Source: Oligoflexia bacterium (lineage in GTDB: Bacteria > Bdellovibrionota > UBA1018 > CAIMNF01). From it: a DNA stretch of 33,887 bases. The stretch spans positions 1 to 33,887 of the forward strand of contig CAIMWN010000165.1 of the NCBI GenBank assembly GCA_903845155.1, read 5' to 3'. Below are positions 1 through 33,887 of this stretch, in pieces (within the stretch, counting starts at the first letter, position 1; each line of letters starts with the position of its first letter). The notes below the pieces were generated by a model, which did no database searches, was not told where the DNA came from, and saw nothing but the letters and a program-made list of their open reading frames with translations. The translations under genes and the position numbers were made by a program.

Positions 1-2
1 AA

Positions 3-206
3 ACGGAGAACCAAGACGATGGAGATAGTCGCTGGCGAAAAATCTTGCTACAGCCTTCTAGCCGTTGTATCTATCCGGATGGAAGCGTATTGGAAAAAGC
101 ACCCAATCACTTTCCAGAAGCGGCTCGCTTGGTTCAAAGCTCCTGCCGAATCTACACAATAAATTTTACGCTACCCTTTTATAAAAATCTTCTTCAATCT
201 TGTTGA
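3..206 (+). CDS. Possible 3' end of an unknown gene at the left edge
   Basis: An open frame enters from the left edge and stops at 204-206. It contains a protein-like stretch, YPDGSVLEKAPNHFPEAARL, that I do not recognise. Its last 13 codons run antisense into the truncated receptor gene, so the original end of this gene may have been lost where two sequences were joined. A second frame (1-162) is also open to the edge, and I cannot decide between them without upstream sequence. No function is proposed. The frame could also be chance. Confidence 0.25.
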   Translation, partial: TENQDDGDSRWRKILLQPSSRCIYPDGSVLEKAPNHFPEAARLVQSSCRIYTINFTLPFYKNLLQSC

Positions 207-489
207 AATTACCCTTTGCTTTGGCAATTCCCTCGTTCACATGATCGATTTCCTTCTGCGAGTTGCCTGGTACTGAAAGTTTAATTACATTCCGGACAAA
301 ATTTTGACTTTCGTAGCGCATTAGGCCGAGTTTTTGAATATTGGGTAGGTTCGCTGTTACTACTGTATTGTATTCTTTCACGATATCGTGAGTGGATCGC
401 AAGGTCATGGTTCCCACCCCTATGCAAATCAGCACTAAAAAGCAGATTAAACTGAGCAGTCGTACATTCAGACTTAATTTTTTTAACAT
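166..489 (-). pseudogene. Truncated chemoreceptor N-terminus (4HB-type sensor fragment)
   Basis: The 107-residue product starts with a short basic stretch and one membrane segment (about residues 6-26, rich in Leu, Ile and Val). It continues with a helical segment resembling the first helices of a four-helix-bundle ligand domain of methyl-accepting chemotaxis proteins. It stops at 166-168, before any second membrane segment, HAMP or signalling domain. None of these appears in the remaining 165 bases of the - strand, where the frames read as unrelated sequence. The ATG at 489 is chosen because GAGGA lies five bases upstream; a longer frame reaches 579. It is divergent from the full receptor at 711. 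It is most likely a decayed or recombined receptor copy, though a short expressed membrane protein cannot be excluded. Confidence 0.55.
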
Positions 490-710
490 CATCGTCCTCA
501 TCGTTGTGGATGGTTTCACGTTGCCCAAGGCAACTCTGTCAAAGGCTGATCGGTAAATGTTTAAAGAAAGTTGAGACATTTTGTACCTTGAGTGTGTGAG
601 GCGGTTTGTCCCTATTGATGATGATTTTCACTAAAGGAAAATGGGGATAACTCTATAAAGCTTCGGCACTTAACGTCCGATCAGTGACGTTGAGAACAGA
701 GGAGCAAAAT

Positions 711-2837
711 ATGAGTTTTGGCATCGGGAAGAAAATTGGCATCTTAGTGGCATTACCCTTAATCGCTTTTATAGGTCTCGCGGTGACTTCAGCCACCGTA
801 AATTGGCAACGCTTCGTGGCGGCAAAGGCGATCAAAGCTGACACTGAACTTTTTCAGGCCCTATCCATCTTCATCCATGATCTTCAAAAGGAGCGGGGCC
901 TATCAGCAATGTTCTTGGGTGGGAAGTTAAGTGCCGATGATCTGAAGGCGCAAAGGCGCATGGGGGATCAGGAGGAAGTTGACCTTCAGAACGCCCTAAA
1001 ATTAGTGGCCTTAGATCCGGCATCCACCGCAAAATTAAAAAGTTCTTTCATCGCTTTAAGTGATGTTCGTGAGAAAACCGATGCGAAACAAGCGGCATCC
1101 GACATGTCGGCGGCCTACAGTGATTTGCTCCAGCATCTGATAGAAGTGGAAGTCGGCGTGACTCGCGTGGATCGCTTAGATGGAATTGAGACCAAACTTC
1201 TCAGTTTAACTATGCTCGAAAGTGCCAAAGAGAATGCCGGAAGACTGCGCGCAAATATTACAAATATTCTCAATGCAGATGTTGGAATTAACAATCTTAA
1301 AGTTTCGATGGTCTCTGGTTTGCGTTCAGGCGTAATTGCCAATATGGATTCGCCCGCCCTTCTGGTTTCAACAGAAGGGCGGCAGAGTTTAGAGAAGTTC
1401 AAAACCTCGAGTGACTGGATCAAGGCATTGCAGGTAATCGAAACGGTATTACTTAAATCAGATCAAGGTAAATTTGGCGAGAAACCGGCAGAATACTTCA
1501 CCGCAGTGACTGCATCCATAGATGCACTCGGGGCGGTGGTCAAATCGGAACTTGATTCTATACATAGTGAATGCATTCAAATGAATAAGAGCGCACTGCG
1601 GATGCTTGGTTTGATGATTGGGCTATCGTCACTGATTGCTTTCATTCTGCTGGTTGCGGCATGGAAAATGGTAAGTCAAATCATAGTTCAGCTTCATTCC
1701 CTGGCAGAATCACTCAGTACAGGGGCAAGTCATGTGGCAACGACGGCAGGAGAGGTGTCTTCATTGAGCGCGGAACTTTCCAGTGCGACCACGGAGCAAG
1801 CAGCCTCACTCCAAGAGACGGTTGCGTCCATTGAAGAAGTGAGTGCGATGGTCAGCAAAAATGCGGAAAATGCGAAAAATTCACAAGAGTCCGCGGTCGT
1901 GAGCCAGCAAGTGGCGAAACGTGGCAAGGCCACTCTCCAAGAGATGATGGTTTCCATGGAAGCCATCAATGAAAATAACAGCCAAATTAAACATCAGATG
2001 GATGAGAGCAATCAACAGATGTCTGAAATTGTCGCGGTAATCACCGAGATTGGTAAAAAGACTTTAGTCATCAACGACATTGTTTTTCAAACCAAACTTC
2101 TTTCGTTTAATGCCTCTGTGGAGGCTGCCCGCGCGGGCGAACACGGAAAGGGTTTTGCCGTGGTTGCAGAAGAAGTGGGAAATCTCGCGCAAATGAGCGG
2201 AAATGCCGCTAAAGAAATTTCCCAAATGCTGGTAGCGAGTATTGAAAAGGTAGAAGGGATTGTTCATTCCACACAAAAAAATGTGGAAAGTTTAGTCGTG
2301 GCAGGAAAAGGGAGAGTGCAAGAGGGAACAAAAATCGCAGAGCGCTGCGATGGGGTACTCAATGAAATCGTCAACAATGTGGAAAATTTGAGTTTGATGA
2401 TTTCTGAAATCGCCACCGCCTGTGCCGAGCAATCACAGGGAGTACAGGAAATTAACAAGGCCATTATTCAGCTTGATCAAGTCACTCATAAAAATGCAAG
2501 TGTTTCCCAACACTCTGCCCACGCATCAGATTCACTGACTACCGAAGTAAAAGATTTGCGAAGCATGGCAGGTACACTTGCTTCATTGGTTTCCGGTAGT
2601 TCACAGGAGAAGGTGAAGATGACTGCAGCGAAGGTGGCAGTAGCGAAGGTTTGCCCAAGCTCAGTAAAAATTGCAGCTCAACATTCAAACGTAGTGCCCA
2701 TTAAAACAGCGGAAGTAAAAAAGACGGTACCACCAGTGGTAAAATCCGAAATCCCATTGAAAAAAGCTGTGGGAACTCATGTGGGACTCTCGGAATCAGT
2801 GCCATCCCATGACGACAAAAGATTTGAGGAAGTTTAA
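711..2837 (+). CDS. Methyl-accepting chemotaxis receptor with NIT-like periplasmic domain
   Basis: This inner-membrane chemoreceptor has 708 residues. Membrane segments lie at about residues 8-28 and 298-320. The periplasmic part begins with a helix containing HDLQKERGLSA, the hallmark of the NIT (nitrate/nitrite sensing) domain. The cytoplasmic part is a long coiled coil whose tip, around residues 455-480, reads FQTKLLSFNASVEAARAGE, the conserved site that binds CheA and CheW. No clear HAMP domain follows the second membrane segment. The C-terminal 75 residues are a Lys/Val/Ser-rich tail without the NWETF-type pentapeptide that tethers CheR and CheB in enteric receptors. The ATG at 711 is chosen over an upstream GTG (684) because AGAGGAG ends six bases before it. 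It is the first gene of the chemosensory operon; CheA begins three bases after its stop. The ligand is not shown by the sequence. Confidence 0.9.
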   Translation: MSFGIGKKIGILVALPLIAFIGLAVTSATVNWQRFVAAKAIKADTELFQALSIFIHDLQKERGLSAMFLGGKLSADDLKAQRRMGDQEEVDLQNALKLVALDPASTAKLKSSFIALSDVREKTDAKQAASDMSAAYSDLLQHLIEVEVGVTRVDRLDGIETKLLSLTMLESAKENAGRLRANITNILNADVGINNLKVSMVSGLRSGVIANMDSPALLVSTEGRQSLEKFKTSSDWIKALQVIETVLLKSDQGKFGEKPAEYFTAVTASIDALGAVVKSELDSIHSECIQMNKSALRMLGLMIGLSSLIAFILLVAAWKMVSQIIVQLHSLAESLSTGASHVATTAGEVSSLSAELSSATTEQAASLQETVASIEEVSAMVSKNAENAKNSQESAVVSQQVAKRGKATLQEMMVSMEAINENNSQIKHQMDESNQQMSEIVAVITEIGKKTLVINDIVFQTKLLSFNASVEAARAGEHGKGFAVVAEEVGNLAQMSGNAAKEISQMLVASIEKVEGIVHSTQKNVESLVVAGKGRVQEGTKIAERCDGVLNEIVNNVENLSLMISEIATACAEQSQGVQEINKAIIQLDQVTHKNASVSQHSAHASDSLTTEVKDLRSMAGTLASLVSGSSQEKVKMTAAKVAVAKVCPSSVKIAAQHSNVVPIKTAEVKKTVPPVVKSEIPLKKAVGTHVGLSESVPSHDDKRFEEV

Positions 2838-2840
2838 ATT

Positions 2841-4706
2841 ATGGATGAATTTGAGATTGAACTGAAACGTGGTTTTTTGGATGAAGCGACCCAATTGGTG
2901 AGCGATGCCGAGCATTGTTTTTTGGACTTGGAATCGAACCCCAATGATGTTCCCACCTTGGAGAGAATTTTTAGAGTCGCCCACAATATTAAGGGCAGTT
3001 CGAAGGCAGTTGGTTTTGATCAATTGGGAAGTTTTACGCACGATTTTGAATCCCTCTTCCTTAAAGTGAAAAACCATCAGATTTCGATGACTCCTCAATT
3101 GATCGGTCTGTTACTCAGATGTACCGATCAAATTAAAACCATCGTTGATGGACTTAAGGTTGATCTACTGGCGACGTTTGATTTGGATGCGCTCCTGCTT
3201 GAAGTGAGGGCGGCAACCGCTGGCGAAAAACAGGTTGCGCCAGAGACGCCGATTCAAACAGCGGAAGTAGAAGCGCCAGTGGAAGTAGAAGCGACTGCTG
3301 AAGAATCAGCAGAAGTGCGGGTGGATGAGGTTTTTAGTGCAAGTGACCTTTCTCGTGACGATTTAGCTCTCTTAGAGAATTTCCATTCCGGTCTTGCTCC
3401 ACCCGCTCCAGAACCTGCAATTCAAGGTGCGCCAACGATTGCGCCGGTAGTGCAGTTTGCTCCTGTCGCTCCGGTACCTGTGCAAAAAACGCAAGCCCCT
3501 GCGGGCTCTCCTTCCGGCACATCCGAGGAATCCATCCGAGTGAGTCTTTCGCGACTTGAAAAATTAATTAATTTTGTGGGTGAACTCTCCATATTGCAAA
3601 CCGTGCTGCAAGAGCAGCTCGCTACGAGTTCTTCACCGAGTTTACGAAAAACGTCATCTCAGTTAGGTAAAGTGTGTAAAGAGGTACAAGACCTTTCGAT
3701 GAGTTTAAGAATGATCCCGGTAAAGCAAACATTTCAGAAAATGCAAAGGATCGTCCGCGACACGAGTGCGACTCTGAATAAAAAAGTGCAACTCATTGTG
3801 GAAGGTGAGGAAACTGAGCTCGATAAAACTGTGCTCGAAGCCATTGGCGACCCTCTGGTGCATCTGGTGAGAAACTCAGTGGATCACGGAATTGAATCGG
3901 CCGAGCAAAGGGCAAAGGCAGGGAAACCAGAAATGGGCAAAGTCTGGCTTCGTGCTTTTCATCAATCGGGCAAGTTAGTCCTAGAAGTGACGGATGATGG
4001 CGGAGGTATTGATGGACAAAAGCTTCTTGCAAAAGCAATTGAAAAGGGTGTGATCAAACCCGGTACCGTGATGAGCGAAAGGGATGCGGTGAATTTAATT
4101 TTCCATCCTGGATTTTCATCCAAGTCAGTGGTGAGTGAGGTGTCTGGGCGGGGTGTAGGAATGGATGTCGTGAAAACAAATATTGCCCAACTGCAAGGCG
4201 AAGTAAGTGTGACGACTGAGGTCGGCAAGGGTACCACTCTTCGCGTCGAACTTCCACTTACGCTTGCGATCATCGATGGCATGGTGGTGGAAAATAAAAT
4301 GGGTTTAAAAACAGAACGTTTTGTTGTGCCACTTTCGCATGTGTATGAATCGCTCAAACCAAAACCGGGCGAACTTCATGTGAAAACGGGTATGGGTGAG
4401 GTGCTTCAACTTCGCGGCGAAGTCCTGCCGATTTATCGCTTATCAAAGTTACTCAGTAAGCCAAATAAGAATGCCCCTACAGAGCAAATTGCACTGATTT
4501 TTAGAAATCATGAGCGACCGTATGCCGTCATGGTAGATGACATCTTAAGGCAACAACAAATTGTGGTGAAACAATTAGGTGCAGAATTGAAAAGTTCAAA
4601 AGGGTTTAGTGGGACTGCCATCTTAGGTGATGGAAAGCCAGCGCTGATATTGGAAATGTTAGAATTAGTGGGAATGGTAAAGAATCAGGAGAGAGGGATT
4701 GCATGA
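2841..4706 (+). CDS. cheA: Chemotaxis histidine kinase CheA (no P2 domain)
   Basis: This cytoplasmic sensor kinase autophosphorylates and passes phosphate to receiver domains. In its 621 residues the domains are an HPt domain with the phosphorylated His48 in AHNIKGSS, a Pro/Ala/Glu-rich linker (about 130-225), a P3 dimerisation helix pair (about 230-290), a P4 ATPase domain and a C-terminal CheW-like P5. P4 shows the N box at 339-350 (LVHLVRNSVDHG) and the G1 box at 383-390 (VTDDGGGI). The linker shows no sign of the folded P2 domain that docks CheY or CheB in enteric CheA, which agrees with the length being slightly short. GAGGA inside the end of the receptor gene serves as ribosome binding site. 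The stop overlaps the cheW start by four bases (ATGA), indicating coupled translation. Confidence 0.95.
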   Translation: MDEFEIELKRGFLDEATQLVSDAEHCFLDLESNPNDVPTLERIFRVAHNIKGSSKAVGFDQLGSFTHDFESLFLKVKNHQISMTPQLIGLLLRCTDQIKTIVDGLKVDLLATFDLDALLLEVRAATAGEKQVAPETPIQTAEVEAPVEVEATAEESAEVRVDEVFSASDLSRDDLALLENFHSGLAPPAPEPAIQGAPTIAPVVQFAPVAPVPVQKTQAPAGSPSGTSEESIRVSLSRLEKLINFVGELSILQTVLQEQLATSSSPSLRKTSSQLGKVCKEVQDLSMSLRMIPVKQTFQKMQRIVRDTSATLNKKVQLIVEGEETELDKTVLEAIGDPLVHLVRNSVDHGIESAEQRAKAGKPEMGKVWLRAFHQSGKLVLEVTDDGGGIDGQKLLAKAIEKGVIKPGTVMSERDAVNLIFHPGFSSKSVVSEVSGRGVGMDVVKTNIAQLQGEVSVTTEVGKGTTLRVELPLTLAIIDGMVVENKMGLKTERFVVPLSHVYESLKPKPGELHVKTGMGEVLQLRGEVLPIYRLSKLLSKPNKNAPTEQIALIFRNHERPYAVMVDDILRQQQIVVKQLGAELKSSKGFSGTAILGDGKPALILEMLELVGMVKNQERGIA

Positions 4707-5209
4707 AACGAGCAAATGAAATTGGAAAAACAGCTGAGCGATTTTTAACGTTTACCCTGGGGGGTGAGAGTTTTGCGATACCATTATTGCAAGTAAAAGA
4801 AGTGATCGCGCTACCGGAAGTGACTTCGGTTCCGCAGACACCCGCTTACTTTTTAGGGATTATGAATTTGCGCGGACAAGTGATTACGGTACTAGACCTC
4901 AGAGTGAAGCTTTCGATTAAACCTGCCGAGAATCAGGAAACGGTCGTAATTATTTGCGATCTTTCACCTTTTAGTGTGGGTATTGTCGTGGATTCCGTAA
5001 CGAGTGTCCTTGCGGTGACACCAGATCAAATAGCGCCAAAGCCGGAACTGACTGGAAGTAAAGTAGATTCGATTACCGGAGTTTATCAGAATGCGAATCA
5101 TTTAATTTTGATGCTGGATATTTCGCGTACCTTGAATTTAGTGGATCATGCCGCGGTCAAAAAAATTCAAACTTCAATTGCCGTTGATTCCCAAGGTAAA
5201 GCTGCGTAG
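4703..5209 (+). CDS. cheW: Chemotaxis coupling protein CheW
   Basis: This 168-residue protein is a single CheW domain, which bridges the receptor signalling tip and CheA P5 in the chemosensory array. It shows typical family wording: FTLGGESFAIPLLQVKEVI near the N-terminus, then YFLGIMNLRGQVITVLDL, and VGIVVDSVTSVL in the middle. A C-terminal stretch of about 20 residues is non-conserved. It overlaps cheA by four bases and precedes the cheR fusion by 23 bases, where TTGGAGA gives a ribosome binding site. It is the only CheW in the window, so it is presumably dedicated to the receptor at 711. Confidence 0.95.
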   Translation: MKRANEIGKTAERFLTFTLGGESFAIPLLQVKEVIALPEVTSVPQTPAYFLGIMNLRGQVITVLDLRVKLSIKPAENQETVVIICDLSPFSVGIVVDSVTSVLAVTPDQIAPKPELTGSKVDSITGVYQNANHLILMLDISRTLNLVDHAAVKKIQTSIAVDSQGKAA

Positions 5210-5232
5210 ACGTTATTGGAGACTAAAGCCTA

Positions 5233-7104
5233 ATGAGTAATGCACTGTTGAAGCCAGCACCTCAGATTGATGATCCAACGCTTGCGGTTCAAGAAATCGC
5301 TAAAATTGCACAGGAACTCACCGGGGTTCAATTAAATGATCGTCACTCATCGATGATCTTGTCTCGGTTGCAGAAGCGTTTAATGCAATTGAATCTTGCA
5401 TCTTTGCAGGATTATATCGCATATCTGAAAAGGAATTGGGATGCGGAAAGTCAGGTTCTGATTGGAACCTTAACCACGCATCACACCTATTTCTTGCGTG
5501 AGTTTGCTCATTTTGAGTTTATCACATCAGACGTTCTGAAAACACTGGTGCCCCAAGTTCTAGCGCGCGCGGATAAAACACTGAGAATATGGAGTGCGGC
5601 GAGCAGCCGTGGTCAAGAGGCGTACAGCTTGGCGATGGTGATTCAATATGCCATCCAGAAGCAATTTCCAGAAGCGGTTAAACAGATCAAACTTGATATT
5701 TTAGGAACCGACATTGATGCCGAGTGTGTGGCAATGGCAAGGAACGGTGTTTATCCGTGGAATGAGGTGAAAGAGATTCCGCTCCATTTGTTGAGCTCGA
5801 ACTGGATTCGAGGCTCGGGAGACATCTCGAATTTCGCAAAGGCAAAAAACCAACTTCGCACGGTGTGTCGGTTTGAACAGCAAAACTTGCTCTCGCTTAA
5901 TTTAAAGAATGAAAAACCATTCGACATCATTTTTTGCAGAAATGTATATATTTACTTTGATCAAAAACAGATTCAATTGATCACTCAAGAACTTTTGAAG
6001 AATATGAATCCGGAAGGTTTTCTGTTCCTGGGGATTTCAGAGTCCTTGCATGGACTTCCACTTCCAGTGAAAAATATTGGCCCTTCTATTTACGTTAAAA
6101 ATACTCATTCAAGGCTTGCTGGGAAGGTCGCGGCTGCGAAATTGCTTCGCATTTTGGTGGTGGACGATTCGCCCAGTATTCACACTTTAATGAAGCAGAT
6201 TTTTACTGCTCAATACGGTTTTGAAATCGCAGGTTTTGCGATGAATGGTTTAGAAGCTGCTACATTTTTAAAAACGAACCGAGTGGATGCACTCACCCTA
6301 GATATTCATATGCCCGAGCAAGATGGAGTGGAGTACCTACGTCGGAATTTCAATTCTAGTCATCCGTCCGTGGTCATGGTGAGTTCTGTTTCTCGGGAAG
6401 ACTCAAGCCTAGCTGCACAGGCCTTGGAAAATGGGGCTTCGGATTATGTGGAGAAGCCCGCACTAAATAACTTGAAGCAACGAGCGGATGAACTGAGAAC
6501 CAAGATTCGCTGTTCAGTCAGGGTAAAGGAGAATGGATCGCGTGATTTGAGTTTAGATCGTGCATTCCAACAGGTTACAAAAGTTACCGACCCCGAAAAT
6601 AAAGTGAGAATTCTGCTCATGCAAGGTGTAGATCGAAAGCGAATCACCGGAACTTTAAAAGCAATGGTCTCATTCCATCAGCCCCCCTGTATCCTTTTCT
6701 TGGATGCTGCTGCCAGTGGAGCAGCTTTCATGAAGGAACAATTTGAAAAAGAGTGGGGAATGCGTTTGAAGTCGGAGGAGGATTTGATCCATCACCCTGC
6801 TAAGCCAGGGGACGTGTATTTGTTATTTCATTCTGGGACCATCCAAGACACTTTAATGAAAGTCTATTCCGAAAAGATGGCCGTGAGCTTGGTTTGTGGT
6901 GATGTTTCCAATGAAGCTTCGATATTATTTCATCATGTGAAATCGCAAGCCTTAATGGCAGGCCAGGATTGGAATTTGGTTTTGGAGGAACTCGGTGAAC
7001 GGAATCCTAAAAATGCTCTTTTTGACCTCGCCACGGAATTCTCACCGCTTTCGGGTTTTGCCTATCTTTCTGAAAAATACTTTAACCAGAAGAAAAAAGG
7101 GTAG
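5233..7104 (+). CDS. cheR: CheR methyltransferase fused to a receiver and a degenerate CheB-like domain
   Basis: The 623-residue protein has three parts. Residues 1-285 are a complete CheR, which methylates receptor glutamates using S-adenosylmethionine; WSAASSRGQEAYSLAM and FDIIFCRNVYIYFD mark the cofactor fold. Residues 304-425 are a receiver domain with the acidic pair Asp311/Asp312, phospho-acceptor Asp357 in LDIHMP and Lys408. Residues 457-620 align by eye along most of the CheB methylesterase domain encoded next door (for example QPPCILFLD against PPILVVQH). The catalytic serine motif STGG, the histidine of QH and the aspartate of GADG are all absent. The last part is therefore inferred to be an inactive methylesterase fold, perhaps a receptor-binding module. 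The start has GGAGA 12 bases upstream. Phosphorylation by CheA presumably gates methylation. CheR and receiver parts are certain; the third part is inference. Confidence 0.9.
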   Translation: MSNALLKPAPQIDDPTLAVQEIAKIAQELTGVQLNDRHSSMILSRLQKRLMQLNLASLQDYIAYLKRNWDAESQVLIGTLTTHHTYFLREFAHFEFITSDVLKTLVPQVLARADKTLRIWSAASSRGQEAYSLAMVIQYAIQKQFPEAVKQIKLDILGTDIDAECVAMARNGVYPWNEVKEIPLHLLSSNWIRGSGDISNFAKAKNQLRTVCRFEQQNLLSLNLKNEKPFDIIFCRNVYIYFDQKQIQLITQELLKNMNPEGFLFLGISESLHGLPLPVKNIGPSIYVKNTHSRLAGKVAAAKLLRILVVDDSPSIHTLMKQIFTAQYGFEIAGFAMNGLEAATFLKTNRVDALTLDIHMPEQDGVEYLRRNFNSSHPSVVMVSSVSREDSSLAAQALENGASDYVEKPALNNLKQRADELRTKIRCSVRVKENGSRDLSLDRAFQQVTKVTDPENKVRILLMQGVDRKRITGTLKAMVSFHQPPCILFLDAAASGAAFMKEQFEKEWGMRLKSEEDLIHHPAKPGDVYLLFHSGTIQDTLMKVYSEKMAVSLVCGDVSNEASILFHHVKSQALMAGQDWNLVLEELGERNPKNALFDLATEFSPLSGFAYLSEKYFNQKKKG

Positions 7105-7109
7105 TAGTG

Positions 7110-8546
7110 ATGATGGCGATCACACTGAAAGATAAACAGATTTTAAAGGAGTCCGATGCGGCAAGCATTTCATTTTGCTTACCCCCTGGGCATCTTTTGC
7201 TTTGGGGTGCCTTTGAAAAGCAAAGCGTGGCGTGGGTTGTGGAAGCGAAGGAAGAGCGAATCAGGGATGTCATAAAACTCATTTCAAGTGAAGTGACTTC
7301 GAAACGCAATTCATTTCAGTTCGTAAAATATATTTTTGCCACGAGCGAAGCACATGCAAATCAAGGGTTGAGTCAGAGTATCGAGAAACTGCTGGATGCT
7401 GAGCTCAAGAATCATGATGTCAAAGTAGAAGGAAAACTGCTTCGCCGTGGGATACTCAAAGGCGAGCTTGATTTTAGTCGACGACGTCTTCGAATTGAGA
7501 AAAAGATGAGACTCATGATCGTCGATGATTCAAAGGCGATGCGGGACTTATTGGCGAATGTATTTTCAAAAGATACCGACATCGAGGTCGTCGCGACCGT
7601 TGAACACCCTCATTTGGCCCAAAAATTAATTCCTGAGCTGAAGCCAGATGTGATTACTCTTGATATTCACATGCCCGATATGGATGGAGTGACGCTTCTC
7701 AAAAGTTATATGTCCGCGAATCCGATTCCCACCATCATGATTAGTTCACTGACCATGGAAGAGGGTCCTTTGGTGCTGAATGCGCTTGAGGCCGGAGCGG
7801 TAGATTACATTCAAAAGCCAAGTTTCAATGAGTTATCGGCCCTAGGCCCTCTGATGATTGAAAAGGTGAAGGAAGCCAGTCGTTCGAAAGTGAAGATCAA
7901 GAGATCGTTCGATCATGGAAAGCATTCGCTCAACACTGGAACGATTGATGAGCGTGCATTAGTGGTGATTGGTTCGTCCACCGGCGGCACCGAAGCGTTA
8001 AAACAAGTGTTTTTATCGCTTCCTGCATCGATTCCTCCTATTTTAGTGGTTCAACATATTCCTGCTGTTTTTTCAAAAGCCTTTGCGGATCGCTTGAACC
8101 AGCTTTGTCCTTTTGATGTGAAAGAGGCCAAAGATGGTGATTTGATTTTACCCAACCAAGTCTTAATTGCGCCGGGCGGTTTTCAAATGGAAGCGGTTAT
8201 GAAGGGTACTGACTGGCGGGTGAAGGTTACGGATGCGCCGCCGATGAATCGCCATAAGCCTTCAGTTGATTTTCTTTTTGATTCCTTGGTACAAAATTCT
8301 GCAAATTTGAATCTCACTGCCGTCATTCTGACGGGAATGGGAGCCGATGGAGCGCGGGGGATGAAAGCGTTGAAAGCGGTGGGCGCTCACACCGTAGCTC
8401 AAGATGAAGCAACGTGTGTGGTCTTTGGAATGCCTAAAGAAGCGATTCGCATGGGCGGTGTGGATGAGGTACTGCCGCTTGATGGAATCGCATCCAAAAT
8501 CATGGCGCTCGTGAACGTGCCTGAAAAGAAACGCCGCTCAAGCTGA
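7110..8546 (+). CDS. cheB: CheB receptor methylesterase with CheD-like N-terminal extension
   Basis: This response-regulator methylesterase removes methyl groups from receptor glutamates when phosphorylated by CheA. In 478 residues, a receiver domain begins near 133 (Asp139/Asp140, phospho-acceptor Asp185, Lys236). The esterase domain begins near 281, with the intact triad Ser290 (GSSTGGTEAL), His316 (VVQHIP) and Asp413 (GMGADG). CheB is normally about 350 residues. The extra 130 residues at the N-terminus end with a segment (NQGLSQSIEKLLDAELKNHD, then LRIEK) that resembles the C-terminal half of the receptor deamidase CheD. No Cys-His pair at the CheD active-site positions is visible. ATG 7110 is preferred over an overlapping GTG at 7107 because AGGG lies about eight bases upstream. 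It follows the cheR fusion by five bases and closes the operon. Confidence 0.93.
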   Translation: MMAITLKDKQILKESDAASISFCLPPGHLLLWGAFEKQSVAWVVEAKEERIRDVIKLISSEVTSKRNSFQFVKYIFATSEAHANQGLSQSIEKLLDAELKNHDVKVEGKLLRRGILKGELDFSRRRLRIEKKMRLMIVDDSKAMRDLLANVFSKDTDIEVVATVEHPHLAQKLIPELKPDVITLDIHMPDMDGVTLLKSYMSANPIPTIMISSLTMEEGPLVLNALEAGAVDYIQKPSFNELSALGPLMIEKVKEASRSKVKIKRSFDHGKHSLNTGTIDERALVVIGSSTGGTEALKQVFLSLPASIPPILVVQHIPAVFSKAFADRLNQLCPFDVKEAKDGDLILPNQVLIAPGGFQMEAVMKGTDWRVKVTDAPPMNRHKPSVDFLFDSLVQNSANLNLTAVILTGMGADGARGMKALKAVGAHTVAQDEATCVVFGMPKEAIRMGGVDEVLPLDGIASKIMALVNVPEKKRRSS

Positions 8547-8593
8547 GGATGGCATTATGGAGCTTTGCCCGGTGATCGGCAGAATTTGCCGTC

Positions 8594-8622
8594 TTGTCGT
8601 TTTTTGATCTCCATTTGATAAT
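8594..8622 (+). promoter_or_regulatory. Putative sigma-70 promoter for a leaderless message
   Basis: TTGTCG (8594-8599) and GATAAT (8617-8622) are separated by exactly 17 bases. The ATG of the next gene begins seven bases after the -10 element, where transcription would be expected to start. No ribosome binding site is visible before that ATG. This suggests, but does not prove, a leaderless transcript. Confidence 0.4.
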
Positions 8623-8629
8623 CTGAGAG

Positions 8630-9055
8630 ATGGAACACGAAACCGATAATATAATATATCTTCCGAATGGTGAATTGAATGCCCCGTATCTTCTCGCCAA
8701 TGCGAACCTATTGCTAAAAGAGGGCGATCCGCAACTGGCCTCTTCGCTCTTTCTGCTCACCACAAAGACCAAGAATTATGCCCACTGTGGATTTTATGGA
8801 TTGGGCCAATGCTATCGTCACCTGCAAAAGCCAGATCTTGCCTTAGATGCGTTGAGAAAGGCATTCGCGCTTTCTCGACGTGCGTATATTGCAATCGCAT
8901 TGATTCAGGCCTTGCTTGAATGTGGGCAATTTCAAGAAGCCGAGCAGACTTCGCTTTCGTGTGCAGTTGAATTTTTGAATGACACCTATGCGAGTGAGCA
9001 AATTCGGGGTTTTTATCAAAAAGCGATCCAATCACAGGTCTCTACTTCAAAATAA
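8630..9055 (+). CDS. Small TPR-like protein of unknown role
   Basis: This is a 141-residue protein with no signal peptide or membrane segment. Residues 18-115 form alternating short helices with a tetratricopeptide-like pattern: small residues and aromatic residues recur in helix pairs such as YAHCGFYGLGQCYRHLQKPD and AYIAIALIQALLECGQFQEA. TPR units usually mediate protein contacts, so it is probably an adaptor. It lies between the chemosensory and phosphate operons, 83 bases after cheB, and seems to have its own promoter. The start is supported by the promoter position rather than by a Shine-Dalgarno sequence. A link to chemosensing is possible by position only. Confidence 0.65.
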   Translation: MEHETDNIIYLPNGELNAPYLLANANLLLKEGDPQLASSLFLLTTKTKNYAHCGFYGLGQCYRHLQKPDLALDALRKAFALSRRAYIAIALIQALLECGQFQEAEQTSLSCAVEFLNDTYASEQIRGFYQKAIQSQVSTSK

Positions 9056-9183
9056 CGCAGCCCCACAGATTTAACAGTTTGAGTTGAGTCAGGTTATGGT
9101 GAGCATGTGTTTAATTATTGAAACTCTTCGCCACAAAATCTAAGATGACCCCCATAACAGATTTTTATTTTTGAGGAGCTTCA

Positions 9184-10182
9184 ATGAAATTTTTATTCGC
9201 GATATTGGTATTGGGTTATTTACCACAAGCTTTAGCAACTGATCTCACCGGTGCCGGTTCAACCTTTGTGTATCCCATCATTGCTAAGTGGGCTGATACT
9301 TACAAAAAAGGAAATGGCACGAGCATCAACTACCAATCCATTGGTTCAGGCGGCGGTATTAAACAAATCGAAGCCAAAACCGTTGATTTTGGTGCTTCAG
9401 ATATGCCGCTCAAACCTGAAGAATTGAAGAAAGAGGGCTTAGTCCAATTTCCTCTCGTGAACGGAGGCTTAGTGGCCATCGTGAATATTCCGGGCATTGA
9501 AGATCAAAAAATGAAACTGACCGGAGACATTCTTGCCGAGCTTTTCTTAGGAAAAATTACTCAATGGAATGATCCAAAAATTGTGGCCCTGAATCCCGAC
9601 TTGAAACTTCCTAAATTAGAGATCTCGATTGTCCATCGTGCAGATGGTTCGGGCACGAGCTTTATTTGGACAAACTATCTTTCTAAGGTGAGCCCTGAGT
9701 GGAAGACAAAGGTGGGCGAAGGTACTGCTGTAAATTGGCCAGTGGGTGTAGGCGGAAAAGGAAACGAAGGGGTCGCTTCGTTTGTAAAGCAAACGAGTGG
9801 TTCTATTGGTTATGTTGAGTATGCTTATGCACTTCAAAATAAGCTCATTAGCACTCAAATGAAGAATAAAGCAGGGCAGATGGTAAAACCAAGCCTAGAG
9901 AGTTTTCAAGCGGCCTCCGCATCTGCTGAATGGGCGAAAGCGGATCAATTTTTTCTCGTCCTCACTGATGCGCCCGGCAAAACAAGTTGGCCTATCGCTG
10001 GAACCACTTTTGTCATTATGCAGCAAAATCAATTAAAGCCTGAACAAGGTAAAGAGGCAATTAAGTTTTTCACCTGGGCTTATCATCATGGCGAAGCCCA
10101 AGCGAAGGAACTTCAATACGTTCCATTGCCTGCAAATGTAGTGAAATTGGTCGAGAAAGCATGGACACAAATTAAATTCTGA
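9184..10182 (+). CDS. pstS: Phosphate ABC transporter substrate-binding protein PstS
   Basis: This 332-residue periplasmic phosphate-binding protein begins with a signal peptide ([18 protein letters not shown]). The mature part shows the PstS phosphate-contact segments [26 protein letters not shown] and RADGSGTSF, and the closing segment [26 protein letters not shown] lies just upstream of the ATG. It captures phosphate for the PstCAB importer encoded immediately downstream; the gap to pstC is only a few bases. The mature N-terminus has no lipobox, so it should be soluble in the periplasm. I found no convincing Pho box in the 128 bases upstream. Confidence 0.97.
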
Positions 10183-10186
10183 ATGG

Positions 10187-11182
10187 GTGAGAAGTGTGCA
10201 ATCATCAGAAGTAGTGGCATCTGAGCAAGTAAGTACGTTTTCAAAAAGCATTACCGATGTGGCTTTGAAGCGTCAGGCGATTCTGAACTTTGGGTTTAGA
10301 ACCATGACTTGGTTTGCAATGCTATCTGTGATCGGCATCTTGCTCGCCATCTTACTCGCACTCGGCATTGGTGCTTGGCCCGCCATCCATACCTTCGGAA
10401 TCCGCTTTTTTAGTACTTCCGAATGGAACCCCGTCACTCAGGAGTTCGGTGCTGTCGTTCCGATTGTAGGAACACTCATCACCTCCGTGATTGCGATGGT
10501 CATAGCTGTGCCCGTCAGTTTTGGAATTGCCATTTTTTTAACCGAGCTTTCACCATCCATTTTAAAACGTCCTCTCGGCACGGCCATTGAGCTATTGGCC
10601 GCCATTCCTAGTATTATTTACGGAATGTGGGGCTTGTTTGTTTTTGCTCCATTCTTTGCAAAAAACATTCAACCGTGGATGAACGAAAATATGGGTCCGT
10701 TTTTTCATGGACCACCGATGGGGATTGGTGTTCTCACTGCGGGATTAATTTTAGCGATCATGATTATCCCTTTCATTGCGGCTGTGATGCGGGATGTGTT
10801 TGAAGTCGTACCGCCGATGTTAAAAGAATCTGCCTATGGCCTGGGGGCAACGACCTGGGAAGTGCTGTGGAATATTGTAATCCCTGAAACCAAAACCGGT
10901 GTAATTGGGGGAATCATGCTCGGGCTAGGGCGCGCCTTAGGAGAAACCATGGCCGTTACCTTTGTCATCGGAAACGCCCATCATCTTTCACGCTCACTGA
11001 CCATGCCCGGAAATACTATTTCTTCGTCACTTGCAAATGAGTTTACCGAGGCCGTGGGCGAACTCTATACTTCATCGCTGATTGAGCTTGGGCTCATCCT
11101 CTTTTTGATTACCTTTGTAGTGCTGGCGATTTCGAGACTCCTTCTTTTGAGACTCCGTAAAAAGGAGGGGCTGCAATCATGA
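10187..11182 (+). CDS. pstC: Phosphate ABC transporter permease PstC
   Basis: This 331-residue inner-membrane permease forms the phosphate channel with PstA. Multiple hydrophobic segments are visible, starting at about residue 40. The BPD_transp EAA-like loop is seen as [20 protein letters not shown], and [20 protein letters not shown] follows in PstC-typical form. The N-terminal 35 residues are a cytoplasmic extension. The start is uncertain: GTG at 10187 gives the longest frame, while GTG at 10196 has GGTGAGAAG close upstream. The gene starts four bases after the pstS stop and overlaps pstA by four bases (ATGA). Confidence 0.95.
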
Positions 11183-12030
11183 ATGCCGGATTCAAGCATT
11201 ATTACCGTAGGTCTACTAACGCGTTTGCCTTAACTCTTTCACTTTTTGCAATGGTGTTTGGATTATTTTGGTTAGGCTGGATTCTCTACACTCTCTTTAT
11301 TCATGCGATCCCCGCACTGAAGAGCACCGTGTTTGTACAAAACACTCCGCCGCCGGGTGAAAAGGGCGGCTTGCTCAATGCCATCGTGGGGAGCTTGATG
11401 ATGAGCGGGATTGCTACCTGCATCGGTACTCCGATTGGAGTATTAGCCGGTACTTATTTAGCAGAAATAGCCCCTAATCATTATCTTTCAAAAATCACGC
11501 GTTTTATTAATGGGATTCTGCTTTCTGCTCCCTCCGTGGTCATTGGTTTTTTTGTTTATGCTTTAGTGGTTGCAAAAAGTGGTCATTTTTCAGGTTGGGC
11601 AGGCGTCATCGCCCTCACTATTATTCTGATTCCGGTGGTAGTTAATAGTACTGAAAGCATGCTTCGTCTGGTGCCTCAAACGATTCGTGAGGCCGCTTTT
11701 GCGCTCGGTGCGCCCGAGTGGAAGGTGATCACGCTCGTTGCTTATCGCGCGGCTCGCTCGGGTATATTAACTGGGGTGCTGCTTGCGGTGGCGAGAATTA
11801 GCGGTGAAACGGCGCCCTTGTTATTTACCGCACTCAATAATCAATTTTTTAATTCAGATTTGGCAAAGCCGATGGCCAATTTACCGGTCGTTATTTTTCA
11901 ATTTGCAATGAGCCCCTATGATGATTGGCAAGATTTAGCATGGGCTGGCGCTTTTTTGATTACACTCAGTGTGCTCGCTTTTAATGTAGTGGCTAGAATA
12001 TTAATAAGGAATAAAAATGCTCGACACTAA
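11179..12030 (+). CDS. pstA: Phosphate ABC transporter permease PstA
   Basis: This 283-residue inner-membrane permease pairs with PstC. It has about six hydrophobic segments, the first at roughly residues 15-40. Family motifs include [16 protein letters not shown], the EAA loop [20 protein letters not shown], and [20 protein letters not shown]. Its ATG overlaps the pstC stop by four bases, and its last 14 bases overlap the start of pstB, so pstC-pstA-pstB look translationally coupled. Length and order are standard for the family. Confidence 0.96.
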
Positions 12031-12787
12031 TCTTCCAGTTAAGATCCGGGTTAAAAACTTAAGTTTTTACTATGGCGCCTTTGAAGCGTTGAAGTCGATT
12101 AATCTCTCGATTCTCGATCGGAAAGTCACTGCTTTTATTGGCCCATCCGGCTGTGGAAAATCAACATTACTTCGCACCTTTAATCGCATGAATGAACTTT
12201 ACCCGAAGCAGAAAACTACGGGCGAGATCTTAATGAATAATGAAAATATTCTGGATGCGAGACAAGACGTCAATCGTCTTCGTGCACGGGTGGGGATGGT
12301 TTTCCAAAAGCCGACGCCCTTTCCGATGTCGATCCATGACAATATCGCCTTTGGGGTGAAATTGTACGAGAACTTGAGCCGAATCGAGATGAATGAGCGA
12401 ATCGAATGGGCTCTTCAAAAGGCCGCACTGTGGAAAGAAGTAAAAGATAAGCTCAAGCATAGCGGTACTAGTCTTTCTGGCGGACAGCAACAACGGCTCT
12501 GTATTGCACGCGCAATTGCGGTAAAGCCGGAGGTATTGTTGCTCGATGAGCCCACCTCGGCTTTGGATCCTATTTCGACAGCCCAAATCGAAGAATTGAT
12601 GCATGAATTAAGAAAAGATTATACTATTGTGATTGTGACCCACAATATGCAGCAAGCGGGTCGCGTATCGGATTATACTACTTTTATGTATCTTGGCGAA
12701 GTGATTGAGTTTAATAAAACTCACAAAATATTCACGAACCCCGATCAAAAATTAACCGAGCAATACATTACCGGTCACTTTGGATGA
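12017..12787 (+). CDS. pstB: Phosphate ABC transporter ATPase PstB
   Basis: This 256-residue cytoplasmic ATPase powers phosphate import through PstCA. The Walker A motif GPSGCGKST is at 42-50, the ABC signature LSGGQ at 153-157, Walker B LLLDEP at 174-179, and the switch histidine is in VTHN. The family-specific stretch [20 protein letters not shown] is present, which is typical of PstB rather than other ABC ATPases. AAGGA lies before the ATG, inside the end of pstA. phoU follows 24 bases later. Confidence 0.97.
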
Positions 12788-12811
12788 ATCAAGCTTCATG
12801 GAGGAGCAAGG

Positions 12812-13474
12812 ATGGAACGTCACTTCGATCAGGAATTTAGTAAGTTAAAGGATAAAATACTAGAAATGGGCAATCATGTCCAAGCTGCGGTTGATCTCGC
12901 GATTAGGGGCCTGACTGAACGAAATACCGACCATTTTGCCCAAGTTCATGAAATTGAGAAAAATATTAATTTAGCGCATCTGGATGTGGACAAGTTCTGC
13001 ATTCGGCTTTTTGCACGCCAATCGCCACTGGGAGCCGATTTAAGACTCGTTTTTTCGGTAGTGAAGATTAATGCCGATCTTGAGCGCATGGGAGATCAAG
13101 CAGTGAATATTGCTTACAATGGTAAAGATTACCTCACCCGTCCTCCCATCAAAGAACTCGTAGATTTACCTAAAATGGGTGAAGAAGTAAAAACAATGGT
13201 GAGAGATGCTTTGGCGGCTTTCTTCACACTCGATGTGGAACAGGCTAAAAAAGTGCTGATGAATGACGACGTCGTGGATGAACTCAAAAATAAGATTTTT
13301 AATGAGCTCTCTAGCATGATGAAGGCAAATCCAGCGGTGGTAGATGGGGCACTTGATTTAATCTTAATTGCGCGGAATCTTGAGCGCTTAGGTGATCATG
13401 CGACCAATATTGCTGAAGCGGCGATTTTTGATGCAAATGGCGAAGATGTTCGTCACGGAAAAGATAAAACTTAA
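12812..13474 (+). CDS. phoU: Phosphate signalling regulator PhoU
   Basis: This 220-residue helical cytoplasmic protein has the two PhoU repeats, each with the metal-binding motif: ERMGDQAVNIA starting at residue 91 and ERLGDHATNIAE near residue 190. PhoU reports PstSCAB activity to the Pho two-component system and restrains phosphate uptake. GGAGGAG lies just before the ATG. It sits at the usual position after pstB. No phoR or phoB is present in this window, so the partner kinase must be encoded elsewhere. Confidence 0.96.
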   Translation: MERHFDQEFSKLKDKILEMGNHVQAAVDLAIRGLTERNTDHFAQVHEIEKNINLAHLDVDKFCIRLFARQSPLGADLRLVFSVVKINADLERMGDQAVNIAYNGKDYLTRPPIKELVDLPKMGEEVKTMVRDALAAFFTLDVEQAKKVLMNDDVVDELKNKIFNELSSMMKANPAVVDGALDLILIARNLERLGDHATNIAEAAIFDANGEDVRHGKDKT

Positions 13475-13480
13475 TTTACG

Positions 13481-14200
13481 ATGCTAGGCGTAGGTGCTTT
13501 TTTCTCTATTTTATTTCTAGCGGCAACCTGCTGTGCCGAAAGTACTTTATTTGAGAAGGAAATCCGGAACCCATCCCTCCATCCCGAGTATTGGCTTGCC
13601 CTCGTGCCCGGAAACTCTGAGGAATGGGGGCACCATCGAGCACCTCCTCAGTCAGAGGATCCAGACGGAAAAGCCATTTCTGCTGTTTTTAAATACCGTT
13701 TGGACTTAGGCTACCAACTTCTCGAAGCAGGGGCGGTTCGGTTTTTATTGATTTCAGGTGGGGCGATTGATTCCGACAGGCCTGATTACGTTGAGGCGAT
13801 ACGGGGTAAGCAGTATTTGATCGATCATTACCTTTCAAGGTTTAAAATGGGGAAGCTCAATGATCGTTTGCTACTCGATGAGGTTGCGACCACGTCGGTT
13901 GCAAATATTCACAATGCAGACCAGCTCTGCGTAGAACATGGTATTCATCAGTATGTGGTGGCAACAGAGCTCGATCCATTGGTCCATCCTAAAACCCATC
14001 AGCTCATCCCACCACAAGGGCAGTTTTTCCTAAGCTCCACTTCTTTCCCGACGAATCTTCGCACGCTGTTCATGCTCGGATATGGGCTAGGGCCATTCAA
14101 AGAAGTCAGCATTAAGTTGAGTGGGAAACAAAACGAGAAAGTCCTGCTTCACACCATTATTAATGATGAAAAATTGAAAAAAGGCGGAATGGTTCGGTAA
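13481..14200 (+). CDS. Secreted DUF218/YdcF-like protein
   Basis: The 239-residue product begins with a signal peptide (about 1-21, ending TCCAES). The body has the DUF218 layout: a strand with LLISGG near residue 87, a middle helix, then DEVATTSVANIHNA, corresponding to the E-x-A-x-x-T-x-x-N region of the family, and a following strand HQYVVATE. Members (SanA, ElyC, YdcF) are linked to envelope or peptidoglycan processes, but their chemistry is poorly known. It starts six bases after phoU without a visible Shine-Dalgarno site, so it may be translated by coupling and regulated with the pst operon. The family assignment is moderately sure. Confidence 0.65.
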   Translation: MLGVGAFFSILFLAATCCAESTLFEKEIRNPSLHPEYWLALVPGNSEEWGHHRAPPQSEDPDGKAISAVFKYRLDLGYQLLEAGAVRFLLISGGAIDSDRPDYVEAIRGKQYLIDHYLSRFKMGKLNDRLLLDEVATTSVANIHNADQLCVEHGIHQYVVATELDPLVHPKTHQLIPPQGQFFLSSTSFPTNLRTLFMLGYGLGPFKEVSIKLSGKQNEKVLLHTIINDEKLKKGGMVR

Positions 14201-14221
14201 CGTGTGACTGGTTATCGTTTT
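14195..14221 (+). terminator. Putative terminator of the pst operon
   Basis: CGGTAAC (14195-14201) can pair with GTTATCG (14211-14217) with one G-U pair across a nine-base loop. Four T residues follow. It includes the stop codon of the DUF218-like gene and lies between convergent genes. The stem is short, so this is tentative. Confidence 0.35.
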
Positions 14222-14826
14222 AAAATCGCTTCAAGGTCTTTGCGATTTGAAATGATTTTTGAGATCAGGCCCAGTTCGATTGCCTCGCCGGGCTCCACCC
14301 AACGATCGCGTTCCATGATTTCAATAAATTTACTTTCGGCAACACCAGTGCGCTCAGCATAAAGGCGATGCATTTTTTTCTTGAGTGCGATGATGTCTTT
14401 CGCATGAATCTCGAGATCGGAAGCTTGACCTCGAAGCACGCCACCCAAAAGAGGCTGATGAATGAGGAGTTTTGAATTGGGAAATGCTAAGCGGTTTTCT
14501 TTGTCGGCTGCAAGTGCGATGACCGATCCCATGCTGGCTGCCAGGCCCGCAACAATGGTAATCACGCGGGGCTGAATAAACTGGATGGTGTCATAGATAG
14601 AAAAGCCCGAATAAACTTCGCCGCCTGGGCTATCGATCCAAAGTACAATGGGTGCGGATGGATTAGAGCGTTCCAGGGCCAAGAGTTGGCGATTTACTTT
14701 CACTGCCATTTCTGAATTCACTTCACCGCTCACGAAGATCGTGCGGGACTCAAAAATCAGCTGATCGATAGGGGTAAACGCTTGGGGTGCTGCGGCTGGG
14801 GTAGTTTCTGGTTTTGTTTCACTCAT
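14212..14826 (-). CDS. clpP: ATP-dependent Clp protease proteolytic subunit ClpP
   Basis: This 204-residue serine peptidase forms the tetradecameric chamber fed by ClpX or ClpA. The catalytic triad is Ser98 (GLAASMGS), His123 (LLIHQP) and Asp174 (ERDRW), with the oxyanion SPGG motif at 66-69. A 15-residue Pro/Ala/Thr-rich N-terminal stretch precedes the core. It begins three bases after the stop of the OmpA-like gene, so the two are probably co-transcribed. clpX, tig and lon, the common neighbours of housekeeping clpP, are absent here, so this may be a second ClpP paralogue. Confidence 0.93.
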   Translation of the reverse strand: MSETKPETTPAAAPQAFTPIDQLIFESRTIFVSGEVNSEMAVKVNRQLLALERSNPSAPIVLWIDSPGGEVYSGFSIYDTIQFIQPRVITIVAGLAASMGSVIALAADKENRLAFPNSKLLIHQPLLGGVLRGQASDLEIHAKDIIALKKKMHRLYAERTGVAESKFIEIMERDRWVEPGEAIELGLISKIISNRKDLEAILKR

Positions 14827-14829
14827 AAA

Positions 14830-15633
14830 TTATTTTTGTCCTTCTGGGGTTGTTGCTGCTGCTGCGGGGGTAGATAAACGATTGAGTTCGTCGAAGCCGG
14901 GAAGGGATGATAAATCAGGGACGACAGCGATCGCAATTCTTCTGTTTTCAGCGCGTCCTTCTGCGCTCGCATTGGGTGCAACAGGATCGGTGCTTCCATA
15001 GCTTGCAGTACTAATGTTGTCGGCTGGGAATTCAGCGGCTAACATGGTGTTCAGGACGGCCATGGCGCGGGCTTCTGCGAGTTCCCAGTTAGAAGGAAAC
15101 ATCTTAGTGTGAATCGGCATATTGTCGGTGTGGCCTTCGATTTGAAATTTACGGTTCTTTAAATCTTTCAAGAGTGCTGCCACTTCGCGAATTGAAGTTT
15201 TACCTGTCTCCGAGAGTTGAGCAGATCCTGGCGAAAAGAGAATATCGCTTGAGAGCGCAATCAGCATTCGGCCATTTTGAAACTTGATACTGAGTTTACC
15301 AGCATCTACAAGATTTTTAAATTTCTCGGTGAGCTCTCTAAATTGAGCCATCCGTTTTTCAGTTTCTACTTTTCTTGCTTCTGCATCTTCGAGCGCCTTT
15401 TTCATATTGGCAACTGAACCTTGCAGTTCAGTTTTTTCGGTAGCAGTGATCCCTAGTTTCTTTTGAAGTTCAGCCCTATCTTTTTCGCAGGCGGCGAGTT
15501 GTTGGGACGTTTGATCGAGTTGTTGAGTGGTTTTGCCGTGGTCGTCCTCGAGTTGCTTGTATTTGCCTGCAGAAACGCAGCTCGCTGACATCAGAATGGG
15601 AATCAAAAATAGGTAAGTAGAATGGTTTTTCAT
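14830..15633 (-). CDS. OmpA/MotB-like peptidoglycan-binding envelope protein
   Basis: This 267-residue exported protein starts with a signal sequence ending near SASC (Cys19). The cysteine could be lipidated, although the lipobox is imperfect. Residues 25-115 are a charged coiled coil (QLDQTSQQLAACEKDRAEL and onward). Residues 125-250 form an OmpA C-terminal domain, with FQIEGHTDN and NWELAEARA as peptidoglycan-binding signatures and GRAENRRIAI closing it. The NWELAEARA wording is closer to MotB-like proteins than to Pal, but there is no transmembrane motor helix, so it is not a stator. It is the first gene of a pair with clpP, and presumably links outer membrane and cell wall. Confidence 0.85.
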   Translation of the reverse strand: MKNHSTYLFLIPILMSASCVSAGKYKQLEDDHGKTTQQLDQTSQQLAACEKDRAELQKKLGITATEKTELQGSVANMKKALEDAEARKVETEKRMAQFRELTEKFKNLVDAGKLSIKFQNGRMLIALSSDILFSPGSAQLSETGKTSIREVAALLKDLKNRKFQIEGHTDNMPIHTKMFPSNWELAEARAMAVLNTMLAAEFPADNISTASYGSTDPVAPNASAEGRAENRRIAIAVVPDLSSLPGFDELNRLSTPAAAATTPEGQK

Positions 15634-15693
15634 ATATTTTCATGATTACCAATTATCAGAACACTGTCAATCAACGGTATTTTGGCAGTGGGT

Positions 15694-16239
15694 CTACTCA
15701 TAGATGAAACGGTCAAAAGATTTCCAGTAATTGATCATCAATTCTTTGATCTTCACGTCCATGAGTTTGCCTTGATCATCAAACGCATGAGATGCATTTA
15801 AATAAAACTCGGGTTGTCCCATGACCTTCATATCGAGATAGGCAAGGACTTGCCTCAAGTGGTGTTGTGCACCGAACGTCCCAATGTTGCCCACTGAAGC
15901 GCCCATGACGCCTGCTCGTTTTCCTACCCACGCACTTTGCCCATAAGGACGGGACGCCCAGTCGATTGCATTTTTAAAGACTCCCGGAAAGGAGCGATTG
16001 TATTCCGGAGTGATAAAAAGAATTGCATGAGCTTCTTTGATTTTCTCCTTGAGTTGATTGACTAATCCGGGAGGATCAACCTCTAGATCCTGACTAAAGA
16101 AGGGAATCTGGCTTAAGTCGAATTGCTCCAATTGGTAATCATGCGGTGCGATCTCTTGCATTGCTTTAAAGAGTTTTTGATTGATAGAGCCCTTGCTGAT
16201 TCCGCCTACGAGCGCCAATATTTTTTTGTTTTGATTCAT
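15694..16239 (-). CDS. NAD(P)H-dependent FMN reductase family protein
   Basis: The 181-residue flavodoxin-fold protein begins ILALVGGISKGSINQKL, whose Ser/Asn-containing loop binds the FMN phosphate. It continues with ITPEYNRSFPGVFKNAIDW at 76-94, the isoalloxazine-binding signature of the PF03358 family. Such enzymes reduce flavins, quinones, azo compounds or metals; the substrate cannot be told from sequence. The ATG at 16239 is chosen over an in-frame upstream start at 16332 because AAGGGCAGG precedes it and the upstream residues have no family similarity. It lies upstream of the OmpA-like gene in the same direction, with a gap of about 60 bases. Confidence 0.88.
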   Translation of the reverse strand: MNQNKKILALVGGISKGSINQKLFKAMQEIAPHDYQLEQFDLSQIPFFSQDLEVDPPGLVNQLKEKIKEAHAILFITPEYNRSFPGVFKNAIDWASRPYGQSAWVGKRAGVMGASVGNIGTFGAQHHLRQVLAYLDMKVMGQPEFYLNASHAFDDQGKLMDVKIKELMINYWKSFDRFIYE

Positions 16240-16563
16240 ATATGCCTGCCCTTCAAAGATTAAACTGCATCGAATATGCCAAAACCGAGCAGAAACCTCA
16301 AAGTGGGCTAAATTATGTAGATTTGTTAACATCCAGATTTATAATACGGAGTGCTTTTATCAGGAATAGCCTTGCCTGGGCCTTGTTTTCATGCGAATAT
16401 GGCTGCCAGATCAAGTATTCAGTTCGCTTCGAGAGTGCCCCGAGATTTCCGTTTCGATACTCCTGATAAGCAAGATTGAGTCCCGGGTTATAACCGAAAC
16501 ATATCGGCAACGTCTGCATGGTGCAGACAGCGATAGTGTTTCAAACCTCTTAGGAGTAACTAA
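16240..16563. other. Gene-free divergent region with a palindrome and a hairpin
   Basis: These 324 bases separate the FMN reductase (-) and the RNA-binding protein (+). Short open frames exist but have no ribosome binding site or recognisable product. The region holds a 10-bp perfect palindrome GGTTATAACC (16486-16495) and the hairpin at 16512-16528. It presumably contains both promoters, but I cannot place them with confidence. Confidence 0.5.
16512..16528 (+). promoter_or_regulatory. Hairpin in the leader of the RRM gene
   Basis: GTCTGCA, TGG and TGCAGAC form a perfect 7-bp stem with a 3-base loop, ending 35 bases before the ATG of the RRM protein. The ribosome binding site (TTAGGAG) lies downstream of it. 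It could be a protein-binding RNA element, such as autoregulation by the RRM protein, or a DNA operator; the sequence alone does not decide. Confidence 0.4.
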
Positions 16564-16989
16564 ATGGGTAAGCGTATTTTCGTTGGAAACCTTCCGTTTT
16601 CAGCAACCGACCAAGTATTAATGGATACATTCGCACAATATGGTGCAGTGGAATCAGCAAAAGTGATCACAGATCGCGCAACTGGTCGTTCAAAAGGTTT
16701 CGGATTCGTAGAAATGGCGACCGACGCAGAAGCAGTAGCAGCAATTGAAAAGTTAAATGGTGCTGAGTACGAAGGACGTACCATCACAGTAAATGAAGCT
16801 CGTGAAATGCAACCCCGTGAAGGCGGCGGTGGCGGTCGTCCAGGCGGCGGATATCGTCCAGGCGGCGGTGGCGGCGGTGACCGTGGACGTCGTCCAGGCG
16901 GCGGTGGCGGCGGTGGATACCGTGGCGGTGGAGGCGGTGGCCGTGGTGACGGCGGCGGTCGTTCAGGCGGCGGCGGCTACAGAGGCTAA
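16564..16989 (+). CDS. RRM RNA-binding protein with glycine-rich RGG-like tail
   Basis: The 141-residue protein has one RNA recognition motif (residues 3-81), with RNP2 as RIFVGNL at 4-10 and RNP1 as KGFGFVEM at 44-51. The aromatic residues that stack on RNA bases are all present. Residues 86-141 are a disordered Gly/Arg tail with RPGGG, RGGGG and GYRG units, similar to tails that promote RNA binding and condensation in cyanobacterial and eukaryotic glycine-rich proteins. GGAG precedes the ATG. A strong terminator follows, and the leader has a hairpin, so the gene appears monocistronic. Such small bacterial RRM proteins are often cold-inducible, but no direct evidence of that is visible here. 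Confidence 0.93.
   Translation: MGKRIFVGNLPFSATDQVLMDTFAQYGAVESAKVITDRATGRSKGFGFVEMATDAEAVAAIEKLNGAEYEGRTITVNEAREMQPREGGGGGRPGGGYRPGGGGGGDRGRRPGGGGGGGYRGGGGGGRGDGGGRSGGGGYRG
16821..16980 (+). repeat. GGC-rich coding repeat in the RRM protein tail
   Basis: The tail is encoded by near-perfect GGC/GGT triplets. The unit CGTCCAGGCGGCGG occurs three times, at 16837-16850, 16855-16868 and 16891-16904. The base composition is much richer in G than the surroundings. Such tracts can expand or contract by slippage, changing the tail length in steps. Confidence 0.8.
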
Positions 16990-17016
16990 TCTTTAGCTTC
17001 GATTTAGAAAATTTAG

Positions 17017-17048
17017 AACCCTCGGATGAAATTCATCCGGGGGTTTTT
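17017..17048 (+). terminator. Strong Rho-independent terminator after the RRM gene
   Basis: CCCTCGGATGA (17019-17029) pairs with TCATCCGGGGG (17033-17043) with one wobble and a 3-base loop, followed by five T residues. It begins 27 bases after the RRM stop codon. Confidence 0.9.
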
Positions 17049-17116
17049 GCTTTAAAATGACTCACTATTGTTATATTAAAGTCCCGCATCACCACAAATA
17101 AAAGGGGAATCTTCAG

Positions 17117-17587
17117 ATGAAAAATTTCGTATGTGCGCTAGTTTTAGGATTAAGTTTGAGTGTATCTGCATTTGCTGACAGAGAGAATTGTTTAGTAGTG
17201 GTGGATCAACAAGACGGTATCAATGAGTATGAAATTGGAAATGCAATCACTTCATCGATGCTTGCCAGTCGCGATCTATCGTTATCAAAGATCACCGATC
17301 CAACATCACTCGGCTATGATTATGCACTCTTCACCAAAGAAAAAACAGATTCAAAGGGCCGCATTTTTATGACTCTCAATGTGAAGTCACAAAAAATTGG
17401 TCAAATGGTAAATGAAGACAATAAAGTGATCAGTTGTACTCACGGTGCCACTATTTTTAGTACCACTGCTCTCTTGCAAGACACGTATCAAGCCACTGCA
17501 GAACATTTAATGAATGGTTTGTTGAGTTGTGAACTCTTGAAAAAAATGGAAAACGAAATACTTCAATCTATTAAGTGCAGTAAATAG
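17117..17587 (+). CDS. Small secreted protein of unknown function
   Basis: The 156-residue product starts with a clear signal peptide (about 1-21, ending VSAFA). The mature part of about 135 residues is mixed alpha/beta, with a strand CLVVVDQQDG near its start. It has four cysteines: one near residue 25, one in ISCTHGATIF, one in LLSCELL and one near the C-terminus. These may form disulfides after export. AGGGGAA lies seven to twelve bases upstream. It follows a terminator, so it has its own promoter. I do not recognise a family. Confidence 0.75.
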   Translation: MKNFVCALVLGLSLSVSAFADRENCLVVVDQQDGINEYEIGNAITSSMLASRDLSLSKITDPTSLGYDYALFTKEKTDSKGRIFMTLNVKSQKIGQMVNEDNKVISCTHGATIFSTTALLQDTYQATAEHLMNGLLSCELLKKMENEILQSIKCSK

Positions 17588-17656
17588 TCTGAATATGAGG
17601 CAGGGCCTCCTATGATTGATGTTTTTACTCCCGCCTTCAGGGTGTGATTTTCTCGA

Positions 17657-17695
17657 TGTATAAAAGTGATATCAGTGTGATATCACTTTTATACA
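17657..17695. repeat. 18-bp perfect inverted repeat with twin TGATATCA cores
   Basis: TGTATAAAAGTGATATCA is followed by GTG and its exact reverse complement. Each arm contains the 8-bp palindrome TGATATCA (17667-17674 and 17678-17685), with centres 11 bp apart, one helical turn. It lies between the convergent ends of the secreted protein and the pseudouridine synthase, about 70 bases after the former. There is no following T-run, so it is not a typical terminator. It may be a bidirectional RNA hairpin or a site for a dimeric DNA-binding protein. Confidence 0.85.
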
Positions 17696-17795
17696 AACAA
17701 AAATATTCACTTACCGCTGGACGAATTTCCATTACTTTATCAGTCGTAAAAATGGCTGAGTTTGGAATTCAATGTCGCCATTTCGAGTAGAAACA

Positions 17796-18845
17796 TTATT
17801 TCTTTTTGAAAGTAATCGAACTACCTACTGGTGCTCTTCCAGCCTTACCGATAAACCCGCGTGCCGCAGAGGCCTTAGCATCTACCGCGTCGTTACGTTC
17901 ACCTGTTCTACGTACTTTTGCGTGTCTGGCATCATCGCGTCTTGCGCCATCCCGTTTTAAAGAATCTCGGCTCATGACTTTGTGTTGAGCAGCTTTTTCA
18001 TGAACTGTTTTTTCGATTACCTTTTTAGCAAGCTCTGGCTGGGCAAGCAAGGCCTCAACAGTAGATGCTTGAAGGCGCTTAAACATGCCTGGTTTAAGGT
18101 TGTCGGCAGAGATGTGCCCGATACCCACACGGGCCACTTTTTCTGGGAAAAACCCCTTGTTTTCGAAAAACTTACGCACATCGATTGCGCCCATTCCCTC
18201 AAAGGAAATTTCAATGAGCGAGTTCCGTGAGTAAGCAGCAGCAACGCGCACGTGGAAAGGATTCATAGAGCGCCCTTCGATACGGCCTCCGCGCGCAAGT
18301 TTTGCAATATCTTCTTGAGTAGGATGACGATCCACTTTTACATGGTAACGACGGATGATATCGGTTGATTTCAGGATTCTTTGGGTCATCTCTCCATCAT
18401 TCGTAAGGAGAATTGCGCCTTCACCGGTGAAATCCATGCGGCCCACGGTGAAGACTCGTTCTTTAATTTTTTTGTTAATAGCATCTTTGATGGTGGGGCG
18501 ACCTTCTTCGTCTTCATTCACCATGGCGATCACATTCTTCGGCTTATAAAAAAGGTAATATACCTTATGAGTCGCTGATTGGATAAGCTTGCCCTTCACT
18601 TTAATTGCGTCTTTACCGAGCTCGGCTTTATCGCCTAACTTCGCGATTTTTCCGTTGATGGTGACGAGTCCTTCAGTAATCAGTTTTTCAGCTTCACGGC
18701 GAGAAGCGATTCCGGCAAGCGCGATGATTTTTTGTACGCGGTCGCCTGTAGAGGGAAGTTGGCCCTCGAAGCCAGTAGATTTGGGTTTGCTTGCAGATTT
18801 AGATGGTGTCTTTGACGTCGATTTAGACGCAATTGATTCGGTCAT
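17796..18845 (-). CDS. RsuA/RluB-family rRNA pseudouridine synthase
   Basis: The 349-residue enzyme converts a specific rRNA uridine to pseudouridine. A 30-residue Ser/Lys/Thr-rich N-terminus precedes an S4 RNA-binding domain (about 34-85, with RVQKIIALAGIASRREAEKL). The catalytic domain has the nucleophile Asp138 in VGRMDFTGEG and the following ILLTNDGE. Where the family normally has EGRNRQVRRM, this protein has EGMGAIDVRKFF, an unusual change. The C-terminal 85 residues are Lys/Arg/Ala-rich and probably disordered, fitting rRNA binding. The gene stands alone between convergent and divergent neighbours. RluB is a likely assignment, but RluF or RsuA specificity cannot be excluded. Confidence 0.88.
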   Translation of the reverse strand: MTESIASKSTSKTPSKSASKPKSTGFEGQLPSTGDRVQKIIALAGIASRREAEKLITEGLVTINGKIAKLGDKAELGKDAIKVKGKLIQSATHKVYYLFYKPKNVIAMVNEDEEGRPTIKDAINKKIKERVFTVGRMDFTGEGAILLTNDGEMTQRILKSTDIIRRYHVKVDRHPTQEDIAKLARGGRIEGRSMNPFHVRVAAAYSRNSLIEISFEGMGAIDVRKFFENKGFFPEKVARVGIGHISADNLKPGMFKRLQASTVEALLAQPELAKKVIEKTVHEKAAQHKVMSRDSLKRDGARRDDARHAKVRRTGERNDAVDAKASAARGFIGKAGRAPVGSSITFKKK

Positions 18846-18879
18846 GATTTCCTTTCGCCCTACCGTCCCGGCAGTGCTG

Positions 18880-18897
18880 AACCCATGGCAATGGGTT
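18880..18897. promoter_or_regulatory. Short inverted repeat in the divergent region
   Basis: AACCCAT, GGCA and ATGGGTT form a perfect 7-bp stem about 35 bases upstream of the pseudouridine synthase ATG. On the + strand TTGTGTTT follows, which is too interrupted for a clear terminator. In the - strand leader it could be an operator or RNA structure. The rest of the 263-base divergent region shows nothing else I can name except the promoter at 19075. Confidence 0.35.
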
Positions 18898-19074
18898 TTG
18901 TGTTTAATGAAACGTTACTTTTGCACAAAATAGCCTTAAATGACAGAGAAAAACCTAGGTGTACACCGAGGCGGGGCCCCCATGCCATCTAAACCCAAGT
19001 AGAATACTTACAACGAAATACATTTAGTTGAGCAAGTGCAGATATTTGGAAGTGGTTTTAGTAAATAGCCATTG

Positions 19075-19103
19075 TTGAATATGCTGTGTAATCATGATAT
19101 AAA
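19075..19103 (+). promoter_or_regulatory. Putative promoter for the large secreted protein
   Basis: TTGAAT (19075-19080) and TATAAA (19098-19103) are 17 bases apart. The ATG starts at 19109, five bases after the -10, and no Shine-Dalgarno sequence is seen. Like the promoter at 8594, this arrangement suggests a leaderless transcript. Confidence 0.35.
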
Positions 19104-19108
19104 CAAGC

Positions 19109-21532
19109 ATGTTTGGTCGTGGCCTTTTTACTTATTTAATCGTCATTCTTTCTTCGTTTTCCGTCACTACTCAAGTTCGCGCCGACCAATGCAATGCGAT
19201 TATCTCAGTCGGAAAAAACAAAATATTGTCTAAGGCCACACTCGTTGATGCGCGCTTTACGCTCGACAGCAAGAAGACCGTTGCGATTGTAGCTCCTGCA
19301 ACAGCCGCAACACACGCCTCTCTTCTAATTACAGAAGTGGGAGCTCAAGCAGGGAAGACAATAGATCCCTTTGCGCGCGCTTCGTATCCGGGTGTGACAG
19401 TGCAGTTATCGACAGATGCGGCGTTCGCTCTTTTTACGCCACCCGCGAAATATCAATCGACTCCTGTTCTCTATGACGTACAAAACAAAAAATTTATTCA
19501 TCTCAAACTCTTTGCTCATGCAAAAGCCGCCAAAATTCTAAGGGACTCTAATACTATTATTGCAAAACTATCGGATAATTCGCTCGGGGTGTATTTCATC
19601 GACAGTGGTGAGAGTAATACGCTTCAGGTTTACCAAAGTTCATGGACATTTGCTGAAACCAAGAAATCAAACGTGATCCTCATTCGCTCGAAAAACGGTT
19701 ACTCAAGGGAAATCGATCTCAAAGTGGCGAGCGCGACCAAAACGCAGGCTCCCAGAAATTCGTATCATACTACGCAAAATGCCGCCCAAAACGTTGCTCC
19801 GGCCAACAAGACGGTTTCACCAGATGGGAGCAAGGTATTGACCTTTTATGCGGATACTTCGCGCTTGAGTGGCGGGACTTATGTACTTCAGGATTTGACT
19901 GAAATCTCTGTTGATTTGAAAGCTGCGCACATTTCAAACACAAATGTGGAGCAATATTATTCCGTCCTGGCCAAGCCAGGTGCTTTGAGCCTTCATAAGA
20001 ATGCTGGGGAAGTATTTTCGTTTTTTGAGTCTGGTCAGTTTCGACTGCACCAAGATTTGGCTCAGAAGTTACTACTCAATGTGCTCAGTGAATCTATTGG
20101 AATGTACGAGGCGCTCATAGCCCGTTACCCCGAGTTTGCCAGTGATCACTATTACTTCAAAGAAGAGATGAACTTGAAAATTGCACCTCGATGGAAAAAA
20201 GCGATCGTGGATTATCTAGATTATTTCGTGCTAATGCACGGTAATGCGAAAGACATCGTCGACGCTCTAAAATTTATTCGTCCACTTCATAACTACTTTA
20301 GACCACTTAGTGTTGCACAATTGGACACCTATTCGGGCGATCTGACTGAGTCGCTTGCGGATGCGGCCGATCTTGAGTTTACAGGAATTTTTAAATCCAT
20401 GATTTATAAATTCTGTGAAGAATACATTAACCCGATGTTTTGGATTCCACTTCATCCGGTAACGGACATTACCACTATCAAAACGCCCTTTCAGATTGAA
20501 CCCGTTATTCTTGGTACCGCGCCGATTAGTGGGGATAGGAGTACTAAAACTTCTTTCGGTTTTTACGCCAAACGTCTCCCCGTGATCGACATTCCGAAGG
20601 ATGCAAAAGCGGGGGATGTGATTGTAAAAAATAGCATCATTCCCTGGACTCAAGATGAACATCAATTAGAAGCACGCATGGATCTACAGGTCATCGACAA
20701 ATCCATTGACCCCGTCATTCCGCCTATTAAGAAATTTAATTACAAGCGTCTTTGGAAAGACAAAAAGCTTACGGGAATGGTGGTGGTGGGATCTAATTTA
20801 GTGGCTGAAGATAAATCCACCATCGAAGGCTACGAGGAATATTTCAAGCAGATGGGGTTTAAGTTTGAAGTGCAAAATACTTACACTAAAGATTTGAAAT
20901 CTTATTTCTCTGATAAAATCGCGAGCGGGGAAGTGGACTACTTTATTAAAGAAGCGCATTCGGATGGGGACGAGCGAAATTTATTTAGGATTAATACACG
21001 GGCAAAAATTGTCAAGGCTTGGGCCATGAGGGAAAATGGGTATCAGGAAGTGGTCTACTTGGTGATTCCGACTAAATCTTACGTAGACCAATATGATGAT
21101 CCTGCAAACACGGTAGAGATCACGAATGATGAGTTTGGTAAGATGATTGAAGCCCGCGAAAAAGCAAAACAACCACCCCTGGTTTATTTGAATGCGAGCT
21201 GCTGGTCAGTAAGCAAAATGATCAATGAAATTGAAAGTGCTTATTCGAAAGACCTCATTGAGATTCCGTCAACCATGCCGGTCGATATGTTTGAGAATAA
21301 GCCGAGTAATGCAGAGTATGGATTCTTGACTGGTTTTAGGGCGGGTGAAACGATGAGTAGGATTCGGATGCGAATGCGGATGAACCCTGACTATGTGCAT
21401 GCCACCGGGAATACTTTTTTACTCCCCGATGATCCTGAAATTAAAACACTGGTGAATGATGTGCTGAAGCCACCTGTAAAAATTAACGTGATTCTTACCA
21501 AAGATGGTAAGGCTTATTCAATTGATGAATAG
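19109..21532 (+). CDS. Large secreted protein, possible clan CD-like C-terminal domain
   Basis: The 807-residue product starts with a signal peptide (about 1-25, ending VRA). Residues 30-330 are strand-rich and may form a repeated beta domain. The middle (about 330-540) is largely helical. The C-terminal part alternates strands and helices: TGMVVVGSNL, a helix GYEEYFKQMGFKFEV, a strand ending at His617 (DYFIKEAHSDGD), and a strand ending at Cys698 (PLVYLNASCWS). A histidine then a cysteine, each just after a core strand, is the pattern of clan CD cysteine peptidases (caspase, gingipain, clostripain). This is my inference; I recognise no named family over the full length. It is flanked by a divergent and a convergent gene, so it is probably monocistronic. 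Confidence 0.8.
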   Translation: MFGRGLFTYLIVILSSFSVTTQVRADQCNAIISVGKNKILSKATLVDARFTLDSKKTVAIVAPATAATHASLLITEVGAQAGKTIDPFARASYPGVTVQLSTDAAFALFTPPAKYQSTPVLYDVQNKKFIHLKLFAHAKAAKILRDSNTIIAKLSDNSLGVYFIDSGESNTLQVYQSSWTFAETKKSNVILIRSKNGYSREIDLKVASATKTQAPRNSYHTTQNAAQNVAPANKTVSPDGSKVLTFYADTSRLSGGTYVLQDLTEISVDLKAAHISNTNVEQYYSVLAKPGALSLHKNAGEVFSFFESGQFRLHQDLAQKLLLNVLSESIGMYEALIARYPEFASDHYYFKEEMNLKIAPRWKKAIVDYLDYFVLMHGNAKDIVDALKFIRPLHNYFRPLSVAQLDTYSGDLTESLADAADLEFTGIFKSMIYKFCEEYINPMFWIPLHPVTDITTIKTPFQIEPVILGTAPISGDRSTKTSFGFYAKRLPVIDIPKDAKAGDVIVKNSIIPWTQDEHQLEARMDLQVIDKSIDPVIPPIKKFNYKRLWKDKKLTGMVVVGSNLVAEDKSTIEGYEEYFKQMGFKFEVQNTYTKDLKSYFSDKIASGEVDYFIKEAHSDGDERNLFRINTRAKIVKAWAMRENGYQEVVYLVIPTKSYVDQYDDPANTVEITNDEFGKMIEAREKAKQPPLVYLNASCWSVSKMINEIESAYSKDLIEIPSTMPVDMFENKPSNAEYGFLTGFRAGETMSRIRMRMRMNPDYVHATGNTFLLPDDPEIKTLVNDVLKPPVKINVILTKDGKAYSIDE

Positions 21533-21542
21533 GGTAAGTAGG

Positions 21543-21610
21543 GGGCACTGAAGATTACTTATCTGTATTCAGAAAACTGTTACCAGTGCCCTGAATCTTT
21601 AGTCTTCAGT
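21543..21610. other. Overlapping alternative hairpins between convergent genes
   Basis: GGGCACTG (21543-21550) can pair with CAGTGCCC (21584-21591). ACTGAAGA (21547-21554) can pair instead with TCTTCAGT (21603-21610). The two pairings share ACTG and exclude each other. They lie between the ends of the secreted protein gene and scpB, so they may act as a folded termination region. Neither has a following T-run. Confidence 0.35.
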
Positions 21611-21612
21611 TC

Positions 21613-23022
21613 TCAATTTTCGCTGAGTGTAGAAATCTGCTTCAACTCTTCTTCAGTAAATTGCACTTCATTACTCAAATGGGCATCGTCTGCAAGTACT
21701 GCAATTTCTTCTTCTGAATCCAACTCTTCAGTTACGATGACTTCGCCACCGCTTGTTGCTTGCTTAAAATTGAACTCACGGGTGAGGATTTCGTCTGCAT
21801 CCGCTCCGCTGATTCCTTCCGCAGCTAATTGTTTTTGTCGCTCAAGGTAAGGCGTTGAGATATCGATTGCCTTTACGCGGTCTCTGATGTCTTGAAGGAT
21901 GAGTTCATCTTCTTTAGAACTGTATTCGAGGTGATTCGATTCTGTGCTCATTTGATGAACCATTTTGCGCATTTGAATCACGCGTGGATCTTCTTCGCCT
22001 TCTTCGAGGGCAGCCATTTGTGGAACCATCGCTTCAATTTCATGAAGTGGAGGAAGGGCTTTGAGGTCCATCAGGCCGAACACTTCGAGGAAAATATCGG
22101 TGGTGGTGTAAATCATCGGGCGACCTGCGGCTTCAGAGCGGCCGTTCACTTCAATGAGTTTGCGGTCAAGAAGGGTGCGGATAAAATGAGAAGAATCTAC
22201 GCCGCGAACTTGGTCGATGTCATCCTTGGTGCAAGGTTGTTTATAAGAAACGATGGTGAGCGTTTCCATCGCGCCACGAGAGAGACGTTGAACTTGAACT
22301 TTTGCAAGCTTCCGAAGAAGGGGGGCTTTTGAGGGCTTCGTTCTTAACTGATATCCGCCAGCAATTTCGGCAACTTCAAAACCATGAAGAGGAGCTGCAA
22401 ATTGGAGTTTGAGACCTTCAATGGCTTCCAAAAATGGTGCGTCTTCGGCTTCGGTCATTTCAAGCATATCTTTTAACTTTTTAAGACTGACGGGACGATC
22501 CGAGTAAAAAAGTAGCGCTTCGATACATGATTGTAAGTCTTCGAGATTGTAATTACCCTCTTCGTCCATTTGGGGAAGTGCTGCTTTTAATTCGAGCGCT
22601 TCTTCACTCATCTCTTCAACTTCAATGCTTTCTTCTTCCGCTTCGGCGGCAACGATCGTTTCAAGAAGTGTGTCTTCTGCAACCATTGACTCATTCATCT
22701 CGAGCATTTCAGAGGAAATATCCTTCGCTACTTTCTTCGCGAGCTTTTGGTATTCCTTCAATTGTGCTTTTTCCTCTTTATCCATTGAAGAGGCAATTTT
22801 CTCTAAATCATCATTACTGTCTTGCTCAGTGAAATCAGAAAGGACGTCCTTTTTCAATTCTGGATCATTATCCATTTCCTCACGAATGAGATCAGCTTCG
22901 TCATTTAACTCTTCATTTTGAGCTCTTTTAAGAGCGCCAATATCAATCACGCTAGAACCGGGCACGAAGGCGACCATTTCGTCTGCCGAATTGTCTGCTG
23001 AGTGATTTTTGTTCTTTTTCAT
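21613..23022 (-). CDS. scpB: Segregation and condensation protein ScpB with long acidic extensions
   Basis: ScpB binds ScpA and the SMC ATPase to form the bacterial condensin that loads at replication origins. The recognisable double winged-helix core is at about 158-330, with LEDLQSCIEALLFYSDRPVS, ETLTIVSYKQPCTKDDIDQV and EVNGRSEAAGRPMIYTTTD. Typical ScpB is near 190 residues; this one has 469. It has an N-terminal acidic, coiled-coil-prone region of about 155 residues and a C-terminal acidic tail of about 135 residues. Its ATG overlaps the scpA stop by four bases (ATGA), so the pair is translationally coupled. The extensions are in frame and share the local codon use, so they are unlikely to be an artefact. 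Confidence 0.93.
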   Translation of the reverse strand: MKKNKNHSADNSADEMVAFVPGSSVIDIGALKRAQNEELNDEADLIREEMDNDPELKKDVLSDFTEQDSNDDLEKIASSMDKEEKAQLKEYQKLAKKVAKDISSEMLEMNESMVAEDTLLETIVAAEAEEESIEVEEMSEEALELKAALPQMDEEGNYNLEDLQSCIEALLFYSDRPVSLKKLKDMLEMTEAEDAPFLEAIEGLKLQFAAPLHGFEVAEIAGGYQLRTKPSKAPLLRKLAKVQVQRLSRGAMETLTIVSYKQPCTKDDIDQVRGVDSSHFIRTLLDRKLIEVNGRSEAAGRPMIYTTTDIFLEVFGLMDLKALPPLHEIEAMVPQMAALEEGEEDPRVIQMRKMVHQMSTESNHLEYSSKEDELILQDIRDRVKAIDISTPYLERQKQLAAEGISGADADEILTREFNFKQATSGGEVIVTEELDSEEEIAVLADDAHLSNEVQFTEEELKQISTLSEN

Positions 23023-23843
23023 TTTACGAGTTCTCCTGTGCGCACATATTCAAAACCGGAAGCCTGACGAGCGTCGAAATCAAGTAAGAGTTCGACGAGT
23101 TCAATATAAATAGGATCAAATGTTTTTTCTTGATGAATCTTTACTTTTTTGAGGCGTGAAAGCTCTAAAGAAGCAAGGAATGCCACGACCCATTCGCCAC
23201 GGGTTTCGGTATCGGCCACCAAGTCTTTCAGGCAGGTGAGTTTGTCAGGAGTAAGTTTTGCTGCAAACTCGCGAATCTTTTCAGCAAGAGAAACCGTCTC
23301 TTTTTTCATCACGATGCGCGCGCGACGTTGCTCACGAATGAGTAAGTCTTGATAAGTGGTCGCGAGTTGGGTGACGTTCATTTCTTTCCAAATTTTTTCT
23401 ACGGGCGGGCGCTTGTTAGGACGATTAAAAACGTCATCGCCCAAATAATCGCGGGCAGCTAAATGGCCGGCCATTTCTAAATAACGTTGGCGATTGAGGA
23501 GTTGTTGAACGAGCTCTTCTTGAGTGAGGGGAAGGGCCAGTTCATCGGCAGTTTTAAGCTCATCATCGTCCTTGGGCATCAGTGCCTTACTCTTCCAAAG
23601 AATCAAGGTGGCTGCCATCAAAAGGAACTCAGACGCGACATCAAAATTCATCTCGCCCATGAGTTTTAGGGTATTTAAGTATTGATCGGTAATCCGAGAA
23701 ATCGAGACGGTTGAAATATCGAGCTCTTGGCTTTGAATCAAATAGAGGAGTAAATCGAGTGGTCCTTCAAACTGCTCAAGACGGATCGTAAAGTTCGAGC
23801 GCGAAGGTGTAATTGCGGTGCTGTCTACAGGTGTCATGCTCAT
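23019..23843 (-). CDS. scpA: Segregation and condensation protein ScpA
   Basis: This kleisin subunit bridges the SMC heads in condensin. The conserved N-terminus FEGPLDLLLYLIQSQELDIS binds the SMC neck, the middle contains ASEFLLMAATLILWKSKALM, and the C-terminal winged helix carries VVAFLASLELSRLKKVKI. The product is about 274 residues, normal for the family. The ATG at 23843 is preferred; a longer frame could begin at TTG 23861, overlapping the end of trpS by 14 bases, and ATG 23837 is also possible. No clear Shine-Dalgarno site is present, consistent with coupling to trpS. The order trpS-scpA-scpB is a compact - strand operon. Confidence 0.95.
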   Translation of the reverse strand: MSMTPVDSTAITPSRSNFTIRLEQFEGPLDLLLYLIQSQELDISTVSISRITDQYLNTLKLMGEMNFDVASEFLLMAATLILWKSKALMPKDDDELKTADELALPLTQEELVQQLLNRQRYLEMAGHLAARDYLGDDVFNRPNKRPPVEKIWKEMNVTQLATTYQDLLIREQRRARIVMKKETVSLAEKIREFAAKLTPDKLTCLKDLVADTETRGEWVVAFLASLELSRLKKVKIHQEKTFDPIYIELVELLLDFDARQASGFEYVRTGELVK

Positions 23844-23847
23844 GACG

Positions 23848-24849
23848 CTATTGTCGAACAAAACCCACGCGTTTGTAAACCTCGTTTAGAAGAATTTGCG
23901 CGCGTCTCTTTGCCTCCTCACGGCCTGCTTTCAGGATTTGGTCTAAATAGTCTCGATCTTTTAGGATTTCAGCTGTTTTTTCGCGAATTGGACGGATAGC
24001 GTTGATCGCTACGTTCGCCGTGTCAATTTTGAGATAACCGTACTGTTTTCCGATATATCGATTAAGCACTGTGTCATAGTCTTCATTCAGGAATGACGCC
24101 TGAATCTGAATCAGATTCTTGATCCCATTGGATTGGTTTTCAGCGCTCACTTCGGTCCCTGAGTCTGTTACCGCGCGCTTAAACTTCTTTTCAATCTCTT
24201 TGTCTGAATCATTTAAAAAGACGGTGGCTCCCGCAAGTGGGTCTGATTTCGACATCTTATTTTCTGGATCTTGAAGGCTCATGACGCGGGCGCCTGTTTT
24301 TTGAATCATCGGATCGGGCACAGTGAATAGAGGTCCGTATGCATTGTTCATGCGCTCCGCAAGGTCGCGCGCGAGTTCTAGATGTTGTTTCTGATCCTCT
24401 CCGACCGGCACATATTGCGTGCCATATAGTAGAATATCAGCGGCCATCAATACAGGATAAATAAAGAGGCCAGTAGGAATGTGCGCTCCATGTTTTTGAC
24501 TTTTGTCTTTGTATTGAGTCATGCGGGACAACTCGCCCATGCTGCTATTGCAAGTCAGTATCCATGCGAGCTCCAAATGCTCAGGCACCTGTGACTGAAT
24601 AAACAGAATCGCTTTCTTTGGGTCAATACCACACGCGATGTAATTCGCTATGGCTTGATAAGTATTCTCCCGAAGCTCAGCAGGATCCTGTTTTACGGTG
24701 ATGGAGTGAAGGTCGACTGCAAAGAAAATGCACTGATATTGATCGAGGAGCGGCACCCAGTTTTTGATGGCACCTAAATAATTTCCGATGTGAGGGCTGT
24801 TCGTGGGTTGAACTGCTGAGAGCACAATTTTTTTTGTCGATGAAGTCAT
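23848..24849 (-). CDS. trpS: Tryptophanyl-tRNA synthetase TrpS
   Basis: This 333-residue class I aminoacyl-tRNA synthetase charges tRNA-Trp. The HIGH-type motif is PTNSPHIGNYLGA at 15-27 and the KMSKS motif is at 198-202. Tryptophan-pocket wording such as YPVLMAADILLY and PVGEDQKQHLELARD is present. Length matches the bacterial enzyme. GAGGAT precedes the ATG at 24849. It is in line with the M50 protease gene upstream (about 49 bases) and scpA downstream (a few bases), so it is probably co-transcribed. Confidence 0.97.
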   Translation of the reverse strand: MTSSTKKIVLSAVQPTNSPHIGNYLGAIKNWVPLLDQYQCIFFAVDLHSITVKQDPAELRENTYQAIANYIACGIDPKKAILFIQSQVPEHLELAWILTCNSSMGELSRMTQYKDKSQKHGAHIPTGLFIYPVLMAADILLYGTQYVPVGEDQKQHLELARDLAERMNNAYGPLFTVPDPMIQKTGARVMSLQDPENKMSKSDPLAGATVFLNDSDKEIEKKFKRAVTDSGTEVSAENQSNGIKNLIQIQASFLNEDYDTVLNRYIGKQYGYLKIDTANVAINAIRPIREKTAEILKDRDYLDQILKAGREEAKRRAQILLNEVYKRVGFVRQ

Positions 24850-24898
24850 TTCTTATCCTCTATTATCATTTCATTGCACCGAAATTGCATGATCGCCT

Positions 24899-25585
24899 TT
24901 AAAGCGGGACACCGACGAGCCATGCTGCAAAAACGAGTGTGGCATTTCCTAGAAACATAATGGGCCCGCTTAAGTAGGAGATCGCTCCGGTAAACATTAG
25001 CCCCAGTAAAATATAAACACTGAATTGCGAAAGGCGCTCGTATTTTTGCATTGCTGAATACGAGAGAAAACTTTCAATGATTTTACTGCCATCTAAAGGG
25101 GGAATGGGAAGGAGGTTAAAGAATCCAAGGCCATAATTAATAAAAATACCGTACTGAAGCATGGTGGTGAATTCTTTAAAAAAGATAAACTCGGGCGTAG
25201 AGTACCGAACCATCAAGCACAAGGTGATCGAGCACATCATTGCCATGATTGCATTGGCTAGGGGGCCGGCAAATGAAACCCAAAAAAGTCCGGGCCTGAA
25301 TTTCTTAAAACGGCGTGGATCAATCGGTACGGGGCGCGCCCAGCCGAAAAATAAGTTAGTACCGGTGGCCATGCTGAGCAGCGGGAATACTACTGTTCCA
25401 ATAGGGTCAAGATGTGGCATTGGGTTTAAGGTCAAGCGACCGGAATCTTTCGCAGTGCTATCGCCCCAAAGGTTGGCCATAAAACCATGACCAAACTCAT
25501 GGCCAACCACCGCCATTAAAAATGGAACAAACTGATATCCAACTCGTTGTATGCCTTCTTGTAATCCGTGACTCATTCCATCCAT
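24899..25585 (-). CDS. Site-2-protease-like M50 family membrane metalloprotease
   Basis: This integral membrane zinc protease of about 228 residues has the zinc-binding HEFGH at 29-33 in the first hydrophobic helix and the third ligand region NLLPIPPLDG at 157-166. Four to five membrane segments are visible. It lacks the PDZ domain of RseP, so it belongs to the short group resembling SpoIVFB or the uncharacterised M50 proteins common beside scpA and trpS. The start is placed at ATG 25585; a longer frame would begin at TTG 25603, and ATG 25576 has GGATGG upstream. Its substrate is unknown. It lies 46 bases after xerD on the same strand. Confidence 0.9.
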   Translation of the reverse strand: MDGMSHGLQEGIQRVGYQFVPFLMAVVGHEFGHGFMANLWGDSTAKDSGRLTLNPMPHLDPIGTVVFPLLSMATGTNLFFGWARPVPIDPRRFKKFRPGLFWVSFAGPLANAIMAMMCSITLCLMVRYSTPEFIFFKEFTTMLQYGIFINYGLGFFNLLPIPPLDGSKIIESFLSYSAMQKYERLSQFSVYILLGLMFTGAISYLSGPIMFLGNATLVFAAWLVGVPL

Positions 25586-25631
25586 GTTAAGAAAATAGCA
25601 CAAATTGGTAGAAATTGAACTTCCAGATTCA

Positions 25632-26549
25632 TTATTTCGAGCCGCGTGGATGGTACTTTTTGATGACTTCCTTCAGTTGCTCCGGCGCGACATGAGTGTA
25701 AATTTGAGTGGTTTGAAGATCTGCGTGGCCGAGCAGCATTTGCAGGGAACGGAGATTCATTCCGGCCTTTAATAGATCAGTCGCGAAGGTGTGGCGGAGC
25801 ATGTGAGGGTGCAGGTTCTGCGGAATTCCAGCTTTGATCGCTAGTTTTTTTAAAGTGCCCCAGAATGCTTGTCGAGTGAGTGGTTCCCCGCGTTGACCAA
25901 TGAATAGCACGTCAGTGTTGGGTAAGAGTTTGGGTCTTGCGTGTTCAATGTATTCAAAAAGATGGGTACCTGCAATTTGCGCAAAGGGAATCATCCGCTC
26001 TTTGCTTCGTTTGCCCATCACCGTGATATGTCCGCTTTCAATATCCGTTTGCGAAGTTGTGAGCGAAAGGAGCTCACTGACCCTGACGCCCGTTGCATAC
26101 AAAAGGTAAATCATGGCGCGATCCCGAATCCTTAGCGCTTCTGCAAATTTTCCTTCATATAATAATCCCTCATCTGCCGCGCCCAAAAGTGCAAGCACTG
26201 CAGATTCATCAAGCGCCTTGGGAAGTTTTTTATTTTGAATAGGAGCATCGATGAAGAGAGTGGGGTTATCAATGATTAAATTCTCAGTGATCAGGAATTT
26301 ATAAAACTGTTTTAAGGTGGATACCTTACGTGCAATCGACGTGCTCTTTTGTTCGCGTTTTTTCAAATCTTTCAGAAATTTCTCAATGTCATTTTCCGTC
26401 ACTTGGGTCAGTTGATCCTTTGGGGTGATGGCTGAGGGCTTGAGTGATTTTAAAAATTGCTGTAGATCGCGGTCATATGCAGAACAAGTATGAGGGGAGG
26501 AACCTTTGTCAATTTTGAGGTGATCGATGAACAGTTGAATCAGATTCAT
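25632..26549 (-). CDS. xerD: Tyrosine recombinase XerD/XerC
   Basis: This 305-residue site-specific recombinase resolves chromosome dimers at dif. The N-terminal SAM-like DNA-binding domain (about 1-100) has TCSAYDRDLQQF. The catalytic residues are Arg156 (ATGVRVSEL), Lys180 (GKRSKERMIPF), His249 and Arg252 (HPHMLRHTFATDLL), His275 (LLGHADLQTT) and Tyr284. AAGGAA lies upstream of the ATG, and the gene starts 14 bases after the SNF2 helicase stop. XerD is favoured over XerC by its grouping with scpA and scpB, which is inference. No integrase-type neighbours or att sites suggest a phage role. Confidence 0.92.
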   Translation of the reverse strand: MNLIQLFIDHLKIDKGSSPHTCSAYDRDLQQFLKSLKPSAITPKDQLTQVTENDIEKFLKDLKKREQKSTSIARKVSTLKQFYKFLITENLIIDNPTLFIDAPIQNKKLPKALDESAVLALLGAADEGLLYEGKFAEALRIRDRAMIYLLYATGVRVSELLSLTTSQTDIESGHITVMGKRSKERMIPFAQIAGTHLFEYIEHARPKLLPNTDVLFIGQRGEPLTRQAFWGTLKKLAIKAGIPQNLHPHMLRHTFATDLLKAGMNLRSLQMLLGHADLQTTQIYTHVAPEQLKEVIKKYHPRGSK

Positions 26550-26563
26550 CGTGTGCGTTTCCT

Positions 26564-29500
26564 TTATACCCCAAGCAGGTATTCAAAATCCTTTTGAGTC
26601 AAGTGGAGCGCACCGCTGTCACCACCGATTTCCTGATCAGATTCCACATCAGAGAAAAGTGAATTAAATTGGGCTGATTTTCTTGATTTTAGAATCTCGA
26701 TTTTCTCTTCCACCGACTCACTCATGATGTAGCGATATACCTGAACGGGTTTGGTCTGGCCAATGCGATGGGTTCGATCGGTCGCTTGATTCTCCACAGC
26801 AGGATTCCACCAAGGTTCAAGATGGAATACATAACTTGCTTTGGTTAAGTTGAGACCGACGCCCCCAGTTTTAAGAGTCATGAGCATCACTCCGCCACCT
26901 TTGTGTTCATGAAACGCCTGAAGCTGCACTTCTCGATCTTTACGGCTTACTTTTCCATGAAGCGAGAAGAAAGGAATTCCTGCTTTTTTGAATTCACGTG
27001 CCAAAATTTCAAAAGTACCGAGGAACTGGGTGAACACGAGTGCACTCTCGCCAGTTTCCATAATGCTTTTTAAATTATCAACGAGCAAAGTTACTTTAGG
27101 TGGCACTTCAGTGTAATTGACATTCGGAATTGCACTTGGTGCAGAACACACTTGCCTCAAGCGAAGGAGAGCGGTCAACATAATGAGTTGGCTTTTCGAT
27201 TCTCCACCATCGGTAATGGCCTGACGAACGCGCGAGTTCCAAGAGAGCGCAATATCGCGATAAATAGCTAATTGTGCCTCGGTAAATGGAATTTTAACCG
27301 TACTCTCGGTTTTCGCAGGAAGTTCTTTAAGGATTGAAGATTTGGTACGGCGTAGCACCAGCGGGCGTGTTTTCAGTTTCAAATACTGAATTCGCTCAGG
27401 CTCCGGTGCGTACGATTGCATATAGCTTTTTCTAAATTGATCGAAGGGCCCAAGGCTTCCCGGGACCACGAGATCCATCAGGGAGTAAAATTCACCCATG
27501 TGATTTTCAAGTGGAGTACCAGTCAAACACAGTTTAAAACGCGCAGGAATTTTTCTTGATACAGTAGTTCGTTTTGCCGTAATCGTTTTTAAGTTTTGGG
27601 CTTCATCGTAAATATGGATGTTCCAGCGGATGGTCGAGAACAGTGCCTCATGCTCAGCGAGTAAGCCATAAGTGGAAATCAACACTGCGTTGGGATTCGC
27701 TTCTAAGAAGGCTTTTGCCTCTTTGAGTTCCTTTGACTGAAAAATTAAAATAGGAAGGTCCGGAACAAAACGCTGAGCCTCACTAAACCAGTTATAGGTA
27801 AGTGAAGTGGGAACGACAATCAAGGTGTGGCCCAAATCATTTTGGTTCCGGAGCATTTCCAAGAACACTAATGTTTGAACCGTTTTTCCGAGACCCATAT
27901 CATCGGCCAAAATCCCGCCTAAGCCCAAACGATAGAGATCATTCACCCATTGAACACCGCGATGCTGATATGCCTTTAATTCGCCCTTAAATGCCGCTGG
28001 TAATTCAATTGGAGGACGTTCTTCGTTTAGTGAATCGTAAAATTTACAAATCTGATCCCAAATGGCGCCACCTTTAATGCGAACGCCGGTAGAACGTAGA
28101 GCCAGAAGCTCAAGAGTGTAGTGTTTGGGTAAGCGATAAATACGATCAATTTTTTTATTCCCGCGTTTCGGAGATTGCGATTTTGAAAGTTGCTCCCAAA
28201 AATGCGTGAGTTTCTCAAGCGAGGGGATGGATGATTGGTTCAGGCGATAGATTTTCCCTTGAAAGGTAATCATCCCGGTTTCAGATAGCTTTTTGGCCTG
28301 TTCTTCGCTGATCTCGGTCCCTTTGAAAAAGAATTTAGGATGGAGTTCAAACCAATCAATTCGACCTTGTTGATCGGGAGTTTCATCTAAGATGAATTCG
28401 GAAATAAAATCTTCGTCATTCAACTCTTCAATAGATTGGTCATCGAGGGAAAGGATCGTTCCTTCGTTTTGAAGGGGCAAAAACGCGCGAATCAATATTT
28501 CAGGACCGGCGTCTTTTTTTGAAAATATCCATTTGAGCGATTGAGGACTGCTTTCAGCGGAAAATTGTAAATCTTTAAGAGTGGATGGATCTTCAAACGA
28601 AGGATTTTGAATCACGCCATCTTTGGTTTTCAAGAGCACTGCGCCTTGGGTTTGCGCTTGGCTTAACGTGATCCATGCATACACTAGTTTTAAGTAAAAA
28701 GCGTAAACGCCACTCACTAAGCAATTTCTCTCGGTAAGAACCAGAGGGAAAAGTTTTTCATCGTAGAGGTTTTTTAAGTCGTGGATATAAGCTTCAAGAT
28801 ATTCAATTGCTGATTTTGAACAAAACACTTCGAGGGTGAGATTCTGAGAGTGCGGTGCACCCTCGAGCTTATTCATGAGTTGAGCAAGTTTCGCCTTCAA
28901 AAGATCAAAAAAGGTGTGAAAAGGTTTATCCTTTTTCATGAAATGTCGGACGGATTCTTGAAATACGACCGCTGCAATACCAATGTGTCTGAGCAAGCGG
29001 AGGTCATTGGCGCGTTTTGCTTGTTTTTTCTGCGCGAACATTTGTTCGCTTAAATTTTCATCCCACGCACGAATGCCGAGGCTCAAGATTTGAAGTTGCT
29101 TTAGAATAGGCAAAGGGATTCCATCGAGAACTCCAAAATCAAAACCGAGTTCTGCAGAAAAAGTCCCGTTTGAAAAAACGCGAATATGCGGGGTAAAAGA
29201 CTCACTCTTTAGAAATTGAAAGGGTGGATAGGCGTGGATTTCGTTTAAGTTTGCATGAAACTCGTCTTGCATGCGGTTAAAGGTAGTTTCAAAAATACCG
29301 TGAGATTCAATTTCAATTTTTGGCGGATAGTGCTCAAGCCAGTGATTGAAGGGATGGAAAAACAATTGTGCTTGGCCAGGGTGAATGGCGAGAGTGGAGA
29401 GCCAAATCCATTCAGGTTTGAGATCTAGACTAATTTCGGTTTTAAGGTCATTGCCGAGTGAGCGAATTTGGTAGCCAGATTGAAGTCCTGCAGGTGGATG

Positions 29501-30562
29501 AAGCTCGACGGAATTGAGCTCGATCGCGACGTCCTGGGAATCCAGAATTTCGGAATGTGAAAAATACACTTTTAGGCGATCGCGTTTTAAAAGCTTTGCT
29601 GCTTCCTGGGTGACCGAGAGAAGGATTGCGTCTAAACGATCGTCCGCTTTTTGATCCCAGACCGTAATATCTTTTGATTTCGGAAAGAAGCGAAGTCGTT
29701 TCTTTTCTAAAAAGCTTTCATTCAAATTAGAAGCGACAGGAAGAAGTTCGGCAGGAACCAATCGGCTATGTTGATGATAAAGGAGCTCAGAAACGGGGAT
29801 TCTGGTGTGATCGGAGAATAAATAATAAATGCTTTTTCGTCTCAATTGTTCATGAGGATTTTGAAAAAGGTTATTGGTCGTTCCTCGAAACGATACCGGC
29901 GAACGCCAAAGCGGATGGGGTAGATCAGATTCGCGATGGTACGGAGTTGCGAGGTCGGGAAGGAGGGCGTCTTGGTGAGTGCGTGCTTTAGTAAAGGTGT
30001 GATTAAAGACCAGGGCGCTTAAGCCCTCTTGGATGGCCTGATTCGGAAAGCAAAAAACGATCCCTTCAAAGCGGGCATTACTGCTGACGTTGCTTGAATT
30101 GGCCGATAAATCATGGTGACCTGAAGCGCTCTCCTCTGGACTGAATGAACTTTGGGCGGGTGGGACACTTTTTATTTTTGCAAATAACTCTTCAAACGTT
30201 TTAATGTGGTTAATGACTGGTTCGCCCACGCGGGTGAGTTCATATTGGCCAGAGCAAAGACAGCTCAAAACCCAAGCGGCGAGCGCTTGATGCTTACAGA
30301 AAATCCCATAAGAGGACATGGAGCAGTTGCATTCGGAGAAGAAAGGTTGCGATGCAGCGCTGTATTCTACTTTGGTCTCAGCACTCTCATCCAATTTAAA
30401 TTCAATAAGATAGCCCTTGGCTCCTAGCGTTGCAACATCGATACCTTGGAAACCTCCGTCACGGAGGTATTGTAATCCACGCTCAAGCGCAGAGGGGTCT
30501 AGGCCTTTTTTTAACGCGGATTGACCAATGCGTTTAAGCTCCTGAAGTGAAGGAAGTTTCAT
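26564..30562 (-). CDS. SNF2-family helicase with N-terminal SWIM zinc finger
   Basis: This large DNA-dependent ATPase of 1332 residues carries an N-terminal SWIM zinc finger (Cys78, Cys80, Cys89, His91; CNCSMSSYGIFCKH). A long, poorly conserved middle region follows. The SNF2 N-terminal lobe has ADDMGLGKT near residue 885, IYDEAQNLKT and LTGTPLENH. The C-terminal lobe has SLHGKVSRKDRE, LKTGGVGLNLTKASYV and DRTHRIGQTKPVQVYR near residue 1265. Such bacterial proteins remodel protein-DNA or transcription complexes; the exact substrate is unknown. The ATG at 30562 is preferred to TTG 30583, with GGTGA upstream. It heads the - strand run that continues with xerD. Confidence 0.93.
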   Translation of the reverse strand: MKLPSLQELKRIGQSALKKGLDPSALERGLQYLRDGGFQGIDVATLGAKGYLIEFKLDESAETKVEYSAASQPFFSECNCSMSSYGIFCKHQALAAWVLSCLCSGQYELTRVGEPVINHIKTFEELFAKIKSVPPAQSSFSPEESASGHHDLSANSSNVSSNARFEGIVFCFPNQAIQEGLSALVFNHTFTKARTHQDALLPDLATPYHRESDLPHPLWRSPVSFRGTTNNLFQNPHEQLRRKSIYYLFSDHTRIPVSELLYHQHSRLVPAELLPVASNLNESFLEKKRLRFFPKSKDITVWDQKADDRLDAILLSVTQEAAKLLKRDRLKVYFSHSEILDSQDVAIELNSVELHPPAGLQSGYQIRSLGNDLKTEISLDLKPEWIWLSTLAIHPGQAQLFFHPFNHWLEHYPPKIEIESHGIFETTFNRMQDEFHANLNEIHAYPPFQFLKSESFTPHIRVFSNGTFSAELGFDFGVLDGIPLPILKQLQILSLGIRAWDENLSEQMFAQKKQAKRANDLRLLRHIGIAAVVFQESVRHFMKKDKPFHTFFDLLKAKLAQLMNKLEGAPHSQNLTLEVFCSKSAIEYLEAYIHDLKNLYDEKLFPLVLTERNCLVSGVYAFYLKLVYAWITLSQAQTQGAVLLKTKDGVIQNPSFEDPSTLKDLQFSAESSPQSLKWIFSKKDAGPEILIRAFLPLQNEGTILSLDDQSIEELNDEDFISEFILDETPDQQGRIDWFELHPKFFFKGTEISEEQAKKLSETGMITFQGKIYRLNQSSIPSLEKLTHFWEQLSKSQSPKRGNKKIDRIYRLPKHYTLELLALRSTGVRIKGGAIWDQICKFYDSLNEERPPIELPAAFKGELKAYQHRGVQWVNDLYRLGLGGILADDMGLGKTVQTLVFLEMLRNQNDLGHTLIVVPTSLTYNWFSEAQRFVPDLPILIFQSKELKEAKAFLEANPNAVLISTYGLLAEHEALFSTIRWNIHIYDEAQNLKTITAKRTTVSRKIPARFKLCLTGTPLENHMGEFYSLMDLVVPGSLGPFDQFRKSYMQSYAPEPERIQYLKLKTRPLVLRRTKSSILKELPAKTESTVKIPFTEAQLAIYRDIALSWNSRVRQAITDGGESKSQLIMLTALLRLRQVCSAPSAIPNVNYTEVPPKVTLLVDNLKSIMETGESALVFTQFLGTFEILAREFKKAGIPFFSLHGKVSRKDREVQLQAFHEHKGGGVMLMTLKTGGVGLNLTKASYVFHLEPWWNPAVENQATDRTHRIGQTKPVQVYRYIMSESVEEKIEILKSRKSAQFNSLFSDVESDQEIGGDSGALHLTQKDFEYLLGV

Positions 30563-30682
30563 TCGCCATATTGTCACCGACAATGAAAGTCAATTCAAGC
30601 TCTAAATGGGGGGCACCTAGTTATAAATAACGTTGCATTCGTAATCAAATGCGTGAAAATAGGAGCACTAGGAGAATAGAAT

Positions 30683-31063
30683 ATGGAAAATCACAACTCA
30701 CGTCGTACATTCTTGACCACAGTCACGCTCGGGGTCGCCACTTTGTTTGCTGCACCTTTTATCAAAATGCAGGGAGCATTAGCTGCATTAGTCAGCATGA
30801 ACGATCCGCTGGTAAAGGCTTTAGGCTATTTCAACGTTGCCGAAGCTGAAGTGGCTGCCAAAGGAAAAGGCGCCGGGGCCGATCAGGCCAAAGCCTCTCT
30901 TAAGGCCAGAACTGACAAAAAGGCATTTTGTTCTACCTGCAACTTCTATCAAGGAGATGCAAAATCAAAAACCGCTAAATGCACACTGATTACTTCAGGT
31001 GACGTGGCATCAACCGGATGGTGCCGTTCATGGTCAGCAAAACAAGTTCAGAAGAAAGCCTAA
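30683..31063 (+). CDS. Tat-exported high-potential iron-sulfur protein (HiPIP)
   Basis: This 126-residue periplasmic electron carrier has a twin-arginine signal (SRRTFLTTVTLGVATLFAAP, Arg7-Arg8). The [4Fe-4S] cluster ligands are Cys83, Cys86, Cys100 and Cys114, in FCSTCNFY, KCTLI and GWCRSW, the typical HiPIP spacing and C-terminal aromatic context. HiPIPs usually donate electrons to respiratory oxidases or reaction centres; no partner gene is present here. AGGAGAA lies before the ATG. The 3' end overlaps the start of the HEAT-repeat gene, so the two are probably co-expressed. It is divergent from the SNF2 helicase across 120 bases that presumably hold both promoters. Confidence 0.92.
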   Translation: MENHNSRRTFLTTVTLGVATLFAAPFIKMQGALAALVSMNDPLVKALGYFNVAEAEVAAKGKGAGADQAKASLKARTDKKAFCSTCNFYQGDAKSKTAKCTLITSGDVASTGWCRSWSAKQVQKKA

Positions 31064-33723
31064 CTACCGCTTCGATTGAGGAGTGGGCGGATTCTCCCAC
31101 TCCCGATCATGCGCGTGCACTCATTCGTCTCTATAAGGAGAGCGAGTGGAGATCTACGCGCTTGGAGGTGCTCCGAAGTCTGGGGCGCTTTCAGGATTCG
31201 CGGTCACTTCAGTTTTTAATCGAAATTGCCGAAAAAAATGAAGATTTAAGCGAGCAACAACTCGCCATTTTGGCCATCAGTCAGAGAAAAACAAAAACAG
31301 CCCAAGTGTTTTTAAAGAATTTTTATTTGAATGCCCCCGACACTTTGAAGCCTCATCTTGCGTACGCCCTCGGACAGGCGCAGGATTTTACCGCGATTCC
31401 GTACTTACTGAAAGATTGGGACCACGCTTACTCTCGGCAAGACTGGCTGTGGTTTAGAAACATTATTCTTTCGCTCGGTGACCTTAAGGCACACGAAGCG
31501 CTTCCAAAAATTAGAAGTTTATTTACTCGGCACATCGCGCTTGAATCTGAGATTACACTGGCGCTCCTTTTTGCAATGGCAAGACTGGAACGGGATCCTG
31601 TAATTTTGCAGCCGCTTGAACGGAATTTTTCTGAAGACTCTCTGCTGTTCCAGGTGTTTCAAAGTACACTTTCCCAAGTGCAAATTCGAAGTCAGTTTAA
31701 GCTTGAAGATTATTTAGGAAAAATCTTTACCCTCGCTCATCCTCATCCCATTCTACCTTTGGAACTTAAATCGTTTGAAGTGAGTGAAGTGGAGCTCGGG
31801 CTCAGTATTTTTAGTATAGAGCAAGATTGGAAGCGTTACCTGCTGGCGCTCTCTGGTGTTCCGGCTGCGAAACGAGTTCCATATCTCGAAAAAATAATAC
31901 AAATACTTACCCAAAGAGACGATCAAGTTGAATATTTGGATCTGGCTTCAAAGTTGCTCGAAGATTCAAATCAAGCTTTGATTTTAAAAGTACTGGAACC
32001 ATTTTCAAAGAGCAAGGATTTGGAGCTTAAGTTAAAATGGTTAGAGTGCGTGGCTCAGTATGTTGATTTGGCGACTTTTGCAAAAGAATTTTTAACGGGG
32101 AGCGATCAAAGTTTAGCTATTCAATATCTGAATTTATGGAGCGAATGGAATTTAATTAAACACGCAGCTAAAAAAGCTGATGCATCTCCAGTATTGTTAG
32201 TTCATGAATGGCGAAAGAATTACAAAATGAGCCCTCAAGTGTATGCGCGACTGATGAGGGCCTGTGCGGAACTTGGAATTGAAGCGAAGGAAATTGCAGC
32301 TACTTTTACCGCAGACTTTAAGGATACTTTGCTTCGCAGTTCGTTGCTCATGTTTATTGAACGGTTTCCAAAACTATTTGATTTTAAGATGGTGGTGAAA
32401 GAAGTCCTTTTGTTGAGTGCGATTGAACAAGAAAATCTGGGGCCCCGTATTCTTGCCGTTTTCGAGGCGTTTTCTCATGCAAAAGCCGAAATGAAACTTG
32501 ATCCTAAATTAAACGAGCTTTTGAAGACCTATGGTAATCATTTTAATATTGAGCTTCGGGTCGGAGTGCTGAAGTTTTTGAGAAATCAACCTTATCCAGA
32601 ATGGGAAGGGTATGTGCTTGATCAAGTGACCAATCAAAACCCACTGGTGCAATTAAACTCTGTGATTAGCTTAAAAAGCTATGCAGAATCCAAACTCGCA
32701 AGCGAAGTATTGGGCGAGCAATTAAAATCTACCTCAAAAATTGTGCAGGGTCGGGCACTCGATGCTTTATGTGCCCACTCATCATTAACCGCCAAGCGTG
32801 CCGTCATTGCTTACGTGGAAACAAATTTGGAAGACGAAGTAGTGGTGGATAAAGTTTACCGCTCATTTGATCCGATGAAAAAGGGCGGCCAAGAATTTGT
32901 AAAAGCAGTGGATACTTTACTGAATAAAAATCCTGATCATCCGAGCTGGGAAAAACTCGTCAGTTTACGCGATCGCTTGTCGCTTTCGAGTGCAGAACAT
33001 GGTTTCTCCGTTGATTTAACGAAAGAAGCAGTGAATCCGGCCCTGAAGGAAATGGACCAGGCTCTGATTCAAGTGATCCCGCACTTTCATAAACTTGATT
33101 CCATGACCCAATCTGCCTTACGTGCGGCTGAGACTCCGTTCTTGCTTGCGCTCGATCAGCAGAACTTACCCGTGGATAAGGCCCCAACCGTGCTTGAATA
33201 CTGCAAAGCTCTGGATTTGATTTTAGAACGAAATTTAGGGCAAAAACACCTCTTTTCAAAACTCGATACTCAACTTCACGATTTTCAAACGTTGTGGCAC
33301 CGGGTGGGGTTTCAGGAAGATTATCCTTCGAGCGATAAAGTGATGACACTTCTTGGGCTCAAGGGTAAAATTACGCCCGAGCATTTTCCCCTTCATAAAG
33401 CCAAAATGATGTGCGGTACTTTTTTTAATGGAAAGATTCTTCAAGACCGCTTTAAGGTGTTCGATGGCTTGCGTGCCTGGGCTGTCATTTTTCTAGTGTT
33501 TACGCGTAAGATTCCGCTCACCACGGGGTCGGTCGGGCCCTTGCTTAAACTTCCGAATGTGACCGATGAAAAGTGTATCTCGGTTGCGAAGCGCTTGATG
33601 TTACTTCAGGATTTACGAAATCCCGCAGCCCACAGGCAAACCTATACTGATTTAGCTTCGGTGCAGAATGTGCGCAATGAAGCGATTCTTTTGCTCAATA
33701 CCATTTTGGAGATGGTGCTTTAG
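31030..33723 (+). CDS. Large HEAT-repeat protein with HEPN-like C-terminus
   Basis: This cytoplasmic protein of about 897 residues has no signal peptide or membrane segment. Most of it consists of paired amphipathic helices of HEAT/PBS-lyase type, clearest at about 15-160 (RSTRLEVLRSLGRFQDSRSL, DWLWFRNIILSLGDLKAHEA) and 520-600. The last 70 residues differ: KRLMLLQDLRNPAAHR contains Arg863-Asn-x3-His868, followed by a helix ending at the C-terminus. This matches the R-(N/D/H)-x3-H signature of HEPN RNase domains, which lies in an RNA-cleaving active site, though other four-helix proteins share it. ATG 31030 has GGATGGTG upstream; ATG 31018 is also possible. It overlaps the HiPIP gene by about 34 bases. 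Function is not known; scaffolding plus RNA binding or cleavage is speculative. Confidence 0.8.
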   Translation: MVSKTSSEESLTTASIEEWADSPTPDHARALIRLYKESEWRSTRLEVLRSLGRFQDSRSLQFLIEIAEKNEDLSEQQLAILAISQRKTKTAQVFLKNFYLNAPDTLKPHLAYALGQAQDFTAIPYLLKDWDHAYSRQDWLWFRNIILSLGDLKAHEALPKIRSLFTRHIALESEITLALLFAMARLERDPVILQPLERNFSEDSLLFQVFQSTLSQVQIRSQFKLEDYLGKIFTLAHPHPILPLELKSFEVSEVELGLSIFSIEQDWKRYLLALSGVPAAKRVPYLEKIIQILTQRDDQVEYLDLASKLLEDSNQALILKVLEPFSKSKDLELKLKWLECVAQYVDLATFAKEFLTGSDQSLAIQYLNLWSEWNLIKHAAKKADASPVLLVHEWRKNYKMSPQVYARLMRACAELGIEAKEIAATFTADFKDTLLRSSLLMFIERFPKLFDFKMVVKEVLLLSAIEQENLGPRILAVFEAFSHAKAEMKLDPKLNELLKTYGNHFNIELRVGVLKFLRNQPYPEWEGYVLDQVTNQNPLVQLNSVISLKSYAESKLASEVLGEQLKSTSKIVQGRALDALCAHSSLTAKRAVIAYVETNLEDEVVVDKVYRSFDPMKKGGQEFVKAVDTLLNKNPDHPSWEKLVSLRDRLSLSSAEHGFSVDLTKEAVNPALKEMDQALIQVIPHFHKLDSMTQSALRAAETPFLLALDQQNLPVDKAPTVLEYCKALDLILERNLGQKHLFSKLDTQLHDFQTLWHRVGFQEDYPSSDKVMTLLGLKGKITPEHFPLHKAKMMCGTFFNGKILQDRFKVFDGLRAWAVIFLVFTRKIPLTTGSVGPLLKLPNVTDEKCISVAKRLMLLQDLRNPAAHRQTYTDLASVQNVRNEAILLLNTILEMVL

Positions 33724-33739
33724 CGATGGGGTAGGGGGT

Positions 33740-33773
33740 AAAAAAACGCCCCGGAAGTAAAGCTTCCGAGGCG
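33740..33773 (-). terminator. Rho-independent terminator of the - strand gene at the right edge
   Basis: On the - strand, CGCCTCGGAAG pairs with CTTCCGGGGCG, with one T-G wobble and a 5-base loop, followed by seven T residues. It lies 30 bases beyond the stop of the partial gene at 33803. On the + strand the wobble becomes a C-A mismatch and no T-run follows, so it acts mainly for the - strand. Confidence 0.88.
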
Positions 33774-33779
33774 GTAATG

Positions 33780-33804
33780 ATCAATTTTGATTGATGGATT
33801 TTTT
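33780..33804 (+). terminator. Weak terminator after the HEAT-repeat gene
   Basis: ATCAAT, TTTG and ATTGAT form a 6-bp A/T-rich stem, followed by GGA and six T residues. It overlaps the end of the convergent partial gene. The stem is weak, so this is tentative. Confidence 0.35.
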
Positions 33805-33886
33805 AGTTACAAGCTTTTGAATCTAAGATCGCCGCTTCAGTTGGAATTCCGTTGAATTCAGCCACTTCATTCGCGATTGAATCGCC
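33803..33886 (-). CDS. C-terminal end of an unidentified gene at the right edge
   Basis: An open - strand frame enters from the right edge and gives 27 residues, starting GDSIANEVAEFNGIPTEAAI and ending SKACN before a TAA at 33803-33805. A strong terminator follows in the same direction, which supports a real gene end. I do not recognise the family. The near-terminal cysteine may indicate an exported protein, but that is a guess. Confidence 0.6.
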   Translation of the reverse strand, partial: GDSIANEVAEFNGIPTEAAILDSKACN

Positions 33887-33887
33887 A

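Follow-up and report, generated by a model that had tools for sequence, protein, structure and literature searches.

The window analysed here, a stretch of 33,887 nucleotides from an Oligoflexia bacterium (contig CAIMWN010000165.1), contains an operon-like run of genes that encode, in order, a NIT-sensor chemoreceptor, CheA, CheW, the protein that is our main subject, CheB and a TPR protein. The chemoreceptor gene (684..2837, + strand; Pfam PF08376 and PF00015) specifies a C-terminus that reads ...DDKRFEEV and has no NWETF-like pentapeptide. It is followed by the genes for the CheA kinase, which has Hpt, dimerisation, HATPase and CheW domains (2841..4706, + strand), and for the CheW coupling protein (4703..5209, + strand). 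Directly after the chemotaxis genes, positions 9184-13474 hold what appear on inspection to be phosphate uptake genes for PstS, PstC, PstA, PstB and PhoU, an ordinary set.

The open reading frame at 5233..7104 (+ strand) translates into a protein of 623 residues. A CheR_N domain (residues 20-68, 5290..5436; PF03705, E 3e-8) and the SAM-dependent methyltransferase domain of CheR (residues 84-282, 5482..6078; PF01739, E 3.5e-46), both above the Pfam cutoffs, are followed by a receiver (REC) domain (residues 307-417, 6151..6483; PF00072) with Asp357 as phospho-acceptor, and then by a C-terminal domain of ~168 residues (455-623, 6595..7101), all on the + strand. We refer to this last domain, for reasons given below, as pseudoCheB; in a Pfam search with the 623-residue protein, no match was obtained in the last ~170 residues. 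The key residues of CheR (R89, E129, D160, N237, Y241 and SE269-270), in the active site and SAM site, are essentially invariant, being kept in 93-98 of 98 phylum-wide homologues. The receiver likewise has its full complement, with the acidic pair D311 and D312, the phospho-acceptor D357 and the lysine K408 present in 98 of 98 homologues, and Ser or Thr at the S384 position in the same 98. The CheR and receiver domains should therefore both be functional.

The receiver is of the CheB type. When the receiver and its linker (residues 305-438) are compared with 18,950 NCBIfam families, the best matches are CheB models, at 96 and 85 bits, and the best family other than CheB reaches 62 bits, compared with 96. 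These scores were used in place of a receiver tree, in which the CheR receiver is not sharply placed because few columns are available. CheR thus probably joined a whole second CheB, receiver and linker included, whose esterase domain then decayed.

The original prediction held that the C-terminus is CheB-like along its length. At the level of the family, its CheB-like character is borne out. The window's domain has no Pfam match as a single sequence, and a genus-level profile gave nothing when compared with CheB (probability 1.7); the CheB signal emerged with 28, and then 86, sequences in the profile. These 86 members define the domain family, and the residue and motif tallies given for it below are based on them. 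Its nearest relative aside, the members share no more than 13-27% sequence identity with the window's domain. Against all PDB sequences the 86-member profile ranks CheB first (1CHD, E 0.0067) and again fourth (1A2O), and PF01339 alone is matched by 6 of the 86 members (best 4.3e-5), more often than any other Pfam family. Profile-profile comparison by hhalign gives a score of 42 (probability 89) with 79 CheB domains from the same genomes and 52 (probability 95, E 4e-8) with 136 CheBs, the significant match that the prediction had looked to such a comparison to provide. Controls with the receiver, CheR, the N-terminal domain of the partner protein, reversed CheB and 60 column-permuted CheBs score no higher than 19. 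A resemblance between the C-terminal domain and the partner's N-terminal domain was also considered, and was rejected by profile comparison.

The similarity to CheB is unevenly distributed, however. The domain profile matches 102 of 111 CheB domains (domain E<0.05), and in the top matches a single fixed register runs through the first ~90 residues, to about residue 543, well above the controls. This register itself gives the proposed pairing of PPCILFLD with PPILVVQH. For the C-terminal half, a global alignment is collinear with CheB, yet its score does not exceed that of permuted controls, so that the claim of a match along the whole length is only half proven; the pairing of VSLVCGDVSN with VILTGMGADG, which falls in this half, agrees with the collinear alignment but is not significant on its own. 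An AlphaFold2 model of the C-terminal domain (pLDDT 94) has an α/β fold, with an order of elements that we take to be compatible with CheB. When this model was searched against the PDB with Foldseek, CheB was absent from the 50 best matches, none of which fell below E 0.001. The Foldseek matches of an earlier AlphaFold model, which was built on 10 sequences and had a low pLDDT of 70, were not used as evidence.

At the positions of the CheB catalytic triad the window's domain has Gln464 in place of Ser, Asp491 in place of His and Ser559 in place of Asp, the last of these lying in the less certain C-terminal part of the alignment. A full Ser/His/Asp triad is found in none of the 86 family members. 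The Ser position is still Ser in 32 of them, the His position is Glu or Asp in 66, and the presumed catalytic Asp position is mostly Ser; three members keep the His, without the Ser. By comparison, the triad is present in 120 of 120 CheB domains outside one lineage (g89) that is discussed below. The catalytic residues are thus missing as had been predicted, and domain anatomy and lost triad together support the description of one chain that joins a methyltransferase, a phosphorylation switch and a pseudo-esterase.

The domain family has in addition a motif of its own, for which there is no clear counterpart in CheB. It comprises an acidic pair, [ED][DE] at residues 585-586, followed by P605 and TSF607-609, the latter forming a P-x-[TS]-S-F element (residues 585-609 overall, 6985..7059). 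Residue 586 is acidic in 86/86 members, P605 is found in 84/86, [TSN]607 in 86/86 and S608 in 84/86; the window itself has S607 and G608. These near-invariant positions imply that the pseudoCheB domain is under selection.

The gene immediately downstream (7107..8546, + strand) encodes a CheB protein of 479 residues in which Pfam recognises a receiver (7515..7829; PF00072) and an active CheB methylesterase domain (7962..8501; PF01339, E 1e-62; NCBIfam NF001965 at 388 bits, above cutoff), whose triad, S291/H317/D414, is complete and invariant. The N-terminal 131 residues of this protein (7107..7499) match nothing in Pfam, and a PDB profile search does not detect CheD there either. When the family of such N-terminal domains is compared by hhalign with CheDs of the same phylum, on the other hand, the two align over 120 columns (probability 95.4, E 1.7e-8), with a score of 49.3 against a permuted maximum of 13.6, and the family HMM directly matches the intact CheDs of loci L222 and L150. 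Intact CheD occupies the same place on CheB in L222, L223, L234 and the g89 set. The window's N-terminal domain has neither a GSC nor an H..LP motif, and none of the 96 partners of this kind combines a GSC-type motif with a CheD match; no recognisable CheD was found in the source genome. This alignment to CheD, together with the missing motif, identifies the partner's N-terminal domain as a degenerate CheD that lacks the catalytic Cys motif. The window therefore encodes, side by side, a CheR-REC-pseudoCheB protein and a pseudoCheD-REC-CheB protein. The original prediction missed the degenerate CheD on the neighbouring CheB, and neither pseudoCheB nor pseudoCheD is recognised by current family libraries.

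The two proteins are strictly paired. Of the 82 loci that yielded the two genes on a common strand, 81 have the CheB gene immediately downstream, with a gap of at most 32 nt or an overlap (median 0 nt). In 96 of 96 locus pairs, which represent about 80 distinct genomes since some were counted under two handles, the CheB partner carries pseudoCheD and never an intact CheD; at CheR-solo loci with an N-extended CheB, 4 of 4 carry a CheD that is recognisable from its sequence. Natural fusions of the two proteins also occur. Two single chains, L089:1151-4471 (1107 residues) and L111:2088-5624 (1179 residues), have the arrangement CheR-REC-pseudoCheB-(N-domain)-REC-CheB, and a third, L145:1019-3442 (808 residues), is a CheR-REC-REC-CheB chain without either pseudo-domain; their joint absence could go back to one deletion event after the genes had fused. 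Pairwise divergence of pseudoCheB and pseudoCheD shows a partial correlation of 0.26 when the other domains are controlled for, compared with 0.04 for CheR and 0.07 for CheB. This is only suggestive of co-variation between the two pseudo-domains, weak evidence that points in the same direction as the pairing.

The CheR-REC-pseudoCheB architecture is kept at the genus, order and phylum levels, and is present in 10/13 genomes of the family, 29/58 of the class and 101/369 of those searched in the phylum. The pseudoCheB domain is nearly always found behind CheR and a receiver. Named records belong to Bdellovibrionota (Bdellovibrionales, Bacteriovoracaceae, Oligoflexia), apart from one that carries the label Deltaproteobacteria, and a limited scan of genome contigs gave matches in other phyla that were to CheR without the pseudoCheB domain. 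We found no paper in an open-access collection that describes this architecture; a survey that lists the CheB and CheR proteins of Bdellovibrionota does so without it (PMC8067016).

How does this protein compare with its closest relatives? With CheB (PF01339) it shares a CheB-type receiver, the linker and a homologous, collinear first half of the C-terminal domain; it differs in the absence of the triad, in a C-terminal half that is shorter and statistically unmatched, and in its fusion behind CheR. With CheR it shares both domains (PF03705 and PF01739) and the conserved catalytic and SAM-site residues, but whereas prototype CheR has no receiver, this CheR bears a pseudo-esterase as well as a receiver of the CheB type. 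FrzF and other CheR-TPR fusions similarly combine CheR with a C-terminal regulatory or interaction domain, and in FrzF the TPR module is reported to restrict methylation (PMC3447774); the module in the present case is derived from CheB and is predicted to be open to regulation by phosphorylation. Within the phylum, L127 and L148 are active CheR-REC-CheB fusions that have the same domain order but an intact CheB triad. Neither was accepted as a direct ancestor: the CheR of L148 falls outside the clade of pseudoCheB-type CheRs, and L127 lies beside that clade on a very long branch, which makes its position unsure. They look like separate fusions that illustrate the route rather than the ancestor.

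The partner protein also has relatives. The CheD-REC-CheB fusions of L222, L223 and L234 have its domain order, but their CheD is intact and their CheR is separate. The same order, again with intact CheD, is seen in the CheD-REC-pseudoCheB proteins of g89 (L214, L215, L216, L218, L221, L226-L229, L232, L233, L235 and L237-L240), for which CheR was not seen in the fetched locus. In the g89 proteins the CheB triad is changed from Ser to Asn and from His to Ser in 16/16, so that in this lineage the phylum has lost the esterase a second time.

Why should a CheR carry a receiver? Textbook chemotaxis has a constitutive CheR, with CheB alone regulated by phosphorylation, and models of precise adaptation rest on that; in CheB the receiver lies over the active site of the esterase until phosphorylation uncovers it. 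Sequence comparison establishes the domain anatomy, the loss of the triad, the intact residues of CheR and receiver, the strict pairing and the natural single-chain fusions. Our preferred reading of these features, which falls somewhat short of probable, is that a functional CheR, joined to a decayed whole CheB, is paired with the downstream pseudoCheD-REC-CheB in a phospho-controlled adaptation complex. In such a complex CheA would phosphorylate both receivers. By analogy with CheB, the receiver behind CheR may pack on pseudoCheB, and phosphorylation of Asp357 would alter this packing and hence what the domain presents, so controlling either the activity of CheR or its assembly. The two pseudo-domains would provide surfaces for docking or regulation, most likely for each other, and would hold CheR and CheB together in one adaptation complex under common control, such that the phosphorelay governs both arms of receptor adaptation and not demethylation alone. 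The fuller version, a heteromeric CheR/CheB machine built through two pseudoenzymes and two receivers, in which one signal from CheA sets both rates, must be viewed as a possibility on the unlikely side. The common CheR of this phylum bears a CheB-type receiver, and partner enzymes have become pseudoenzymes that are exchanged between the two proteins. Such a phylum would be a natural setting in which to ask whether methylation can be under feedback, and to what effect. The pair would also offer a clear case of regulatory pseudoenzymes derived from enzymes of the same pathway.

The original prediction suggested instead that pseudoCheB binds receptors without cleaving them. The domain would then keep the receptor-binding surface of CheB and act as a receiver-controlled tether for CheR or as a competitor of CheB, with no special role for pseudoCheD. 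Its CheB ancestry is in keeping with this, as is the operon receptor, whose lack of an NWETF-like pentapeptide would leave CheR with a use for some other tether. The constant pairing with a degenerate CheD on CheB and the single-chain fusions are left unexplained, however, and the catalytic residues of CheB have not been kept; we regard receptor binding as unlikely, if still a serious contender. The comparative data point to a link with the partner protein at least as much as to receptor binding, because of the strict pairing, the single-chain fusions and the fused chain that lacks both pseudo-domains, and the most likely target of pseudoCheB in our analysis is the partner, perhaps through its pseudoCheD.

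Other explanations are less likely still. The domain might have gained a new activity or ligand, with the acidic pair and the P-x-T-S-F motif as the site of binding or catalysis, given the near-invariance of residues 586, P605, 607 and S608 and their want of a clear CheB counterpart. This is improbable, as the window itself has S607/G608, no other enzyme family in PDB or Pfam gives a profile match, and the motif could equally be a surface for protein contact. Slightly more doubtful again is the idea that the domain is some other Rossmann-like α/β domain, similar to CheB in its N-terminal half through shared fold only. The Foldseek matches, which are to mixed Rossmann-like folds with CheB absent from the top 50, and the unmatched C-terminal half would fit such an origin. 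Against it stand the first rank of CheB in searches of the whole PDB and the whole of Pfam, a register that is constant over about 100 CheBs, the position directly behind a CheB-type receiver and linker, and the active CheR-REC-CheB fusions in the same phylum (L127, L148). That the domain is simply a decaying remnant without function is scarcely credible: the low identity of most members to the window's domain and its shorter, poorly matched form in L122, L123, L125 and L128 would be expected of a remnant, but it is kept in 101/369 genomes of the phylum, with near-invariant positions.

Finally, these short forms, to which L147 may be added, have a post-receiver domain of ~130 residues in which the first half is poorly matched. 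At the same loci the N-terminal domain of the partner protein is likewise short, at ~107 residues.

Follow-up and report, generated by a model that had tools for sequence, protein, structure and literature searches.

HEPN domains are typically built from two helical hairpins, frequently with an insert that separates helix 2 from helix 3; an Rx4-6H motif stands where helix 3 ends or the loop to helix 4 begins, a polar residue (N, D or H) follows its arginine, and helix 2 has an acidic residue near the motif, typically as part of Ex3[KR] (passages of Anantharaman et al. 2013, PMC3710099). The same passages give the joint retention of R, N and H as the pattern of active HEPN families, describe HEPN domains as common in defence and report AbiJ-type HEPN proteins with HEAT repeats; the fusions to helical repeats tabulated there include AbiJ-NTD4 with HEAT, and LA2681 and others with TPR. 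The union of helical repeats and a HEPN domain in one polypeptide is thus already known. According to the parts of PMC11077055 that deal with AbiA, HEPN domains are carried by both AbiA and Csm6, and AbiA dimerises through its own; its motif is R-x6-H, RNase activity was not detected in the work described there and mutations of the motif had no effect on defence. A HEPN domain is also carried by the N-terminal region of Roquin (a passage of PMC5303829). In our literature search we found no paper on HEPN and HEAT together with Bdellovibrio, nor any on SZAS-1.

Here we describe a gene from a 33,887-nucleotide stretch of an Oligoflexia bacterium of the phylum Bdellovibrionota, the whole of which we call the window. 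We propose, with a probability of roughly 0.55, that in its product a HEAT scaffold carries, at the C-terminal end, a divergent HEPN domain which is probably a dimeric, metal-independent RNase. The parts of the gene to which we refer are as follows.

31030 to 33723, forward strand: HEAT-HEPN-like coding sequence, 897 residues, stop codon at 33721-33723
31066 to 32997, forward strand: HEAT-repeat array, residues about 13-656
33037 to 33720, forward strand: C-terminal HEPN-like domain, all-helical, residues about 670-897 (about 230 residues)
33463 to 33483, forward strand: DGLRAWA block, part of the insert that separates helix 2 from helix 3
33616 to 33633, forward strand: RNPAAH, the R-N-x3-H motif (R863, N864, H868)

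Residues are counted from the ATG at 31030, after which the codons read as far as 31084 contain no in-frame ATG, GTG or TTG; an alternative ATG upstream, at 31018, would give 901 residues. The open reading frame is genuine and is kept across relatives within Bdellovibrionota. It is present in one copy in its own assembly (4.29 Mb, 337 contigs), where a profile of the C-terminal domain likewise finds a single copy. The window ends 164 nt 3' of the gene, and the downstream gene of this genome lies beyond it.

The greater part of the protein is a HEAT array. A preliminary description, made from the letters of the sequence, had spoken of about 820 residues of helical repeats, and the repeats themselves are well documented: Pfam HEAT_2 matches over its cut-off (E 4e-14), the full-length model is a helical array of tandem HEAT hairpins, and Foldseek and VIA find alphaRep, CAND1, SF3B1, PP2A-A and importins as its structural matches, with alphaRep reaching a VIA Z of 15.1 (rmsd 3.3, 181 aligned) against the HEAT part. 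Their span, however, is about 640 residues and not 820. When the whole protein was scanned with Pfam at E up to 1, HEAT models were the only ones to match. The C-terminal domain was drawn too narrowly as a distinct segment of 70 residues, which is only the last third of a conserved unit that begins near residue 670. In blocks of 50 residues (14 rows), residues 701-897 have a mean identity to the window of 59-62%, whereas the earlier blocks mostly have 17-45%, with 57% for residues 201-250; the C-terminal domain is the best-conserved region of the protein, above the HEAT scaffold. We aligned 20 such domains from three families, 15 from the aligned homologues and five from more distant members, and the other 19 are 36-75% identical to that of the window (a domain residue number plus 664 gives the number in the window protein). 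Invariant in this alignment are R698, E701, K726, D729, H789 and K790, as well as D812, G813, L814, R815 and W817 of the DGLRAWA block (20/20).

How much can be read from the R-N-x3-H motif? In a shuffled protein of the same composition a mean of 1.03 R-x4-H and 0.034 R-N-x3-H are expected. Since R-x4-H would be met about once by chance, the motif alone is weak evidence and proves nothing, and it is conservation that must carry the argument. The LRNPAAHR signature to which the preliminary description had drawn attention does contain the two residues it named, with the codon of R863 at 33616 and that of H868 at 33631, and this Arg/His pair turned out to be invariant, together with N864, in all 20 domains across the three families. 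It is the only R-x4-H of the protein, and it is kept in all of the aligned homologues reaching that position (15/15). The asparagine which follows the arginine in 20/20 corresponds to the polar residue of the HEPN description, and the invariance around the motif extends to P865, A867, R869 and T871.

In predicted structures the motif falls at the place where a HEPN domain would have it. The AlphaFold2 model of the domain (m860259dec1c9, from a five-row alignment) has a mean pLDDT of 78.5 and a pTM of 0.79, the full-length model a pLDDT of 77.0 and a pTM of 0.57. The two models agree on a helical structure: helix 2 is long, the insert after it is itself helical, helix 3 stops at or just before R863, and helix 4 runs to the C terminus.

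33100 to 33150, forward strand: predicted helix 1, residues 691-707 (domain 27-43), with invariant R698 and E701
33187 to 33303, forward strand: predicted helix 2, residues 720-758 (domain 56-94), with invariant K726 and D729 (YCKALD)
33565 to 33618, forward strand: predicted helix 3, residues 846-863 in the full-length model, domain 182-197 in the domain model
33652 to 33717, forward strand: predicted helix 4, residues 875-896 (domain 211-232) in both models

The motif, R199-N200...H204 in the numbering of the domain model, lies between helices 3 and 4; in the full-length model R863 terminates its helix and H868 is in the loop, which is of low confidence in both predictions (pLDDT below 50 for residues 864-871 of the full-length model, a mean of 67 for residues 201-210 of the domain). 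D729, invariant in helix 2 in 20/20, may be the counterpart of the acidic residue that HEPN domains have in this helix; no acidic-x3-basic (Ex3[KR]) column pair occurs in at least 12 of the 20 rows. When the domain model was compared with the PDB by Foldseek there was no significant match, the first row being Csm6 with an E of 2.0. By VIA-align the first eight rows all belong to HEPN-containing proteins (Z 7.5-5.5): three are Roquin (Z 7.5-7.4, rmsd 3.5-3.6, 125-131 aligned; the best, Z 7.5, has an rmsd of 3.6 over 131 aligned), four are Csm6 (rows 4 and 6-8, Z 6.9-5.5, the best with rmsd 4.1 and 143 aligned) and one is AbiA (Z 6.5, rmsd 3.5, 120 aligned), after which come rhodopsins at Z 5.1. 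VIA-align compared only chains ranked by Foldseek, and the absence of a HEPN family from this list carries no meaning. A Z under 8, or under about 13 where helical bundles are compared, may reflect a common arrangement; as ours are within the range of unrelated helical bundles, we count the ranking as support for HEPN and not as proof. A library of viral structures gave nothing interpretable (best E 0.49). The fold expected by the preliminary description is thus borne out at the level of the models, which give a bundle of helical hairpins with the motif at the HEPN position and HEPN proteins at the head of the structural list, and we regard a HEPN fold of the C-terminal domain as quite probable.

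Sequence profiles tell less, and the evidence from them for a known HEPN family is weak or absent. The Pfam HEPN families matched neither the 15 members scanned nor their consensus, and a sequence search of the PDB gave no match. HEPN_LA2681 was absent from the Pfam scans of the domain and had 0 matches in 191 genomes of the phylum, where the controls gave none either, so that the latter count is uninformative. The PADLOC Csx1 profile matched weakly (E 0.009) over domain residues 180-223, the region of the motif, in the window member only. Another PADLOC profile, 'TPR' PDLC02907, weakly matched the domain in four of the 15 members (those of the window and of loci L018, L003 and L004; best E 7e-4), its alignment reaching the end of the profile in the window and L003. 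Neither profile matched in the four domains scanned of the five from a further family, designated f13 below; one f13 domain gave a match to Csm2 (E 0.003) which we take as chance. NCBIfam cas_csm6 appeared in one of 15 members with an E of 0.15, among unrelated enzymes of similar E-value. The Csx1, PDLC02907 and Csm6 matches, weak as they are, lean in the same direction as the structures. When the 15-row profile was set against the C-terminal 264 residues of Thermus Csm6, hhalign returned a probability of 0.2 in the wrong region, and a global MAFFT alignment with this Csm6 misaligned the motifs. By eye, YAYRALELLLQERL of Csm6 resembles EYCKALDLILERNL of the window; no program aligned the two, and we note this as a lead only. 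Across the phylum, DUF4145 matched in 4/144 genomes, and PDLC02907 in 3/240, there only over profile positions 543-682 and not at its C-terminal end.

Set beside the described systems, the domain resembles the HEPN superfamily in its predicted hairpins and the insert that parts helix 2 from helix 3, in the R-N-x3-H which ends helix 3 and perhaps in D729, its invariant acidic residue of helix 2, and differs from it in the size of the helical insert, the missing Ex3[KR] pair and the failure of the Pfam HEPN models to match. With Csm6 and Csx1 it shares the C-terminal position of the HEPN domain, the VIA scores of 6.9-5.5 and the weak profile matches; the sensor of those proteins, however, is a Rossmann-type CARF domain, where this one has a HEAT array. 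In AbiA, too, a helical domain precedes the C-terminal HEPN domain and its R-x(4-6)-H, but the spacing is x6 there and x4 here, and the RT-like domain of AbiA has no counterpart among the Pfam matches of our protein. The families in which HEPN joins helical repeats offer the same combination in one polypeptide, although no AbiJ N-terminal domain was identified here and HEPN_LA2681 did not match. Of the profile PDLC02907 (864 positions), the last 160 positions or so align to the domain in the four members named; against this, 11 of the 15 members have no match to it, and the full-length protein matches neither this nor any other PADLOC model at E 0.1. What is new is a family fixed on a HEAT array, with a C-terminal domain for which Pfam and NCBIfam have no model. 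A role as a CRISPR effector was considered and rejected, there being no CARF domain and the N-terminal part being HEAT both by Pfam and in the model; no Csx1 was found in 191 genomes of the phylum, including the window's own (the control matched in 2/14 genomes), and no cas genes are among the neighbours identified by Pfam.

In the window the gene has the following neighbours.

30683 to 31063, forward strand: HiPIP (high-potential iron-sulfur protein) gene, directly upstream, Pfam HIPIP E 3.8e-12
26564 to 30583, reverse strand: divergent SNF2 helicase gene, Pfam SNF2-rel_dom E 9.8e-59, with a SWIM zinc finger below cut-off

We designate the window's own family f1, its genus g1 and a second genus of the same family g2, and two other families of Bdellovibrionota f2 and f13. 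The HiPIP gene overlaps the coding sequence by 34 nt (46 nt from the ATG at 31018). It adjoins the gene on the same strand in 11 of 19 loci, which are all 11 of the g1 loci, at distances from -73 to +6 nt by first possible start and from -4 to +6 in 7/11. Gaps as tight as these suggest a single transcript and translational coupling. The SNF2 gene, which diverges from this pair, is present in 12/19 loci, those of g1 and g2, and neither gene is near any of the seven f2 and f13 loci examined. Farther out, the window holds a tyrosine recombinase, an M50 peptidase, a class-I W/Y tRNA synthetase, ScpA and ScpB, and downstream of the gene in a relative (L042) are a hydrolase, an unmatched protein and YceD. 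A scan for promoters and terminators gave counts close to those of shuffles. No nucleotidyltransferase or other antitoxin gene is among the identified neighbours in f1, where the window itself reaches 164 nt past the gene, and a toxin-antitoxin pair of the HEPN/MNT type was rejected as no antitoxin-like neighbour was identified.

Homologues were found in 17 of 58 genomes (the window's own included), of which 15 are long, one runs off the end of its contig (L011) and one (G038) is limited to a stretch of 88 residues in the HEAT part. In g1 the gene is present in 11 of 12 genomes, including that of the window, and the twelfth (G008, 87% complete) is without it; the single g2 genome has it, as do 4/35 in f2 when the 88-residue stretch is left out. 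The domain profile matched in 20/290 genomes of the phylum, always in frames of at least 839 residues, and no match had an E-value that lay between 1e-80 and the cut-off. In f13, 7/66 genomes are positive, all of them among the 14 genomes of one genus (g42), six with frames of about 900 residues and one with 331. The named relatives are MAGs of Bdellovibrionales, one labelled Bdellovibrio sp. ZAP7 and one Proteobacteria bacterium. Other phyla were reached by a single pattern-based scan of GTDB contigs, which gave 4 loci, so that the family may not be confined to this phylum; no match was found in plasmids and phages by tblastn, and none was confirmed in IMG/VR. In the tree of the domains f1 falls on one side (support 95/91), as does f13 (97/96), while f2 needs two changes. 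Tree and distribution fit mostly vertical descent with many absences; a toxin gene that had lately been mobile would look different. When we looked for empty sites in g42, the flanking genes were not kept together across the genus and no clean empty site could be made out.

Could the domain have the HEPN fold and yet be no nuclease? It would then serve for dimerisation, for RNA binding or for both. The RNPAAHR loop would keep the structure of the domain itself in place or hold a nucleotide or RNA, and the work of the protein would be done by its HEAT array. AbiA, as described in the passages cited above, is a precedent, and as it keeps its motif with no RNase activity detected, conservation of the motif does not prove catalysis. 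The best VIA matches are Roquin structures, which bind RNA, and the invariance of P865, A867, R869 and T871 goes beyond three residues of catalytic type. R, N and H, however, are all kept in 20 divergent domains, as they are in the active families described in parts of PMC3710099, and we find this explanation doubtful. A bundle unrelated to HEPN, sharing with it a common arrangement and having a conserved RNPAAHR loop of some other function, would account for the lack of a significant sequence match to any HEPN family, for the Foldseek E-value and for the middling Z values; against it stand the unbroken run of HEPN proteins at the top of the VIA list and the diagnostic position of the motif in the models, and it seems quite improbable to us. 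The HEPN-like domain suggested in the preliminary description is partly supported, by the invariant Arg/His pair and the HEPN layout of the model, while profiles of known HEPN families give weak evidence. We grade RNase catalysis, which we infer from the superfamily, lower than the fold.

Is it possible, on the other hand, that the protein is a single-protein anti-phage or abortive system, with a HEAT array that recognises a product of the phage and then sets the HEPN RNase to work? The chemistry would be the same as in the reading we prefer and only the role would differ. HEPN domains are frequent in defence and AbiJ-type HEPN proteins that have HEAT repeats are reported (the passages of PMC3710099 cited above), and outside f1 the distribution is patchy, with the four genomes of f2 and the one genus of f13. 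In f1, however, the gene has a fixed syntenic place, near scpA/scpB and a tRNA synthetase gene; the domain tree follows the families f1 and f13, the searches used gave no match in plasmids, phages or IMG/VR, and at E 0.1 no PADLOC model matches the full-length protein. We consider an anti-phage role unlikely. Given a stable single-copy locus in its own family, a chromosomal RNase of RNA processing or stress is at least as good a fit as an effector against phages.

For the HEAT-scaffolded HEPN RNase that we favour, we envisage an array whose ligand is probably a partner protein or RNA and which would thereby govern the time or the place of the domain's action. Two copies of the C-terminal bundle probably come together, and the R-N-x3-H motifs of the pair would build a single metal-independent site of RNA cleavage; there H868 would activate the 2'-OH and R863 and N864 would hold the phosphate, and D729 of helix 2 perhaps assists. 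Fold membership, dimer and chemistry are here read across from the HEPN superfamily, and for the partner and the biological trigger we can offer only guesses. More tentatively, and as a possibility to which we would not commit ourselves, this may be a HEPN RNase family outside the libraries searched, always on a HEAT array and so far only in Bdellovibrionota, with sensor and RNase in one protein: the array would read a partner or RNA and license cleavage by the HEPN dimer, and the chromosome would keep the gene for RNA processing or stress and not as a mobile toxin. The first places to seek the trigger, the RNA target and the partner are the HEAT array and the two neighbouring genes, HiPIP and SNF2. 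An inactive domain would stand beside AbiA as an instance of R-x(4-6)-H kept for another reason, which would bear on the use of the motif in annotation. Should the domain be an active HEPN RNase, it would bring a family outside the Pfam and NCBIfam models whose invariant residues permit a clean mutational test, and a scaffold-regulated RNase outside the settings of toxin-antitoxin and CRISPR systems.

Locus comparison found the HiPIP gene and the HEAT-HEPN gene side by side in every one of the genus's 11 loci, and in the window the two share 34-46 nt. These genes and the other features considered lie as follows (window positions except for L042, a relative's locus):

30683-31063 (+), HiPIP gene
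26564-30583 (-), SNF2 helicase, 1339 aa, with a weak SWIM zinc finger
19109-21532 (+), 807-aa ORF
L042:12696-13610 (-), conserved gene of cluster c7, near the HEAT-HEPN locus
32960-33349 (-), 129-aa antisense ORF, placed within the HEPN-like domain coding region by position only
33747-33773 (-), strong terminator-like hairpin with 11 pairs, 8 of them GC, and a T tract

The pairing is odd, as HiPIP is a periplasmic-type electron carrier and its partner a predicted cytosolic RNase-like protein. The SNF2 helicase gene, divergent from this pair, is kept in 12 of the 19 loci compared. The PADLOC models DpdE and ZorD match the helicase part of its product, which may reflect merely the common SNF2 domain.

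The cluster c7 gene is close to the HEAT-HEPN locus in 6/19 loci; Pfam scans of its L042 copy and, at E 0.01, of the 807-aa ORF gave no match. The hairpin, located shortly 3' of the HEAT-HEPN gene, probably marks the end of a convergent gene lying beyond the contig end.
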